DNA of 64,000 bases, from positions 1,445,662 to 1,509,661 of the forward strand of contig MOYA01000001.1 in NCBI GenBank assembly GCA_001899315.1. The letters run 5' to 3'. The position numbers and the translations under genes are program-made. This document shows positions 1 through 64,000 of the stretch, piece by piece. The stretch comes from Candidatus Obscuribacter phosphatis (GTDB taxonomy: Bacteria; Cyanobacteriota; Vampirovibrionia; Obscuribacterales; Obscuribacteraceae). The number at the start of each line of letters is the position of its first letter. Positions within the stretch are counted from its first letter, which is position 1. The notes below the pieces were generated by a model. The model was given only the letters and a program-made list of their open reading frames with translations, was not told the DNA's origin and did not search any database.

Positions 1-209
1 CCAAGACAAAGCCAGAGAATATTTGTTTTGGTGCAGAGCAAAATGGTCAATAGTGCTGCAATCTCAACTGGAAAAACAAGTCTTCTAGTCCATAGAACCA
101 GTTTCTCTTATCTCAGACGTAGCAAGAGAAGTGATAGTAAGCGGGTTAAATGGCTCAAGCCAAGCAGATAACCAGCTAGTGATAGAGTACCCTGGTCGGG
201 TTCGGGTTT
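1..209. other. window edge with no confident gene
   Basis: Frame 2 on the plus strand is open from the window edge to a stop at 86-88, and frame 1 is open to a stop at 169-171. Either could be the C-terminal tail of a gene that starts outside the window. Neither tail shows a recognisable motif, so no product is assigned. I see no clear promoter or terminator here. Confidence 0.3.
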
Positions 210-431
210 GTGCTAACAGGGCTGCATCAGGAGGCAGCAAGAATTCGTTACTACGGTGAACTAATGGCGAGCTATGCCGTGGACATACAGAACCTGATTG
301 TAGAAGGAATGGTAGCGGACAAGAAAGCAAAAGAGGCACTAATGGGGAGTTTTGGGGCGGCTTCAGTGGAAGAAGCGAGAGAGTCATGGATAAGGGCGCT
401 AGGTGCAAAGCCAGAGCAATACCCGAGATAG
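210..431 (+). CDS. small uncharacterised ORF upstream of the toxin
   Basis: A 73-residue frame with a GTG start; an ATG at 264 is an alternative. The product is predicted to be mostly helical and acidic, with no transmembrane segment or family that I recognise. It ends just before the toxin frame and shares its purine-rich coding strand, so it may be a real small gene of the same cassette, or a leftover piece of an older toxin or immunity gene. No convincing ribosome binding site precedes either start. Low confidence. Confidence 0.3.
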   Translation: MLTGLHQEAARIRYYGELMASYAVDIQNLIVEGMVADKKAKEALMGSFGAASVEEARESWIRALGAKPEQYPR

Positions 432-507
432 AGCAGAGATGAGCGCTAGTTTTTTATTGGTCGTAACAGGGAATAATAGGGCAACCGAGGGAGAGGCGCG
501 CCCCTGT

Positions 508-1965
508 ATGGCTGATGTGGACGAGAAAAGCGACAGGCGACAAGTAGAGAGCCGAGTGCTGGAAAGTCAGCCGGAAGCCCAGGCGGCAAGAGTAGCCGGG
601 GCGGCTGATGTAAAAGCAGTGCAAGCGCTTAACCAGAATGCACACAATGGCAGCGCCGGAGGCGACCAGTTAGAGAGCATACAGATTATTGCCCTGGACG
701 AATGCGGCAAGCAGAAGGTAGTAGCAGAGCGCCAAAGAGAAGCCAAGCTGCAACCGGAGATAACGGCCGAGTATTTGAGAGAGAAAGCCAGGCAGCCGGA
801 CATATGGGCTCGCAAGTTTGTAGAAGAGCTAGACAAAGCAGAAAAGCTACCGGCGCCGTACAAAGACGCGCAAATAGCCAAGGTCTTGAAAGACGCCGAA
901 GCGGTTTACAGACCGAAGGGGCAAGCAGAGAAGCCGCAAGAAGCCCTAGACCAGATGGACACAGGAACGCTGTTGGCTCAAGAGGTGAAGCGCAACCCGG
1001 CAGCCGAGCCGGTGCAGAACCTGCATACATGGGCGAAGCAGCTACCGGAAGGACCGGAGAAGGAGCGCTACAGCCAACTAGTCAGAGACCAAATGGCGGA
1101 GCTGTCGCCGGAAGCTAAGGCTAGAGCCGAGCAGCAGGCGCAGGTAAACGATAGGATTAAGGCGGCGGGGCTCGATGAAGGCGGCGTACATGAAGCCGTA
1201 AAGCCAGACCAGGTAGTCTTGCATGGGTATGTGCAGTATCAAGGAAACGAGTGGGAGGGCTTCAACAAGCTTGACCCGAAGCAGCAAAGGGAGATAATCG
1301 AAGCGTTTGGCAAGGCGTCAAACATAGCCCAGGACTCCTACAAGAGCCAGATTCAGGCGGTATCGGATTCAGTACCACAAGGCTTCTACAACGTGGGAAA
1401 GGGGCTGTATGACAGCGCAATAGTCGCCGGGACTTTTATGATAGAGGCGGTAGATAGACCGGAGAAGATACCGGAAGCGGCGCAGAAGCTGGCAGACCAC
1501 CTATCAGCGGCGATCATGAGCGGGGTGAAAGTCTCGCAGGTGATAGCTGGTTACAGCCAGGAAGTGGCGCAGAGCGGAGACTACATCCGACCGTTAAGGG
1601 ACTTGCAGACAGTAATGACGCTAGCTAATGAGCATTGGGAAGCCATGCCGCTAGAAAAGCGAACGGAGAAAGCCAGCGAGTTAGTAGCGGAAATGGGCGT
1701 AGGGTCGATCATTGGAGCGGCTGATAGGCTGGCTAGATCGGGCAAGCTGATAGACGCTCTGGAGGACTTGGCCCAGTATGCCAAAGACCTAACCGCGCCT
1801 GGACGGGAGAAGGCAAGGCAGGCGTTAGCCAAGCTTATGGCACTAGGCTTCATGAACTCTTGCGCCAGCAGCTTGGTCATGATGACATTTTGCATACAGA
1901 AGCGAGTTACAAGAAAGGATTTCCAGTTTCTTGGGGCAAACTGGGCTCTTCCCGGGTTGATATAG
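508..1965 (+). CDS. polymorphic toxin, N-terminal and central part (frame lost before the toxin domain)
   Basis: A long hydrophilic, Lys/Glu/Ala-rich, helical protein. I prefer the ATG at 508 because GAGGGAGAGG lies 12 bases upstream and the residues encoded before it look non-coding; GTG 403 and ATG 439 are in frame. The middle, around nucleotides 1340-1760, has helical segments that resemble the linker of secreted polymorphic toxins. The protein makes sense up to about nucleotide 1800, then turns into a Cys/Met-rich tail that ends at 1965, while the neighbouring frame encodes a recognisable toxin domain. I infer a single ancestral gene, 508-2120, with a one-base frame loss. No secretion signal is visible. 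Codon use (frequent AGA/AGG, ATA, GTA) differs from the min genes, consistent with transfer. Confidence 0.6.
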   Translation: MADVDEKSDRRQVESRVLESQPEAQAARVAGAADVKAVQALNQNAHNGSAGGDQLESIQIIALDECGKQKVVAERQREAKLQPEITAEYLREKARQPDIWARKFVEELDKAEKLPAPYKDAQIAKVLKDAEAVYRPKGQAEKPQEALDQMDTGTLLAQEVKRNPAAEPVQNLHTWAKQLPEGPEKERYSQLVRDQMAELSPEAKARAEQQAQVNDRIKAAGLDEGGVHEAVKPDQVVLHGYVQYQGNEWEGFNKLDPKQQREIIEAFGKASNIAQDSYKSQIQAVSDSVPQGFYNVGKGLYDSAIVAGTFMIEAVDRPEKIPEAAQKLADHLSAAIMSGVKVSQVIAGYSQEVAQSGDYIRPLRDLQTVMTLANEHWEAMPLEKRTEKASELVAEMGVGSIIGAADRLARSGKLIDALEDLAQYAKDLTAPGREKARQALAKLMALGFMNSCASSLVMMTFCIQKRVTRKDFQFLGANWALPGLI

Positions 1966-2120
1966 CTCTCGGCGATCATGATAGACCATTCGTGATCTTA
2001 TGCCTGAAGACACTAAAAGCGGTGCCTTCTGCGCAGCAAGAACGAGGCTGGGTCAATAATCTACCTCGGTTCAAGGATGAATCAGTTATTCCCCGTATCT
2101 ATTTCAAGTTGAGTAAGTGA
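1824..2120 (+). pseudogene. frameshifted C-terminal toxin (nuclease-like) domain
   Basis: This frame (-1 relative to the upstream one) reads AYGTRLHELLRQQLG, then SYKKGFPVSWGKLGSSRVDI, then a segment ending in NLPRF and IPRIYFKL. That layout (GT.xH, an E.SY strand, GS.R.D, a conserved LKT, a Q-rich helix, NLP, IP.I) matches the C-terminal nuclease-like domain seen in many actinobacterial and other polymorphic toxins, where the conserved core is usually D...LKTG. Its own first start would be TTG 1860, which cuts off the domain's opening GT.xH motif, so it is probably not an independent gene. It ends 9 bases before the next gene. The family assignment is from memory of the motif pattern. Confidence 0.55.
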
Positions 2121-2129
2121 GGCATAGTA

Positions 2130-2423
2130 ATGGTTCCAGAAGATTCTCCACCGTTTGAAATGGTCCTGGAATTGCCAGAGCATATTGACGGACCTGTAGA
2201 ACTGGCTAACGGTGACAAGGTCGATGTTGGTGATAGTGTTCAACATCCAGACTACGGTATTGGCAAAGTATACCGAATAGCTACGTATCACGATGAATAT
2301 GGCGTTTTGCTATGTGTTGAATTTCCCGGCAATCAGCACAAGATGCTAGGACTTAAACTGGTCAAAAAATTCGAGCCTTCTAATCAAAAGAGCCCCGGCG
2401 GGGGCTCTTTCAATGCTACATAA
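2130..2423 (+). CDS. small Tudor-like protein, candidate immunity protein
   Basis: 97 residues starting at ATG 2130, with GAGG 8-9 bases upstream and 9 bases after the toxin-frame stop. That spacing is typical of a toxin-immunity pair. Residues about 30-75 contain DKVDVGDSVQHPDYGIGKV, then a strand pair and FPG..HKMLGLKLVKKF. This resembles the small beta-barrel at the C-terminus of UvrD/PcrA helicases (V.H..FG.G.V ... F.....K.L...A.L) and CarD-like folds. As a stand-alone protein next to a toxin I infer an immunity role, which is unproven. The last ten codons run through a terminator hairpin. Confidence 0.6.
   Translation: MVPEDSPPFEMVLELPEHIDGPVELANGDKVDVGDSVQHPDYGIGKVYRIATYHDEYGVLLCVEFPGNQHKMLGLKLVKKFEPSNQKSPGGGSFNAT
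2387..2410 (+). terminator. intrinsic terminator after the toxin/immunity cassette
   Basis: AAAGAGCCCC, a GGCG loop region and GGGGCTCTTT form a strong GC-rich hairpin followed by TTTC. It sits inside the last codons of the Tudor-like gene and faces the convergent gene at 2416-2742, so it may work in both directions. Confidence 0.7.
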
Positions 2424-2742
2424 TGGCAATTTCTCTGTTCTCGGCCAGTGCGACCAGTTTGCGCCCGTCTTGCGAAAGCAGGGGATCGACCTCTGACCTT
2501 AGTTTGATCTCGTCTCTTTTATCTAAGACCCCAGTTTGATTATCACTGGCAGGCTTGAATTGGAATACCGGAAAATCAATATCTACCTTAGGAAGATGGG
2601 TGCTGTCTCTTTTTTCGGCTGGTTGTAACACTCCAGGACTGTAGGCAGAAAAGCGCTCAGACTCTAGACCGGTTGTCTCAGCCGGTCTAGTATGCACTTC
2701 GCCCGCCTTGGGCTTTTCTGTCTCTACCGGCTGATCACCCAT
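2416..2742 (-). CDS. small hydrophilic protein of unknown function
   Basis: 108 residues from ATG 2742, with a weak AAGGG upstream. The sequence is rich in Glu, Lys, Pro and Ser, has no signal peptide or membrane segment, and looks largely disordered except for a short C-terminal helix. I do not recognise a family. It lies downstream of rodA on the same strand with a 100-base gap that contains a small CCGCT/AGCGG hairpin (2774-2786) and a TATATT box, so it may be transcribed separately. The ORF is plausible but could be spurious. Confidence 0.45.
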   Translation of the reverse strand: MGDQPVETEKPKAGEVHTRPAETTGLESERFSAYSPGVLQPAEKRDSTHLPKVDIDFPVFQFKPASDNQTGVLDKRDEIKLRSEVDPLLSQDGRKLVALAENREIAIM

Positions 2743-2843
2743 ATGCGACCCTTGACTGACTTAAGCAATATACCCGCTAGGAGCGGCTGTTCAGACACAA
2801 GGCTGCAAACAACAATTTAGGGCGATCGTTCCTCAAGCAATTA

Positions 2844-4151
2844 CTAGCCCCAGAGATCGTCTTTTTTCTCGCGTGGATTGTAATAGTAGATTGACTGCAA
2901 TAAACCAATTGAGACCAGATCGACAATCAAAGCAGTGCCGCCATAACTGAGAAAGGGCAGCGGAACGCCAGCCACCGGCATAATGCCTATGGTCATTCCG
3001 ATATTGATGAAAGAGTGGAACAAGAACATGCACATTAGACCAATGGCTATGGCCGCCCCAGCCGGGTCGCCCCGCGACTGATGAGCAATAAATAGAGCCC
3101 GCAGACAGATGACAAAGTAGGCTAAGACCACCAATCCGCAGATTTTGAAGCCGAGTTCTTCGCCAATTACAGCGAAAATAAAGTCTGTATGACGCTCTGG
3201 AATGAAAGCCCCCTGGGCCTGATTGCCGTGCCCTAACCCGGCGCCGGCAAAACCACCCGAGCCGATGGCAATTAAACTCTGCAAAATGTGATAGCCAGAG
3301 CCGCGCGGATCGTCATATGGATTGACGAAACTGGTCAGGCGTTTTTGTTGATATTCTTTCAGGACCCCCCACAAATGCGGACGGGCATGACCAATGCCGT
3401 AGTTGGCGGCAACTATGGCGACAATGAGCAAAAGTCTTAGCCAAATCTTGAAGTCGAAGCGCCGCCAGAAAAGCAAAAGCACAAGGCCTAGAGCCACTAA
3501 GAAATAGTGCCACCATTCGATGTTTACAGCATTGAGAATAAGACTGACTAGAGGGCTGACCAGAACTAAGATGTCGGTGACTGTGGCACCCGCCCAATAT
3601 GAAAGACCCAAAAAGACTGCGCCAAAGGTAAGCGAAGTACCTAAGTCTGGCTGCTTAAACACCAAGACTGCAGGGGGTCCTAAGATAAGCAAGATCTTGA
3701 AAATATCAAAGAAGCCATTGATCGGGAAGCGCCGCAGCCAGGCCGCCAGTGAAAAAATCACAATTGGTTTGGCTACCTCTGATGGCTGCAGGGTGATCGG
3801 ACCAAGAGCCAGCCAGCGCTGCGCCCCTTGAGCAGAGTGTCCCTTGACCATTACCGCGACAAGCAAGGCTAGGTTGAGTACATACAAGAATGTGACCATA
3901 TACTTGTTGGTCCAGAGCTTGTATGGAATGCGAGAAATGACAACCATAAGGAAAAGTCCAGCCCACATATATTGCAGCTGCTTTTCGAAATAGCCCTGGG
4001 TATGCTGCGAAAAATGCAGCACATTCAAGCCCACCATGATCAAAAAGGCAGTTGCTCCAAGAAGCCAAAAGTCGATGCCTTGAACGGCACGAATCAGGCT
4101 CCTCAGAGCACCGGGAACGAAGTTGAGATTGTCTAGGGTCTGGGTTGTCAA
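2844..4151 (-). CDS. rodA: peptidoglycan glycosyltransferase RodA (SEDS family)
   Basis: Polymerises lipid II into glycan strands during side-wall growth, together with a class B penicillin-binding protein (PBP2) and the Mre complex. The 435 residues have about ten membrane segments. SEDS motifs are clear: GAQRWLALGPITLQPSE (109-125), KQPDLGTSLTF (166-176), NPYDDPRGSGY (277-287) with the likely catalytic Asp281, ERHTDFIFAVIGEELG (319-334) and GVPLPFLSYGG near the C-terminus. The length suits RodA, and the ERHTDFIF form favours RodA over FtsW. No PBP2 or mre gene is adjacent in this window. It lies downstream of the min operon but is separated from it by a strong terminator, so it probably has its own promoter. 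Confidence 0.95.
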   Translation of the reverse strand: MTTQTLDNLNFVPGALRSLIRAVQGIDFWLLGATAFLIMVGLNVLHFSQHTQGYFEKQLQYMWAGLFLMVVISRIPYKLWTNKYMVTFLYVLNLALLVAVMVKGHSAQGAQRWLALGPITLQPSEVAKPIVIFSLAAWLRRFPINGFFDIFKILLILGPPAVLVFKQPDLGTSLTFGAVFLGLSYWAGATVTDILVLVSPLVSLILNAVNIEWWHYFLVALGLVLLLFWRRFDFKIWLRLLLIVAIVAANYGIGHARPHLWGVLKEYQQKRLTSFVNPYDDPRGSGYHILQSLIAIGSGGFAGAGLGHGNQAQGAFIPERHTDFIFAVIGEELGFKICGLVVLAYFVICLRALFIAHQSRGDPAGAAIAIGLMCMFLFHSFINIGMTIGIMPVAGVPLPFLSYGGTALIVDLVSIGLLQSIYYYNPREKKDDLWG

Positions 4152-4240
4152 AGCGTTCTCTATTTATGCTTTGCGGTTATGCTTTGCCGTTAGGCTTTGC
4201 GATTAGTCAGTGCCGCTATGGTTTTCCCAATTGGGGTCTC

Positions 4241-4270
4241 AAAGAAGGGTCTCTCAAGAGACCCTTCTTT
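4241..4270. terminator. strong terminator between the min operon and rodA
   Basis: A perfect 13-bp stem (AAAGAAGGGTCTC with its complement) around a TCAA tetraloop. The stem ends are A/T-rich, giving a U-rich 3' side when read on the minus strand. It lies 46 bases past minE and before rodA, so it should end the minC-minD-minE transcript. Confidence 0.75.
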
Positions 4271-4315
4271 GAGGTACTGAAGCCAATTAGGCTAGTGAGC
4301 CAGGCAGCAACTGAC

Positions 4316-4576
4316 TCAGCATTTTGATCTGAGCAGGCGGAAATTGGCAATCAAAGATGCCCTCCGCTCATATTGTTGCAGATCAAACTGGGTTGTGTCT
4401 TTATCCAGCTCGAAATAGCGGGATACAACTGCCACCAGTTCTTCTTCCAGACTTTCTAGACGCCCAGCAGGCAGCTCTAGACGGTCATGCGTGAGCATGT
4501 TACGCATGCGATCTTTGGCTGTGGTGCGGGCTCCATCGGTTTTAGGTTGCATGAACCATTCAAATATTCGTTGCAT
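4316..4576 (-). CDS. minE: cell division topological specificity factor MinE
   Basis: Displaces MinC from MinD and stimulates MinD ATPase, so that the division block oscillates or is confined to the poles. At 86 residues it has normal MinE length. The N-terminus has the short amphipathic membrane segment (QRIFEWF), followed by AKDRMRNMLTHDR, which corresponds to the MinD-contact helix, and LEELVAVVSRYFELD of the dimer core. An excellent ribosome binding site, AAGGAGG, lies 6 bases before ATG 4576. It follows minD by 11 bases and is co-transcribed with it. Confidence 0.95.
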   Translation of the reverse strand: MQRIFEWFMQPKTDGARTTAKDRMRNMLTHDRLELPAGRLESLEEELVAVVSRYFELDKDTTQFDLQQYERRASLIANFRLLRSKC

Positions 4577-4587
4577 GATTGACCTCC

Positions 4588-5403
4588 TTAAACCCTGACT
4601 GTCGGGTTGAAGAAACTGACAATCCTGCTCATCCAGGTAGGATTCTTGACTTCGAGGTCCATGATCGGAACTTCTTCACCGCGAATTCTTCTGGCGATAT
4701 TGCGATAGGCAAGACCGGAGCGAACATTGTCGGTGCCTGAAACAGGCTCACCTTTGTTGGTCGAGATGATGATCTCTTCATCTTCAGGAACAACGCCCAG
4801 AAGCTTGACTGAGAGAATCTCGAGTACATCGTCGATGCTCATCATGTCGTTGTTCTGAACCATGTTTGGGCGATAGCGGTTCAAGACCAGGCGATACTCT
4901 TTGATCTCATCTTTGCGGGCTTCCAAAAGACCGATGATGCGGTCTGCGTCTCTAACAGCAGACATTTCAGGAGTAGTGATCACGATCGCTTCTTCGGCGC
5001 CGGCTACGGCGTTTTGGAAGCCTTGCTCGATACCGGCAGGACTGTCCACCAGAACGAAGTCATACATACTCTTCAGTTCTTCGCAGAGTTTTTTCATCTG
5101 GTCGGCATCAACAGCCGACTTGTCCCGGGTCTGGGCAGCCGGTAAGAGACTCAAGTTGGGAAGCTTTTTGTCTTTTACAAGAGCTTGCCGGAGTTTGCAG
5201 CGCTCTTCAACCACATCGACCAGGTTATAGACGACTCTGTTTTCCAGACCCATCAAAATATCCAGGTTTCTTAGTCCGATATCCATATCGACAAGGGCTA
5301 CCGATGCGCCGCTTGTGGCAAGGGCGACACCTATATTGGCTGAAGCCGTAGTTTTTCCGACTCCTCCCTTGCCTGAGGTGACTACGATTACTCGACCGCT
5401 CAT
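4588..5403 (-). CDS. minD: septum site-determining ATPase MinD
   Basis: A membrane-cycling ATPase that recruits MinC to the membrane and is released by MinE. The deviant Walker A motif GKGGVGKTT is at residues 11-19, with the signature Lys11 and the catalytic Lys16. DMDIGLRNLD (switch I/A') and DSPAGIEQGF (switch II) are both present. The C-terminus carries the amphipathic membrane-targeting helix (MSRIVSFFNP). The length of 271 is typical. It lies between minC (92 bases upstream) and minE (11 bases downstream), the usual order in Cyanobacteria and many other bacteria. Confidence 0.97.
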   Translation of the reverse strand: MSGRVIVVTSGKGGVGKTTASANIGVALATSGASVALVDMDIGLRNLDILMGLENRVVYNLVDVVEERCKLRQALVKDKKLPNLSLLPAAQTRDKSAVDADQMKKLCEELKSMYDFVLVDSPAGIEQGFQNAVAGAEEAIVITTPEMSAVRDADRIIGLLEARKDEIKEYRLVLNRYRPNMVQNNDMMSIDDVLEILSVKLLGVVPEDEEIIISTNKGEPVSGTDNVRSGLAYRNIARRIRGEEVPIMDLEVKNPTWMSRIVSFFNPTVRV

Positions 5404-5495
5404 TTAATTTCCTCGTGTGGCTGTTACTTTGGGTTCTCTTTACGTACTTACTTGTTTTCTGACCAATTGAGTGTGGTGCTCAATCGCTTCGACAT

Positions 5496-6374
5496 TTAGT
5501 CAAACTTGTTTTTGGTGATTCGAATTTTGCCTTCGAATATGCGGGCGGTTTCAGGACCGCTGCCATTGGCATATGTGACTCTCTTGCGATCAGGAGCCCG
5601 GGCAATGGCATGGGCGATTCTAATTTGAATAGGTTGCAAATTGAGGGCTCTAATTTCAGCTTCGATATTGCCGCCGATACCAGCATGGGCTATACCCCTG
5701 AGCGAGCCCCAGACTGTGATATCGCCCTCAGCCATGATCTCGGCACCAGGGTTGACATCACCGACAATGACCAGATCGCCTTTGTGACTAACGGTCTGAC
5801 CAGAACGAAGGGTCTGCTTGATGTAGAGCACCTGGGGCAGCTTTTGAATCTGGCTGGCGGTATCTTCGGTGGTGCCGTCTTTGCTTTCAGGCAGTTTCTC
5901 TTGCAGTTCTATGTCGCTCTCTTCCATAGAGTCATGTTCGAGAGAGTCATGTTCGAGTTCGACTATACTGACCGAGTTAACTACTGACTTGCCGCCTGCA
6001 TTTTCAGCTTCGGCTTCAGCTTCAGGAATCTGGTCTTTAGGTATTTCCAGATTGACCTTGGGCAGATTCATCGGTTTGACATCAGAAACTTTGACACCGC
6101 AGTCGGTGAAAGCAGCTCTGGTCTTCTCTTCTTTAGCATAGATTTCTTCGGGAAAAACCCCGACGCCTTTGGCTATGGCTAAAACCTGCGCCGCTTTGTC
6201 ATTGGAGAGCTTGAGAGAACCCATGCCGAGAATGACTTTAGAGCCCTTCCAGAACTTGTTGGAGGACTGCAAAGTAGAGCTGAGGTGCTCTAGAGCCTCT
6301 TGCAAGTTTGAGCAGCCGCCGAGGTCAATAAAGACGCCCTGGTCGGGTTGACTGATAATGGCAATTTTAGACAT
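5496..6374 (-). CDS. minC: septum site-determining protein MinC
   Basis: Inhibits FtsZ assembly away from mid-cell; acts with MinD. I chose ATG 6374 (MSKIAIISQ) because GGGCGGGAC precedes it and the 30 residues encoded upstream overlap a good promoter. The N-terminal domain (1 to about 110) includes KGSKVILGMGSLKLS. The C-terminal beta-helix (from about 195) has the family repeats QTLRSGQTVSHKGDLVIVGD, NPGAEIMAEGDITVWGSLRG and HAGIGGN. The linker (about 115-190) is unusually long and acidic and contains a duplicated 15-base unit (EHDSL, EHDSM). First gene of the minCDE operon. Confidence 0.93.
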   Translation of the reverse strand: MSKIAIISQPDQGVFIDLGGCSNLQEALEHLSSTLQSSNKFWKGSKVILGMGSLKLSNDKAAQVLAIAKGVGVFPEEIYAKEEKTRAAFTDCGVKVSDVKPMNLPKVNLEIPKDQIPEAEAEAENAGGKSVVNSVSIVELEHDSLEHDSMEESDIELQEKLPESKDGTTEDTASQIQKLPQVLYIKQTLRSGQTVSHKGDLVIVGDVNPGAEIMAEGDITVWGSLRGIAHAGIGGNIEAEIRALNLQPIQIRIAHAIARAPDRKRVTYANGSGPETARIFEGKIRITKNKFD

Positions 6375-6435
6375 GCGAAAAGTCCCGCCCGAAGAATTTA
6401 TGCAATCAGAACTAATGTAAAGTTCCTTGGCAAAT

Positions 6436-6464
6436 ATCGTATTGTCTGGCAATCCGCACGTCAA
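6436..6464 (-). promoter_or_regulatory. sigma70-type promoter of minCDE
   Basis: Read on the minus strand: TTGACG (-35, 6459-6464), a 17-base spacer, then TACGAT (-10, 6436-6441). Initiation near 6429 would give a leader of about 55 bases before minC ATG 6374. Confidence 0.5.
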
Positions 6465-6599
6465 GCCGGCTTACATACGCACCATATATGCAACCGCCAT
6501 AGAATTTTATGTGAATCCAATAAGAAAACCTGACTATCTTTGCTATGTGGCTTATCTAGAGCGATACAAAGTTATTGAAATTTATCCAAGATATCTTTA

Positions 6600-7571
6600 T
6601 CAGTATTGGATGGTTTGAAACATATTGCCGATCAGCTGTCTGGCAGCGGTATGAGGATCGACCTTGCGGGTGGCTATATCATCTAGAACTTCCTTGACTT
6701 CGTTATTTGAATTCAATGACTTCTTCAAATTGCGCCTTGCTATATCGGCAACTATCTCAGAAAGTTCAGCTTGTATGCGCTCCATGCGTCTTTTAGATAG
6801 CAAGCCGGCTTCAGTAAGATGCTGCTTGTGTTTCTTTATTGATTGCCAAAGTTCATTTATGCCTTGACCGGTCTCGGCTATCGAAACGATAACCGGCGGA
6901 TGCCAGTGTTTTTCAGATTTAGTAGAAGCCAATTCCAGAGAGGCAGTGATCTCACTGGCCGACTTGTTGGCACCAGGTAGGTCACCTTTATTCACAACGA
7001 ATATATCGCCTATTTCCATAATGCCTGATTTGATCGCTTGAATGTCATCGCCTGAACCGGGCATCAAAACAAGAACGGTTGTATCGGCGGTTTGGGCGAT
7101 TGCCAGTTCAGACTGTCCGACGCCCACGGTCTCAATAATAATCACCTCAAAACCAGAGGCTTCCAGCATGCGAATGGCATCATAGGTTGCCAGAGCCACT
7201 CCGCCTTGATGCCCGCGGTTAGCCATCGAACGAATAAAGACACTTTTATCGAGTGTATGTCCTTGCATGCGTATGCGGTCACCAAGTATGGCACCACCGG
7301 TGAAAGGGCTGGAGGGATCAACAGCCAAAACTGCCACTTTCAAATCTTCTTTGCGGCATTCGGTGATTAGCGCATCTACCAAGGTCGATTTACCGACACC
7401 TGGGGAGCCGGTCACACCAATAATGTGAGCGCGACCGGTATATTCAAAAAGACTGCGCACCAACTGTGATGCTTCTTCTCCACCATTTTCCACCACAGAG
7501 ATGGCGCGAGCCAGCGCTCTTCTATTACCCGAGAGAACTTCTTTTGATATTGCTTCCACTGTACTGTCCAA
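6600..7571 (-). CDS. meaB: MeaB/ArgK family G3E GTPase
   Basis: A metallochaperone GTPase that loads and protects adenosylcobalamin in methylmalonyl-CoA mutase or related mutases. P-loop GSPGVGKST is at residues 55-63, the Mg-binding segment LAVDPSSPFTGGAILGDRIR follows near 82-101, then ETVGVGQSE (switch III) and the base-recognition motif NKGD. The C-terminal dimerisation helices are complete and the length of 323 is normal. No mutase gene lies beside it in this window. It follows the coiled-coil gene at 7590 with 18 bases between them. Confidence 0.93.
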   Translation of the reverse strand: MDSTVEAISKEVLSGNRRALARAISVVENGGEEASQLVRSLFEYTGRAHIIGVTGSPGVGKSTLVDALITECRKEDLKVAVLAVDPSSPFTGGAILGDRIRMQGHTLDKSVFIRSMANRGHQGGVALATYDAIRMLEASGFEVIIIETVGVGQSELAIAQTADTTVLVLMPGSGDDIQAIKSGIMEIGDIFVVNKGDLPGANKSASEITASLELASTKSEKHWHPPVIVSIAETGQGINELWQSIKKHKQHLTEAGLLSKRRMERIQAELSEIVADIARRNLKKSLNSNNEVKEVLDDIATRKVDPHTAARQLIGNMFQTIQY

Positions 7572-7589
7572 AATTTACTTGCTACTAAT

Positions 7590-8090
7590 TTAGGGGCTTT
7601 TGCCCTTGAAGGCCTTGAGCCAGCCTGGTGTTTCTCTATTTGCCTGCTGCACCTGATCGTCGGTATGCTGACGGCGCTGGGCGTTTTCAGCCTCATTCAA
7701 CATGACGGCAAGCAGATCACGCTCAGACTCGCGGGTCTTGAGTTGATGCTGCAATTCAGTGGTGGAGGCTCTTAGCTCTTCAACTTCCTGCAGTTTTTGT
7801 TCAAGCAAGGTAGCAAGGCGACCAAGCTCTTGGTGTAACTGTTTATTTTCTCGACTCTTGTCGCTCAATAGCAAACCCTGGTTGGCTAATTCAAACTTGA
7901 GATCTTCGCCGTCGCGGGCTTGACGCTCCAGTTCACGCAGTTGCGCTGAAAGCATCAGGTTCTTTTCCTGACTCTGTACTAGGGCTTCCTGCAATTCCAT
8001 TATCTTGGCAGCCAGACCAGCCGAATCCAAATTCTGCACCGACTGCAGAGAGGTAGAAGAACTATTTGGACTGTTCTGGCTTTCGGTCAT
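7590..8090 (-). CDS. coiled-coil protein of unknown function
   Basis: 166 residues, nearly all predicted coiled coil: heptad-like runs of Leu with Gln, Glu and Arg from about residue 25 to 140. The N-terminus is Ser/Asn/Gln-rich and the C-terminus short and basic (LKAFKGKSP). No signal peptide. It is the first gene of a two-gene unit with meaB. A similar arrangement (short Ser-rich start, long coiled coil, end in W.K or LK.) is seen at 46640-47065, and the two may be related in role. Function unknown. Confidence 0.75.
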   Translation of the reverse strand: MTESQNSPNSSSTSLQSVQNLDSAGLAAKIMELQEALVQSQEKNLMLSAQLRELERQARDGEDLKFELANQGLLLSDKSRENKQLHQELGRLATLLEQKLQEVEELRASTTELQHQLKTRESERDLLAVMLNEAENAQRRQHTDDQVQQANRETPGWLKAFKGKSP

Positions 8091-8269
8091 TTACTGGCTC
8101 GTTCAGGGCACACTAATGCTTCTTTAAAATGCTTATCAGTTCGGCTGCAATTGTACAGGCTTAAGGCTTATTCCAAATTAGATGCTTAAAATCGAATAAG
8201 TGCAAAAATTAGCTGTACGTTTCTTGATTTTATACGCCCCGAATACTCTTGGAAAGCCCTGAGGTCTCT

Positions 8270-9418
8270 ATGGTTGCAAAATTGGTCTACACAAAACGCA
8301 TTTTCAAGCCCGAGGCCGCCGAAGAAACAGTCTTTCTATTAGAAGACGGCCTAATCAAAGCCCTCTATAAAGAGGACGAAGTCCCCGCCGCCTTGGAAAA
8401 GCAAGCTCAAACTCTAGACCTGCGTCAATTGCTTGCCATACCGGGCATGATCGACCTACAGATGAACGGCGCCCCCTTTTGCGATTTTTGGCAAGACCTC
8501 AGCCCGGACGATGTAAAGAAGCTAAGACTGGAGCAAGCCCAAAAGGGTGTAACCAGTTTCCTTCCTACGCTCATTACCGATTCGCTGCCTTCTCTAATCA
8601 AGCACCGAGACTTTCTTAAGAAGCAGGGTGCCGGCAAACCTATCGACAATGCCAAAATAGACCAGGCTGAGCGTGGTCTTGCTCGCATGCCGGGCATTCA
8701 TCTTGAAGGTCCTTATCTGTCGCCGTTCAAGCCGGGTGTACACCCGCCCGAATGGGTGCTACCAATTGAAACAGCCTTGCAAGAAGGCAGCCTTGCTACC
8801 CTCATTGACGACTCGATAAAGATGGTCACTGCCGCTCTAGAGGGCGACCCGGACGGCAGTTTCCAAAGCTTTCTACAGGCTAGAGGGGTAGCCGTGTCGC
8901 TTGGACACACCAATGCCACTTTTGCAGAGGCAAATCGCTCTTTTGACCGCGGCGCTCGCTTGCTTACCCATGCCTTCAATGCCATGGCGCCTTTATTGCA
9001 CCGCAAACCCGGCGCTATCGGTGCCGCCCTTTTGGACAAAAGAGTAAGTACATGTTTGATTGCAGACGGCTTGCACGTTCTGCCCCCTATCTGCCAGCTC
9101 ATCTTTGAACTGAAAGGCTCCGACCGCTTGATTCTTGTCTCTGACCGAGCCGCCATCGGCACATCACAGGGCGAATTGGTCGGTTCATCGATTTCACTGG
9201 ATGATGCCCTGCGCAATATGATTGATTGGGGTATTTGCAGTCTCGGCGAGGCCGCTATGATGGCTTCGACCAATGCCGCCAGAGCCATTTCGCTCTCTGG
9301 GCTGATAGGCACACTGGCACCAGGTTTTCATGCCGATATTGCTTTCTTGGATGATCAACTGCAGACAGTCGAAACAATGATAGGCGGCTATCTTTCTTCT
9401 GAATACAAGCAAAACTAG
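8270..9418 (+). CDS. nagA: N-acetylglucosamine-6-phosphate deacetylase
   Basis: Removes the acetyl group from GlcNAc-6-phosphate during recycling of peptidoglycan or chitin sugars; cytosolic. ATG 8270 is preferred over TTG 8249 because GAGG precedes it. Amidohydrolase landmarks are in order: PGMIDLQMNG, IHLEGPYLS with the metal-ligand Glu146, SLGHTNA (His213), THAFNAM (His234), IADGLHV, and LVSDRAAIG with the likely catalytic Asp292. The more usual form of the last motif is LVTDAM, so this copy is slightly divergent but keeps the key residues. The gene is transcribed alone; nagB is not nearby. Confidence 0.92.
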   Translation: MVAKLVYTKRIFKPEAAEETVFLLEDGLIKALYKEDEVPAALEKQAQTLDLRQLLAIPGMIDLQMNGAPFCDFWQDLSPDDVKKLRLEQAQKGVTSFLPTLITDSLPSLIKHRDFLKKQGAGKPIDNAKIDQAERGLARMPGIHLEGPYLSPFKPGVHPPEWVLPIETALQEGSLATLIDDSIKMVTAALEGDPDGSFQSFLQARGVAVSLGHTNATFAEANRSFDRGARLLTHAFNAMAPLLHRKPGAIGAALLDKRVSTCLIADGLHVLPPICQLIFELKGSDRLILVSDRAAIGTSQGELVGSSISLDDALRNMIDWGICSLGEAAMMASTNAARAISLSGLIGTLAPGFHADIAFLDDQLQTVETMIGGYLSSEYKQN

Positions 9419-9510
9419 AACACTCTGCTGCTAAAGATAAGAAACAGTTATCACTTGGTTTCTTTTACTCATTTGCAAATGGTCTTATACTGCCTAAGTC
9501 GGTAGCTTAA

Positions 9511-10281
9511 GTGATCGCTCTGTCCGCAGCTCTTTTGCGACAGCTTGGAGAAAAACGGTTGAAAGCTTTGAGAAGACAAAAGCGAAGCAAAACCAAGCTC
9601 AGTCTAGCTTTATTGACTGCATTCAGTCTGCCCATATTGGCTATGTTTTTGGGCGGCTGCAGCCGTGCAGTGAGTGTCGAAACTTTCGATCTTAACTCTT
9701 ACCTGACCAGGCAAGAGGGCGTGCAAATGTATGCAGGTGAGACCAAACGAAGCCTTGAACAAGAAGCTGAGAGCGGTAATATCGAAGCAATCTCTAAACT
9801 CGGTGTCTATAGCTTGCTCGGTTATGGCGGCACCGCCGACCCTACTTTAGCCAATAAATATCTGACTAAAGCCGCCTTGGCTGGCAATAAGCGGGCTGAG
9901 CTTTGCCTCGGTGTGCTTAACTGGCAAAAGACCAAGGGCAAACCTAAAGATGATCCTGATGCGACAAAGATCCGTCTGCAGGCCTACAAATTACTCTTAG
10001 AAGCAAGCAAAGGTATTGGGCAAGATGCCGAGACAGCGCGCGAGCTGGCTGTTTCTATGGAGAAGGATCTACCAAGCGACAAAGAAGAAGCGATCAAAAG
10101 GTTAGAGGGACTGGAATTGATCCCTGCTGATCCAGAGAAAATCGAAAGCCAAAGCGAGCCAAATAGCCCTCAGACAAAGCCGAGCGAAAGCAGCGAGAGC
10201 CAAGCTACAGGCGAGAGCAAAGCTACGGGCGAGAGCCAAGCTGAAGAAATACCTAAAGGCACTAAAGATAGCAACAAATAG
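9511..10281 (+). CDS. Sel1/TPR-like lipoprotein
   Basis: A predicted lipoprotein: a basic start, hydrophobic segment LSLALLTAFSLPILAMF and lipobox LGGC near residue 50. The long n-region suggests that TTG 9559 (GGAG 8 bases upstream) may be the true start rather than GTG 9511. The mature part has Sel1-type helix pairs (SGNIEAISKLGVYSLLGYGG and LTKAALAGNKRAELCLGVL), which usually mediate protein contacts. The tail is disordered and holds an 18-base tandem unit (ESQATG, ESKATG, ESQA) at 10195-10242. A possible promoter (TTTACT 9464, TATACT 9486) lies upstream. Specific function unknown. Confidence 0.75.
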   Translation: MIALSAALLRQLGEKRLKALRRQKRSKTKLSLALLTAFSLPILAMFLGGCSRAVSVETFDLNSYLTRQEGVQMYAGETKRSLEQEAESGNIEAISKLGVYSLLGYGGTADPTLANKYLTKAALAGNKRAELCLGVLNWQKTKGKPKDDPDATKIRLQAYKLLLEASKGIGQDAETARELAVSMEKDLPSDKEEAIKRLEGLELIPADPEKIESQSEPNSPQTKPSESSESQATGESKATGESQAEEIPKGTKDSNK

Positions 10282-10316
10282 CCGCTAGCTCAGACTTTGG
10301 CTATTTGCCTTTTTTG
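10276..10316. terminator. terminator between two convergent genes
   Basis: AAATAGCC (10276-10283) pairs with GGCTATTT (10299-10306), followed by GCC and six T (10310-10315). It overlaps the stop codons of the converging genes at 9511-10281 and 10301-11521. The T-run serves the plus-strand gene best. Confidence 0.6.
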
Positions 10317-11521
10317 TTGCGTGAGATAGAAAAGCCTGCCACCACGGCTCCCACCAAGGCTCCACCGATGACGGAGGACATTCTGCCCCGCCACTGCTGG
10401 TCCATATAGCGCTTTACCTTTTCTTCCTTAACTTCAACAATCGATTTTTCGTAATCACTGACTCGGTCGTTGCGTACCGCATAAATCGCTTCTTCTTTGC
10501 TGAGAGTGCCCTTAGCCAGAAGTCCGTGGGCTCTGAGAGCGACTTTAGCATCATCGACACCAATCAAACCAAGCTCGATAAAGAAACGAGCTGACCGCTC
10601 TGGATCGCGCAGCATGGCTTCGTATCGCTTTTGCACATCGCCCTGACTGAATAAACCAGACTGCTTGAGCAAGTCGACCAATCTAAGTTCACTATCGGCA
10701 ACAGGCTTGGCTTCTTTCTTCGCTTCTTTAGACTCTTTGGGTTCTTTAGATTCGCTGGCTCTAGCTTCACTAGCCTTGACTGCTTTCTCGGCTGCCTGCT
10801 TTTCTTCTGCCTTTTTGTCTATCTCCGGTGCAATTGTGACGGTGGTTACGGCAGTGGCTTCTATCTGGTCGTTCTTGCGCTCACTTTCTTTGTAAGTTGA
10901 ATGGGCGCGCAAAGATTCTTCTGCTTTGAGCCAATGCAAGAAAATCTCCTGAATTTCTTTCACACCCTCGTCTCTGCCGGTCACGCCTCTGACGATGTTT
11001 TTGTGAACGCTCAAGATTGAGGGAAAGAGACTGGGTGAAAGTAAACCTTGAAGAACAAGAGTAGTGCCAAGGGGCACCCCATTGTCAAAGCTTGTCTGCA
11101 TGGCTTTGACCAGATCATCTTCAGAGATGATGTTCGAATCGAGCAAAAGCTCGCCTAAACTTTCGGCAGTATCGAGCAAAGCCATTCTTTGGCTTTCAGT
11201 GGTTAAGGCTTCAGCCAACTCGATACGGTCTTCATGCACTCTTTTAAGCGTCTCGATGCCGCCGTCGACAGAAAGAGACCCCTCTTTTATCAGTCTTTGC
11301 AGTTGCAGAGCGCCTTCCAACACGTCTTCTCTGACACAGCCGCTCATGGTCAAGACCCGACCAATGGGCACGGCCAATCTCTTCGATACTTGAATGGCCT
11401 CAGTCATTTCAGCTGAACTAACTATAGAAGCCCCAACTAGAAGTTCACCTACCTTAACGGCCTTAACCGACTTTCTGCTGTCTTCCATTTCACTGGTCTT
11501 ACTGGCTTCTAAAGATGTCAC
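10301..11521 (-). CDS. MshEN-like repeat protein with C-terminal membrane anchor
   Basis: 406 residues. Two units resemble the N-terminal MshEN/GspE-N domain: KVGELLVGASIVSSAEMTEA with a partner half to about residue 80, and SLGELLLDSNIISEDDLVKA with a partner half around 118-170. The spacing (LG.LL...I......L..A, then P.G..L...G.) is that of the MshEN fold, which in some secretion ATPases binds c-di-GMP. No ATPase domain follows. Instead there is a Lys/Glu/Ala-rich linker (about 235-290), a third helical region, and a hydrophobic segment near the C-terminus (SVIGGALVGAVVAGFSI) ending in basic residues. GTG 11521 is used; ATG at residue 12 is possible. I infer a membrane-anchored sensor or adaptor. 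Confidence 0.7.
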   Translation of the reverse strand: MTSLEASKTSEMEDSRKSVKAVKVGELLVGASIVSSAEMTEAIQVSKRLAVPIGRVLTMSGCVREDVLEGALQLQRLIKEGSLSVDGGIETLKRVHEDRIELAEALTTESQRMALLDTAESLGELLLDSNIISEDDLVKAMQTSFDNGVPLGTTLVLQGLLSPSLFPSILSVHKNIVRGVTGRDEGVKEIQEIFLHWLKAEESLRAHSTYKESERKNDQIEATAVTTVTIAPEIDKKAEEKQAAEKAVKASEARASESKEPKESKEAKKEAKPVADSELRLVDLLKQSGLFSQGDVQKRYEAMLRDPERSARFFIELGLIGVDDAKVALRAHGLLAKGTLSKEEAIYAVRNDRVSDYEKSIVEVKEEKVKRYMDQQWRGRMSSVIGGALVGAVVAGFSISRNKKGK

Positions 11522-11701
11522 TGGTCTACCCTGCTTGGAAACGCCACAGACCTGCGGTCGCCCCGCAAGTCCAAATATATGTTATGTCCACCATTTTACA
11601 GGCAAAACCGTCCCCACAGATATAAAAAAGAGAGACCTTGCCCCGTAGCGGGCATAACATGGGCGTAGATGAACAAATTCTAGCTCGCCCCCGGAGGGAC
11701 T

Positions 11702-12751
11702 ATGTTCCGTATCTTGCCTCTTGCCCGTAAAAGCACAGCAATCACTTACGCTCTTTCACTTTTGGTGGTTTCAGCCTGTAGCGTGAGGTCTGGAGGGGCG
11801 CAGGGGCTAATGGAATACGGCGGCTTGATGGCCATGCCTAAGAACCTGCCCTCGGCCGGAACCATCAACGCCATGACTAGCCCCTACAGCAAGTTGTCCC
11901 TGCCGGGAGGTGGGTCAGGTGGCTCTAGCGCAGCCGGAAGCGTTATGTCGGCAGTGCAGTCTATTGGTCCGGACGGCTCGATAACCATCGACCCTAAGAA
12001 AGTAAAGGAAATCTCTCTCAAGGCTGAAAAGTCTTATCAAACGGCTCTTAGCAAACTAAAGATCAGCAAACCCAGTGCTAAAGATTTAAAAGAGGCTGAA
12101 ACCGCCCTGCGCGAGACAATCACTCTGCGTAATTCGGTTTGGGGCTATAGCGACCCTTCCATGCCCATCTTGCTCAATCAACTGGGCTCAGTTTATGAAA
12201 AGCAGGGTCAGACCGCCAGCGCCGAAGCTTGCTATCGAAACGCCTTGGTCTATCAAGCCAAGAAAAATGGCAGCAGTTATGAACGAGTGCCAAGTTTGCA
12301 GAGCCTTGGTCGGCTCTATGAAAAACAAGGCAAGCTCAAAGAGGCGGTCGATAACTTCAATCAAGTTTCGCAGCTCATCGACAGACAAGATGGCGAAAAC
12401 AGCAACAAGGCTCTCAAAGCCAGGTTAGACCTGGCTAGAGTCTCTTCGCTCTTAGATAAAGCCGACACCGAGCCGCTTTTTGAGAAATGTCTGAAAACCT
12501 TTGCTGCCCTGCCCGAAAGCGACCCTGGTAAGACTGACGGTTCTTTGGCCAAGCAGATTATAGAAAGCTATGGCGGCTATCTTAGTAAGAAGGGCAAAAC
12601 GGCTGAACTGAGTGCCTTGAATGAAAGATTTGCACCAAAGTCAGCCGAATCGGAAGTGACTGAAAAGCAGGCTCAAGAAAACAAGCTAGACAAAAAGAGC
12701 GATAAAGACGAAACAGTTAAGGCAGATCCCGAGCAAAAGTCAGAGAAATAG
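11702..12751 (+). CDS. TPR lipoprotein
   Basis: The start ATG 11702 has a strong GGAGG 5 bases upstream. Signal peptide and lipobox (LLVVSAC, Cys near 26) indicate a lipoprotein. A Gly/Ser-rich stretch (about 60-85) is followed by a TPR array from about 110 to 310 of the kinesin-light-chain type: ETITLRNSVWGYSDPSMPIL, LGSVYEKQGQTASAEACYRN, LGRLYEKQGKLKEAVDNFNQ. The C-terminal 40 residues are charged and disordered. Probably an envelope scaffold; the partner is unknown. It stands alone on this strand. Confidence 0.8.
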   Translation: MFRILPLARKSTAITYALSLLVVSACSVRSGGAQGLMEYGGLMAMPKNLPSAGTINAMTSPYSKLSLPGGGSGGSSAAGSVMSAVQSIGPDGSITIDPKKVKEISLKAEKSYQTALSKLKISKPSAKDLKEAETALRETITLRNSVWGYSDPSMPILLNQLGSVYEKQGQTASAEACYRNALVYQAKKNGSSYERVPSLQSLGRLYEKQGKLKEAVDNFNQVSQLIDRQDGENSNKALKARLDLARVSSLLDKADTEPLFEKCLKTFAALPESDPGKTDGSLAKQIIESYGGYLSKKGKTAELSALNERFAPKSAESEVTEKQAQENKLDKKSDKDETVKADPEQKSEK

Positions 12752-12767
12752 AAGCTTGCCGAGGCTC

Positions 12768-14255
12768 TTAAACAGCACTCTCAAACAAAATCGCTTGAGG
12801 CGGCGTAGCATCAGGAGGGTAGAGAAACTCAATGCTGACATCTTTGTAGTCATAAGGCTCTATCAGAAGCTCTTTTAGAGATTCGGCTTTCTGTCCGCGG
12901 TGCAAAACTATATGGAAGTAAGTTTCTTTCTTGTCTTCGCTTAGCTTTATAGAACCTCTATAAAAGACCGGTGCAGTCTTCATATCGCCAGGCAAGAAAT
13001 ACAGCTGTTTTTCTTTCTTGCCATTCTTGCCGTCTTTCTTTAGTGGACAAGCAAAAGAAACTTTTACAAGACGGGCAGAGTTAGTAGTGTTCTCGATTCT
13101 GAAACTTAGTTTGTGATAGACGGCATAATTGCCTTGCGCCCTATATGCGGTATCAAAATAGCGGCGATACATTGGAGCGGCTTGAATACTTCCCCCCAAT
13201 CCAAAGGTGCCACCCTTGAGAGTGGAGACTGGAAAGGCGAGACTGAGAGCTTTGTTATTGATATCGATATGATTGTGACTATTGAAAGTCAAACCTTTGG
13301 AAATGCCCGCCACTCGTCCGTAAATTATTCCGCCTTTAGCATCAGGATTACTGGGAAAATGCTTGGCGCTTTCACGGGGCAAGGGACGATCGATGCTCAT
13401 AGCCAGCTTGAGAGGTTGGTCAGGACCCAAGTCCTCGGCATTGTCGACAAAACTGCTGACTAAAAACAATCGCACTGGTCTATCTGTTTCAAACCAACCG
13501 ATATAAGACCTGCCGTTTAGAGCGGGGGTAAGCGCTCGGGTCGGTACATCGAGATTCTCTAGCAAAGTACAGCCCTGGGGCTTGCATTCTACAACTTTAG
13601 TATTTTCTTTTGGGTAGTCTTTCTGGGCAATACCTGTGACAAAGTCATAACTTAAGCGATCACCGGGACCGGCATAACGAGCCTTGATCTGGCAGTCGCC
13701 ACTTTCACCGAGTATTTCTAGATCGGGGATATCTTTGACAAATGGTGCATCAGGTTGACTGAGATAAGTACTGCGTTTGAGCAATTTGATGTGAGCCTGT
13801 TTAGCACTCTCGTTTTTAGCATAAAGTGACAATCGCAGCAGTTTGGGCGGCGACTGGTCTTGCTTGTTTATATGGTGTATGAACACACCAAATTTGCCCT
13901 TAAACCGATAAGAAAGATGAGCATCGGGAAACTCGGCGCCCCCGGCTTCAAGAGTAGAAAGAAGTACCTTTGGAGAGCCATCTTGCCCGGGTACCACCTC
14001 GGGCATGTTGCTGTTAAAGAGAGGCAGAGCATCAAGCTTGCCGCTCAGAGCCCTAATCTCAAAAGAGATTCCCTGCTCTTGGGGCTTTTCCGCAGTTACA
14101 GTGGATTTGGCGGGCTCGGCAAAAGCAGCACCGCAGCTAATGCCGCCGCTAACCAAAGACAATGCCAATGCGAAAGAGGCTAAAGCAATTGCATTCACGC
14201 TCTTAGAGTTTGAATTAGCACGGGAGCGAAAGAGCGCCACTTGACATAGTTCCAT
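12768..14255 (-). CDS. secreted DUF3370 protein
   Basis: 495 residues with a signal peptide ending at AAFAEP (about 46). The mature protein shows the DUF3370 pattern: LPLFNSNMPEVVPGQDG, AHLSYRFKGKFGVFIHHINK, STYLSQPDAPFVKDIPDLEI, YAGPGDRL, and later GRVAGISKGLTF and FPVSTLKGGTFGLG. DUF3370 is known almost entirely from Cyanobacteria, where it is an exported protein of unknown function. Its presence here supports a cyanobacterial-phylum origin. The copy has extra insertions with Lys-rich loops but is full length. It is transcribed alone, divergent from the selenoprotein-hemH unit. Confidence 0.85.
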   Translation of the reverse strand: MELCQVALFRSRANSNSKSVNAIALASFALALSLVSGGISCGAAFAEPAKSTVTAEKPQEQGISFEIRALSGKLDALPLFNSNMPEVVPGQDGSPKVLLSTLEAGGAEFPDAHLSYRFKGKFGVFIHHINKQDQSPPKLLRLSLYAKNESAKQAHIKLLKRSTYLSQPDAPFVKDIPDLEILGESGDCQIKARYAGPGDRLSYDFVTGIAQKDYPKENTKVVECKPQGCTLLENLDVPTRALTPALNGRSYIGWFETDRPVRLFLVSSFVDNAEDLGPDQPLKLAMSIDRPLPRESAKHFPSNPDAKGGIIYGRVAGISKGLTFNSHNHIDINNKALSLAFPVSTLKGGTFGLGGSIQAAPMYRRYFDTAYRAQGNYAVYHKLSFRIENTTNSARLVKVSFACPLKKDGKNGKKEKQLYFLPGDMKTAPVFYRGSIKLSEDKKETYFHIVLHRGQKAESLKELLIEPYDYKDVSIEFLYPPDATPPQAILFESAV

Positions 14256-14430
14256 TTATTTAAGCCAGCCGTAAGAATCTGTCGAATTATCAAGCAATAG
14301 TAATGAACGTGCAAGCAGTCTCGAATATCTAATAAAATTAAGTGTCTGCCTCTGCGTAGGCAGATATAACCTAAACAGTGGGCTGAAAAACGGCTCTAAG
14401 ACAAAAATTCATATGAGGTATTCATTGGAG

Positions 14431-14664
14431 ATGAAAACAGTAAACATCACCTATTGCGGTTCCTGAGGCTACAAATCGCGAGCCGTCAGTTTGGCGGCTG
14501 AACTCAAGAAAGAATTAGGTCTGGAAGCCACTCTTCATCAATCATACGGCGGTGTGTTTGAAGTCGAAGTCGGCGGTGATCTGATTTTCTCGAAGTCAAA
14601 ATCAGGCAGATTTCCCAATCAGTCGGAAGTGCTTGAGTTATTGAAAGAAAAACAGCTGAGGTAA
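14431..14664 (+). CDS. SelW-like (Rdx family) selenoprotein with in-frame UGA
   Basis: 77 residues if TGA 14464-14466 is read as selenocysteine. The N-terminus reads MKTVNITYCGSUGYKSRAVS, the CxxU redox motif of the SelW/SelT/SelH (Rdx) thioredoxin-like family in its usual place after the first strand. The rest keeps the family layout: helix LAAELKKELGL, strand Y.GVFEVEVGGDLIFSKSKSG, RFPNQSEVLELLKEK, stop TAA 14662. ATG 14413 is an in-frame alternative start. A SECIS-like hairpin lies just after the UGA. The gene ends 2 bases before hemH, whose ribosome binding site sits in its last codons. Likely a cytosolic thiol oxidoreductase. It is easily missed because standard callers stop at the UGA. 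No Sec machinery genes are in this window, so decoding is inferred. Confidence 0.8.
14481..14499 (+). promoter_or_regulatory. bacterial SECIS-like hairpin
   Basis: AGCCGTC (14481-14487) pairs with GGCGGCT (14493-14499), seven pairs including one U-G, around the loop AGUUU. The loop starts 21 bases after the UGA, within the 16-37 base window known for bacterial SECIS elements, and has a G at its second position as expected for SelB recognition. The hairpin lies inside the coding sequence, as is normal in bacteria. Confidence 0.6.
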
Positions 14665-14666
14665 AA

Positions 14667-15677
14667 GTGACCGGAAAATATGATGCTTTGCTATTTCTCT
14701 CCTTTGGCGGACCCGAAGGCATGGATGACGTCATGCCTTTTCTTGCCAATGTTTTGAGAGGCAAGAATGTACCCGAAGCGCGTATGAAAGAAGTAGCTCA
14801 CCACTATGAGCTCTTTGGCGGTGTCTCGCCGATAAATGCGCAGAACAGGAGACTGATTGCCGCTCTCGAAAGCGAATTGAAAGAGCATGGCATCGATTTG
14901 CCAGTCTACTTCGGCAATCGCAATTGGCATCCGATGCTTGCCGATACCCTAAAAGAGATGGCGCAGGCCGGTGTGAAGAAGGCTCTTTGCTTTGTCACCT
15001 CGGCCTATGCCTCTTATTCCGGCTGCAGACAATATCTAGAAGATATAGAAAAGGCGTCCAAAGAGAGTCAAACTTCTATAGAAATTGATAAGTTGCCGGT
15101 GTTCTTCAACCATCCACTGTTTATTGAAGCCAATGTGGATTGTATTGAAAAGGCACTGAAATCGCAGCCGGACGCTCCCAAAACAGTTCAGATTGCCTTC
15201 ACCGCCCACAGCATACCGATGTCTATGGCTAGCGGCTGCGCCTATAAAGAACAGCTGGAAGCGACCTGTCAAATGACCATAGAGGGTCTAGAGAAAAAAG
15301 GTTTTCAGACTGCAGGCTGGTCGCTGGTTTATCAAAGCCGTAGTGGCCCGCCCAGCCAACCTTGGCTGGAACCAGATATCTGCGATCATTTGACCAGCCT
15401 GGCTGAAAATGGCTGCAAGTCGGTCTTGGTGCATCCGATTGGTTTTGTCAGCGACCATATGGAAATCATCTATGATTTGGACACCGAAGCCAGCGCCAAA
15501 GCCAAAGAACTAGGTATGAACTTTATTCGCAGCCTATCGAGCGGCAATAGCGAGCTTTTCAAAAGGCTGATGGGTAAACTTGTTATAGACCAGATAGAAT
15601 TGGTTAATAAAGACCCCGCGTTGGTCTATAAATGTCCTGCCGATTGCTGTAATTACACGCCCGTGCGTCCAGTTTGA
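14667..15677 (+). CDS. hemH: ferrochelatase (probably coproporphyrin ferrochelatase type)
   Basis: Inserts Fe2+ into a porphyrin at the end of heme synthesis. GTG 14667 has GAGG 5 bases upstream, inside the end of the selenoprotein gene. Family motifs: LLFLSFGGPEG (8-18), FTAHSIPMSMA with metal-ligand His181, YQSRSGPPSQPWLEPDI (222-238), and HPIGFVSDHMEIIYDLD with Glu266. The SGPP..PWLEPD form resembles the coproporphyrin-dependent enzymes of Gram-positive and related bacteria. The C-terminus has three cysteines in CPADCC (323, 327, 328), which could bind a [2Fe-2S] cluster as in some bacterial ferrochelatases; that is inference. It sits in a tight plus-strand unit with the selenoprotein and a Lon-N protein. 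Confidence 0.93.
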   Translation: MTGKYDALLFLSFGGPEGMDDVMPFLANVLRGKNVPEARMKEVAHHYELFGGVSPINAQNRRLIAALESELKEHGIDLPVYFGNRNWHPMLADTLKEMAQAGVKKALCFVTSAYASYSGCRQYLEDIEKASKESQTSIEIDKLPVFFNHPLFIEANVDCIEKALKSQPDAPKTVQIAFTAHSIPMSMASGCAYKEQLEATCQMTIEGLEKKGFQTAGWSLVYQSRSGPPSQPWLEPDICDHLTSLAENGCKSVLVHPIGFVSDHMEIIYDLDTEASAKAKELGMNFIRSLSSGNSELFKRLMGKLVIDQIELVNKDPALVYKCPADCCNYTPVRPV

Positions 15678-15680
15678 CAG

Positions 15681-16319
15681 GTGAAGGGTTTGAGCGAAAA
15701 GAGTACTATCATTCCATTGTTTCCTCTACCTGATGTGGTGCTCTTTCCAGGCAGCCCTTTGCCCTTGCACATATTCGAGCCCCGTTACAGACAGATGGTC
15801 AACACCATCTTGGAAGGGGACAGAATATTTGGAGTGCTTTTGTATGAGCCGGTATCTTCGCATGCGCGGGCTATAGGCTGCACGGCAAAACTCATCGATG
15901 TAGAAAAGCTGCCCGATGGACGTCTGAACATACTGACTGAAGGTGACCGTCGCTTTAGAGTGACTCGCACCATCGAAGACCTGCCTTATCTGCAGGGCGA
16001 AGTTGAGTGGCTGGAAGATGAACCCAGTCATACAGACTGCCAGGAAGTGCAAGCCGAAATCATGACCTATATCAAGGACATTTTGCGACTTTCAAGCAAG
16101 ATCAATAATCGCATCGTCGAATTGCCTGAAGACTTGCCCACAGACCCCATGCGCTTATCATTCTGGGTGGCAGGTACGATGTATAGCGTGCCGGAAGACC
16201 AGCAAGCTCTGCTTGAATTGCAAGATACCTACAACCGGTTGAAGCATGAAGCCAAAGTTCTTTCGGTGACAACTAAGTTTTTGGCGGCAAGAAGTGCTCT
16301 CAAGGATGCAGTCGGCTGA
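15681..16319 (+). CDS. Lon N-terminal (LAN/PUA-like) domain protein
   Basis: 212 residues matching the substrate-binding N-domain of Lon protease without the ATPase and protease parts. The opening motif IPLFPLPDVVLFPGSPLPLHIFEPRYRQM (about 11-39) and the later GCTAKLIDVEKLPDGRLNI and GDRRFRV are typical. The C-terminal half is helical. Stand-alone copies are widespread in Cyanobacteria and other bacteria and their role is unclear. GTG 15681 is 3 bases after the hemH stop; TTG 15690, with GAAGGG just ahead, is an alternative start. Co-transcribed with hemH. Confidence 0.85.
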   Translation: MKGLSEKSTIIPLFPLPDVVLFPGSPLPLHIFEPRYRQMVNTILEGDRIFGVLLYEPVSSHARAIGCTAKLIDVEKLPDGRLNILTEGDRRFRVTRTIEDLPYLQGEVEWLEDEPSHTDCQEVQAEIMTYIKDILRLSSKINNRIVELPEDLPTDPMRLSFWVAGTMYSVPEDQQALLELQDTYNRLKHEAKVLSVTTKFLAARSALKDAVG

Positions 16320-16329
16320 GTTTTCGGCT

Positions 16330-17946
16330 TTAGCGCTTGCCACCTAAGTGATTGAGATAATTGGTCACCAACCAGCTATGACCTTGCTGGGCTAGACCCA
16401 TCTGGGCGGGACTATCTAGACTATCGCTGCGCATCACCCGGGTATCTACGCCGGCGATATGTCTGTCGAAAACGCGGTCGAAAGAGCCTGGATAACGCGG
16501 CAACATTCGCTTAACTGGGTCGCTCACTGCACCGGTGGAAGCCTGTGGTATGCCTCCCGGCTGCATTCTCTCAAGCGATAAAGTAGGTTGCTGCCTTTCC
16601 TGTTGCTGGGCTTGTCTGGCCAAGCTGCGCAGATACCTAGAGGTCTCTTTGGCATCGAGTTCCGACTTAGAGGCAAGCTCAATAACATGAGGGAGAAGGT
16701 CTCCATCTTTAGACAAGAAACGGAACTGTTTGCTGCCGTCGGCTCTTTCAACAAGCCTGACATGGGCAAGTTCTTTGACGAAATTATGTTCGGCCACTCC
16801 GCCTGGCAGTTCCATCACCACCCTGCCGCCATATTCAATCCAGGTTTTGGTGCCGTCTCGGTGAGGGAAGAAGGTGTAACCATTGACCGTATTGTCCACC
16901 ATATGCAGGTGATGACCACCGGCTAGTTCAGCCCTAACAGTATGGGCAAGGGGATTAACCTCAAGGTTGGGGGTCTGGGCGCCATTGATTCTGAAATGTC
17001 TTATCCCTTCAGAATAGTCTGAGGCATGCACCTGTTGAATCGGCTTGCCCAGGTCTAGCAGTCTGGCTTCGCCACTGCCGAAACCGACTAGAATCTTGCC
17101 TGACTGGTCGAAAGTGGTGGTGGTGCCATCGGCATGCACTATCGGAACCCTCTCACCAGGCTGCATATTATCTAACCGGTGGGTTATCTCGCCGTAAATG
17201 CCTCGCCCGCTGGTGATTCTTTCGCTTCTATTGCCTCCAACCATTTTCATGATGTTAGAGAGCAGCCCTTCACTTTCAGCATTCCTACCGGGCAATAAGT
17301 TTCCTGGCGGCTTGACCATCTCGCCGACTCCGGCATAGGCTGGTCTCATAGACGAGCCAAAAGATGTAGAAGGCAAGGCTAGTTCGCCGTTAAATATCGG
17401 CAGTTTGGGCGGCTCTTTCGGTAATTCGGTCTTGGTGCCCATCTTGGCGGTAAGCCCCATGAGGGCTGCGTTAAAGGCAAGCGGTCCCATGGTCTTTGCT
17501 ATTTCTTGCTGCGTCTGCTCAAGATTACTCGAATCGGCTCGGTTGAGAATCTTATTGGTCTCAGAGATAGTCCCTACTGCCTGATGGGCAAAAACTGCGC
17601 CCCCTGCCGTGGCAATTGTCAGAGCCGGTAACTTGACCCAGGCTGGTCCTTTCATTGCCAAACCCAGGGCATAGCCTCCAGCTAATTCAGCCGAAAGCCT
17701 TAATGGGTGCTCGGTTACTTCACTGGCACCGTGGGTGAAAATGCCCTGAGCCGTGCCTTCAACCAATAGTTTGAGCTTATCGGTGCCGCTTAGCTTGTTT
17801 CTTTCTGCATCAGCATCGACTTTAGGAACAAAGAAATCTCTGTCATTTTTGGCACTAGCCTCAAAAAGCGCCAGACTGCCGGCTTGCTGTATAGCCGGCT
17901 TAGACTCGTCAATCGATGCCAATTTGTCGCTCAAAGCAAATACCAA
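16330..17946 (-). CDS. large protein of unknown function with hydrophobic Ala/Gly-rich region
   Basis: 538 residues, start TTG 17946. The N-terminal 60 residues are hydrophilic, followed by a hydrophobic, Ala/Gly-rich helical region (about 75-170) with phrases such as LRLSAELAGGYALGLAMKGP. The middle (about 230-420) is a beta-rich region with repeated short units (VPIVHADGTTTTFDQSGKI, TVNGYTFFPHRDGTKTWIEY) like those in secreted polymorphic or structural proteins. The last 110 residues are Gln/Arg-rich and disordered. I recognise no catalytic motif and no classical signal peptide. It could be an effector-type or surface protein. Transcribed alone. Confidence 0.7.
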   Translation of the reverse strand: MVFALSDKLASIDESKPAIQQAGSLALFEASAKNDRDFFVPKVDADAERNKLSGTDKLKLLVEGTAQGIFTHGASEVTEHPLRLSAELAGGYALGLAMKGPAWVKLPALTIATAGGAVFAHQAVGTISETNKILNRADSSNLEQTQQEIAKTMGPLAFNAALMGLTAKMGTKTELPKEPPKLPIFNGELALPSTSFGSSMRPAYAGVGEMVKPPGNLLPGRNAESEGLLSNIMKMVGGNRSERITSGRGIYGEITHRLDNMQPGERVPIVHADGTTTTFDQSGKILVGFGSGEARLLDLGKPIQQVHASDYSEGIRHFRINGAQTPNLEVNPLAHTVRAELAGGHHLHMVDNTVNGYTFFPHRDGTKTWIEYGGRVVMELPGGVAEHNFVKELAHVRLVERADGSKQFRFLSKDGDLLPHVIELASKSELDAKETSRYLRSLARQAQQQERQQPTLSLERMQPGGIPQASTGAVSDPVKRMLPRYPGSFDRVFDRHIAGVDTRVMRSDSLDSPAQMGLAQQGHSWLVTNYLNHLGGKR

Positions 17947-18088
17947 CTGCCTTTTGAATATTCAAGAGGTAGTTTGCCAGAAGCCCCGATGCTGGTAAAT
18001 GGTGAAACTACGACCCGATTAATAACTTGTCTTCCTATCTCTGCTATAAATGCCACTTGGATCGTTATCGTCACAAGGAAATAAAGCG

Positions 18089-18631
18089 ATGAAATCAATT
18101 GCCCTTTGGCAAAAGTTACTGGTTCTAGCACTGACTGTAACTAGCTTGAGCGCCTGCTCAACCCAGGCAAAGTCGGACGGCGACAAACAAGGTGACGCCA
18201 CTGGCGGCGGTGCTGATCCATATCCCAAAATTCAAACTGTAAATCCATCACAAACAGGCGATAATTCAATGCAACAACCGACACAAGCAGCCGAAGTCAC
18301 AACCCCGAGCGGGCTCAAATATGTAGACCTTAAAGTTGGCACAGGTGAAAGCCCCAAACAAGGTCAAACCGTTGTTGTCCACTATACCGGCTGGCTCACC
18401 AATGGTCAGAAGTTCGATAGCTCTGTCGATCGCGCCGAGCCCTTCGAGTTCTTGATTGGTACCGGCTCGGTAATAAGAGGCTGGGACGAAGGCGTTATGA
18501 CCATGAAGGTCGGCGGCAAGCGCAAGCTCATCATACCTGCCGAACTTGGCTATGGTGCTCGCGGCGCCGGCGGCGTCATTCCCCCCAACGCCACCTTGGT
18601 CTTCGAAGTAGACCTGATTGGCTTGAAGTAA
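18089..18631 (+). CDS. FKBP-type peptidyl-prolyl isomerase, lipoprotein
   Basis: Catalyses cis-trans isomerisation of prolyl bonds outside the cytoplasm. ATG 18089 is preferred: AAGGA lies about 9 bases upstream, and the signal peptide [14 protein letters not shown] then gives a lipobox Cys near residue 23. After a Gly/Gln/Thr-rich linker, the FKBP domain covers about 85-180: [80 protein letters not shown]. All usual active-site aromatics (Tyr, Phe, Trp) are present. The next gene starts 4 bases later. Confidence 0.92.
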
Positions 18632-18635
18632 GACT

Positions 18636-19211
18636 ATGAAAGAAGCAGCCGCCAAGTTCGCCTTAATCGACTTAAAAACTTGGCTTACTGCGGCTGCTTT
18701 CTTTTCTTTATCAGTCTCTTGCCCGGCTTGGGCTCAAGTTTTGGCTGAGCCGAGTTTGCCTGAAGCAAAGCAGCCAGTAAGCCAGTCAGGTTCCCAAGAA
18801 CCAGCAATAGAATTGCCTCCCTATTTGACGGTTATTGCCAAAACCACTAAATTGCAAGAATATCGCAGCGGCTCCAAAGGTGAGCTTGCTATGGCAATTC
18901 GAGAAATACTAAGGAAAGGCTCGGCAAAAGAGCCGAAAGAAGCGGCAGAAACTTTGGATGCCCTCAATTGGATCAGCCAGAACGGCAGTCCAGCCGGCAA
19001 GGTCTACGCAATTTTGCTAAAGAATCGCCTTGACGCCGCAAGCACAAACAAGAGCCAGGCTTTGCAGGCTCTTTCCAGCGAAGAAGGCAGTACCAGGGTG
19101 CTTGTCGACAATGCCGGCAGCACTTGTCATTACACTGTAGAAGAAATTGTCATCGACCAATTAAGCAAGGCGCCTGTTCTCAAGTTCCTGCCTGGTAAAG
19201 GCGAAGAATAG
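18636..19211 (+). CDS. exported protein of unknown function
   Basis: 191 residues with a clear signal peptide (LTAAAFFSLSVSCPAWAQ, cleavage near 34-36). The mature part is Gln/Ser/Pro-rich at first and then mostly helical (LAMAIREILRKGSAKEPKEA, EAAETLDALNWISQNGSPAGKVYAILL), reminiscent of HEAT-like helical pairs. The two cysteines lie in the signal peptide and in a near-C-terminal STCHYTVEE. It follows the FKBP gene by 4 bases, so the two are probably co-expressed. It could be a client or partner of the isomerase; no family recognised. Confidence 0.7.
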   Translation: MKEAAAKFALIDLKTWLTAAAFFSLSVSCPAWAQVLAEPSLPEAKQPVSQSGSQEPAIELPPYLTVIAKTTKLQEYRSGSKGELAMAIREILRKGSAKEPKEAAETLDALNWISQNGSPAGKVYAILLKNRLDAASTNKSQALQALSSEEGSTRVLVDNAGSTCHYTVEEIVIDQLSKAPVLKFLPGKGEE

Positions 19212-19304
19212 CAGTGAACTAGAGCGAACTAATTACCCTGTTTAGGGTGAGTAGCCCAGTGGCACAAAATTTATGGGCGAAGATAGAGAAGAGATAAGGC
19301 CTGA

Positions 19305-21029
19305 TTGGGAGTTAGCAGCTTGGTTAGCGGCAACGAAATTGGAGATTTGTTATTAGAAATAGGTCTCATTTCACCTGAAGAACTTCAGGCGGCCCATGCC
19401 GAACAAAAACGTTCAGGAGAAAGGCTTACTGTCGTTCTAGAGAAGCTCTCTCTGATTTCGAACAACCAGCTCAAAGACGCTCTGGAACTGCAGTTCGGCG
19501 TCAACTATATCAATCTATCAAAACAGCCGCCTTCACCCGAAATAGTCGAATTGTTGCCGGAAGAAATAAGACTGAAGCACAAGGTTCTACCGATAGCTCA
19601 AAACGGCACGCAATATACCATTGCCATGGTCGATCCAGATGATCTGATTGCCATAGACACACTGAAAATTCAGCTCAAAAGTGGACAGTTGAAAAAGCTT
19701 GTCTGCACAGCTGATGATTTTGAATTTTTCTGCAATTCACTGAAAGCCAAGCTCTCTGAAGCTAAAGCCTCTGAAACCGCGGCGCCAAGCTCTGTTAGTG
19801 AACCGGTCAAAAAGCCTGCGACAAAGACTAGCAAGATGCCGGCTCGTAAACAGTTGTCGGCGCTCTTTCAAGATGACGACGAATTAGATGATCTAGATAG
19901 TCTCAGTAAGGTGAATGTTCCGAAGGAGCCGAGCAAAACAGAAGGCAAGCAGCAAGAGGACCAAAGCCCGATTGCTGCAGACCCGGAGCCGAAAGAGCCT
20001 GAGCTAAAAGAACCTGAGCTAAAAGAACAAGACGAGAATACTCTCGATGCAAAAGTTATTGAGACAAAGAGCCTTGACCAGCCTGTAAGTTCTGAAATAA
20101 AGGAGGCAAGTGAACCGAGCAATGGTAATGGACACAAAGAGCCCCAAGAAACGACCCCGCAAAACTTAGAATTTCTCATCACTGCCGGCGATATCGAAAG
20201 TCGCCTTGAACAGCAAGTCGTTATTGATTCGATGCTTGAGAATGTTGCTAGTGAGCTATCAGAAGTGGCTCCGGCTCTGGCGATAGACCCGCAGAGAATT
20301 TTGCTGGAAGAAGTGGTCGAATCTGAGTTTGCAGACCTGAATGAAGACACCACTTTTATGGAAGAACTGGTAGCGCCACTACCAGAGGTGGCACCTCTCG
20401 AAAGCGAAGACAACGATCTCTTGGAACCAGAGTCAGAACCCGAGCCAATATCTATATCAGAGCCAGAGTGGCAAACAGAACCCGAGCCAGTATCTATATC
20501 AGAACCTGAAGTTGCTCCTCTGGAAGCAGCTATTGCCGACGAGCCATCACCCGAGCCTATCAAAAGTGCTGTGGCAGACGCGAGCGGCGGAGAGTCTGCA
20601 AGCCCCAAATCAGATGCACAGCAAACTGTTAGCGAACCGCAGCCAGCTGTAGCTACTGCCAAGGCTGAGAGCAAAGCGCCGCCTCTCAAGCCCGGCGAAC
20701 AGCTGTTATCCTTAGCCAAAGAGATAGTGACAAAGGCAATTCAACAGAGATGGACGGATATTCATCTAGAACCTGACAAAGTTTCGATGAATTTGCGCTA
20801 TATCAAATCTGGACAGGTGCAGGCTGATTGCAAATTGCCACTGCAGATCAATCAGCCTCTGGCCAGTTCTTATAAGAAAATAGTCGGACTGGATCCAACT
20901 GAGACAAATAAACCACAAGACAAAAAGATGCCGATCAATCTTGCCGGACAAGATGTCGAAATTAGAGTCACAACCATGCCCAGTGACTTCGGAGAAATGA
21001 TCGCTATTTCGGTTAGATACGAAATCTGA
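19305..21029 (+). CDS. MshEN-GspE-like protein lacking the ATPase core
   Basis: 574 residues. The N-terminus (about 5-150) is a good MshEN/GspE-N domain: IGDLLLEIGLISPEELQAAH, LKDALELQFGVNYINL, then LPEEIRLKHKVLPI and YTIAMVDPDDLIAIDTL. A very long acidic, Pro/Glu/Ser-rich linker (about 155-455, with a 15-base tandem unit at 19998-20027) follows. The C-terminus (about 460-574) matches only the beginning of the secretion-ATPase domain: DIHLEP, a strand-rich part, and IRVTTMPSDFGEMIAISV. It stops before any Walker A or B motif. So it cannot be an ATPase and may act as a regulator or decoy partner for PilB/GspE. TTG 19305 or TTG 19320 (GGGAG upstream) is the start. Confidence 0.75.
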   Translation: MGVSSLVSGNEIGDLLLEIGLISPEELQAAHAEQKRSGERLTVVLEKLSLISNNQLKDALELQFGVNYINLSKQPPSPEIVELLPEEIRLKHKVLPIAQNGTQYTIAMVDPDDLIAIDTLKIQLKSGQLKKLVCTADDFEFFCNSLKAKLSEAKASETAAPSSVSEPVKKPATKTSKMPARKQLSALFQDDDELDDLDSLSKVNVPKEPSKTEGKQQEDQSPIAADPEPKEPELKEPELKEQDENTLDAKVIETKSLDQPVSSEIKEASEPSNGNGHKEPQETTPQNLEFLITAGDIESRLEQQVVIDSMLENVASELSEVAPALAIDPQRILLEEVVESEFADLNEDTTFMEELVAPLPEVAPLESEDNDLLEPESEPEPISISEPEWQTEPEPVSISEPEVAPLEAAIADEPSPEPIKSAVADASGGESASPKSDAQQTVSEPQPAVATAKAESKAPPLKPGEQLLSLAKEIVTKAIQQRWTDIHLEPDKVSMNLRYIKSGQVQADCKLPLQINQPLASSYKKIVGLDPTETNKPQDKKMPINLAGQDVEIRVTTMPSDFGEMIAISVRYEI

Positions 21030-21045
21030 TCTACCCCAGGCTCAA

Positions 21046-21447
21046 TTAGTTTGCAGCCGGCTCACTTTTCTCAGAGCCGCTCGAATCTGCCCGCACTTCC
21101 GGCTCAGAGGATGTTGCGCCTTCGCCTTCTATCTCTTCATCGGCATCGTCAAGAATGTTCCTGTTTTTGATGAACCAAATGATTCCGAGCACGATGAAAG
21201 TAACAACCGCTATGCCGGAAGCATAGTTGAGAATATTGAAAAAACCGACCCAAAAGGGATCCGGCGGATTTACTTTGGCGGGAACGATGCGCTTGATCAT
21301 GCCGGGATCTGCCAGAGCCGGCAAGCCCACAAACCAAGCCAATACTAGTTTGGAGACGACAAGTTTAGAGAGGTCCGGCTTACTCAATTCGATATACTTT
21401 CGACTAATCTTCAAGCTCTTCTCCAAAACCACCCGGGGAACTAGCAA
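21046..21447 (-). CDS. small exported membrane protein
   Basis: 133 residues: a hydrophobic leader (LSKLVVSKLVLAWFVGLPALA) that may be a signal peptide, a short periplasmic part (DPGMIKRIVPAKVNPPDP), one transmembrane helix (FNILNYASGIAVVTFIVLGIIWFI) and an acidic, Ser/Glu-rich cytoplasmic tail. The same plan, in a different sequence, is seen at 47214-47600. No family recognised. Convergent with the 574-residue gene upstream and transcribed alone. Confidence 0.6.
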   Translation of the reverse strand: MLVPRVVLEKSLKISRKYIELSKPDLSKLVVSKLVLAWFVGLPALADPGMIKRIVPAKVNPPDPFWVGFFNILNYASGIAVVTFIVLGIIWFIKNRNILDDADEEIEGEGATSSEPEVRADSSGSEKSEPAAN

Positions 21448-21578
21448 AATATATTATCTAGAGGTTCAAGATTCAAGGCTGATTCTAGAAAACACCATCG
21501 ATCATCCTACACTTGGGAAAAATATCAAGGGTGGGGGAGCTTTTCCTCGCCCTTATTGTTAGGTTAGAATCATAACTT

Positions 21579-22190
21579 ATGAATCAGAGGCATATTCTTA
21601 CTGCTCTATTAGTGAGCACCGGCATGAACTATTGGCTGGCGCAACCGGCACCTGCATTGGCGAAAGATCACAAGCCGGTTGAAGCCTCAGTAGTTATTAA
21701 AGCACCTCCTGAAGAGGTATTCGAACATATCAAGCTGTCGCGCTGTCAAGAACCAGGACGCCGTAAAGTTGTGTCGCATGTTAATGGAGTCGCTGTAATC
21801 GAAGAGCAGTTTGACGATCTACCGATAATCGGCAAGGCGCACTGCACTTACAGAGAAGTTGAGACCCCTGGAAAGAAGGTGGAATACAGCCTCATGTCTT
21901 CCGATAAACTGCGGTTTTTCGAAGGTGTTTGGGACCTCTCGCCTCTAGACGGTGGACAGAAGACTCTTGTAAAGCTGAGCAGTTACACCGAAGCAAAGCT
22001 AAACGTGCCCTTTGCCAGAGAGATAGCTGGCAACTCGGCCTTGAAAGATGTCAGGCGACGTCTTGCCAATCTCAAGCACTGGACCGAAGATGCTGGCTGC
22101 GATAGCGACCATCATCTTGAGCATAAGCCAGAACACAAATCTGATCACAAATCTGATCACAAGCTAGAACACAAAGAAGAAGAAGAATGA
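21579..22190 (+). CDS. exported SRPBCC (START-like) protein with His-rich tail
   Basis: 203 residues with a signal peptide ending near PALAKD. The body (about 33-170) fits the SRPBCC ligand-binding fold: VEASVVIKAPPEEVFEHIK at the start, a central strand series, and a long C-terminal helix (ALKDVRRRLANLKHW). The last 28 residues are a His/Lys/Glu-rich tail made of 12-base repeats (EHKP, EHKS, DHKS, DHKL), which could bind Zn, Ni or Cu ions. It overlaps the thioredoxin-like gene by 4 bases (ATGA), so the two are coupled. Ligand unknown. Confidence 0.8.
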   Translation: MNQRHILTALLVSTGMNYWLAQPAPALAKDHKPVEASVVIKAPPEEVFEHIKLSRCQEPGRRKVVSHVNGVAVIEEQFDDLPIIGKAHCTYREVETPGKKVEYSLMSSDKLRFFEGVWDLSPLDGGQKTLVKLSSYTEAKLNVPFAREIAGNSALKDVRRRLANLKHWTEDAGCDSDHHLEHKPEHKSDHKSDHKLEHKEEEE

Positions 22191-22657
22191 GCAAGTATCT
22201 TGGAAAGTTAGCCGGTATGGCGCTCTTGCCGATTCTTTTCGTCATTTTGGCACAGGCTTCCTTTTGCTGCGCCGCTGAAGCCGCTGAACCTGCCAAGCCT
22301 GGCTTAATCACTTGGCAAAAGGACCTACCCTCAGCCCTCAAACTAGCTGCCAAAAGCGGAAAACCGCTCATAATCGATTTCTACATAGATAATTGCCGCT
22401 GGTGCCGCAAACTAGACCATGATGTTTTCGAGCATCCCACTATAGGTAGACAACTCAAAAATCGAGCCATCTTTGTCAAGGTCAATGCCGAGCGCAGTCA
22501 AGAAGAGATCAAATTTGCCAAGAAAAATACCAATGGCTCTATGCCCACAGTGGCAGTGCTGGAAGTAAGTACAAAAGGAACTTATGTGCAGCGTTGGCGC
22601 CTTGAAAAATACCTTCCACCCGAACGCTTTTTGGTGGAAATTCTGAACTACTTATAG
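22187..22657 (+). CDS. periplasmic thioredoxin-like protein
   Basis: 156 residues with a signal peptide (LLPILFVILAQASFCCAAEA). The mature part is a thioredoxin-like fold of the DUF255/Thioredoxin_7 kind: KSGKPLIIDFYIDNCRWCRK with a CRWC active site near residues 70-73, followed by VFVKVNAERS-like strand and MPTVAVLEV with the cis-Pro. It is likely a thiol-disulfide oxidoreductase outside the membrane. ATG 22187 overlaps the stop of the SRPBCC gene (ATGA), implying translational coupling and a shared process. Confidence 0.88.
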   Translation: MSKYLGKLAGMALLPILFVILAQASFCCAAEAAEPAKPGLITWQKDLPSALKLAAKSGKPLIIDFYIDNCRWCRKLDHDVFEHPTIGRQLKNRAIFVKVNAERSQEEIKFAKKNTNGSMPTVAVLEVSTKGTYVQRWRLEKYLPPERFLVEILNYL

Positions 22658-22672
22658 CTCAGTCGATATTGC

Positions 22673-24283
22673 CTAATCCCATGCGGTGGCAGGATTGTAC
22701 TCATAGTCTTGTTCTTGCTGATTTTCGCGTCGATCAGTCTGTTCGCTAAACTGTTGCTGCATTTGAGCATTAGCTTGACTATAGCCATTTGGCTGAGTTT
22801 GCAAATTCTGCATATTGCTTTGCTGGTTCTGCATATTGCTATGCTGATTTTGCATTTGGTGTGGTTGCCCCCAAGCTGGAGCAGAAGTTGAATTGCCTTG
22901 AGGCGACCAATTCTGGCTTATCTGAGGCTGGGGAGGCAGGTCTGGACCACCAAAGGGTGCCGAAGGCGGAATCTGAAACTGCTGCGAAATCTGCTGCTGT
23001 TTCGCCCATTCACTCGTACTTGAATTGCTTACTCTAAACTGCGGCTCAGCCGAAGGACTCTCGTGGGGCTGAGGTTGCCCCCAACCATATTGTGATTGAG
23101 GATAGGGCGGTTGTGGTTGGTAAGGCGGTTCAACTGGGAAATTAGGAGCTGGAGCCTGATTAGGAACCTGATTAGGAACTTGACTTGGAACCTGATTAGG
23201 AGCCTGAGGAAGAGCAGGAGCAGGAGCCGGTGCGGGTTGAGGAAGTTCGGCTGCGCTGGGCGTTGCTTGATTGGTAGACCATCCGCCTGATGAATCTTGC
23301 CCCCAGCTATTATGCAAGCCTTGCTCGCTAATAGGACTGCGTTGAAACTGCAAGGTGCTACCGGGATCAAACCCTGACTCAGCGCTTTCAAATTTAGCTA
23401 GCTGGTTATTCTGCGATATAGACTGGTTCGAAACAGCCTGGTTCGAAACAGCTTCGGCGGCAGCAACCGGCGCAGCTGGTGGTGCTATTTTGAAAGAAGG
23501 ATTAACCTGTACCCCGTTTTCCCAAGTGGTCGGCATCAAGGAATTGAGGGCTGGACGAGAGGCCGGCATAGGAGTCACTTCTTGAGGCTCGCCCCAAGGA
23601 TTAAAGGGCAGTTCGTTCGAATCTGGGGCACCGCCCCAAACCGAATTATTATCAGACAAAGGCTGCAAACTGTTCTGAATTGGAGACTGCGCGGCGGGCT
23701 CGGCTGAAGCTAAAGGTTGCAAATTAGGTTGTACGACCGCCGGATTCTGCAAAGGATTACTCTGCAAAGGATTACTCTGCAAAGGATTATTCTGGTTGGC
23801 ATTAAGGGCATCCACTTCGCTGCTGCCAAATTCATCGTCATTTGGATAGCTGGACTGAAAACCAGGAGGTTCGCTGGGGGGAGTCTCGTGAAGAAAGCCT
23901 TGCCTATACTCTTCGGGAATATGTTTGAGGGTCTGTGATTGAGTGTCGAAATCAGCAGGAGCGCTAGCCTGCGGCAGGTAGCCACTAGAAGCCTGGCTCA
24001 ACCATTCCATGCAAGTGAGCGTGGTCAAGCCGCTTGCCTGCATTTTCTGCATGAGCATGGTGATATACTCGGTAAACTGAGCCGATTGAGGGCCAAATCT
24101 TTTTTCGTACTCTTGGTGAACCTGTTTTACTTCTCTCTGCAAAGAGTCAAAGCAAACGCCAAGAATGCGATCGCTGGTGCGCAAACAATCCTGCTGCAAC
24201 TTCTTAAGCTGCCAGTCGGATTCTTGCGACCCCCAGTTATTTGACACTGACAAAACCTCACAACCTTTTCTAGACATACCCAA
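22673..24283 (-). CDS. Gln/Pro-rich disordered protein
   Basis: About 536 residues. Only the first 110 look folded, with helices (DWQLKKLQQDCLRTSDRILG, LQREVKQVHQEYEKRFGPQ). GTG 24247 (MSNNWG-like start, GAGG upstream) is a likely alternative start to 24283. The remainder is low-complexity Gln, Pro, Asn and Ser, with internal tandem units: 15 bases repeated three times at 23746-23790 (NPLQS) and Val-Pro-Asn-Gln repeats at 23156-23205. Such tails often mediate assembly or condensates. No catalytic motif and no signal peptide. Function unknown. Confidence 0.7.
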   Translation of the reverse strand: MGMSRKGCEVLSVSNNWGSQESDWQLKKLQQDCLRTSDRILGVCFDSLQREVKQVHQEYEKRFGPQSAQFTEYITMLMQKMQASGLTTLTCMEWLSQASSGYLPQASAPADFDTQSQTLKHIPEEYRQGFLHETPPSEPPGFQSSYPNDDEFGSSEVDALNANQNNPLQSNPLQSNPLQNPAVVQPNLQPLASAEPAAQSPIQNSLQPLSDNNSVWGGAPDSNELPFNPWGEPQEVTPMPASRPALNSLMPTTWENGVQVNPSFKIAPPAAPVAAAEAVSNQAVSNQSISQNNQLAKFESAESGFDPGSTLQFQRSPISEQGLHNSWGQDSSGGWSTNQATPSAAELPQPAPAPAPALPQAPNQVPSQVPNQVPNQAPAPNFPVEPPYQPQPPYPQSQYGWGQPQPHESPSAEPQFRVSNSSTSEWAKQQQISQQFQIPPSAPFGGPDLPPQPQISQNWSPQGNSTSAPAWGQPHQMQNQHSNMQNQQSNMQNLQTQPNGYSQANAQMQQQFSEQTDRRENQQEQDYEYNPATAWD

Positions 24284-24424
24284 ATCGGCGCAGTTGAACC
24301 TTCTTGATCACTATAGATCAAAGATGTAAAGAGTCTGTTTACAAACTATTTGCTATGGCGAACCTTAAGGTCATGTCAGCCATATTTTAGCCAACGAAGC
24401 TAGAATATCTGGCAGGAGAAAATT

Positions 24425-25321
24425 ATGATTTTTGCACGCCCTCGCTATTTTACGGCCATGAACCTTAGCCTTCTTCTCTGCCTGGCTGGTCTGTTTTCCA
24501 CCAGCCCAGAAAACCAAGCTCTGGCCCTAGACCCTCAGTTTAAAAGGCACTATGAAATCGGCGAAGACTATTTGCAAAGAGAAGACTTCAAGCAAGCTAT
24601 AACTGAATTTGACGAAGCGATTAAAATTGACGGCGGTCGCAGCAAAGAATGCGCCAAAGCCTACAGGGGAAGAGGCACCGCCTATAGTGACCTGAAGCAG
24701 TATGACTTAGCTCTCAAAGATCTCGATAGGGCAATTGCTCTCGATGCCAGAAACGACCTTTCTTTCAATAATCGCGGTGCTGTGTATCTGCGCACTCTTA
24801 GACCTCTGGAAGCCATTAAGGACTTTAATCAAGCCTTGATTCTCAATCCCGGTAACAAGTATGCGGCAGTAAATCGGGCTGGCGCCTATCTGCTCACCAA
24901 TACACCCAAAGCTGGAGCCCAAGCCACTATTGAATGGCTGAGCAAGGGCGGCTGGCGTTCAGACTTTGCCGGTCACGCGGCGGTGCTTTCTCTCTTGGCA
25001 GAGATGTCCGCCAAAGATAAGGTCGCGCAAGCCAAGCTATTGCAAGAATCGAGAAGCAAACTAGATAGACTAAAGTGGCCTTATTCACTGATCAAACACT
25101 GGCAAGGAAAAGCCACTGAAGAGGATGTCTTGGAAGAAGCGCAAGATAGTACTTACAATCTCGCCCAAGCGCAATGTTTTTTAGGTCTGGCTAGCTTTTA
25201 CGGCGGCGACAAAGATGATTGCCTGAGGCGCATGGAATTCGTGCAGAAGCATGGCACGGTAAATTCGGTTGAATATTGGTTGGCAAAGGGCTTTATACAG
25301 AAAATAAAGACTAAGAAATAG
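24425..25321 (+). CDS. exported TPR protein
   Basis: 298 residues; ATG 24425 has AGGAGA 6 bases upstream. Signal peptide LSLLLCLAGLFSTSPENQALA. At least three TPRs follow: YEIGEDYLQREDFKQAITEF, AYRGRGTAYSDLKQYDLALK and SFNNRGAVYLRTLRPLEAIK, then a less regular helical C-terminal half. It begins a three-gene unit with a histidine kinase (11 bases downstream) and a response regulator, so it may feed the kinase a signal from the envelope. That role is inference from gene order. Confidence 0.82.
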   Translation: MIFARPRYFTAMNLSLLLCLAGLFSTSPENQALALDPQFKRHYEIGEDYLQREDFKQAITEFDEAIKIDGGRSKECAKAYRGRGTAYSDLKQYDLALKDLDRAIALDARNDLSFNNRGAVYLRTLRPLEAIKDFNQALILNPGNKYAAVNRAGAYLLTNTPKAGAQATIEWLSKGGWRSDFAGHAAVLSLLAEMSAKDKVAQAKLLQESRSKLDRLKWPYSLIKHWQGKATEEDVLEEAQDSTYNLAQAQCFLGLASFYGGDKDDCLRRMEFVQKHGTVNSVEYWLAKGFIQKIKTKK

Positions 25322-25332
25322 CGAACAAATAG

Positions 25333-26403
25333 ATGAAGGCAAATTTCAAATCAAGTCAATGTGCCCTCTTCTTTGGTATGTTTTTCATTGCGCTCGTTCT
25401 GGTATTGGGTCTTAGAAGCCTTGACGAACTATTCACCAGTCAAATTGAACTAAATAGACTGCCGGCACTACTATTGGTATCAATCGCTGGAGCAGCTACA
25501 ACCTTTACAATTAAGTCGGTATCAGCCCGATTTCGTTTTCCGGCACTGCTGCAAGTGACTGCCATTTTTGCCTTAGCCTGCTACTTGCTAACAGAAATCA
25601 AGCTGCCTATCTTTCCACTCTCACTCTCGTCCATTATCTTGCTTGCTTTTTTACTAGGTCTCTGCCTGCACAAATATGAGCAAGACCAGGAGCAAATGCG
25701 GAACAAAGACCTAAAGCTGCAATTACAAGCCCTAGACCTCAATACCGCCAAACTGGAGCTAGTCAAACAAGACGAAAGAGATAGAAGACTCATGGCGAGT
25801 GACCTGCATGACCAGGTCTTGAACGACCTAAAGATTTTGAAGATCTCAATCAAGAAGCTTGAGAACTGTATGCTGGATCAAGCGGCCATCAATGAAATTA
25901 ACAAGCAGATAGAGGGCGCCTCAAGTCAGATCAGACAGGTAATGGATAGCCTATTTCCCTCGGTTCTAGAAGAATTAGGACTAATTGCCGCCTTGAAAGA
26001 TCTCTTGCAGAGCTCGGCAGCAAAGGCTGGTCATATGGTGCGTCTCAATACAAGTTTTGAGGATGATCAACTTCAATTTGACAACATAGAGAAGCTCCTT
26101 ATCTATCGCATCATTCAAGAGGGCTTAAACAATGTGGTCAAACATGCCAAGGCTAAACAAGTGCAATTGACGGTTAGCAGGGAAGGCGACGAGATAGTTT
26201 TTCTTTTGCAAGATGATGGCTGCGGCTTTGAAGAGATTGAGGGAACGCCATTTAAGGGAATTAACTCCAGTGCCTTTCACTCCAGAGGTTTTCGCTATAT
26301 CGAGCAAAGAGCAGCACTAATTGACGGAAGAATAAAGATCGATTCTGCTGGGAAAGATAAAGGTGTGAAATTTGAATTGCGTGTTCTAGATAAGTCGTCT
26401 TGA
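25333..26403 (+). CDS. membrane histidine kinase (NarL/DesK-type, HisKA_3)
   Basis: 356 residues. Four hydrophobic segments (about 11-30, 43-61, 70-88, 91-112) form the sensor, then a coiled-coil stalk (about 115-150) and the HisKA_3 motif ERDRRLMASDLHDQVLNDL with phospho-acceptor His159. The ATPase has the N-box IIQEGLNNVVKHAKAK (about 260-275) and DDGCGF (294-299). The HDxxx(N/D)L form is typical of kinases that pair with LuxR-type regulators. It is followed after 13 bases by its probable response regulator. The signal is not evident from the sequence. Confidence 0.92.
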   Translation: MKANFKSSQCALFFGMFFIALVLVLGLRSLDELFTSQIELNRLPALLLVSIAGAATTFTIKSVSARFRFPALLQVTAIFALACYLLTEIKLPIFPLSLSSIILLAFLLGLCLHKYEQDQEQMRNKDLKLQLQALDLNTAKLELVKQDERDRRLMASDLHDQVLNDLKILKISIKKLENCMLDQAAINEINKQIEGASSQIRQVMDSLFPSVLEELGLIAALKDLLQSSAAKAGHMVRLNTSFEDDQLQFDNIEKLLIYRIIQEGLNNVVKHAKAKQVQLTVSREGDEIVFLLQDDGCGFEEIEGTPFKGINSSAFHSRGFRYIEQRAALIDGRIKIDSAGKDKGVKFELRVLDKSS

Positions 26404-26416
26404 GGCAGTTTTCGGT

Positions 26417-27175
26417 ATGCAGCATAAAGTTCTCATTTGCGAAGACCTTCCCTCGCTGCGCGAACATGCCCGCAAAGTTAGTCAGTCGATTTTTCTTGAA
26501 CAGAAGCTTGAGGCACTTTTCGATGAGGCGGTAGACGGCGAGCAAGCTATTGCCAAAAGTAAATCTTTCAATCCAAGCCTAATTTTGATGGATATTTCTA
26601 TGCCAGGCACCAATGGCATTAAGGCCGCCCGCGCCATCTGGAAGGACAAGCCGACGCTGAAGATCTTATTTTGGTCGCAATACAAACACGAAGCCTATAT
26701 TCGCGAGCTCGGCAAAATCGTACCCGATGAAGCGATTCATGGTTACCTACTAAAGAGTGAAGATGATGAAAAGCTCAAAGAAGCAATAGAAAGTATTTAT
26801 TTCAACGACCTTCCTTATATCGGCGCCCAAATTCAAGCCGTGCGTACAAGGCTTAAGGACACTGCCATAACCGATGCCGAGTATGAAACTTTGATGGATA
26901 TTTTTGCTGGATTGACCGATAAGGCAATAGCCAAGAAAGAGCATATTTCATACAGAGGGGCACAGAACAGACTCTCAAATCTCTTGAACAAGTTACTTAA
27001 GGGCGAAGATAGTTTTATCAGAGAGACCGCCGGCATCGAGATCTTCAACCCGCGCACTAGACTTGTATTTGAAGCAATTAGAAGAGGCTTGATCGATTTT
27101 GACAGCATCAACGAAGAGAAAACAAAGCTCGATGCTTGGCTCTATTCCGAATTTGGCTTTGAACCGGGCACTTGA
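26417..27175 (+). CDS. response regulator (receiver plus helix-turn-helix-like output)
   Basis: 252 residues. The receiver covers 1-125: acidic pair at ED (9-10), phospho-acceptor Asp59 in LILMDISMPGTNG, and Lys113 in GYLLKSEDD. The output (about 145-200) resembles a LuxR-type helix-turn-helix (TDAEYETLMDIFAGLTDKAIAKKEHISYRGAQNRLSNLL), where 'LTDKAIAKKEHIS..G.QNRLSNLL' takes the place of 'LSNKEIA..L..S..TV..H'. An extra C-terminal segment of about 50 residues is unusual for NarL-type regulators. Cognate of the kinase immediately upstream. Confidence 0.9.
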   Translation: MQHKVLICEDLPSLREHARKVSQSIFLEQKLEALFDEAVDGEQAIAKSKSFNPSLILMDISMPGTNGIKAARAIWKDKPTLKILFWSQYKHEAYIRELGKIVPDEAIHGYLLKSEDDEKLKEAIESIYFNDLPYIGAQIQAVRTRLKDTAITDAEYETLMDIFAGLTDKAIAKKEHISYRGAQNRLSNLLNKLLKGEDSFIRETAGIEIFNPRTRLVFEAIRRGLIDFDSINEEKTKLDAWLYSEFGFEPGT

Positions 27176-27198
27176 GCCGGGTAGTTGACTATAATTTT

Positions 27199-29616
27199 TC
27201 AAAGACTTTTGACAAATGGGCTAAAGGCTTCTCTCAAAGCTTCTTTAGAAATTTCTGTGTCTTCCACTATTGTGACCAAAGTTGCACTGTAAAGAGCAGT
27301 GTTTGCTCGCTCTTTCTTGAAAGTGACTATGTCGGTATAGACAGGCAGTTGAATCTCTTGTCTTACTTTTAATCTGATGATTCGATTGCCACTCAGTATG
27401 AACTGATCAGAGACCTTGGTATTGAGGTCGGCAATCAGATGGGCGAGAGAGCGGTCATGAAACAACCGGTCTGCAATCGAGGCAAGAGTATCGTCTTTAG
27501 CAATCAAGATCTTTGGACGGTGCAAGACTTGACCGCCAACACCAATCGTACGCTCCTCACCAAAGCTCGCTAAATTCTCCTGTCTTGTTCTGGCCACAGC
27601 GGCCAGAGCAATTATTGCGGCGAAGACCATCTCACTGCCTGGCGCAGATAACTCATCGCCGCCATCAGGTGCAGGCTCTGTCCAGTCGATTTTGGCAGGA
27701 TGCTCTACTTCAATATCATTACTTTGCCGCCCAGTATAAGCAGCTTCTATACCTAGATTGGGCTGCTTTTCTGAACTTTGGTCCAACACAAAATCTAAGC
27801 TTTTATCTGATTTTCCTGAAGCATTGTCTGAAACATTGCCTGAAGCATTGCCTGAAACATTTATTGAATTACTTCCAGATTTACTTCCTGAATTGCTTAC
27901 CGCGACTTTAGCATCTCTATCAGACCGAAGCCACTCAAACTGACTGTGGGTCTTGGTATTTTCCAAATGAGACACTTTATCTATGACAGTGCATATTTTG
28001 GCAGTGGTTCTATAGGCGGTATTGTAGCTTAGCAATCTTTCTTGCTGCCATTGCTCGGTAAAGGGCAAAGAAAGCACACTGTCAAGGCCCTTCTTGCCAG
28101 TCTCTAGAGCTTTGGCACTTGCTGGTTTTACAGCAGTATCCACTAGAGGTAGATTGACCGGAAAGAGTATGAGTGTCTTTACCGAACGGTCCGGAGCATT
28201 AGTAATTAGCAAAGGTTTCTTTTGCGAAATGTCTTTGAGTATCTGTACAGACAGTACCTCGCCAAGACGGGCCAGAGTAATTTCGGCAGAGCGATGAAAA
28301 ACCAAACCGGCTAGGCTTGAGCGGGCTATTTTATGTAATAAAATATCAAGGACGACAAAGATATTTACTTCCTTCTGCGAAAGCTTTAGCGCATCTTTGG
28401 TCTCAGAGCGATTCCAAGCCCCTTCCTTGAGGTTACTTTCCTCTTTGATTGCCGGTCTTTTGGGCTCTAAAATATTATGATCTAAAGCCTTGGTTTTTAT
28501 GTCTTCTCTGTCTTGTTCTTTGACACTGTCTTGTTTTCTGTGGTTCTCCGGCTCTTGCCGTCTTTCTTTGTCTTGATGTAAATTCTGCGGTCTTTCATCT
28601 AAGTTGTCTTTACTAATGTGGCTTGTGAGCGCATTTAGCTGCGACTTTTGAATTATCTCTTTAGTCTTACCGGCTTCGATGTCAGCCGCCTGTCCTAAGA
28701 GATTTTCTCGCCTGAGAGGCTCTTCCGCTCTATCGATTGTGCTCTTTGATTGAGGCGTGGGGTTAGCTTTCTCCACTTTGCTCTTGGGAGATTCGGCAGA
28801 TAAGTAACCCGGTGCGTAACCGTCTAGCGCAGCCAGTGTACGTTCTTTTTGATTTGACTTATCAGTTTGAGCTTTGGGCTCAGTTGGAGCATGGGGCAGA
28901 GAGTTAGACTTTGAGCCAGCCTTAGTCTCGGGTTCGGGTCTAGATTTATTACTGGAGTTTGCATTTACGTCATACTTAGTATTTGATTTAACTCTGCTTT
29001 CGCCACTATCTTTGGTACTATCAGGCTTAGACAAAGAGTTTTTAGGCAATTCGCTTTTAGATTTCTCGTCAGGCTTTTCGGCTCTAGCTTTGTTTAGCTT
29101 TAGGGCTATACCGGCATCAAGGTCTTTCTTAAGCACGGCAGTATCATAAAAGGGAAACTTGGCAGGCAGTTCGTCTTTGATCTTCCTATAAACAGCAAGA
29201 GCTGCATGCTCATCTCGACTGAGCGGCTTTGTAGGCTGTCCTCCTTTCTCTAATTGATCGGCTAGCACCTTGCCCTGCATATATTTTTTCGAGAGGTCCA
29301 GGCTAATGCTACTGACCAGTTCACTTGCTACCTGGCGCTTAACGAGACCGTTGAGCAGGTCATTGCGTAGACGGCCAAGGGTTTCCATACCCGTACTAAC
29401 TGCAAAGCCCTTACCAACTTCATCTAGTTTGAAGAGCTTACTGACAGGATCAACAGCCGTTTTTTGCGCTTCACCGGCAACTTTCCTTGGTTCAGATTCC
29501 AGACCGAGATCTTTCAGGTTCTCTTTCTTCTCTTTCTCTTTAGATAGAGAAGTCTTATCGGCACTGTTGCCTGAAGCACTCTTGCTATTGAGATTCTCTT
29601 CGTGAGGTTCTTTCAT
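27199..29616 (-). CDS. large hydrophilic protein with C-terminal LysM-like domain
   Basis: 805 residues. Residues 1-170 are helical and charged. A long disordered Lys/Ser/Glu-rich part follows (about 170-390). A more ordered region (about 400-560) contains LDILLHKIARSSLAGLVFHRS. Near 580-600, a 12-base unit is repeated four times (27815-27862, SGNA/SGNV/SDNA). The C-terminus has a LysM-like segment: KILIAKDDTLASIADRLFHD, then a helix and NRIIRLKVRQEIQLP, which suggests peptidoglycan or glycan binding. No signal peptide is visible. ATG 29616 overlaps the end of the pseudouridine synthase gene by 32 bases. Function unknown. Confidence 0.7.
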   Translation of the reverse strand: MKEPHEENLNSKSASGNSADKTSLSKEKEKKENLKDLGLESEPRKVAGEAQKTAVDPVSKLFKLDEVGKGFAVSTGMETLGRLRNDLLNGLVKRQVASELVSSISLDLSKKYMQGKVLADQLEKGGQPTKPLSRDEHAALAVYRKIKDELPAKFPFYDTAVLKKDLDAGIALKLNKARAEKPDEKSKSELPKNSLSKPDSTKDSGESRVKSNTKYDVNANSSNKSRPEPETKAGSKSNSLPHAPTEPKAQTDKSNQKERTLAALDGYAPGYLSAESPKSKVEKANPTPQSKSTIDRAEEPLRRENLLGQAADIEAGKTKEIIQKSQLNALTSHISKDNLDERPQNLHQDKERRQEPENHRKQDSVKEQDREDIKTKALDHNILEPKRPAIKEESNLKEGAWNRSETKDALKLSQKEVNIFVVLDILLHKIARSSLAGLVFHRSAEITLARLGEVLSVQILKDISQKKPLLITNAPDRSVKTLILFPVNLPLVDTAVKPASAKALETGKKGLDSVLSLPFTEQWQQERLLSYNTAYRTTAKICTVIDKVSHLENTKTHSQFEWLRSDRDAKVAVSNSGSKSGSNSINVSGNASGNVSDNASGKSDKSLDFVLDQSSEKQPNLGIEAAYTGRQSNDIEVEHPAKIDWTEPAPDGGDELSAPGSEMVFAAIIALAAVARTRQENLASFGEERTIGVGGQVLHRPKILIAKDDTLASIADRLFHDRSLAHLIADLNTKVSDQFILSGNRIIRLKVRQEIQLPVYTDIVTFKKERANTALYSATLVTIVEDTEISKEALREAFSPFVKSL

Positions 29617-30259
29617 TCGAGCACCCTGTACTGAGCAGCAAACTCAATTCTTCAAGATTCAGTTCTTTCCACTCACCAGGCGCCAAGTCTAATTGTGCCA
29701 GAGAGAGGTTACCTATAGATTGCCTAAAGAGGCGCAAGGTGGGATGCCCGACTGCCGCTGTCATCTTACGTACCTGTCTGTTTTTACCCTCCCAGAGGGT
29801 AAGTTCAATCCAGGTGGTGGGAATATTCTTTCTAAAGCGCACCGGCTTGCTGCGCTCGGGCAAATCGGGCTCGCCATTGAGCAATCGAGCAAGGCAAGGT
29901 TGGGTTTTGTAGCCGCCAATAACGACGCCGCTCTGCAAGCCTTTTAATGTTTGCGGCGATGGCACATTCTCGACCTGCACCAGATAAGTGCGGGGATGCC
30001 GTCCTTCAAATAAATAGGTGGTGAGACGCCCGTCATCGCTCAAAATTAAGAGTCCTTCCGAATCAAAATCTAGACGCCCCACTGGATAAACCTGTTTGGG
30101 CAAATAAAAATCAGCCAGAGTCTGCTTGTCTGAAATGGTCCCGTCGGCTAGTTTTTCTGGGCTAAACTGGGTGAGCACGGCAAAGGGCTTGTTGAAGGCG
30201 ATATATTTTGCCCCGGCCCTGGCTCTGAATGCTTTCTGCCCTTTAGCGAACTTAGGCAT
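29585..30259 (-). CDS. RluE-type 23S rRNA pseudouridine synthase
   Basis: Converts a uridine in rRNA (position 2457 in the E. coli RluE case) to pseudouridine. 224 residues without an N-terminal S4 domain, as in RluE. The catalytic motif is PVGRLDFDSEGLLILSDDGR (about 58-77), with the Asp after GRL as nucleophile; the family motif KTYLVQV is here RTYLVQVEN, and the C-terminal EGKNRQVRKMTAAVGHPTLRLFR is complete. It overlaps the DNMT2-like gene upstream by 8 bases and the 805-residue gene downstream by 32 bases. Assignment to RluE rather than RluB/RluF rests on the missing S4 domain. Confidence 0.85.
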   Translation of the reverse strand: MPKFAKGQKAFRARAGAKYIAFNKPFAVLTQFSPEKLADGTISDKQTLADFYLPKQVYPVGRLDFDSEGLLILSDDGRLTTYLFEGRHPRTYLVQVENVPSPQTLKGLQSGVVIGGYKTQPCLARLLNGEPDLPERSKPVRFRKNIPTTWIELTLWEGKNRQVRKMTAAVGHPTLRLFRQSIGNLSLAQLDLAPGEWKELNLEELSLLLSTGCSNERTSRRESQ

Positions 30260-31241
30260 GACCGGCTCCGAATAAACTCTGCAACAAATAAACTATCGAC
30301 CGCACATCGACGCTGTTTCCTAAAAGTTTATAGACAACTTTAGCACTGAGGTCTTGGGGAAGGACAAAGCGCGGCGAAAAACCGAGCAAGGCGAGAATCT
30401 CGCGGGGATGGAAATATCGCACGCCCATTTCATCGCGGAGCATACTGCCTGCTGCCTTACGGCATCTGAAATAGCCACTGGTAAAGCAAATAGCCCGTGC
30501 TGTCTGGTCTTTGCCATCAAGTACATCGAGTACATTAATCACGTTAAGCACGCTTTCATAACGCTCAAACTCTTCCTGGCTTAATCTGGGACTCAACTTG
30601 GCTTCTGCTTCCGGCAAAAGATAGGCGGACAATCGGCGCTTCTCTTCTGACACTCCAAAGTCTTCAATAGGTAAAAAGATTGACCCATCTTCCAAGCGTC
30701 TACTGCTTGGCGCATCGGACAGCGCGTCAATGGCTAAGTAAAAGAGGCGTGGTCTGAGCATTGGTACGCCAAATTGGCTTGGGCAAATCTTAATCGAGCC
30801 AAGGGCATAGTTATTTTCGGCAAAGACAGTGCGCAGATGGTTTTCCATGCGGCTGCCCTCAAGCCCAATGACATTCTCGATAAACACATAGGTCGGTCTC
30901 AAACTTGGCAGCAGACTGAGCAAATGCAGAAAAGGCTGGGCTCTCTCGTCTTCGAGGTCCTTCTTTTGTCCTCGTCGGCTAAAGGGTGTACAAGGAGGAG
31001 AGAGCCACCACAGCGATGCCTCTTTAGCAATGGAAGCGGGCTTTATGGTGGCTAGAGATCGTTTATCCGGTGCCAGTCCATGATTGAGCAAATAGACCTG
31101 ATTGGCCCAAGCACTCTGGTCAAAAGCCTGAATCACACTAACTTTCTCAGCAAAACTCAACTGCAGAGCTTCGCTGAAGGCGCCGATGCCTGAGAAAAAC
31201 TCACATGCCTTTAGTGATAGTAAGTCAGTGGGCAACGCCAA
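30252..31241 (-). CDS. DNMT2-like cytosine-5 methyltransferase (candidate tRNA C38 enzyme)
   Basis: 329 residues with the m5C methyltransferase motif order: FFSGIGAF (15-22, SAM loop), SPPCTPFSRRG (81-91) with catalytic Cys84, FIENVIGLE (120-128), QFGVPMLRPR (156-165), and YKLLGNSVDV (304-313) near the end. The target-recognition region is very short, and ICFTSGYFRCRKAAGSM (251-267) closely matches the CFT..Y......GS signature of DNMT2/TRDMT1, followed by RYFHPREILALLGF as in that family. DNMT2 enzymes methylate C38 of tRNA (Asp in eukaryotes, Glu in Geobacter). The catalytic loop has PCT where most members have PCQ. Adjacent to an RNA pseudouridine synthase. TTG 31241 is the likely start; no restriction enzyme gene is nearby. 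Confidence 0.85.
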   Translation of the reverse strand: MALPTDLLSLKACEFFSGIGAFSEALQLSFAEKVSVIQAFDQSAWANQVYLLNHGLAPDKRSLATIKPASIAKEASLWWLSPPCTPFSRRGQKKDLEDERAQPFLHLLSLLPSLRPTYVFIENVIGLEGSRMENHLRTVFAENNYALGSIKICPSQFGVPMLRPRLFYLAIDALSDAPSSRRLEDGSIFLPIEDFGVSEEKRRLSAYLLPEAEAKLSPRLSQEEFERYESVLNVINVLDVLDGKDQTARAICFTSGYFRCRKAAGSMLRDEMGVRYFHPREILALLGFSPRFVLPQDLSAKVVYKLLGNSVDVRSIVYLLQSLFGAGHA

Positions 31242-32283
31242 GACTTTGCCCCCGCAAGGCCGCCATGACGAAGTTGGTGGCTAGAGCCTGCCGCAGGGCA
31301 ATGCCCAAGGAAGGAGCTGCGTCAGGCAGAAAATCGCCGATGGTTATGGCCGCATTGTTATCGAAATGTCCGGTCATATGTAAAACATAACCTCTGCCGA
31401 AAGGAAAGATGCAAGCCAAGATACCTTTGCCGTCGGGGTCTTCAAGCGCAAGGTCGGGCGAGTTGACTAAAACTCTAACTTTGCGAGGGTCCAGCACTCT
31501 TATCATGTGAGCTTCTTGGTCAAGTTTCCAGTAGGCTTTAGAAACAGCTCCAGCAGCTAGAACTGCATCGGGACTGACGAAATTAGCCTGATATATGGGC
31601 TTTTTGTTTAGCCCTTTATTGAATGAGATGGTACCAGGAAAGGCTAGTTCCACGGCATTATCAAGAGCCCAGTCGGTACTGAGCAGGTAGCCACCCCTTG
31701 CGACAAAATCGCGCACCAACTGCAGCTTTTCGCGCTTTAGCTCGCCGGCGCAATTGAGAATCAAAACTTTAGTGTTTTGCAAAAGCTCTTCTGTAATCTG
31801 TTTGCTTTTGATGTGCCTAAAGCTAAGCCCTAATGACTTGAGGGTTTTGTCGGCGTGGTCCCAGCGCCCGGCTACTTCCACTATGGCATTTTCATCATTG
31901 GCCGAGAGAATTGCCTGCAAATCTGGATTGTTCTTTTCAAGCCAGCCTTTGAAAATGGTTGGTTTGACCACCGAACTGCGGCTGGCGCCAAGCTCAAGCC
32001 GACTGTTATCTGTAAAGCCGGCGATAGAGCCAGGCAAATAAACCTGAGAGCCACCACTTTGCAAGGTCTCAACTGAACCAGTCAAGGTCTTCTGTGCCTG
32101 AGCGGGGCTGAATGTGCCGACCGAAAAGAGACCAAATAACAAGAACAAGCCTATGGCTCCAAGCCGCTTGGCAGCATTGTCTACTTTGCTAGTTTTGCCC
32201 AACTTGCTGGTTTTGCCCAACTCTTTAGTTCTGGCAAGCTTGACCGTTACTTCGCTCAATAAGTCTGTCTTCGGGACGCTCAT
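31225..32283 (-). CDS. exported glutamine-amidotransferase-like (ThuA/GATase1 fold) protein
   Basis: 352 residues with an internal hydrophobic signal (LGAIGLFLLFGLFSVGTFSPAQA) after a long basic n-region that contains an 18-base tandem unit (LGKTSK twice). The C-terminal half (about 145-340) resembles the class I glutamine amidotransferase-like flavodoxin fold: VLILNCAGELKREKLQLVRD, FVARGGYLLSTDWALDNAV, and FPFGRGYVLHMTGHFDN near the end. The nucleophile Cys is at CAGEL rather than in a GxCxG elbow, so enzymatic activity is uncertain. It heads the overlapping minus-strand unit that ends at 27199 and overlaps the DNMT2-like gene by 17 bases. Confidence 0.7.
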   Translation of the reverse strand: MSVPKTDLLSEVTVKLARTKELGKTSKLGKTSKVDNAAKRLGAIGLFLLFGLFSVGTFSPAQAQKTLTGSVETLQSGGSQVYLPGSIAGFTDNSRLELGASRSSVVKPTIFKGWLEKNNPDLQAILSANDENAIVEVAGRWDHADKTLKSLGLSFRHIKSKQITEELLQNTKVLILNCAGELKREKLQLVRDFVARGGYLLSTDWALDNAVELAFPGTISFNKGLNKKPIYQANFVSPDAVLAAGAVSKAYWKLDQEAHMIRVLDPRKVRVLVNSPDLALEDPDGKGILACIFPFGRGYVLHMTGHFDNNAAITIGDFLPDAAPSLGIALRQALATNFVMAALRGQSLGVAH

Positions 32284-32415
32284 CGGGACTCCACAATTTG
32301 TAATTGGATTTTAATGCGCCAGGTGGCTTATCACAAGCGACAGACGTTTGCTTACTTGCCTTGTTCCGTTAAAATTAGGCGTTCAAGTCAACAAGATGCA
32401 AGCGGAACGGGATAT

Positions 32416-33537
32416 ATGCAACTGCCAAACCAAGCCAAGAGATCGCCTTCCAAGAATGTGGCTCTCTTGAATCTAACGGTCTTTAGTCTTTTCCTTTTTC
32501 AATCTAGCAACTCGGCAATGGCCGAGATTACAGAAATGAAGTCGGAGAAAACAACAGAAAAAATTGCCGAAACGGTTAAGACCCCGGTTAAGACAGGCAG
32601 CGATGCTAAAGCAGAAAAACCCGGCACAAGTGAAAAAGCTCAGACAGTTAAGCAAATTCAGACAGTTGGCGACAAAGCCTATGTTTTGAAAGTAAAGGGG
32701 CGGGCCCTCCCCTTCAAAGCTGCCACTATTGACGGTGTCAACGTTTTGGGCGGTCCAATAGTCTTTATGAAATTACCTTTGAATATTACTGGCTATATAA
32801 ACAAAGGTCTAAACGAAATCGAATTGGAATATGTCAGCCATCCTGATTCGGAGCTTTTGGTCACTGTAGAGAAAAGAACCCCTGGACCAAAATCGGAAGA
32901 GATAGCCAGAATCGTAATAGCTGCTGATGATTCGAAAGGCGAGATTGGGCACAAGAAACTGAGCTTCAATATTCCTGAAGGAGAAGAAACTGTCGCCATC
33001 AAAGAACTGAGCGAACATGACAAGAAAGCTATTCAATCAGCATTCGGCAGCTACTACAATGCAATAAAAGAGCATCGTCCCGATAAACTGAAATTGCTTT
33101 ATAAAGAGTCGCTGGACAAAGAACGGCGTCTTTGCCCAGAGTCGGTGCAGTTTTTTGAAAAAGTGCTGAATAAAGAGACTCAACTGATCAAAAATACTCT
33201 CATTGAAGTGCCGGTCCTTGATCTCAATAATCTTGTTTATGCAATAGAAGGAAATTGCATCAGGCTGCATAGAGAGTCAAACAAGCCTCTCATTGTTAGC
33301 AACGACTTTGATGTTTCAGCCAATGAAGTTATGGAAGAAGTGGCAAAGTCTAGAGGACGGAGCAAAGCCAAGAAGAACGAGGCTGCCGGCAAAGCGTCTG
33401 AGAGAGAAAGCGGTAAAGACGCCGTTCGCAACAAGATTAAGGAACGTCTGGTCAAGCTCAATCTCTATTTGACAAAAGCAGCTGATTACTCCGCCGAGAA
33501 TCCTCGTTGGATCTTGAGTGTTCCGCCGAATCTCTAA
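32416..33537 (+). CDS. exported protein of unknown function
   Basis: About 373 residues from ATG 32416 (GGAACGGGA upstream); 32314 is a longer in-frame start. The hydrophobic stretch ALLNLTVFSLFLFQSSNSAMA is a signal peptide. A Lys/Glu/Thr-rich linker precedes a beta-rich part (about 75-200: VKGRALPFKAATIDGVNVLG, LNEIELEYVSHPDSELLVTV) that looks like an immunoglobulin-like fold. A helical region with a conserved-looking RLCPESVQFFEKVL follows, and a basic C-terminus. The gene directly precedes mltG (3-base gap), so it may assist cell-wall processing. No family recognised. Confidence 0.7.
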   Translation: MQLPNQAKRSPSKNVALLNLTVFSLFLFQSSNSAMAEITEMKSEKTTEKIAETVKTPVKTGSDAKAEKPGTSEKAQTVKQIQTVGDKAYVLKVKGRALPFKAATIDGVNVLGGPIVFMKLPLNITGYINKGLNEIELEYVSHPDSELLVTVEKRTPGPKSEEIARIVIAADDSKGEIGHKKLSFNIPEGEETVAIKELSEHDKKAIQSAFGSYYNAIKEHRPDKLKLLYKESLDKERRLCPESVQFFEKVLNKETQLIKNTLIEVPVLDLNNLVYAIEGNCIRLHRESNKPLIVSNDFDVSANEVMEEVAKSRGRSKAKKNEAAGKASERESGKDAVRNKIKERLVKLNLYLTKAADYSAENPRWILSVPPNL

Positions 33538-33540
33538 TTG

Positions 33541-34590
33541 ATGAGAGCCATAAAAATATTGCTGATACTGGCGGTGGTAGCAATACTTTCGTTGGTTGGC
33601 GTCTATTTTTATTTTGATGGCGCTCTCAAGACAAAGATCAGCCACAGCCATGCCAATCAAATTTTTACTGTGGCGCGCGGAACCAGCTTGGAAGAGACTC
33701 TCAAGCAGCTTGAGAGTCAAGGGGTGATTGGTAATGCGTCAATTCTTAGACTCTATATCAAGCTGTCAGGAAAAACACCGGTGCTCAAAGCCGGTGACTA
33801 CAAATTTCCTTCACCGCTTACCAGTCTGGAGGCTCTTTCAGTACTGGAAGCCGGCGGTATAGAGCCTCGTAAATTGACCGTTATTGAAGGCTGGACCCGC
33901 TATGAAATAGCTGATGCCATGGTGAGAATTCCTGAGTTTCATCTAGCGAGCCGAGATGAGGCTTTGAAATTGATGAACCAAGTCAGCCTGATCAGCGATT
34001 TAGATTCGCACGTAAGTAACCTAGAAGGTTATCTCTTTCCAGACACATACTTTATTCAGAGTGATACCAAGCCGGCCAGCATCATCAAAGAAATGACCCA
34101 GCGGTTTAGACAGATCCTCAAGAAGGTAGTCGTAGAGACTCCCAATCCCAAACACTTGACTGTCCACGAAGCGGTGACCTGTGCTTCGGTCATTGAGACA
34201 GAAGCTAAATTAGATAAAGAAAGACCGGTTGTCGCCTCAGTTATCTTCAATAGATTAAAGCTCAACATGCCTCTAGCCATGGATTCTACTGTCGTCTATG
34301 CATCAAAACTGGCCGGTAAATGGAAGGGCAATGGCATCATCTATCAAAGCGATCTTGATCTTAAGAGTCGCTATAACACCCGCAAATACAAGGGTTTGCC
34401 CCCTGGTCCGGTAGGCTGCCCCGGCGAGAAGAGCCTGAGAGCGGCACTTAACCCTGCTTCCACCGATTTTATCTATTATGTGAGAGATCCAGATAAAGCA
34501 GACGGCACCCATACTTTCTACAACAATGCCCAGAGTTTTGAAGAAGGCGTAGCCAAGCTAAGACAATGGGAAGCAAAACACAGACCCTAA
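33541..34590 (+). CDS. mltG: endolytic peptidoglycan transglycosylase MltG
   Basis: Cleaves nascent glycan strands, which sets their length. 350 residues; ATG 33541 just after the previous stop (TTG 33538 is also in frame). One N-terminal membrane anchor (ILLILAVVAILSLVGVYFYF). A LysM-like part (FTVARGTSLEETLKQLESQG) precedes the YceG domain: TVIEGWTRYEIADAM, EGYLFPDTYFI, VTCASVIETEAKLDKERPVVASVIFNRL with the catalytic Glu in IETEA, MPLAMDSTVVYA, YNTRKYKGLPPGPVGCPG, and the closing ALNPASTDFIYYVRD. Complete and of normal length. Confidence 0.95.
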   Translation: MRAIKILLILAVVAILSLVGVYFYFDGALKTKISHSHANQIFTVARGTSLEETLKQLESQGVIGNASILRLYIKLSGKTPVLKAGDYKFPSPLTSLEALSVLEAGGIEPRKLTVIEGWTRYEIADAMVRIPEFHLASRDEALKLMNQVSLISDLDSHVSNLEGYLFPDTYFIQSDTKPASIIKEMTQRFRQILKKVVVETPNPKHLTVHEAVTCASVIETEAKLDKERPVVASVIFNRLKLNMPLAMDSTVVYASKLAGKWKGNGIIYQSDLDLKSRYNTRKYKGLPPGPVGCPGEKSLRAALNPASTDFIYYVRDPDKADGTHTFYNNAQSFEEGVAKLRQWEAKHRP

Positions 34591-34639
34591 AGATAGGCAC
34601 ACAAACAGGGTTACCAAAAATACCTAAGGAAGAGCAAGC

Positions 34640-36541
34640 TTGGAAGAACAGGAACTCCTAAACGACGTCACCTTAGTTTCGGTGCCGACTGAAAACGGCT
34701 CTCTGCATACAGAAGACTTTAGCCAAACCGTGGGTGAGGCAACAAAAAAGGACCCGGCCGCTGTAATCGCTGCTATTGGTCCTATTGGTGCTAATTTTGA
34801 AATTCTAGGTATGCTTGGCGAAGGAGCTATGGGCGTAGTTCTCAAAGCCAGACACTTGCTTCTCGACAAGATAGTGGCGATAAAAGTCTTGAAGGAAGAA
34901 TTCAGCCGACAGTCAAAAATATTTCTGCGCTTTCAGCAAGAAGCTCGCACCACCAGCCAGCTTTCGCACGAAAATATCGCCATGGTGCACGATTTTGGAC
35001 TGACCGATACAGGACATCCATTTATCGTCATGGACTTTGTTGAGGGTCAGACTCTCGATGATCTGCTGGATGATCTATATGACCAGAAAGAAGCTATTTC
35101 TGAAGACCAAGCAATAGATATCTTCAAGCAAGTCAGTAAAGCACTCATTCATGCCCACGAAAAAGGTGTGGTACATCGCGATCTTAAGCCTTCGAATATT
35201 ATTTTACAAAAACGAAGCAATGGGGCTTGGTTGGTCAAGGTGGTGGATTTTGGCATAGCCAAGGTCTTAACCGAAGATCAATCATCCCCAAAACTTACTC
35301 AAACCGGTGAAATCTTCGGCACGCCTCTCTATATGAGCCCTGAGCAGTGCCAGGGGCAGGCAATAGATCATCGCACCGACATTTACTCATTAGGCTGTCT
35401 GATGTATGAAGTATTGACCGGCAAACCACCGTTTGCAGGTGATAGTACTTTTGCTTTGCTCCTTGCCCAAGTCAGCCAGGCACCCAAGCCATTCAAAGAA
35501 ATAGACAAGAACCTTGAGATAAGTGATGCCTTAGAAAGAATTGTCTTTCATGCCATGGAGAAAAGCCCCGAGGAGCGCTATCAAAGTGCCGCCGCCCTCC
35601 TTACTGAGCTTGAATCTTTGGCGCAAGCGGGGGCTGTTATCCCGGCTTCCAAGCTCTATAGCCAACCAAAACAGCAAAAGAGACGCAGACTAGTTTTATT
35701 TGGCGTGCTGGCGACCGCTCTACTTACCACAGCAGTGCTCGCCTTTCTAGCACTTCCTCATTTCAATTTCAAAAAGCCCGAGCAATATCCATGGTCTCAA
35801 ACCGTAAACGAAGCCATGCAGTTGCGTTCAATCGATGCCTCAGCTGCTGAAGCCGGTCTGCGCAGAGCTTTGACTATGGCGCAGGAAGCAGGCGCTAAGC
35901 CAACTTTACTGGCTGATATCGAATACGAAATTGCCGTTCTGCTATTTATTAGACGCGACGACGACCCAGAAGCTTACAAGTTATTCAAATATGTAGCTGA
36001 TGTAGAGCCGCAAGATACCCTCAGATATACCAACACTTTAGACTATCTTTCTAGAGCAGAAATTGGCGAAGCCGGTCGTTTGGAGCTGTCCGCCAAGAAA
36101 AGCAATGATAGTGAACAAGCCAAAGAGCTTTTGCAGAAGGCTTCAAAACTGCGCTCAGATGCCGTAGACCATGCCACCAAGGCTGTAGAGATCAAGATAA
36201 GGCTTTCAGGCTCGGAGAATAGTTATGTAGAGAATGCCAGACGCACAAGGGGCCTGGTTCTTTACGCCAATGGTCGCTTTCAAGAAGCCGAAGATGAATA
36301 TAAAAGAGCCCTCGAAATTGCCAAGAAACTCAATATGGGCGATGCCGAAGCCGGTATGTACAGGAATCTAGCCAAATGCTCAGCCTCTATGGAGCGCTTT
36401 GATGAAGCGAAGAATTATTATCAGATGTCTATAGAAAAATACAAAGCAGTCTTTGGACCTGACAGTCCTCTGGTTGATGAAGTGAGAAAAGAATACCGTA
36501 AGCTGCACCGACAGCTGAAGCGCGCCGATAGCGACAACTGA
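34640..36541 (+). CDS. membrane Ser/Thr protein kinase with TPR domain
   Basis: 633 residues. TTG 34640 follows a strong AAGGAAGAG. Kinase domain about 53-330: LGEGAMGVV (59-67), Lys82 (VAIKVL), HRDLKPSNI (179-187, catalytic Asp181), DFG (203-205), and GTPLYMSPEQ (227-236). A single transmembrane segment (about 355-378: LVLFGVLATALLTTAVLAF) is followed by an extracytoplasmic TPR array (about 400-620: ARRTRGLVLYANGRFQEAED, AGMYRNLAKCSASMERFDEA). Hank's-type kinase that is likely to sense an envelope ligand through its TPRs. The upstream neighbour mltG suggests a cell-wall link, but only by position. Confidence 0.93.
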   Translation: MEEQELLNDVTLVSVPTENGSLHTEDFSQTVGEATKKDPAAVIAAIGPIGANFEILGMLGEGAMGVVLKARHLLLDKIVAIKVLKEEFSRQSKIFLRFQQEARTTSQLSHENIAMVHDFGLTDTGHPFIVMDFVEGQTLDDLLDDLYDQKEAISEDQAIDIFKQVSKALIHAHEKGVVHRDLKPSNIILQKRSNGAWLVKVVDFGIAKVLTEDQSSPKLTQTGEIFGTPLYMSPEQCQGQAIDHRTDIYSLGCLMYEVLTGKPPFAGDSTFALLLAQVSQAPKPFKEIDKNLEISDALERIVFHAMEKSPEERYQSAAALLTELESLAQAGAVIPASKLYSQPKQQKRRRLVLFGVLATALLTTAVLAFLALPHFNFKKPEQYPWSQTVNEAMQLRSIDASAAEAGLRRALTMAQEAGAKPTLLADIEYEIAVLLFIRRDDDPEAYKLFKYVADVEPQDTLRYTNTLDYLSRAEIGEAGRLELSAKKSNDSEQAKELLQKASKLRSDAVDHATKAVEIKIRLSGSENSYVENARRTRGLVLYANGRFQEAEDEYKRALEIAKKLNMGDAEAGMYRNLAKCSASMERFDEAKNYYQMSIEKYKAVFGPDSPLVDEVRKEYRKLHRQLKRADSDN

Positions 36542-36549
36542 GCGGTGGG

Positions 36550-37917
36550 CTATTTGTCTGAGTCGATAATTGCCTGGGCTAGCTGTTTGATAAAGTTGGG
36601 AAACTTGGCCTGACCAACCATTACAGAACTTAGGTCTCCACCTGTTTTGAGGAAATAAATGCTCGGAATGGCACCAACGGCAAATCGCTTTGCGGTCTCT
36701 TTGCCTTCCTTGCTATCACTGTCAATTGTGACTAGATTGACCCGATTGCCCCACTGTCCCTGTGCTTCTTCCATAAGCTTGGCCACGTGGTCTGCACCCT
36801 CGCACCACTTTGTGTAGAACAAGAGCGCAGCTGGTTTATCTTTGGCAAAGCTGGCAGCTTCTGCGGCTACCTCTTTCGGTAGCGACTCTACTGCTTTTGT
36901 TTGGCTTGCGACTTGAGTCAGGGCGGGCGCCGGTGTGCGCATAAATGACGCCATTATATCTGCATTGTGTAGGTCATGACCAAAGACCTTGGTCAACATC
37001 CAGATTGCCACCAGGCGCATATTCTGCTCACGCTGCCAGGGATCTTGGCTTTGCGACTGCTCGAAAATCAAATGCTCACTGGGTACAGCCAAGAATACTT
37101 TATCGGGACTGGCTATTTGTCTGAACAAATCGAAAGACTCATCGGGTTTGACCAATCTATCGTTATTGCCTTGCACCATCAGAACCGGCAATTTAACTAG
37201 CTTTTTGACACAGTCATGGTTGCCGTTCATAAAGACCTGAAACTGCAAGAGTTCTTTGGCAGAGAGATCTAGACGCGCCAGTGGATCGGAAGTCCATTCG
37301 TTCTTAAGGTCTTCATTTTGGGTGACTTGATTAACTATGGTTTTGCCAATATTGAATTTACGCCTTGGCCCAGTCAAAAAATGGGCTGCCACCTGCAAGT
37401 CGGTTTTACCTTGCTGAAAGCGTTCACCAGCAGGCACTGACGAAATGACGCCATCCAAAAGCTCTGGGTAGAGAGAAGCCACACGCAAGGCGATAGCCCC
37501 GCCCATAGACTCGCCGAGCAAAAATACCGGTACATTAGGATTAGACTTGCGCACGGCTTCAAGGGTCAATTTAACATCATTGAGACAGTCGTCGAAATTT
37601 ACATTCTCTGCTCCTTTCGACTTGATCCAAGAACCAAAGCCGCGCACATCAAGTGCATAAACAGCTATGCCTTGTCTCGAAGCACGCAAGCCAAAATCTT
37701 CATAAGCACTACTGTTTAGACCAAGACCGTGGACACAAACCAAAGCGGCGAGCGGCTTGCCGAGAGGTTTGATCCAAGTCTTGCAAGGCGGTGCTACAGC
37801 AGCTGTTTGCTCCGTCGCCGAAGCTACTAGAGTATTAGCACCAATTATTGACTGAGCCAATAAACTGCTGGCAAGCAGCGAGAGCCTAATAATAGTAGGG
37901 AGTTTTTTGTGTCCAGA
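36550..37917 (-). CDS. exported alpha/beta hydrolase fused to a thioredoxin-like domain
   Basis: About 455 residues from ATG 37917 (AAAGGA just upstream; an in-frame start at 37995 is longer). Signal region LSLLASSLLAQSIIGANTLVASA. The hydrolase (about 45-310) is of the monoacylglycerol-lipase kind: ALVCVHGLGLNSSAYEDFG, GESMGG nucleophile elbow, VQGNNDRLV (Asp) and SEHLIFE (His), giving a full triad. The C-terminal 110 residues are thioredoxin-like: PAALLFYTKWCEGADHVAKL, VDSDSKEGKETAKRFAVGAIPSIYFLK with cis-Pro. The redox motif is CEGAD, with only one Cys, so the domain is probably a binding module. It overlaps the preceding gene by 32 bases. Confidence 0.85.
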   Translation of the reverse strand, partial: SGHKKLPTIIRLSLLASSLLAQSIIGANTLVASATEQTAAVAPPCKTWIKPLGKPLAALVCVHGLGLNSSAYEDFGLRASRQGIAVYALDVRGFGSWIKSKGAENVNFDDCLNDVKLTLEAVRKSNPNVPVFLLGESMGGAIALRVASLYPELLDGVISSVPAGERFQQGKTDLQVAAHFLTGPRRKFNIGKTIVNQVTQNEDLKNEWTSDPLARLDLSAKELLQFQVFMNGNHDCVKKLVKLPVLMVQGNNDRLVKPDESFDLFRQIASPDKVFLAVPSEHLIFEQSQSQDPWQREQNMRLVAIWMLTKVFGHDLHNADIMASFMRTPAPALTQVASQTKAVESLPKEVAAEAASFAKDKPAALLFYTKWCEGADHVAKLMEEAQGQWGNRVNLVTIDSDSKEGKETAKRFAVGAIPSIYFLKTGGDLSSVMVGQAKFPNFIKQLAQAIIDSDK

Positions 37918-40243
37918 CATTTCCTTTGAACCTGCTGTGAAGTAACTTAAACGCAGCCTGCGAGACTTTTGTGGTTTTATCGTCTTTAGCACCAAAACGG
38001 GTAGCTTTGACGGCTAGATGCAAAGCCTCAGGCAACAATTTATCCGACGAATACTTAGATGCATAATCTACGACCACCGAACCAAGCTTGTTTGGAGCAC
38101 AGCCCAAAGCCTTAAGTTTCTCTATTTCCGGCTTAGCTGCAGGTTCCAGCAAAGCCTTTACGGGCACTTCAAAAGGCTTGTCGTCATCCTTTTCATCAAG
38201 GCTGACGTCCGACCACCAGTTATCTGAATAATCGTCAATACGAGAGAAAGCTTCCCGACGGGGCAGCCCGGCAGTAACTACTGGCTTGGCACCGGGATTT
38301 CTCAAGATCAGATAGGCAGCCAGGAAGTTCCACTGATCGCTTCCCACAGCTTGCTTGTCCACTTGCGCCTGCATCTGCGAAACAATAGCAGCGTTTTCTT
38401 TAGGCAAAAGCGTTTTCAGCAAGTTGAAAGCTTTTTCCATCTCTTGCTTGTCTTTCAAGAGATAGGCTCTGACAAAATAAGCCTGGGCAAAGTCAAATTT
38501 CTGCCTTGCTTTTACCTGCGGTGAAGCAGCCAATTTGCCAAAACTCTTCAAGGTAAGACCAGTATTGATAAAGGCTGCACTTTCTGGCAAAAGCATTGAT
38601 TCTCGGCTGGAATACTTGCCTGTCTTTTCTATTTTCTCAAAGTCTTCAGGCAGCTCTACTGCCGACCAACCAGATACCACCGCCGCCGGTACCACGAAAG
38701 ACAATTTCAGCAAGTCTTCAAGACTATTGGCACATCTAATTTTAAGTCGATACAGATCGGCCTTATCTGAGGTTGAGATGTCTTTGGCAAGCATCTGATC
38801 GATAGTGGCGCGAGCCTGTGCCAGTTCGCCCGACTCAATTTGCAAGCGACTCAGATGAAAGCGGGCAGCAGTCATACCAACGCCATTTACATTAGCAAGA
38901 GCCTTCTTGATTTCGCCAGATTCTTTGTCCGAAGCTTTGAGCTTTGAAGCTAGACAGAGAAGCCAAGGAAGACTTTTACTATGGGCATATTGTTTTCTAG
39001 CTTCATTGAGACTTTCTGGGGAAGAATCTTGCAAGCTGTAGAGCCAGTTGGAAAGGTCATATGAACGGACTAACTTGGCCTGATCTTTATTGGCAATCTG
39101 ATGAGTGTCGCTATAGTCATCTGAGCTCTCATCAAAGTACTTATCTAGAACAAAAGTAAAGTCACCTAAGTCTCTATAGAAATTCTTGCTTTTGCCGTTA
39201 GCTAGGTGATCGACAAGCTCTTTGAAGACTTCATCAGGTTGCAGACGAATGGCGACATAGTGCTTCAGTTCATCAATCGACTCGGCGAGGTTTGTAAAAT
39301 CTGCACTACGGCTCAACGAGTTGAGTTTCTCTAGGGCTGCTTCTAGGGCTTTACGGGCCTTGGCTGCGTCTTTGCTCAAAGTGCCTTCTCTAATGAAGGT
39401 GCGTGCCACCATATACGCCGCAATCTTATTCCAAACAGAAGTCTTATCTTGGGCTATCTCATTAAAGAGACCCCTAGCGGTATCGAAATCACCAGAATAA
39501 AACTTTGCAGCAGCGATTTGATAGAGCCTGTCTTGTCTTTGACTGAGCGAGGCGGTAGCGGCAAGAGGAACAGGGAATGGAGGCGTGGGACGCTGCGCCT
39601 TTTTCTCATAATCATAGCCCGGACTAGTGCAATGACTAAAGACCTGGTCTTGCCCCTCAAGCCATTCCTTTACCTCACTGCCGCCGCTGCCGTACTTGGC
39701 AATATAGGCTTCTAGAGTGCGTGAGGCAGTAGCGAAGGCATCGGGACTGCAGTTCAAATAGGAAATATAGTCTTCACCCTCGATATTTCTGTAGACATCG
39801 AAGCTGGTCATATCTCTATTCTTTACCCCAGAGACTTTCTTGCGAGTCTCAAACCATTTGCTCATTGCATCAGGTTCTACGCCACCGTCCCCCTTGGAAT
39901 CTTTGGCAGCTTGCGACACCGGCTCAAAAGGATATAAGAGAGAAGATCCCAACCTGTAGGCAATCAGTCTAAGGGCGGCTCTCTTTTCTTCCTGGCTGAG
40001 TGGCTTACCATTTAAATAGCGATAAGCGATGACAAGATAAGAGCGAGCATAACCAGGCTTGATTATGCCAACCTCGCCGCCGACAAAGCGTTGAAAAGGT
40101 AGATCAGGATGGCTCTTGTAAGAGAAAACCACATCATCAAAGAAGGGTCCACAGGCGCCAACCGGTAGCCCCGAGCCCAGCAAGAGTGCAGTAGCTAGAG
40201 CGAGAAAGCGGCGCGAACTAACTATTGAAGAAATTGACGGCAT
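37886..40243 (-). CDS. large exported lipoprotein-like helical-repeat protein ('ACGPFF' N-terminus)
   Basis: About 785 residues. ATG 40243 (GAGGAG about 12 bases upstream) gives a good signal peptide with RR and LALATALLLGSGLPVGAC, a lipobox. GTG 40267 also works and overlaps the preceding stop. The mature N-terminus is ACGPFFDDVVFSYKSHPDLP, followed by GKPLSQEEKRAAL; I recall the same opening in unnamed proteins of other phyla, but not a named family. The rest is helical, TPR-like (ALEAALEKLNSLSRSAD, FHLSRLQIESGELAQARATI, AKADLYRLKIRCANSLEDLL-type helices). Middle gene of an overlapping four-gene unit. Confidence 0.78.
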   Translation of the reverse strand: MPSISSIVSSRRFLALATALLLGSGLPVGACGPFFDDVVFSYKSHPDLPFQRFVGGEVGIIKPGYARSYLVIAYRYLNGKPLSQEEKRAALRLIAYRLGSSLLYPFEPVSQAAKDSKGDGGVEPDAMSKWFETRKKVSGVKNRDMTSFDVYRNIEGEDYISYLNCSPDAFATASRTLEAYIAKYGSGGSEVKEWLEGQDQVFSHCTSPGYDYEKKAQRPTPPFPVPLAATASLSQRQDRLYQIAAAKFYSGDFDTARGLFNEIAQDKTSVWNKIAAYMVARTFIREGTLSKDAAKARKALEAALEKLNSLSRSADFTNLAESIDELKHYVAIRLQPDEVFKELVDHLANGKSKNFYRDLGDFTFVLDKYFDESSDDYSDTHQIANKDQAKLVRSYDLSNWLYSLQDSSPESLNEARKQYAHSKSLPWLLCLASKLKASDKESGEIKKALANVNGVGMTAARFHLSRLQIESGELAQARATIDQMLAKDISTSDKADLYRLKIRCANSLEDLLKLSFVVPAAVVSGWSAVELPEDFEKIEKTGKYSSRESMLLPESAAFINTGLTLKSFGKLAASPQVKARQKFDFAQAYFVRAYLLKDKQEMEKAFNLLKTLLPKENAAIVSQMQAQVDKQAVGSDQWNFLAAYLILRNPGAKPVVTAGLPRREAFSRIDDYSDNWWSDVSLDEKDDDKPFEVPVKALLEPAAKPEIEKLKALGCAPNKLGSVVVDYASKYSSDKLLPEALHLAVKATRFGAKDDKTTKVSQAAFKLLHSRFKGNVWTQKTPYYY

Positions 40244-40263
40244 GGCTAGAGCAAACTCCTCAA

Positions 40264-41043
40264 TCACTGATTTTTGAGACTTGGGCGAATACAGGAAAGA
40301 GCTGATTTTACCAAACCGGCATTCCAGCCCTTACTGCTAAATAGATAGATTCGCTCATATTTATCGGCGTCCTTAATTACTTGTTGGAAACTCAAAGGTT
40401 CGTCTATTCTTAAGCCGACGCAGCTAGGACCGAAAGGCACTTTCAGTCGCCGGTCCTGCAAAAGGTTAAGAACACGCTTTTGATCGGCGCCCATGCTAAA
40501 GACCATGGGCACAACTTCATCGGCAGGCATACAAGCCAGCCAGTCATCCTGCAAACACCAAGAGGCAAGGGCGGTCATGCTCAGCTTTAATTGCTTAGGC
40601 ATTCTCTGGCGCAGCGTCTTCATTAACGCACGATAAAAGTCACGCTCCCGCAAACGAGCATCATAATCTATTTGTATGCCGTTAACCGGAGCGCGTTTTT
40701 GCACCAATGCCAAAATATCAGAGACTAGAGGCTCGATCGCGAGCATCGATGGATTCTCAGTCTCGATGCGAATGACCGCATAAAGCTCGGCTTTAGGAGG
40801 CAAAATAAGCTTATTTAGGCGAGGTGTGACCTTTATAGTCTGCTCAGACACAACGCAGCGTCCAACCAAGTATGCCACCGCCCCAGGTGCGTTGCGCAGA
40901 TCATCATCGCGTAGCCACGACCAAAAAACAACCTGCGGAGAAGCCAGCGCAGATGGGCTCACCCCAAAGAAGAAAGAGAACAAGCAGAGAAGGACGATTC
41001 CAGTACGAGTCACCGATCTAATTTGTCTTTTGGTCAAGAGCAT
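40264..41043 (-). CDS. exported DUF3142 protein
   Basis: 259 residues with signal peptide (IVLLCLFSFFFGVSPSALA). The mature part matches DUF3142: VVFWSWLRDDDLRN near the start, NGIQIDYDARLRERDFYRAL (about 132-151), KLSMTALASWCLQDDWLACM and DEVVPMVFSMG (about 165-195), with GLRIDEPLSF later. The family has a TIM-barrel-like pattern resembling glycoside hydrolases but no established reaction. It overlaps the M1 aminopeptidase gene by 26 bases upstream and the 'ACGPFF' gene by 4 bases or is adjacent to it downstream, so the three are translated together. Confidence 0.85.
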   Translation of the reverse strand: MLLTKRQIRSVTRTGIVLLCLFSFFFGVSPSALASPQVVFWSWLRDDDLRNAPGAVAYLVGRCVVSEQTIKVTPRLNKLILPPKAELYAVIRIETENPSMLAIEPLVSDILALVQKRAPVNGIQIDYDARLRERDFYRALMKTLRQRMPKQLKLSMTALASWCLQDDWLACMPADEVVPMVFSMGADQKRVLNLLQDRRLKVPFGPSCVGLRIDEPLSFQQVIKDADKYERIYLFSSKGWNAGLVKSALSCIRPSLKNQ

Positions 41044-43798
41044 CTCTAAAGACCATTAGCGCACCATCTTTTGCTCCCTCTTTGAACTTGATACGGGCGC
41101 TGACAATCTCTATAGTCTTGGCCACAGAGCGGCGTCCATTCTTAAGAGGATGAGCCTCAACGAAATGCTGCAATGATTCAAGCTCGGCTGGTTCGGTAAA
41201 GACGGCACAAGATTCGATCAAATCGGGCAAATGTTTATCATCAAACTTGGCTTCCAACTTTGACCAGTTGCTCTGGATGAACCGCCAACATGCCGCTCTT
41301 GCTGCCTTATTGCCCAGTAAGCGCGAAAGAATACGAGGACCGTCTTGGGCACGGACATCCTTGCTTAGCACCATATTGAGTGTATAGTCGATTTGATTCT
41401 CGCCTCTGAAAGAAGCCAGAGCACCGAGATTGCGGTAATATGCCTCTGGATTCTTGCTCAATTTGACGCTTTGCAAAAGTCTGGAATATTCGTCAGCCTC
41501 TCCGTTAAAAGCATTGACATGCGCGACCGCCTGCCTCAAGTCGGGGTCGACTGTTGTCTCATCTGAGATATAGTTAGCGAAAGCTGTGCGGCAAAACTCA
41601 ATACAATCAATGTCCTTGCCGATTGTGCCGAGGGTCATGACCAGACGCCCCCTCAGTTGACCGAGCAATTCGCTGTCACTCTCTTTTCGCTCAAAACCTA
41701 GACGACTGAGATGGGGTTTAAGCAGCGAGCGAACATACTCAGCATACTTTTCTTCCTGCCCCTCGGCGATGAAATCTTTAAAGTAAGCGGTCTGACCAAT
41801 AAGTAAAGAAAGCACATAAGGGTCTTCATCTGCCTTCAGTTGAGCCAAAGCTTTCAGATAACCCTTCATATTCTCGACACCCACTGCCTTGGCGTTAGAG
41901 CCGCAGACAGCCAAGGCGTGTAAATCGCTATAGAGACTCACTCTTTCTTGGCAGTTGAGCAATTTATCGACCTTGCTTGCAAGCAGATTGTCTAAAGCAA
42001 CTGCATCATATCTGGTGCGAAAGAAACCACAGCCGGTGCCGTTGAGAAAGAGAGGCAGAGCATTAAGCTTTTTGCTTACCATAGGAGTGGAAAGCAAGAC
42101 CGGCTGCACTGAGCGCCCGCCATTTGCAGCAGGGGCAAGACGAATGTTGAGCGGAATCTGCCAAATTGTCTCTTTAGATTTTGACTTTTCGCTCTGCCCC
42201 GTACGCAAATAGCGATTTTGACTGAGGTTTAGACTAATTGACTGTGTGTCCTGCTTGCTCTTTTCGCTGACATAGCTAAACGAAACAACCGGGCAGCCTT
42301 TCTCAAAGACCCAGCTTTGCATGAGTGCTTGCACATCGGCATTCTGAATGCCTGATTGACCAGATTTACGAGCTGCATTCGACAAAGCTTGCCAGAGATC
42401 ATCGGTTCCAGCGTTGCCAAAGGCAAACTCTTTCATATACTGTTGAATGCCGGTCTGAAAAACCGACTCAGAAAGATAGGTCTCAAGCATGCGAAGGAGC
42501 GAGCCGCCCTTCTCATAGGTGATCTCATCGAACATTTCCATTGCGTCTTCTGGAGTCTTGACCGGATATTCGACGGCTCTCGTGGCAAGCAAGCCATCGG
42601 ACTCAAGAGTGGCCACCCTAGACAAAGAAAATTCATCAAATGGACGCCATTCCGGATAAAGAGCCTCAAGGGCTTTAGTGGCCATCCAGGTGGCGAAAGC
42701 TTCATTCAGCCACAGGTCGTTCCACCACTTCATAGTGACTAAATCACCAAACCAGAGATGGGCCATTTCATGGGCGACAATGCCGGCCACATTCATCCTC
42801 GTACTTAGTGACGCCCCTTTGTCGACCAATAGAGCTGATTCGCGAAAGGTTATCGCCCCAGGATTCTCCATGGCGCCGGCTGAGAAGTCTGGAATGGCAA
42901 TAAGATCCAATTTTTCGAGGGGGTAGTCGATACCGAAATATTTTTGGTAATAGGGAAGCAAGCGCTCGGCGACTGTCAAGGCGAAGTCGGTCAAGTCCTC
43001 CTTGCCGCTTGGAGCAAATACCCTTATCTTCTTGCCTGCCACTTCCACTGTACGGCTCGGCTTAAAGTCTCCGATGACAAGGGCGAACAAATAGGTCGAG
43101 AATGGTGGGGTGGTCTTAAAGCTGACTATCTTTTTGCCGCTGCGTTGATCAAGCTTTTCAAATTCAACAGCTCCATTTGAGATAGCTACCATGTTCTGAG
43201 GTATGGCAGCACTGACCTTAAACTTAGCCTTTAGAGCCGGCTCGTCGAAGCAGGGAAACATTCTTCTGGCATCAGTTGGTTCCATCTGGGTTGTGGCAAT
43301 TTTCTGTTCTTTGCCACTCTTGTCTTTGAAGGACGACATATAAAAGCCAGCCAGCTTTTCGGACAGCTTGCCCCTGAACTTTACAGCCAGATCATAATCG
43401 CCTGGAGCAAGCAAGTTATTGCTGCTGAGAGTAAGCATCTGAGTATCACGGTCGATGGCGATATCAAGCTTAACAAAGGAATCTTTACCGCCTCTTCTTG
43501 CCACCGAAGCGTCAAATACTGAGAGATCTTTGGCGTGCAAAACAACAGTTTTGGTGCCCCTGAGGACCTTGATCACTATTGTTTCTGAGCCTTCAAACTC
43601 GCCATGCTCAAAATCTGGTTCAAAAAAGAGGTCATACTTTTCAGGCACAACATCGGCTGTCAAACGCAGGCTATCTCTCTTTTTAGCTGCGGCGGAGCTC
43701 TTCGCACTTTCCTCGGCACCAGTGGGCAAGGGCAGGGCAAAAGCGCCCCAGACTGAAGTCAGTAGCAAAGAAAGGGCTAGAAGCCTGCGATACGACAT
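41018..43798 (-). CDS. exported M1-family aminopeptidase (ERAP/PepN-like)
   Basis: Removes N-terminal residues from peptides; Zn-dependent, outside the cytoplasm. ATG 43798 is chosen because CCGGAG lies 8 bases upstream and the signal peptide LLALSLLLTSVWGAFALPLP follows. About 926 residues: beta N-domain (about 40-250), GAMENPG exopeptidase motif (308-314), Zn-binding HEMAHLWFGD (343-352) with the third ligand Glu366 in LNEAFATW, and a long helical ERAP1_C-like region (from about 510). All catalytic residues are present. It is the first gene of an overlapping four-gene minus-strand unit. Confidence 0.93.
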   Translation of the reverse strand: MSYRRLLALSLLLTSVWGAFALPLPTGAEESAKSSAAAKKRDSLRLTADVVPEKYDLFFEPDFEHGEFEGSETIVIKVLRGTKTVVLHAKDLSVFDASVARRGGKDSFVKLDIAIDRDTQMLTLSSNNLLAPGDYDLAVKFRGKLSEKLAGFYMSSFKDKSGKEQKIATTQMEPTDARRMFPCFDEPALKAKFKVSAAIPQNMVAISNGAVEFEKLDQRSGKKIVSFKTTPPFSTYLFALVIGDFKPSRTVEVAGKKIRVFAPSGKEDLTDFALTVAERLLPYYQKYFGIDYPLEKLDLIAIPDFSAGAMENPGAITFRESALLVDKGASLSTRMNVAGIVAHEMAHLWFGDLVTMKWWNDLWLNEAFATWMATKALEALYPEWRPFDEFSLSRVATLESDGLLATRAVEYPVKTPEDAMEMFDEITYEKGGSLLRMLETYLSESVFQTGIQQYMKEFAFGNAGTDDLWQALSNAARKSGQSGIQNADVQALMQSWVFEKGCPVVSFSYVSEKSKQDTQSISLNLSQNRYLRTGQSEKSKSKETIWQIPLNIRLAPAANGGRSVQPVLLSTPMVSKKLNALPLFLNGTGCGFFRTRYDAVALDNLLASKVDKLLNCQERVSLYSDLHALAVCGSNAKAVGVENMKGYLKALAQLKADEDPYVLSLLIGQTAYFKDFIAEGQEEKYAEYVRSLLKPHLSRLGFERKESDSELLGQLRGRLVMTLGTIGKDIDCIEFCRTAFANYISDETTVDPDLRQAVAHVNAFNGEADEYSRLLQSVKLSKNPEAYYRNLGALASFRGENQIDYTLNMVLSKDVRAQDGPRILSRLLGNKAARAACWRFIQSNWSKLEAKFDDKHLPDLIESCAVFTEPAELESLQHFVEAHPLKNGRRSVAKTIEIVSARIKFKEGAKDGALMVFRDALDQKTN

Positions 43799-43891
43799 GG
43801 GGCACTCCGGAAATGACAGACTGACAAATATTACTCTAAAGTGACCAGCTTGCACCTTGCAAAGAAGAGCAATAGAGCATGTATTTGCCTA

Positions 43892-43897
43892 TATAAT
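43892..43897 (+). promoter_or_regulatory. possible -10 box upstream of the MBL/rhodanese gene
   Basis: A perfect TATAAT at 43892-43897, about 82 bases before ATG 43980. No good -35 hexamer is seen 16-18 bases upstream, so this is a tentative call. Confidence 0.3.
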
Positions 43898-43979
43898 TGA
43901 AGCTCTAAAGTTGAGAAGACCTGAAGCAGTGTCAGCCTCTAATTAAGACTGCCATTTTTAGGTCTAAAGGTGAGATTTT

Positions 43980-45413
43980 ATGGTGTATTTCAAACAATAT
44001 TATCTTGGATGTCTGGCTCATGCCTCTTATGTTTTGGCATCAGAAGGGCAAGCTTGCATCATAGACCCGCAAAGAGATGTCAGTGAATATTTGAACGAGT
44101 TGGAAGCTCATTCGCTGAAGCTCAAGTACATCATTGAAACTCATCTGCACGCCGACTTTGTCTCAGGACACATAGAGTTGGCAGCGCGCACCGGAGCCTC
44201 TGTGGTCATTTCTCACAGAGCGAAAGCGGCATTTGATCATCTAGGAGTAAAGGATCAAGACAAGCTAGCCTTGGGCAAGCTCGAACTCACTATTCTTGAG
44301 ACCCCTGGTCATACCCCCGAGAGCATATGCATATTGGCTGAAGCAAAAGAGAAGAGCGCTGATCAGTTTGAAAGCATGCTCTTTACCGGCGATACTCTTT
44401 TTGTCGGTGATGTCGGTCGTCCCGATTTGGTCTGCCACTGGGGTTATGAACCGGCTGAAATGGCGGCGCATCTCTATGACAGCCTGCAGAACAAAATTCT
44501 CACTCTTCCGGATAACACCCTTGTTTATCCCGCCCACGGTGCCGGCTCACTCTGCGGTAAGAATATTTCGCAAGAGCGTCACTCAACCATCGGCGAGCAA
44601 AAGAAATTCAACTGGGCCCTCAAGCCTATGGGCAAAGACGAATTCATAGATTTGCTCACCAAAGACCTGCCGGAAGTACCAAAGTACTTTACCAAAGCGG
44701 TGGAAAAGAATCGCAGTGGAGCCGCTGAACTGGCGGCTTTACCAGAGCTGGAAGAATTGACTGCCCAAGAAACTGAAGCACGACAGAAGCGCGGCGCATT
44801 GTTGCTGGATGTGAGAAGCGCAGACGAGTTTTGTCAGGGGCATCCGGCCGGTGCATTAAACATCGGCTTGGGCGGTCAGTTTGCCTCTTTCAGCGGCATT
44901 CTTGTAGACGCCGAAAGAGAAAAGATAATTATCGGCTCGAAAGAGCAAGCCGAAGAAGCAGTGATAAGACTGGCCAGAGCCGGTCTAGAGAACGTCACCG
45001 GCTATCTTAAAAGTACCGATGGCTCTCCAATTGAAACATGGAAGAAAGCGGGACTAAAAGTCGTCTCGGTACCTCAACTTTCAGTCAATGAACTGGCAAT
45101 GAAGCTAAAGAACGATCCTAAAGTTGTTGTTCTTGATGTGAGACGCAAAGGTGAATATGTGGGTGGACACATTCCCGGCGCCCGTTCAGTACCCCTGAGT
45201 GAGCTTGTTAATGCCGTCAGTGACCTAGATAAAGACACCACCTTTCACGTAATTTGCGCCGGTGGCTATCGATCTACGATGGCTGTCAGTTTGCTCTTGC
45301 AGCATGGTTTCGAAAGCTTGCACAATGTGCAAGGAGGCACTATGGCTTGGCGTAAAGCTGGTCATGATGTAGATGTAAAAGAAATTACGGCTTGCCAATC
45401 AAACAACAAATAA
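43980..45413 (+). CDS. MBL-fold hydrolase with two rhodanese domains (persulfide dioxygenase-like)
   Basis: 477 residues. The N-terminal metallo-beta-lactamase domain (1 to about 240) resembles ETHE1/persulfide dioxygenases: THLHADFVSGH (54-64) with His55, His57 and Asp59, TPGHTPES, and FTGDTLFVGDVGRPDL. The rest is two rhodanese domains: the first (about 260-365) has LLDVRSADEFCQGHPAGALN but a Gly where the active Cys should be (KIIIGSKEQ), and the second (about 375-475) has VVLDVRRKGEYVGGHIPGA and active-site HVICAGGYRS. The pattern is that of MBL-rhodanese fusions in sulfur oxidation or sulfide detoxification. A separate single rhodanese lies at 47597. Confidence 0.9.
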   Translation: MVYFKQYYLGCLAHASYVLASEGQACIIDPQRDVSEYLNELEAHSLKLKYIIETHLHADFVSGHIELAARTGASVVISHRAKAAFDHLGVKDQDKLALGKLELTILETPGHTPESICILAEAKEKSADQFESMLFTGDTLFVGDVGRPDLVCHWGYEPAEMAAHLYDSLQNKILTLPDNTLVYPAHGAGSLCGKNISQERHSTIGEQKKFNWALKPMGKDEFIDLLTKDLPEVPKYFTKAVEKNRSGAAELAALPELEELTAQETEARQKRGALLLDVRSADEFCQGHPAGALNIGLGGQFASFSGILVDAEREKIIIGSKEQAEEAVIRLARAGLENVTGYLKSTDGSPIETWKKAGLKVVSVPQLSVNELAMKLKNDPKVVVLDVRRKGEYVGGHIPGARSVPLSELVNAVSDLDKDTTFHVICAGGYRSTMAVSLLLQHGFESLHNVQGGTMAWRKAGHDVDVKEITACQSNNK

Positions 45414-45438
45414 ATTGCCAGACAAAGGACCAAAGACC

Positions 45439-46635
45439 GTGCACAAAATAATAGTAATGCTGGTGGCTATCTTGTCTCAGTTTCTGACGGCTTGCAGCAC
45501 TCCGCAGAAATCACCAAATGGTTTCATCGACAAATCTGGTGCGGTTATTGTTAGTCTTGACGAGTTAGAGAAGAAGCCACTGGCTATAGGTAATTTCTCA
45601 GAAGGTGTGGCGCCAATAAAGACGATTCAAGGGCTAGGCTTCTTGAATAAGTCGGGAGAGATTGTCTTCACTCGTCCCTATCAAAGCCTCGGTCCGGTCA
45701 TTGGCGGTCTTGCCGCCTTTGAGGATGCAGATAGATGGGGCTTTATAGACAAGACTGGTGCAATCAAAATAGTACCCAACTTTCTTGGTGCACACGATTT
45801 TAGTGCCGATATTGCCGCGGTCAAAGTCGAGAAAGGCTGGACTTTTATCAACAAAGAAGGCAAGCAGTTGTTCCAGCTCACATTCGAAGATGTCGGCGAC
45901 TTCAAAGATGGCTTTGCTCCAGTAAAATTGAACGGACATTGGGGCTTCATTGATACGACAGGCACTTTCGTGGTGCCGGCTCGTTTTGATATTGCCTATG
46001 CTTCTGGAGGCGGGAAGCTGGTTGCGGCAAATGGCACCGGTTTGTCTGGCGACAACCCAGACCAAACTGTTTTCTACTTTGATAATCTCGGCAGATTGAT
46101 GCGCAAATCCGAATTCAAGGGTATAACCCTAAACAACCTCCGCCCCAAAATGTGGGTAAGATACCTAACCACCGAAACACCTAAAGAGCCGGAGAAACTG
46201 AACCGAGCCCTTAGCAGAGCAGTGTCTCCAGCATATTTCGATGACAAATCAATCGGTCAAGCTGATACCAAATTTTGTATAAACGAACAGTTTGCCGCGC
46301 CGGCATTCACAGGCAATTATGACTATATCTTTCCAGTCAAGGAAGGCTATTTCGTAGTCTATGATGACACTACCGGGCTCTTTGACTATCGCGGCGGCAA
46401 GCCGGAGGCTGAATCGGGCATCTGGAACAGTAAGGAATTTCGCTTCTATCAAGCGGCGCCTTTCTCTGAAGGCTTAGGCCTTGTACAGACTGAAAAAGCC
46501 GGTCCCTATGGGTTTGTCGACAAATCAGGCAAGTTTGTCTTGAAGCCAATATACAAATACGCTAGACCATTCAAAGACGGTCTAGCGTTGGTGGCAGAAA
46601 ACGAGATTCCGCCGGTCAAAGAAAACGAAGAGTAA
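45439..46635 (+). CDS. WG-repeat lipoprotein
   Basis: About 398 residues from GTG 45439 (AAAGGA 9 bases upstream). Signal peptide MLVAILSQFLTAC gives a lipobox Cys. The body is a series of WG/KWG-type repeats of about 45 residues: PNGFIDKSGAVIV, GLGFLNKSGEIVFT, RWGFIDKTGAIKIVPNF, GWTFINKEGKQLF, HWGFIDTTGTFVVPARF, PYGFVDKSGKFVLKPIY, with the linking FSEG/FKDG phrases. WG repeats are beta-rich and generally of unknown role. The MBL/rhodanese gene upstream ends 25 bases before this start, so the two may be co-transcribed. Confidence 0.88.
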   Translation: MHKIIVMLVAILSQFLTACSTPQKSPNGFIDKSGAVIVSLDELEKKPLAIGNFSEGVAPIKTIQGLGFLNKSGEIVFTRPYQSLGPVIGGLAAFEDADRWGFIDKTGAIKIVPNFLGAHDFSADIAAVKVEKGWTFINKEGKQLFQLTFEDVGDFKDGFAPVKLNGHWGFIDTTGTFVVPARFDIAYASGGGKLVAANGTGLSGDNPDQTVFYFDNLGRLMRKSEFKGITLNNLRPKMWVRYLTTETPKEPEKLNRALSRAVSPAYFDDKSIGQADTKFCINEQFAAPAFTGNYDYIFPVKEGYFVVYDDTTGLFDYRGGKPEAESGIWNSKEFRFYQAAPFSEGLGLVQTEKAGPYGFVDKSGKFVLKPIYKYARPFKDGLALVAENEIPPVKENEE

Positions 46636-46639
46636 AGGC

Positions 46640-47065
46640 TTAAGCAAGACCCAGCATCTTTTTCCACCAAGGTCTCTTGAGAGAAGCATTCTCAACCTTC
46701 AAGGCATCGAGCCATGTTTCTAGTTCAATCACGCGCTGCACTTCGCCTTCCAATTCTTTGATGCGCGCCACAAGGATCTCCTCACCCATAAGTAGAGCCT
46801 CGAGTTCCTGCACCCTAGCCTTGGTTTGCATCAGCTGGCGGCTGGTTTCAAGAACCAGTGTGTTAACCCCTTCAAGCTCGGCAAGCAAATCCAAAATCAA
46901 ACCGGTTTCGCTGTAGGTTGTCTCAGCAGGGCTAAAGTCGATTGCTTCAGTGGGCTGCGCCAACTCAACTGCACCATTTTCCAGCAACGGTTCAAGTCCA
47001 TCAAGACTGAGAGCATCGGCTTGAACATGCTCAATTATCAGTTTTTGTTTTTTGCGCTGAGCCAT
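46640..47065 (-). CDS. coiled-coil protein of unknown function
   Basis: 141 residues from the ATG at 47065. A short basic start (MAQRKKQKLIIEHVQADAL), an acidic middle, and a coiled coil from about 55 to 130 (LDLLAELEGVNTLVLETSRQ, RVQELEALLMGEEILVARIK). It ends in the basic, Trp-rich RPWWKKMLGLA, which could be a short amphipathic membrane contact. Convergent with the WG gene, 4 bases apart. No family recognised. Confidence 0.65.
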   Translation of the reverse strand: MAQRKKQKLIIEHVQADALSLDGLEPLLENGAVELAQPTEAIDFSPAETTYSETGLILDLLAELEGVNTLVLETSRQLMQTKARVQELEALLMGEEILVARIKELEGEVQRVIELETWLDALKVENASLKRPWWKKMLGLA

Positions 47066-47213
47066 AGAAGCACCCTCAGATATCGGAAGTACTTATGACA
47101 TTATGGGCAGTGGCGCCATGACTAGCAACACTTGACTTCCGTCAAGCACCACTAGCGGTGATATTTTATTGAATTATCCGACAGTGATCGATTTATCAGT
47201 CCAAAACTGAGAG

Positions 47214-47600
47214 CTACGAACCAGTTGAGGCATCATCCGGCTTATCTGATACAGCTTCTGATAAAGGTTCTGATGAAGCTTTCGGCTCAGCTTCTGCCTC
47301 TGCCTTGGCCCTCATTGCGGCAACTCTTCTTGCCTCACTTTTTTGTTCTTCGCCCCAGCCCTTATACAGATAATAGATAAAGCCACCAAATATGGTGAGG
47401 GACAAGAAGACAATCAGTGAGATTCCACCAATCATCAAGTAAAAGCCATTAGGATCGGTCTTTCGCATCTGAGACCAGTCGTATAAATAGTCTTCAACCC
47501 CGCCGGCAAAGGCACAAGAAGGACTAAGCAGGCTCAGGAGGCAAACCCAAAGTGATGAGGCGATCAAGAAACGAAACAGGGTGAAAATTCTAGTTTTCAT
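47214..47600 (-). CDS. small exported membrane protein
   Basis: 128 residues: signal peptide (FLIASSLWVCLLSLLSPSCAFAG), a short outer segment (VEDYLYDWSQMRKTDPNG), one transmembrane helix (FYLMIGGISLIVFLSLTIFGGFIYYL) and a charged Ala/Glu-rich tail. ATG 47600 overlaps the rhodanese stop (ATGA), so the two are translated together. The plan is like that of 21046-21447. Function unknown. Confidence 0.7.
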   Translation of the reverse strand: MKTRIFTLFRFLIASSLWVCLLSLLSPSCAFAGGVEDYLYDWSQMRKTDPNGFYLMIGGISLIVFLSLTIFGGFIYYLYKGWGEEQKSEARRVAAMRAKAEAEAEPKASSEPLSEAVSDKPDDASTGS

Positions 47601-47965
47601 TTCACTTCCGGCAATTGTCGCTCACGCCAGCCGCGAATGCCGCCGGCCATAGAGAGTACGTTTACATAGCCCATTTTTTGCATGTTGTCTGCAGATAGAG
47701 CAGAGCGAAAGCCACCACCGCAATAAAGCACCACTTCAGTTGACTTATCTGCTACAACCTTTTCAATATCGCGCTCTAGAATGCCGCGACCAAGATGAAT
47801 AGAGCCAGGAAGACGTCCTTGCTGCCATTCATGGTCTTCGCGTACGTCGATAAGAACAAAAGCATGTTCACTCTTCTGTTTCTCTAGAACTTCTTCGATT
47901 GATATCTCTTTGATGCGAGGCATAACCTCGGCTACCAATTTCTCGAATGCTTCGCTATGTTTCAC
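47597..47965 (-). CDS. single-domain rhodanese-like sulfurtransferase
   Basis: 122 residues. Rhodanese motifs: FVLIDVREDHEWQQGRLPGSIHLGRG, and the active-site loop VVLYCGGGFRSALSADNM with the catalytic Cys in YCGGGFRS, then MAGGIRGW at the end. Full length for a single-domain rhodanese such as GlpE or PspE; no signal peptide. Likely moves sulfane sulfur to cytosolic acceptors, and could work with the MBL-rhodanese protein 2 kb away. Coupled to the small membrane protein at 47214. Confidence 0.9.
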   Translation of the reverse strand: MKHSEAFEKLVAEVMPRIKEISIEEVLEKQKSEHAFVLIDVREDHEWQQGRLPGSIHLGRGILERDIEKVVADKSTEVVLYCGGGFRSALSADNMQKMGYVNVLSMAGGIRGWRERQLPEVK

Positions 47966-48070
47966 GACAACAAACCAACCTCGCCTTTCACTTTACTTTA
48001 CTCTACAGACATTCAATATGAGAGTCCTTGGCAATTGATCATAATCTCCGCAAGCACAGCCCGAGCAGCC

Positions 48071-48102
48071 ATAAAGAAAGGCTCCAGCCGAAGACTGAAG
48101 CC
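48071..48102 (-). terminator. terminator of the tRNA-Leu gene
   Basis: On the minus strand GGCTTCAG and CTGGAGCC form an eight-pair stem (one G-U) with a seven-base loop, followed by TTTCTTTAT. It lies 17 bases after the 3' end of the tRNA. Confidence 0.7.
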
Positions 48103-48118
48103 TAACTGTAAAGAAAAT

Positions 48119-48202
48119 TGCCCTTGGAGGGATTCGAACCCTCAATCCCTTACGGGCATCGCATTTTAAGTGCGACTCGTATACCAGTTCCGACACAAGG
48201 GC
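48119..48202 (-). tRNA. trnL: tRNA-Leu(UAA)
   Basis: 84 bases on the minus strand. The acceptor stem pairs GCCCTTG with CAAGGGC. The anticodon stem pairs TCGCA with TGCGA around loop CTTAAAA, which gives anticodon TAA. The long variable arm (TGCCCGTAAGGGATT) is that of a class II tRNA, and the T arm is GAGGG-TTCGAAT-CCCTC. The discriminator is A and CCA is not encoded. There is no intron, unlike the tRNA-Leu(UAA) of many Cyanobacteria. Confidence 0.95.
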
Positions 48203-48223
48203 TGGCAAGCTTTAATTCTAGCA

Positions 48224-49390
48224 CTACTTAAGCACTCTAGAATTCTCAGCCAGCCTTTTGGTTACTTCGGCAGTACTGACACCGCCTCTACGCAATACCG
48301 AACGCAAAGTAAAGGCGAAGCCAGCCGCCCAAAGAGCGGAGATAACCAAAGCCACGGTCTTTTTAGCTTGTACTGGCTCATGCAAAAAGTCACCGACGAA
48401 AGCGGAAATCAGTAAAGTGAGGGGATCAGGACTTGTCAAACCGCCCTGCTTAAGCCAGTTTAAGGCTTGGATCACCACCAAACTAGCCCCACCAAAGAGC
48501 ACTGTTTTCACAACTTGATCACGCAGTCCGCTTCTCAAGACATGAATATTTTCACCATCAATAGAAATCTTGATCGGGAAAAGGAGGAAAAGAGAAACAA
48601 GCCCGCTACAAGCAGCAGCTAGTAGTGACTGACCGGCCAATCCTTCTTCCACAACCGACTGAAAAAAGTAAAATAGAGCAGTGACAGCAAAAGAGTAGCC
48701 GACAGCAGCGGCCAGTCGAGGCGAACCGCCACAATCTTGAAAGAGAAAAGGCGCCCGCCAGCCTGCCGCTTTTAGAGCCAATTTAGGAACCACCAGTGGT
48801 GCTAATAAAGTAAAAAAGCCGAAATATAATAGGGAGAGAAGTGGATTAATAGCCAGCTCAGCACGATCTGATTGATAGCGAGCAATTAATGAAGCAGTCT
48901 CTGGCTCTCTGCCAAAATAGTCATAGCAGTTCTCAAAGAAAGTTTTGAAAGATTTGCTTTGAGCGTAAGCTTCCATTCGCCATTTCATCAAATCCCCAGT
49001 CATAGCCCTAAGACTGTAATAGGGTGCAGCAAATGCGCTGTAAACACTAGCGTTGATATATGTCGAGTTAGCCACCGGGGTGGGAAGAATTACCGGATGC
49101 AGGAAGCGCGGATCTTTGTGAAACTCTTGGGCAGCCCATGAACGCAGAGCTTGGAGAGCTTCGGCATTCTGAATAGTGTACTCGTCTTTGGTAAGCACCA
49201 AGCCGAAGAAGACTGTATTCATGACCTTCTCGGCAAAGCGAGTATCCCAAATACCAGAGGCCGATGCTCCGGCTACCAGTTTGTCTGCATCGAAAAGGGA
49301 AGTGACACGCTCACGCGGTTTTACAAAAATAGCTGTGGAAACCAAAATAGCCACTAGAGCTATGACTATTACGTTAAAGCGGTCTTTCAT
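48224..49390 (-). CDS. multi-pass membrane protein of unknown function
   Basis: About 388 residues from ATG 49390 (GAGAGG upstream; an in-frame start at 49417 is longer). One N-terminal membrane segment (VIVIALVAILVSTAIFV), a large outer or inner loop (about 40-170), and about five further membrane segments (LLSLLYFGFFTLLAPLVV, LAAAVGYSFAVTALFYFF, LLAAACSGLVSLFLLFPI, KTVLFGGASLVVIQAL, TVALVISALWAAGFAF). No catalytic motif recognised. The last eleven residues are basic. The gene ends 21 bases before the 5' end of the tRNA gene. Transcribed in the same direction as the genes upstream of it. Confidence 0.75.
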   Translation of the reverse strand: MKDRFNVIVIALVAILVSTAIFVKPRERVTSLFDADKLVAGASASGIWDTRFAEKVMNTVFFGLVLTKDEYTIQNAEALQALRSWAAQEFHKDPRFLHPVILPTPVANSTYINASVYSAFAAPYYSLRAMTGDLMKWRMEAYAQSKSFKTFFENCYDYFGREPETASLIARYQSDRAELAINPLLSLLYFGFFTLLAPLVVPKLALKAAGWRAPFLFQDCGGSPRLAAAVGYSFAVTALFYFFQSVVEEGLAGQSLLAAACSGLVSLFLLFPIKISIDGENIHVLRSGLRDQVVKTVLFGGASLVVIQALNWLKQGGLTSPDPLTLLISAFVGDFLHEPVQAKKTVALVISALWAAGFAFTLRSVLRRGGVSTAEVTKRLAENSRVLK

Positions 49391-49543
49391 ATTCAGCCTC
49401 TCGCCATCGCTTGACAAAATAATAAAGCAAGAGACGACCTGCTCCAGTCAAAAGAGCCCGATATAAATAGATAAGCGTAGTTAATTGTCTCTAACGATTT
49501 CAGCTGCCGAGTTTGCAGAGGAGAATCTGAAATTTACTTTTAC

Positions 49544-51223
49544 TCATCTTGTAAAAAGGTCTTCAGCAATTGCACCACCTAAAAGAGCAGACTTAAGTAG
49601 AGCTGATTGCTGCTGCTCTGCCCTATCCTTTCTGCCTTGTAAAGCAAGGGCGACAGTTTCGAAATCTTGAGCATTGCTATACTCAGACAAATAGCCGCTG
49701 GTGTAAAAATTGCAGTCATAGACAGCTGGATCAGACAGCTTCAATTGGCTTAAGGCGTTGTCGAGATCTTCTAAACTTTCAGCTTTTGCGTTGAGTACTT
49801 TTGCAGAACTGGCTTGAGAAAGGGCTTGAGAAACAAGAAGTAGATTTAGCCTAGCAACATCACTCGAAGTCGGTCGCTGCGCGCTTAATCTCTTGATGAT
49901 GGACTGAGCAAATGCTGGATAATGAAGGTCTAAAGCAAGCTGAGCTACGCGTACTTTCCTTGCAAAAGGACCAAACTCGAGCGACTCCAATGCGGACTGC
50001 GTGGGCAGGCTCTTTCCGGAAACGCCGCAGTAAGTAAGAAGCTCGAAGTAACTGACTCGATCATCAACATCATCTGATGTTTTTGCCAGTCTCATTTGCA
50101 GTTGCCGCTCACGCTCAGCAGCACTAAGAAGGCGAATCAGGCGCGACCAATCTCTGCCTGTTACCTTAAGAGTGTCTGCTTTACGCAAAAGCATCGCCTC
50201 TAATTCATGCTCATCTTTGGCAGAACAACCATTGGTCAACTTAAGCATTTGCCGAGCAAGAACAAGACGGTTGAATTTGTCTTGATCGCTGTCTTGATCT
50301 AAAAACACATTGCTGTCATCAGCAGCAGACACCTTTTCGATAAAGTCGCGTACTTGCTCAAAACCAATCGATTTGCTCAGTTTCGAGCCGCGCAAGCAAG
50401 AAAGTAGACTCTCTTGATACAGAGGCTCTGCTGCGAGACGATTGGGTAGAATCTCCAAGAGTTGCTTGGCACGAGAAAATTCACCTAAGCAGATAGCCGA
50501 GCGCAATTTGAGAAGCAGCGCTTTCTGACGGTCGAAATCATTCTCGAAAGTTTTTGCCTCACCCAGACAAGCATCAAGTTGTTTAAAATCAGAAAGCCGA
50601 AAGAAAGCCTCGGCTATTCTCACTCTTTCACTATCTTTGGGCTTGGCGGCAAGCAAACTATTACTCTTTTCGACAGCTCTCTTCCTTTGACCAAGCCTAA
50701 TTAAAGAGTCGATACTGCAAAATACAAAGGCAGAATCCTCGGGGAATTCTTTCTCTCCCTGCGCAAAGAAGTCAGCTGCTTGACTAAACTTGTCTTGGTG
50801 AGAAGCGGCAATTCCGGCTCCAAAAGTGCAATCTTTGCGAATTTGCTTGTAATTAGCTTTATCACTTGCAGCAGCTATATTGACAGCCAATACCGCACTA
50901 TAATCATTCAAGGCTTCGGCAAACTGCTCAAGCAGCAAATAAGCATCAGCGCGGGTCCTCAGCAGCTCTATCTTTGCCTCGGGGTCAAGCTTTGGATTAC
51001 TTAAAGCATCGGTGTTTTTAGCAATGACAAGATGCGCAGACTCTCGATTTGGCAAAACCGATATTTCACCTTTGCCGCTCGAAGCGCTATTGTCCAAAGG
51101 CTTTAGATCAAAGATGCCTCGATTGAGAAGTGAAAAATAAACAAGCAGCAGTGCCACCACATTCAACACCGCTATCGAAGTCAGCAAAACTGCAAGGCCG
51201 CTAAGCTTCTTCTTATCGCTCAC
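49544..51223 (-). CDS. membrane-anchored TPR-like protein
   Basis: 559 residues. One N-terminal membrane anchor (LAVLLTSIAVLNVVALLLVYF), then a long helical-repeat domain: LRTRADAYLLLEQFAEALND (TPR), AAGIAASHQDKFSQAADFFAQ, CSIDSLIRLGQRKRAVEKSN, continuing to about residue 500. It overlaps the SulP-carbonic anhydrase gene by 4 bases, so they are translated together; it may be a partner of the transporter. Family not identified. Confidence 0.8.
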   Translation of the reverse strand: MSDKKKLSGLAVLLTSIAVLNVVALLLVYFSLLNRGIFDLKPLDNSASSGKGEISVLPNRESAHLVIAKNTDALSNPKLDPEAKIELLRTRADAYLLLEQFAEALNDYSAVLAVNIAAASDKANYKQIRKDCTFGAGIAASHQDKFSQAADFFAQGEKEFPEDSAFVFCSIDSLIRLGQRKRAVEKSNSLLAAKPKDSERVRIAEAFFRLSDFKQLDACLGEAKTFENDFDRQKALLLKLRSAICLGEFSRAKQLLEILPNRLAAEPLYQESLLSCLRGSKLSKSIGFEQVRDFIEKVSAADDSNVFLDQDSDQDKFNRLVLARQMLKLTNGCSAKDEHELEAMLLRKADTLKVTGRDWSRLIRLLSAAERERQLQMRLAKTSDDVDDRVSYFELLTYCGVSGKSLPTQSALESLEFGPFARKVRVAQLALDLHYPAFAQSIIKRLSAQRPTSSDVARLNLLLVSQALSQASSAKVLNAKAESLEDLDNALSQLKLSDPAVYDCNFYTSGYLSEYSNAQDFETVALALQGRKDRAEQQQSALLKSALLGGAIAEDLFTR

Positions 51224-53739
51224 ACCAAAGACTCTCCGACATCAAGATCCTCTGCAATTTCCAAAGGGTCTTTGCCCAACTCATCCTCGACCCAGTCTTT
51301 GATCAGATAGAGCATATTGTCTTCAATCAAGAAGAGCATCGGTACAAAGGTGGCGCCCTTGAACAACTTAGACAAGCGCCGCGACTCTTTCACCGAGAAA
51401 TCGATGGCATCGGAAATCTCTCTAGAGCTGGCGTGCTTATCAAAGAAGCGAGCGGCTTCGGCGACTTCCCAACCGTGGATCGTCGATAGCGACTTTACAA
51501 AATCATCGCGTTTCTTATGTGGATCAGACATGATGCAATGATTATGGGCAATCAGAGCCATATATTTAATGCCTGCCGACAAAGCCAAAGCCAGAGAAAA
51601 CTCAGAGCCTTGCATATTGGCACCGGTTCGTCGAATGACGTAGGCGCAGTTTTGAGGCAGGGTGAGAGACTTTCTATAGTCAATACACATACCGATGATC
51701 AGCTCAGGACTGTCACTGAGAGAGCTATCTATCTGTCCCATGTTCTGACACTTCAGCAAGGTTGAAATAGGCGTTTCCCTGAGGGCTTCTGGAATATCAT
51801 CTTCTCCTCTAACCGGTACAAGGCGCGACATGTCTCTCTTAATTGCTTCAAACTGACCAGTCAGCATTTTCTGGGTACGGTCCATTCTCGCCTTGAGAAT
51901 CTTGGTCAACTTGCTGTTGTCCATTAAGAGAGCGGAGCGCAACTTACAGTCTCTAGGTCCATCGTCTTTGACATTGCTCTTCAAGCCGGCCGAACACCCC
52001 TGGCATGTGGTGGTGAGAAGCTTTTCGTTGACGTCCAAAAGCGCTTCCCGATAATCGTAAAAGTAATTCTCTGGTCCAAGAACCTTGAGGGCACCGCTAT
52101 TGCGCAATAATTCAAGAGGCTGTCCGGGCAATTCAGCAATGACCATGCGCACGCCGCTGCGCTTCAACTGTGAATGAATAGACAAAAGGGTCTCGACACC
52201 AGTCATGTCAAGCACGTTAACTGCACGCATATGAAGAATGACAGCTTTGAGGTCTTGGGTGATGAGGATCGTTTCAGTAAACTTTTGCACCGCCCCAAAG
52301 AAAAGCGGACCATCAACTAGGTAAGTTCTTACAAACTTACAACTTGGAATTTGCTGCCCAACAGCTAATCGTTCATCAAGGTCATCCCCCTCTGACACAA
52401 GACGAACCGAGCTCATCTGTCTGACAAAGAGTACGCAAGTAAGCAGCAGACCAGCGAGAACACCAGCTGTAAGGTCGACGGCGACCGAGGCAACGGTGGT
52501 GATTATGATCACCCAGCCCTCAGTTCGAGAACCTCTCCAAATCTCTCGAATTTCATCCCACTCAATAAGACGGAATCCGGTCAAAACTAGAATTCCGGCG
52601 AGCGCCGAGAGCGGAATTTGTTCTGCAAATTTTGTCAGAGTAACAGCCATAAAGGCTAATACGATTGAATGGACTATAGCTGATAATCTTGTCCTTGCAC
52701 CGGCGCTGATATTGATAGCGGTCCTAGCTATAACACCAGTAACCGGTACACCGCCAAAAAACGGCATGCAGACATTGGCTAAGCCTTGACCAATTAGCTC
52801 TTGATCAGGGCGGTGCCTCGCCGACATTGTCATACCGTCAGCGACAGCCGCACTAAGCAAAGACTCTATAGAACCCAACATAAAGACAGTCAGTGAATAC
52901 ACCAAGAGAGCTTGAATTTGCTCGGCACCGAGATTAGTGGGGAAAGTCGGAAGCTGAGGAATTAGATCTAGGGGAGGAATTGATGCAAGATCAATGATCC
53001 TCGGTACATCAAAATGAAAGGCCGAAGCGACCAGTGAAGCGACAATGATTGCCGCCAGTTGACCTGGAATTGCTTTGGTAAGCTTTGGTACCAATACTGC
53101 AACTAGAATTACTAGGATACCTATCGATAAGGCCTGATAGTTTGTTGAATGATTAACTACGACTTTCTCAAACAGTATCGAAACATCTTTGAAGAACTCA
53201 GGAATGAAAGGAGTGCTGGCAAGGTGCGCCGCATCAGTTGGCTCTGATAAAACTTTGTTGGGCAATCCAAAAAAATCGCCTAGGGAATTGAAGACAACGA
53301 GAATTCCAATTGCATTGGCAAAGCCAACTATTACAGGCATTGGAATATAGGTTATGAGCCTTCCAAGTCGCAATAATCCGGCAATTATTTGCAAAAGACC
53401 GGCAACCAAGCCGACGAACCAAATACCAATGAGACCGTAGCCGTGAGCAATTTCAATCAGAACTACGGCCATCGCAGCAGCCGGTCCGGTAACAGCATAA
53501 CGCTGTCCACCAAAGAGAGCGGTAATCACACCGGCTACGATACCAGTAACGAGTCCGATCGATGGATCGACGCCACTGGCGACAGCTAATGCCAGATTGA
53601 GAGGCAACGCCACCATGGCCACGGTAATGCCGGCCATCAAATCTCTGCCGGCAGTGGAAGGATTGAACATCTCCTTCCATTCGGCGAAAAGGTATTTGAA
53701 GTCTATGGCTTTATTGATAGTGGCAGCACTGTTTAGCAT
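51220..53739 (-). CDS. SulP transporter fused to STAS and beta-carbonic-anhydrase-like domains
   Basis: 839 residues. The SulP membrane domain (about 30-440; DLMAGITVAMVALPLNLALA, GQRYAVTGPAAAMAVVL, YIPMPVIVGFANAIGI) has about 12-14 helices. A STAS domain (about 455-560; LHMRAVNVLDMTGVETLLS) and a linker follow. The C-terminal domain (about 665-810) keeps the beta-carbonic-anhydrase ligands: CIDYR (Cys685, Asp687, Arg689) and AHNHC (His732, Cys735). SulP proteins carry sulfate or bicarbonate (BicA), and fusion to carbonic anhydrase suggests bicarbonate uptake or CO2 interconversion at the membrane. The transported ion is not proven. It is followed by an overlapping TPR gene. Confidence 0.9.
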   Translation of the reverse strand: MLNSAATINKAIDFKYLFAEWKEMFNPSTAGRDLMAGITVAMVALPLNLALAVASGVDPSIGLVTGIVAGVITALFGGQRYAVTGPAAAMAVVLIEIAHGYGLIGIWFVGLVAGLLQIIAGLLRLGRLITYIPMPVIVGFANAIGILVVFNSLGDFFGLPNKVLSEPTDAAHLASTPFIPEFFKDVSILFEKVVVNHSTNYQALSIGILVILVAVLVPKLTKAIPGQLAAIIVASLVASAFHFDVPRIIDLASIPPLDLIPQLPTFPTNLGAEQIQALLVYSLTVFMLGSIESLLSAAVADGMTMSARHRPDQELIGQGLANVCMPFFGGVPVTGVIARTAINISAGARTRLSAIVHSIVLAFMAVTLTKFAEQIPLSALAGILVLTGFRLIEWDEIREIWRGSRTEGWVIIITTVASVAVDLTAGVLAGLLLTCVLFVRQMSSVRLVSEGDDLDERLAVGQQIPSCKFVRTYLVDGPLFFGAVQKFTETILITQDLKAVILHMRAVNVLDMTGVETLLSIHSQLKRSGVRMVIAELPGQPLELLRNSGALKVLGPENYFYDYREALLDVNEKLLTTTCQGCSAGLKSNVKDDGPRDCKLRSALLMDNSKLTKILKARMDRTQKMLTGQFEAIKRDMSRLVPVRGEDDIPEALRETPISTLLKCQNMGQIDSSLSDSPELIIGMCIDYRKSLTLPQNCAYVIRRTGANMQGSEFSLALALSAGIKYMALIAHNHCIMSDPHKKRDDFVKSLSTIHGWEVAEAARFFDKHASSREISDAIDFSVKESRRLSKLFKGATFVPMLFLIEDNMLYLIKDWVEDELGKDPLEIAEDLDVGESLV

Positions 53740-54074
53740 TCAATCTCTTCTTGCATCCTTTATCAATTGTCCTAATTCCGACATTAGAAACTGACGACAC
53801 TTTCGCAATACCACAATGCTTACCTGCGTCATTTCTAATATACGACTAGACCTACATGCGACTGGACTTACACACGACAATAGCTCTCGTCTTACCGTCT
53901 TCTTGTCGACAATACGTATTATCGTCAATGCGACAATACGGTAGTTCGACAAGAGGTTCGCTTCGAAGAAACCATTGAAGAATGCTTGAAAGTTATACTT
54001 TAGCCTTTGTTGTATTCTTTTTCTCTAGTTGCATCTGAGACTTTTCTGACAAAGTCTTTTTCGGTGGTTCTAAC
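53740..54074. other. gene-free divergent region with CGACAATACG motifs
   Basis: 335 bases between the SulP gene (minus) and the MshEN-like gene (plus); it should hold both promoters. I see no ORF above background. The middle holds two copies of CGACAATACG (53907-53916 and 53931-53940), the first forming an imperfect palindrome with CGTATTATCG (53907-53924). The same motif, inverted, recurs near 55144 and 55338. Confidence 0.6.
53907..53940. repeat. CGACAATACG repeat and imperfect palindrome
   Basis: CGACAATACG occurs twice in 34 bases, the first copy within an 18-base near-palindrome. It could be a transcription-factor site or a small repetitive element. Confidence 0.5.
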
Positions 54075-54620
54075 TTGGACAAAATCTCCCTTATTCTTGA
54101 CGAACAAAAGGCGCACAAGCTTATTGAGCGATTAGGGCGCCTTAGAGAGGCTTTCCCAAACTCAAAGATAGATAGAGCAATCGAGCTGGTTTCGCAAAGC
54201 TTGAAGGGCAATATAAAGGCTGATGAGGTTTCAAAGGCGCAAGGAGAAAAACTCAATAAACGCTTGCGCCTCGGTCAGCTCTGCTTAGCCTCTGGAATGA
54301 TCAGCCTAGAGCAACTCGCCGAAGCTATGGCTCTGCAGAACACGAGCGATATTCCTTTGGGAGAAATTCTTTTGGCTAAGCAATGGATTTCTCAAGAAGA
54401 GTTAGATGGCTTGCTAATAGCGCAGGATCTAATCACGGGCGAAGAAGAGTGCACGGACCAGGAAGGTCTTTCTCTCTTGGCACTAGGGTTAATCACCGAA
54501 GAGGCAATTGCTATCGGACTGCTTGAAAAGAGAATCAGCGGAAATTCTCTCAAGGAAGTTCTCGCCCGACGAGGTTGGCTACAAAGTGAGATATTCGAGG
54601 CTGTTTTTTCTAACGACTGA
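54075..54620 (+). CDS. MshEN-like stand-alone protein
   Basis: 181 residues from TTG 54075. Residues 1-70 are helical and charged. Residues about 72-170 carry MshEN-type halves: RLGQLCLASGMISLEQLAEA with PLGEILLAKQWISQEELDGL, then LSLLALGLITEEAIAIGLLE with SLKEVLARRGWLQSE. No ATPase, membrane segment or signal peptide. It is the third protein of this kind in the window, after 10301 and 19305. I infer a small nucleotide-binding or adaptor protein. Surrounded by unusually long intergenic DNA. Confidence 0.7.
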   Translation: MDKISLILDEQKAHKLIERLGRLREAFPNSKIDRAIELVSQSLKGNIKADEVSKAQGEKLNKRLRLGQLCLASGMISLEQLAEAMALQNTSDIPLGEILLAKQWISQEELDGLLIAQDLITGEEECTDQEGLSLLALGLITEEAIAIGLLEKRISGNSLKEVLARRGWLQSEIFEAVFSND

Positions 54621-55337
54621 CGAATCACTCTCCTAAAGCTCGATAAATGCGAAAAACGCCAGCAAAATTCGATTGCCCGAAAAGCCCGCCCAGTACTCGT
54701 TTTCGGCTCCGGTTTTAGTCGATGAAACATAATATACATTATCAGACCAACAGTCAGGCTTTCCGTAGTCCTCATTTGCCGCTGCCTTTGGCTTCAACAG
54801 CTATTCAAAGGTAGAAGAGCAAACAAAGAGAATTTTCCAGAAATCACTCCCGAGAAATTTCTAGAGTTTTCTCAAAGTGAATTCGGTTCACATTGGGGCC
54901 GTCCGATTTAGTCTTAGTCCCCTCGGGACAACTAACTAAGAGATCTCGCATAGCCAGCCTTCGCCTTTCTCTGAAGCTAAAAATAGAAGAAAATCTCCTA
55001 CGCCCAAAGTCCTAATAATCCAAATCTCAAGATACACACCTATCCCTATTACTCTCTCCTAAATCTATTGGGTAGGCGGATAGACCCTTCATCCGAAGAT
55101 TCAGAACGAGTCAAGTCTAAAAGCCTACGTAAGTACGTTCATTCGTATTGTCTTATGCTCGACGCATCAGCTAGTTGAGGACGTCCTTTACCAAAGCTGT
55201 AAGCCTTTGAACGGTTGTCCTTTTGTCAACAACAGCTAGTTGATTAGAGAATCCCGAAGACAAAGTCACCTTGAAGCCCATAAACTAATCACTGAACTAG
55301 CTAGAGCCGTTCGCTACTAAGACTCAATAGCCAACTT

Positions 55338-55355
55338 CGTATTGTCGTATTGTCG
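55338..55355. repeat. tandem CGTATTGTCG motif
   Basis: CGTATTGTC appears twice in direct tandem, the second ending in G. It is the reverse complement of the motif at 53907 and 53931. Confidence 0.5.
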
Positions 55356-55453
55356 CACCGTCGTCTCTACTTACATTCCTCCCGTACTACCGTGCTATCT
55401 TCGAAGCGTGTTCACGTTCTCTCGTCCACAAGTAGTACCGTCCACTTGTACTC

Positions 55454-55495
55454 CCGTTCACACTTTTTCAATACCTACTGTAAAACTGTGAACGG
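55454..55495. repeat. 9-bp perfect inverted repeat
   Basis: CCGTTCACA (55454-55462) and TGTGAACGG (55487-55495) are exact reverse complements separated by 24 bases, and flanking CC/GG can extend the stem with a bulge. It could form a hairpin or an operator. Confidence 0.45.
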
Positions 55496-55733
55496 TGGGA
55501 CTAGAGTTATTGTGCACTTGCTTATCTAGCTTGCCTGATTCAGAGTTCAAGGCGCGCGAACTAACTTAACTTAGAATGCCGAAACTCACTAAGAGGCAAA
55601 TAAACTCGCAATAATTACTGGCATGCCACTATTATTGTGTATACTGTAGTGCATCTTTGTTCTCGCGTACAAACGCTTCAGCAGAGAAGCAAGCATGCTT
55701 GCCTGGGCTAGCCCAATAACAAAGGAATCCGAT

Positions 55734-57242
55734 TTGAGAAGTCTACTTACCATCATTCTGCTCACGCTGTTTGCAAGCATCGGAAACGTCAACTCAGCCC
55801 AAGCGACCTCTCTGCAGAAAGATGAGTCAATAAGGTTAGGCTTACCCTTCTCAGATCACATGGTGATCCAGCAAGGCAGTAGGATTCCGATCTGGGGTAA
55901 AGCCGCACCTAATGAACTTATAACCGTTAAGCTAGATCAGGCAACTCAAACTGTAACCGCAGACGGGAAAGGAAACTTCAAGGTTGAGTTTGAACCTTTG
56001 TCTGCAGGCGGTCCACACACAATCAAGGTTTCCGGCAAAACAAGCACAAAAGACTCAAAAGAACTTATCGTCAAAGATGTGATGATTGGCGAGGTCTGGC
56101 TCTGTTCCGGGCAGTCGAACATGGCTCTACTATTGCAAGAACTGCCTGCCGATCAACAAAAACGAATAGTAAGCAATCTAAGCGCGAGTTTGCGCATAAT
56201 GCAAATTCCTCCTACCTTAGCCAAAAGCGACGCTGCAGCGATGAAAGCCTCTTGGACAAAAGGTAGCGATATTAAAACCTTGAACTACGCAGCCTTGCCT
56301 CTTTGCTACGGACAAAAGCTGCAAACCTGCTTGAATAATCCAGTCGGAATAATAACAGCAGCAATTCCTGGTAGTCCAATAGACGTTTGGATTCCCAGCA
56401 GTCATCTAAAAAATGTCTCTCCCTATTCTAGAGTTCTACAGTTTCGCCAGCCAAACATCCCCAAAGAGCAAATCACATTTTTGAATGGAGGCGCATGCTC
56501 TCTTGGTTTTACCTACATGATCAGTCCGCTACTCCAATTTCCAATTAAGGGCGTTCTATGGTATCAGGGCGAAGCCAACCTAGGACAAGCAAAAGAATAC
56601 TCGAGCCTTTTCACCTTGCTTATAGATTCTTGGCGTGAGCGATGGAAGCTGGAAACTGACTTGCCCTTTGTGTACATTCAACTACCTGGCTGCAAAAGTC
56701 TTACCGAAACGCTTGGACAGGGAGTTTGGGCTCAGTTGCGTGAGGCGCAAGCAAAGGCACTGGAAATTCGCAACGTCCGACAAATTACATCCTTCGATCT
56801 AGGCAATGCCCAGCAGATTCATCCCCCCAAGAAGTACGAACTTGGAGTGCGTGCAGCCAATCAAGTGGCAGAAGGAATCTATGGAAAAAAGTTGAATAGT
56901 TTTGGACCACAACTCAAGTCAGTAGATGTAGAAGGCAACAAAGTCACCCTTACTTTTGAATACGCTGGCGACCAGGTTGGAACCGGTTTAACTCTTGTAG
57001 GTAAGGATTGCTTTGAAATAGCCGGTATAAACAACCAATTTCAACCCGCGCACGCAGAGATATCTGCAAACATAGTCAAAGTCTGGAGCGACCAAGTCGA
57101 TAAGCCAGTGCATCTACGATACTGCTACAGCGACTATTCAGAAAGTTATCTTACTAACAAAAGTGGCGTTCCTGCAGCACCATTTCAAATCAATCTCTTT
57201 GCTGAAAAGAGAAGATTGAAATCCCCACAGATCCTGAAATAG
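55734..57242 (+). CDS. exported sialate O-acetylesterase-like (SASA) enzyme
   Basis: Removes O-acetyl groups from sialic acids or other acetylated glycans. TTG 55734 is chosen: AAAGGA is 8 bases upstream and the signal peptide MRSLLTIILLTLFASIGNVNSAQA then starts cleanly (ATG 55695 gives an odd extension). About 502 residues. N-terminal beta-domain (LGLPFSDHMVIQQGSRIPIWGKA), then the SGNH/SASA core: GEVWLCSGQSNM (catalytic Ser), GVLWYQGEAN, SWRERWKLETDLPFVYIQLPG, and near the C-terminus QIHPPKKYELG, in which His replaces the usual DIHP pattern as catalytic His. Complete. Confidence 0.9.
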   Translation: MRSLLTIILLTLFASIGNVNSAQATSLQKDESIRLGLPFSDHMVIQQGSRIPIWGKAAPNELITVKLDQATQTVTADGKGNFKVEFEPLSAGGPHTIKVSGKTSTKDSKELIVKDVMIGEVWLCSGQSNMALLLQELPADQQKRIVSNLSASLRIMQIPPTLAKSDAAAMKASWTKGSDIKTLNYAALPLCYGQKLQTCLNNPVGIITAAIPGSPIDVWIPSSHLKNVSPYSRVLQFRQPNIPKEQITFLNGGACSLGFTYMISPLLQFPIKGVLWYQGEANLGQAKEYSSLFTLLIDSWRERWKLETDLPFVYIQLPGCKSLTETLGQGVWAQLREAQAKALEIRNVRQITSFDLGNAQQIHPPKKYELGVRAANQVAEGIYGKKLNSFGPQLKSVDVEGNKVTLTFEYAGDQVGTGLTLVGKDCFEIAGINNQFQPAHAEISANIVKVWSDQVDKPVHLRYCYSDYSESYLTNKSGVPAAPFQINLFAEKRRLKSPQILK

Positions 57243-57253
57243 GAAAACAAGTC

Positions 57254-59188
57254 TTATCTTCGCACCTGCACCAAAAGCAGATCTTCACGTTTCCATTGAG
57301 GCAAGGACTTTAGCTTAATTGCCTCATAAAGGTCTTGATATGAGTACTGACCACTGGCAATGATGAAATAACTCTTGTCACTCAAACCTAGTTGCTGCCA
57401 GTAGCTGCGCGGAATCAAAAGGAAACCGCCGCGGCCGGCGTATGAAAGTTCTCGACAAGCATTATCATCGCAAAGAGAACTAGCTCTCTGATTTCTAAAA
57501 GTAAGCAAGTCTCTCAAGTTATAGTCCATTCCTAAGGAACTATGAACATTTACGGACACTGCTCTACCTGCTTTGGCAATCGTCTCACACATCAGGGGCA
57601 ATGGATTCTTTAGAGCTTGTTCTGTCGGCACAATCTGACCACCGCTGTAGATGGTAATCAGCCAAGTAATTAGGCCAGTTGTGCAGAGAACTGAATATAG
57701 ACTTCCTCGGCTGGCTGCCCAGAACAAAAGAGTGCCTAGAGAGGCAAGTGCAATGCTAAAGCCGAAAAGCAAAGCAGCATTTAACTGCCCCTTGAATAGA
57801 ATCGGCAGGGCAATTGGCATGAAAAATGCCGCGGCAACAACCAGCCAAGCAAGGCACTTCACACCGCCCTTTACAGCCGCAGAGCCAAGCTTCCATCGAC
57901 TGGCGCAGAGTGCCATAAGAACGGCAGCAGCCGGCATGGTGGGCAAAACGTAGTAAGACCAGTTGCTATCAGCCAGAGTAAAAAATGCAATAACTGCAGA
58001 GATCCAACAAATGCTAAAGCCAATTGCTTGCTTGAGCCTCGCTGTCTCATTTGGCGCTCGCATCAAACGCACAAGACTAAAGATAACCAATGGCATAAGC
58101 ACAGTCCAAGGGGCAAAGAGAACGAAGAAACCCTTGAGCATGTAATAAGGCGGATGCTGAAAAGCCAACATCTGATTGTACGGAATCACTCCAATATTCT
58201 TGGCTGTTCCAATAAAGCGTTGCAAATTTTCATGCAAGAACATTGCATCAAAATAGCTCATGCTCTGCACCTGGTAATTTGCGAAGAACCAAGGCAAGCC
58301 TATAGCAGAAAATAAAGCACAAGCTAGCAAGATATTCTTGCCTTGCAAAAGCTTGAAACTACGATAGCAACGAAGAAAGATGAAGAGAGACAAAGTTGGC
58401 AGAAGTACCCCTATGGGTCCCTTTGTCAATACAGCCAGCGCAAGAGAGCAAGCCGTTAAGCAAACGTACAATGCTTCTCTCGAAAAACTATGCCTAGGTA
58501 AAACCTCCTCAAGATCGCCATCGCCAGATGCGGCACAGGAAGCCAAACTCACAGAAAAGGGAAGTGAACGCTTTCGACTCTCAGCATAAGCCATGAAGGC
58601 GAAAGTAAGTCCGAGGCAGCAAAAGAGCGAGAACAACATATCGCACATACAAAGAGCTGCGTACCGAGAAAACTCTCGTGAAGTAGCAAGCACTAGCGCA
58701 GCCAAGATACCAGCTCTAGCACCAGCCAATGCTTTTGCGACAAGACCAGTCAATGTTATCAATGCAAGAGCCGCCAGAATGGAAGGAAGCCTGACTGCAA
58801 ACAGAGACTGCCCGAAAATCTTCAGGCAGGGCAACATTGCCCAGTAACTTAGACCAGGGATGTGATAGAAGGGCTTGCCGTAATACGTCGGCGTCAGCAA
58901 ATCGCCTGACTGCAACATCTCCACGGCCGCCAAAGCAGAGCAAGACTCGGCAATAGTAAATGCCGGCTGGCAAATTGCTTCTACCAGGTAAAGAAGAGTG
59001 CTGAGAACTAAGACCAAACTTAATCCACAGACGAAATACTTATTTGAGCCGTCTTTGGTGGCAAACTCTATAAAACCGGGCGAAAATCCATACCTGTTGG
59101 AATTAAGTCCAACTAGGTCTGCAGTGCCGCTCTGCGCCAATTTTTCTGTGACTTTCTCAGCCACTTTCTCTGACACCTTTTCTGCCAC
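57254..59188 (-). CDS. GT39-like membrane glycosyltransferase (ArnT/PMT family)
   Basis: 644 residues with about twelve membrane segments. The first periplasmic loop holds the GT-C motif region: AAVEMLQSGDLLTPTYYGKPFYHIPGLSYW (acidic residue near the start and Y..KPF), followed by FGQSLFAVRLPSILAAL. Such enzymes transfer a sugar from a lipid carrier to lipid A or another acceptor at the outer face of the membrane. The N-terminus is a soluble, repeated EKVSEKVAEKVTEK built from a 12-base unit (59143-59190). The C-terminal domain (about 520-644) is soluble and outward-facing. Acceptor unknown. Confidence 0.85.
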   Translation of the reverse strand: MAEKVSEKVAEKVTEKLAQSGTADLVGLNSNRYGFSPGFIEFATKDGSNKYFVCGLSLVLVLSTLLYLVEAICQPAFTIAESCSALAAVEMLQSGDLLTPTYYGKPFYHIPGLSYWAMLPCLKIFGQSLFAVRLPSILAALALITLTGLVAKALAGARAGILAALVLATSREFSRYAALCMCDMLFSLFCCLGLTFAFMAYAESRKRSLPFSVSLASCAASGDGDLEEVLPRHSFSREALYVCLTACSLALAVLTKGPIGVLLPTLSLFIFLRCYRSFKLLQGKNILLACALFSAIGLPWFFANYQVQSMSYFDAMFLHENLQRFIGTAKNIGVIPYNQMLAFQHPPYYMLKGFFVLFAPWTVLMPLVIFSLVRLMRAPNETARLKQAIGFSICWISAVIAFFTLADSNWSYYVLPTMPAAAVLMALCASRWKLGSAAVKGGVKCLAWLVVAAAFFMPIALPILFKGQLNAALLFGFSIALASLGTLLFWAASRGSLYSVLCTTGLITWLITIYSGGQIVPTEQALKNPLPLMCETIAKAGRAVSVNVHSSLGMDYNLRDLLTFRNQRASSLCDDNACRELSYAGRGGFLLIPRSYWQQLGLSDKSYFIIASGQYSYQDLYEAIKLKSLPQWKREDLLLVQVRR

Positions 59189-59459
59189 GTTTTAGAGGTT
59201 CCAGGCTTTATACTGATATGCTTGACAAAATGCCACTGAGCTTAGCATAGGGAGCTCTTGTTTACTACCAAGAAAGCACCTAAGCAATACCTACTTGTAT
59301 AAAAAATGCGCCAATCAGCCTCAAAAATGGCTTCCTGTGGGAAGTTTATTAGCTAATTATTAGCGCTTTGGTTGAGAATTGTACTTAATGCAGCAACTTT
59401 CCACCTCGTCAAAATGAGATATTCGCAGTCATCTAAATATTCTTGCCTGCCAATCAAAG

Positions 59460-61181
59460 ATGTCACAGCCACCGACGGCTAAATTTGCAAGCAAAAGCAG
59501 ACTCGATGCACTGACCGGTCTGCGAATATTTGCCGCCTTCCTCATTGTCGTTTATCACGGACAAGGGCATTTTACCTGGCTAGACGATATTCCTCAGCAA
59601 CTATCTTGCTGCCAGGCTGTTAGCTTCTTTTTCATACTATCTGGCTTTATTCTTAGTTACGTCTATAGCAACCTTACCGGCTTTGATCAAGTAAAGGACT
59701 GTTGGATAAAGCGCGTAGCAAGAATTTGGCCCTTGCATATAGCCATATTCATAATCAGACTCTTCCTCTTCCCGAAATACCTTCTCACCTTTCCAGGGAC
59801 GGCCAACGCTACCTTGGTGACTATCTGCAATCTAGCCATGCTGCATGCGTGGATTCCACTTTTCCAGTTCTACTTTTCGTACAATGCGCCCTCTTGGTCT
59901 ATATCTACCGAGTTCTTTTTCTATCTTGTTTTTCCATTGCTTTTGCCTTTGGTTAATCGCAAGCCGCTAATTACTTGGATTGGCTCGCTGGCGCTGACAG
60001 TCACCTTTATCTATTTCTGCAATGTCTCTGGCCTACCTGAGTTGAGTGATACTTCTGTAGATATGCGTGGGATGCTTTATATAAGCCCGTTTCCACGTCT
60101 CTTTGAATTTCTCACCGGCATGTGCCTCGCTAAACTTTACAGAGAAAGATTTCAAAACCTGCAGATCTCCGCATCACTAGCGACTCTGTTAGAGCTAGGT
60201 GCGCTGCTTTTATCAGGATTGCTTATGTGGCATACCAAACCTATAGCCCACTTTCTTGCCACTAGCTGTGGACTTGGAACCGCCACAAAATACTGGTGCA
60301 TTCAAGCCGGAGCCCCAATTATTGGCTTCGCCGCAATCATTTTTTTAGCGGCTATCAATAAAGGTGTCGTTTCAAAGTTCCTCTCTATCAAGCCGCTCGT
60401 ATTTCTAGGCGAAATTAGCTTTGCAATGTATTTGCTGCATCACCCGCTGCTGTGCTATCACGGGCTATACCTGCCCCAATTCAGAAACGACTTCTACTTC
60501 CTCCTTTTCCTTGTTATTCTCACCATCGGCAGCCATTTTCTCTTTCGTTTTGTAGAGACCCCGATGCGTCAATTAATCGTCAATGGTCTTAAGATTGGCA
60601 GAGAGCAAACAGCTGGGAAAGTACTATCGAAGAGCACTTTAGTTAATGCAGGCGAAATGGCCATACTTTTTCTTGCAATATTCTTTAGCCATCCCCAGAT
60701 TGAGACCGCGAACATCGCTTCTATTGATAAAAGAGAGAGCCTCTTTCAGCAGTTTGAGCTAGACAAAGATCTGGCACTAATCGCCGGAAAACTCTCAGAC
60801 GATCGAAGCAAACTAATTCTCTTGTGGAAAACCAATCTTCCTATCAAGACCCGTCAAATTCTTCGCTTAGACTACCTTGACCAAGAAGGCAAGATATTAG
60901 CCTCGCAACAATTAAAGCTCACCGCTCGAGAAATCAAAATTAAAGCAGACACCTGTTGGCTTGAGGAGATAGATCTGATCAAAGGAAAACTTGCTAGTGC
61001 TGATAGTCTAGCTTTGACCGTCTATGATCAAGGCAATGCAGCAAAGAAAATCACTAGCACAACCGCAACAAATGGTGCTGCCATTACCGATGATACTATC
61101 AAGCAGAATGAAACAAATAATATCGACGAGACGACCATCCGTTTTGCCGTCAAGACGCAGACTCACTCCTCCGGCTTGTAG
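59460..61181 (+). CDS. acyltransferase 3 family membrane protein (OafA-like)
   Basis: 573 residues. The family opening is LDALTGLRIFAAFLIVVYHGQGHF (16-39) with the catalytic-type His, then FFILSGFILSYVY, RVARIWPLH, PSWSISTEFFFYLVFPLLLP, and LGEISFAMYLLHHPLLCYH, in about ten membrane segments to residue about 370. A C-terminal extension (about 400-573), begun by another hydrophobic stretch, has a beta-rich outer domain. These enzymes acetylate or otherwise acylate exopolysaccharide, lipopolysaccharide or peptidoglycan. ATG 59460 has no strong ribosome binding site. The 3' end overlaps the DUF2237 gene on the other strand by 19 bases. Confidence 0.9.
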   Translation: MSQPPTAKFASKSRLDALTGLRIFAAFLIVVYHGQGHFTWLDDIPQQLSCCQAVSFFFILSGFILSYVYSNLTGFDQVKDCWIKRVARIWPLHIAIFIIRLFLFPKYLLTFPGTANATLVTICNLAMLHAWIPLFQFYFSYNAPSWSISTEFFFYLVFPLLLPLVNRKPLITWIGSLALTVTFIYFCNVSGLPELSDTSVDMRGMLYISPFPRLFEFLTGMCLAKLYRERFQNLQISASLATLLELGALLLSGLLMWHTKPIAHFLATSCGLGTATKYWCIQAGAPIIGFAAIIFLAAINKGVVSKFLSIKPLVFLGEISFAMYLLHHPLLCYHGLYLPQFRNDFYFLLFLVILTIGSHFLFRFVETPMRQLIVNGLKIGREQTAGKVLSKSTLVNAGEMAILFLAIFFSHPQIETANIASIDKRESLFQQFELDKDLALIAGKLSDDRSKLILLWKTNLPIKTRQILRLDYLDQEGKILASQQLKLTAREIKIKADTCWLEEIDLIKGKLASADSLALTVYDQGNAAKKITSTTATNGAAITDDTIKQNETNNIDETTIRFAVKTQTHSSGL

Positions 61182-61537
61182 GAATAGTCCAACAAAATCT
61201 GCTTATCGACTATATCTAGTGTAGCTTCATCTGTCGCATCCAGTACCACTGGTGGTGCGACACCGGCCTGGTATGCCTCAAACCACCGAGCAGCACAAAG
61301 ACACCACCGATCGCCGGGCTTGAGCCCAGGAAAACCAAAGCGCTCGTTTGGAGTGCTTAAATCGTTGCCTCGTTTCTTAGTAAAGTCCAAGAACTCTTTA
61401 CTTACTACAGCACAAACTGTATGCAAACCAGGGTCTTCCTCGCTTGCCACACAGTAACCATCGCGGTAAAAGCCAGTGGCTGGAGTCTGACAACAGGGCA
61501 CCAAATTAGAACCTAGAATGTTACGAATAACACTCAT
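61163..61537 (-). CDS. DUF2237 family protein
   Basis: 124 residues closely matching DUF2237: NILGSNLVPCCQTPATGFYRDGYC (6-29), GLHTVCAVVSKEFLDF, KKRGNDLSTP, FPGLKPGDRWCLCAARW, and GVAPPVVLDATDEATL. The cysteines in PCC and RWCLCA suggest metal binding. The family is widespread and of unknown function. Full length. ATG 61537 overlaps the stop of the TPR gene upstream on the same strand by 4 bases. Confidence 0.93.
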   Translation of the reverse strand: MSVIRNILGSNLVPCCQTPATGFYRDGYCVASEEDPGLHTVCAVVSKEFLDFTKKRGNDLSTPNERFGFPGLKPGDRWCLCAARWFEAYQAGVAPPVVLDATDEATLDIVDKQILLDYSYKPEE

Positions 61538-62988
61538 TCCTTCTTCTCCTCTGTTACACTCGCTTCAGAGCCTGAATTTTCTTCTGAACTTTCTTGTGTG
61601 CTTTCCGCCGCACTCTCAGGCTCTTTAGCCTCGTCGTTACCACTACTTGGCTCGGCGATTGGTTCTACATCGGACTCTGCATCTATACCACTCTCAGAGA
61701 CTTTCGCCTCGTCCTTTGCTGCGGATTGACTCTCGTTTACAGCATCAATAACTGCTTCAGACTCACTCTTTGCCGCTGAACTTTCGGCTGGCTGCACTTG
61801 AACATCTGGCGAGACCGCGCCGGATGGTGGAGCTTCTGGATCGCGGGAAACTAAACCCTGACTGACAAGTAATGAACGAAGCGGATCGAGCACAAGCAAA
61901 GGCATTCTGAATTGATGGACACTGCCATCGCGAGTCAGGATAGAAACAGTGCCTCCACCCACGGTGCTGAGATAATTAATGCTCTCAATCTGTCCTCTTT
62001 GGATACTGACATTGGTCGAACCAAACCATGCAGAAAAGGCTTCAGGAACAAAGACTAAGCGATCAGAGGTAACAACAAAGCGACCCGGCTTGTCCTTGTA
62101 AAAGGTCAAAAAGAAAGAGCGAACAACTGTCTCTCCCTCCTGCGGCTTAAACCTGGAACCCGCGAATACCACTGCGAAAATAGCAGCGAATGCCAGAAAC
62201 ACCGAGGCCCAAGCCGTCAAGAAAGTACCGAGGAATTCACTCCAAGATTCCTTAAGTCTGAGAACATTAGCTTTGAACCCCTCTGACAAGCTGCCGACGA
62301 AATCGCCCTTTTCTGAAAGAAGTATTCCTAATCTGGCGTGACCCAAGGCAGATTCCGGAACCATTTCGCAGGCTTTGCGACAAGCAGCGACCTGCCCATC
62401 TAAGTCGCCAAGTTTGCCGAGGCACGACGACATCCCCAGATAGGCGTTAACGTAATGGGGGTCCAATTCACTAGCCAACTTAAAGCATTCAAGAGCCTTC
62501 TTGTAATTGCCGCTTTTAGCAAGAACTACAGCAAGATTAGAAAGATTGCTAGCAGATCGAGAATCAAGTCGACAAGATTTCTCTAGAGCCGGAATGGCCT
62601 CGTCAAACTTGTTCATGCTCGCCAATGACCGCCCTAGAACAGCATAAGCCGGGGCGAAATCACCTTTCAGATTAATGCACTTGCGGGCGTGGACAATACT
62701 TAGAGAAAAGTTTGACTCTTGACCATATATGAGGCTCAGCAAGTAGTGTGCTTCGTATATATCGGGAGACTTCTCAACCAGCACCAAAAGGTGCTTGCGT
62801 GCAAGGTTCGACTCTCCTTGCTCATAAGCCGCCTTAGCAGCCTTCAACTGCGTAGCCAGATCGCTAGTATCGGTCGATGCCACTTTGTTGCCCGCCTGGG
62901 CGTAAGCACCGTTTAGCGATACTAAGCAGCACAACGATATAGACAACAACGCTGTCATAAACAGTTTAGATAAGGAAAGCATATACAC
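61534..62988 (-). CDS. exported TPR protein with membrane segment and PH-like domain
   Basis: 484 residues with signal peptide (LFMTALLSISLCCLVSLNGAYA). A TPR array follows (about 35-225: AHYLLSLIYGQESNFSLSIV, AYAVLGRSLASMNKFDEAIP, NLSNLAVVLAKSGNYKKALE, YLGMSSCLGKLGDLDGQVAA). One transmembrane helix (TAWASVFLAFAAIFAVVFAG) leads to a domain with FVVTSDRLVFVPEAFSAWFG and VSILTRDGSVHQFRM (about 300-360) that looks like a bacterial PH-like fold. The last 110 residues are acidic and disordered. It overlaps DUF2237 by 4 bases. The job may be to link outer signals to the inner face. Confidence 0.82.
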   Translation of the reverse strand: MYMLSLSKLFMTALLSISLCCLVSLNGAYAQAGNKVASTDTSDLATQLKAAKAAYEQGESNLARKHLLVLVEKSPDIYEAHYLLSLIYGQESNFSLSIVHARKCINLKGDFAPAYAVLGRSLASMNKFDEAIPALEKSCRLDSRSASNLSNLAVVLAKSGNYKKALECFKLASELDPHYVNAYLGMSSCLGKLGDLDGQVAACRKACEMVPESALGHARLGILLSEKGDFVGSLSEGFKANVLRLKESWSEFLGTFLTAWASVFLAFAAIFAVVFAGSRFKPQEGETVVRSFFLTFYKDKPGRFVVTSDRLVFVPEAFSAWFGSTNVSIQRGQIESINYLSTVGGGTVSILTRDGSVHQFRMPLLVLDPLRSLLVSQGLVSRDPEAPPSGAVSPDVQVQPAESSAAKSESEAVIDAVNESQSAAKDEAKVSESGIDAESDVEPIAEPSSGNDEAKEPESAAESTQESSEENSGSEASVTEEKKE

Positions 62989-63141
62989 CCTTTGCCACCA
63001 CTAATAGAGGCACGAGGCGAAGTAGTTATACAATTTATTTCTTCTGACTATATTTTTCAAACTTCGCCTAAGCGCGATTACAACTGAAAGAGGAACACCT
63101 GTGAATCTGCCAAGCAAAGTATACGTAAGATTCACTACCTT

Positions 63142-63210
63142 AGCAAGAAATTCTGGAGCAAGAAATTCTGGAGCAAGAAATTCTGGAGCAAGAAATTCTC
63201 AAGCAAGACT
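63142..63210. repeat. 15-bp tandem repeat, about 4.5 copies
   Basis: The unit AGCAAGAAATTCTGG is repeated exactly three times (63142-63186), then once with two changes, then partially. It lies downstream of the DUF6891 gene and upstream of the TPR gene, both on the minus strand. Confidence 0.85.
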
Positions 63211-63222
63211 AGCTATAAAGAA

Positions 63223-63849
63223 TCATCTCTTCTGCCAAACTATCGGCATGAAGATTCTTTCTGATATTGACCCTTTCCAAAGTGGCTTGAAGCCATGCTT
63301 CTCTAGGACTTCAACAATCTCTTTGCCAATAACTAGCCCATCCGAGTCATCACCAGAAATAGCAGAGAATGCGAAATTAAGACCGGCTCCCTGCACTGCC
63401 CTTTCTAGATCTTGACCGTGATAGAAGCAGCCTCCCCTAACTTTATTCAAGCGTCCTTGGGCATGCCACTCGTTGGTAATGACTTCGTCCCAGTCGGACC
63501 AGCCATCACTGATTGTATACCCGGCGTTCTCTAGAGAAACAATACCTCGTTCGGTCAATTCAGCAAAAGCTGCACTTAGCCTATCGCAATCGGTATGGGC
63601 AGGCCAGCTGGCTTCGCTTAGACGTTTCTGCTTAAACTGTTGGGCTATGACTAGCCTAAGTCTTTCAATTTCGGCTTCATCAAGTGAGATTTCTTCTGAA
63701 TTTTCTTCAACTTCAGTGTCATCATAAACACCTTCTAGCAAAGACTCCAAGGCCTCTTCTAAGATTTCGTCTTCGGTATAAAAACCACTCCACACTCTCG
63801 CCGGAATCAATTCACTCTCTATAACTGTCAAGGCATTGTCATTTTGCAT
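63223..63849 (-). CDS. DUF6891-like protein
   Basis: 208 residues from ATG 63849 (63861 is a longer option). The N-terminal 70 residues are acidic. The rest matches a DUF6891-like pattern: ASWPAHTDCDRLSAAFAELT (about 90), RGIVSLENAGYTISDGWSDW, GCFYHGQDLERAVQGAGLNF (about 140-160), and VIGKEIVEVLEKHGFKPLWKGS. The family occurs in soil bacteria and its function is unknown. No signal peptide. Family recognition is from memory. Confidence 0.75.
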   Translation of the reverse strand: MQNDNALTVIESELIPARVWSGFYTEDEILEEALESLLEGVYDDTEVEENSEEISLDEAEIERLRLVIAQQFKQKRLSEASWPAHTDCDRLSAAFAELTERGIVSLENAGYTISDGWSDWDEVITNEWHAQGRLNKVRGGCFYHGQDLERAVQGAGLNFAFSAISGDDSDGLVIGKEIVEVLEKHGFKPLWKGSISERIFMPIVWQKR

Positions 63850-63896
63850 TAGAGACCTCAATTAAAGAGATTAGAGAGGATTGACTAATTTAGGAC

Positions 63897-64000
63897 CTAA
63901 AGAGCCGGCAGATTTGGAAAATCTAGAATTTCCAGATCTTCTAAATTAGTTGACTCGCTTAAGCCTGCCCTGCCAGCATTTGTCACGCAGAACCTTCTTG
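63897..64000 (-). CDS. possible C-terminus of a gene extending past the window
   Basis: One minus-strand frame is open from the window edge to TAG at 63897-63899, encoding 34 acidic, Leu-rich residues ending in ILDFPNLPAL. A different frame is open to about 63950. Too short to assign. If real, it would end 48 bases upstream of the DUF6891 start. Confidence 0.3.
   Translation of the reverse strand, partial: RRFCVTNAGRAGLSESTNLEDLEILDFPNLPAL

Follow-up and report, generated by a model that had tools for sequence, protein, structure and literature searches.

Bacterial SelW-like selenoproteins, known for example from Geobacter sulfurreducens and Symbiobacterium, are small standalone proteins with an Rdx domain (PF10262) and an N-terminal CxxU motif, and a SECIS element lies just after their UGA codon (PMC1794560, PMC9312934). 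By definition (PMC1088965), a bacterial SECIS is a stem-loop that immediately follows the UGA on its 3' side and has a small, G-containing apical loop. Cyanobacteria have been stated to lack the selenocysteine (Sec) trait in 2006 (PMC1794560), in 2015 (PMC5322559) and again in 2022 (PMC9312934), and the first of these papers left open whether the trait had not yet been sequenced or had been lost at the cyanobacterial base. A proteome survey of 2022 (PMC9529120) counted a single Sec-bearing 'Candidatus Melainabacteria' protein (PWT95605.1), nothing more. Among the open-access literature, we found no paper describing a Sec system in Obscuribacterales, and none on selenoproteins together with Vampirovibrionia. 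The original prediction had remarked that selenoproteins are little described in non-photosynthetic relatives of the cyanobacteria; this agrees with the open-access literature on Obscuribacterales, and has to be qualified by the one Melainabacteria protein already noted.

The gene described here, which we call selW, lies in the 64,000-nucleotide stretch of Candidatus Obscuribacter phosphatis DNA that was analysed as a whole (the window), and is alike in each of the above traits, i.e. Rdx domain, N-terminal CxxU, adjacent SECIS-like hairpin and small standalone product. Sequence evidence supports the frame, its family, the conserved TGA, the hairpin, the complete machinery and an exchange of Sec and Cys between homologues.

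The selW frame and its in-frame TGA

In the window sequence, the frame runs from an ATG at 14431 through the TGA to a TAA at 14662-14664 (Table 1). A TTG at 14425, 5 bases after the GAGGT, is a possible alternative start, and the GAGGT context is the same in the nearest relative (L021). As originally predicted, read-through of the TGA gives a complete 77-residue Rdx protein with C9-G-S-U12, its translation being MKTVNITYCGSUGYKSRAVSLAAELKKELGLEATLHQSYGGVFEVEVGGDLIFSKSKSGRFPNQSEVLELLKEKQLR. Residues 3-72 match the Pfam Rdx profile PF10262 (E 6e-20; 71.7 bits, cut-off 22.6), and the product also matches the NCBIfam model CXXU_selWTH (TIGR02174, E 4e-18; 65.6 bits, cut-off 34.2). It had further been claimed that gene callers miss such genes, and routine ORF calling indeed does not list selW here.

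Table 1. Positions of selW, its signals and the genes that follow, in window coordinates
Feature	Position	Strand	Basis
Predicted selW-like selenoprotein gene	14431..14664	+	77 residues, Sec at residue 12 (CGSU); sequence, Rdx profile matches
In-frame TGA, predicted to be read as selenocysteine	14464..14466	+	same codon in 44 homologues, Cys in 17; machinery in genome
Likely selW ribosome binding site GAGGT	14415..14419	+	11 bases before ATG 14431, 5 before TTG 14425
Strongly supported bacterial SECIS hairpin AGCCGUCA-GUU-UGGCGGCU	14481..14499	+	fold, pairing in 42 sequences, covariation, loss in Cys forms
Likely hemH ribosome binding site GAGG	14658..14661	+	sequence; inside last selW codons, 5 bases before hemH GTG
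hemH, ferrochelatase, 336 aa, C-terminal CPADCC	14667..15677	+	NF000689 423.7 bits, PF00762 287.6 bits
LON substrate-binding-domain protein	15681..16319	+	PF02190 134.3 bits; 3 bases after hemH

TGA-containing homologues were found across the order: 38 of its 53 genomes have a selW homologue, and 36 of these 38 carry the in-frame TGA, which occupies the CxxU position in every locus read. Those matches that bear names come from Obscuribacterales, Obscuribacter and Melainabacteria MAGs, and TGA-selW is also present in five genomes from two families (f9 and f19) that do not belong to the window's class. The sister genome JAIETF010000064, independently binned and assembled, has a 97% identical copy with the same TGA. 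In close pairs, dN is far below dS after the TGA (0.053 and 0.98, respectively, for L024/L027), and such purifying selection means that the downstream part is translated.

These data bear directly on a pseudogene or sequencing error, in which a Cys codon (TGC or TGT) would have been mutated to, or misread as, TGA. The single-base distance between these codons and the existence of Cys homologues would fit such an origin; however, the recurrence of the TGA in 36 of 53 genomes and in the independent assembly rules it out, and both the selection on the frame and the conservation of a hairpin specific to TGA forms speak against it as well, so that we regard it as exceedingly improbable. The seemingly stop-broken frame is, judging from these comparisons, almost certainly an intact gene for a SelW-type selenium redox protein, and assignment of the product as a SelW-like selenoprotein of the Rdx family is very probably correct.

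Two further features of the TGA forms were observed. Three genomes each have two TGA-selW copies, and in five TGA forms the usual Gly after the U is replaced by Asn.

A hairpin directly after the UGA

The window hairpin is part of a fold of -14.9 kcal/mol. It spans nucleotides 18-36 counted from the U of the UGA, and starts 17 nt after that U in all 30 folded TGA forms of the order. Its folding energy is better than that of about 99% of codon shuffles, and most relatives lie within 1-2 sd of theirs; the folding energy of one sequence on its own carries little weight, and the SECIS case rests on the comparative data, drawn from 42 distinct TGA homologue sequences. Across these, 94.9% of the cells of the eight hairpin pairs hold a standard pair, and sliding one side by 1-3 bases lowers this figure to 14-56%. 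The six-pair core is intact in 36 of the sequences. All but one of the 42 have AGGUU, AGUUU, GGUCU or AGGCU as their loop, most loops fitting AGKYU or GGUCU.

Codon choice under the hairpin is frozen. For codons +7, +8 and +9, the same-codon probabilities are 1.0, 0.94 and 0.74, against expected values of 0.26, 0.22 and 0.20, with Val encoded by GTC (32/32), Leu by TTG or CTG (41/41) and Arg by AGG (21/22). The codons of conserved residues farther downstream (Gly +29, Val +30) are as variable as the background. Covariation was assessed by ranking all 780 wobble pairs, which serves as a control for relatedness. The pair 21-33 links two third-codon positions that the protein sequence leaves unconstrained; 38 of the 42 sequences have a standard pair here, against 23.3 expected, and it ranks first. 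The stem has one more wobble-wobble pair, 18-36, which ranks second. The 17 Cys homologues lack the stem; the pair 21-33, for example, is standard in 35% of them.

The selW hairpin thus has the 3' position, the small G-containing loop and the RNA-level conservation of a bacterial SECIS, and its identification as such, an element absent from the original prediction, is strongly supported by this comparative evidence.

Selenocysteine machinery and Sec/Cys exchange

The source genome (5.49 Mb, 8 contigs, 95% complete) has the full Sec-decoding set of selA, selB, selD and tRNA-Sec(UCA), each above its cut-off. The original prediction had staked its case on selB, selD and tRNA-Sec being present, and it survives on all three. 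One strong tRNA-Sec match was found (73.7 bits, gathering score 47), which ARAGORN independently calls as tRNA-Sec with anticodon TCA (UCA), together with selB (258.9 bits, cut-off 242), selA (502.3 bits, cut-off 268) and selD (349.1 bits, cut-off 125). Directly after selD lies yedF (TIGR03527; 151.9 bits, cut-off 110), which in many bacteria accompanies selD as a selenium-linked partner (PMC5322559). The gap between the two is 2 bases (L017:1456-3200), and YedF is a selenium-linked SirA/DsrE two-domain protein. All five genes are located on the same 3.2 Mb contig (C1) as the window, and contamination from another organism is therefore unlikely. Along this contig selA, selB, selD and tRNA-Sec are scattered and do not form one sel operon. 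A second selenoprotein of the AhpC-TSA peroxiredoxin type was sought in the source genome; none of the 11 matches has an in-frame TGA.

Some candidate phyla recode UGA, and the genome does contain a UGA-reading tRNA. One might hence suppose that a changed code or a suppressor inserts one of the ordinary residues Trp, Cys or Gly in selW. That tRNA, however, fits the tRNA-Sec model with its UCA anticodon, TGA works as a stop in this genome, being the stop codon of hemH, the substitute residue in relatives is mostly Cys, and selA, selB, selD and the SECIS are all present. Recoding was rejected on the first two of these grounds, and we consider it very improbable. Selenocysteine being the preferred reading, the hairpin would recruit SelB carrying Sec-tRNA(Sec), and the ribosome would insert selenocysteine at residue 12 with no stop. 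The product would be a small redox protein of thioredoxin-like fold, in which the Cys9/Sec12 pair may exchange a selenenylsulfide with thiol partners. We infer both Sec insertion and redox activity from the sequence.

The distribution of tRNA-Sec follows that of TGA-selW. Within the order, tRNA-Sec was found in 34 of the 36 genomes with TGA-selW versus 8 of the 17 without (Fisher p 2e-4), and at the genus level in 15/15 versus 4/10 (p 1.2e-3), both tests ignoring shared ancestry. The two TGA-selW genomes in which tRNA-Sec was not found are fragmented (75% and 88% complete). Two genomes that have Cys (G032) or Ser (G020) at the Sec position are both without tRNA-Sec and selA. In three genomes of a sister family, tRNA-Sec and selA are present and a SelW homologue was not found; the client of their machinery is probably another selenoprotein.

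The original prediction had also called for a search for CxxC homologues in sister genomes, and Cys forms do occur in relatives and in the source genome itself (17, against 44 TGA forms). The source genome has one Sec copy and, on contig C2, two Cys copies of the CTEC and CGGC types; relatives in genera g1 and g5 also have Cys types. In the protein tree (68 columns only, deep branches not resolved), the CTSU-type Sec forms found in genus g22 fall in one clade with Cys forms of g1 and g5 (CTSC/CTEC), and Sec and Cys have therefore been exchanged. One Sec and two Cys SelW proteins in one genome, with machinery-free sisters carrying Cys or Ser, make a clean set for Sec/Cys exchange.

Of 386 sampled genomes from the phylum, eight have a tRNA-Sec, and none of the eight has psaA/psaB; they comprise all 6 genomes with TGA-selW and 2 of the 380 others. 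Two psaA/psaB genomes with a SelW relative have the Cys form, and tRNA-Sec was not found in them. We tentatively suggest that Sec coding may be an old trait of the Cyanobacteriota, with SelW as a core selenoprotein. The trait would have persisted on the non-photosynthetic side, at least in Obscuribacterales and in some families of a second class, and its loss would have preceded the oxygenic cyanobacteria or come early in their history. If true, this would decide the 2006 question of whether the trait had merely escaped sequencing or had disappeared at the root of the phylum.

The hemH neighbourhood and comparison with known systems

The statements of the original prediction on hemH hold: selW ends 2 bases before the GTG of hemH at 14667, and its last codons carry the likely hemH ribosome binding site. 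The selW gene is probably translated as the leading member of an operon that also contains hemH, with which it would be co-transcribed, and the LON substrate-binding-domain gene is a possible third member. Such linkage was seen at nine loci (L020-L028), all in two genera of the family (g1 and g5), with selW-hemH spacings of -7 to +33 bases, and these copies form one supported all-Sec clade (98/93). Elsewhere in the order hemH was not found within the fetched selW flanks, and hemH linkage was rejected as a general rule.

This close spacing or overlap, and the location of the hemH ribosome binding site inside selW, would also suit a regulatory short ORF, which would mostly yield an 11-aa leader and tune hemH through Se-dependent read-through and translational coupling. 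Against it, the part after the TGA is under purifying selection at the protein level, and TGA-selW is conserved without an adjoining hemH in most genera. The protein itself therefore matters, with coupling at most an addition, and we judge the regulatory explanation unlikely.

Near the ferrochelatase C-terminus, CxxxCC is present in 9/9 hemH-linked loci (CPADCC in the window copy, window 15600-15677). A C-terminal Cys motif marks [2Fe-2S] ferrochelatases, and the resemblance of CxxxCC to it suggests a [2Fe-2S] ferrochelatase at these loci. A redox link of the SelW protein to HemH or its cluster is offered as a hypothesis only, and any involvement in haem or Fe-S chemistry would be speculation; no literature was found on SelW together with hemH.

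Among described proteins, the SelTWH protein of Campylobacterota (NF041051) provides the best-scoring NCBIfam model, an equivalog that the selW product matches over its full length at 83.6 bits, just under the curated cut-off of 88, so that any placement in this sub-family is provisional. Relatives with solved structures, detectable by sequence match, are mammalian Selenoprotein W (PDB 2npb, E 4e-4) and C17orf37/MIEN1 (PDB 2ljk, E 7e-10), both eukaryotic. Mammalian SelW uses a 3'-UTR SECIS. SelW-like selenoproteins are an already known bacterial kind, and the novelty is the phylum. In contrast to those described before, the present selW occurs in Obscuribacterales, in a phylum listed there as without Sec, adjoins hemH in two genera, and has Sec and Cys paralogues in one genome. 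A complete Sec system, a conserved target gene and a covariation-supported SECIS are thereby documented in a whole order of the non-photosynthetic side of the Cyanobacteriota.
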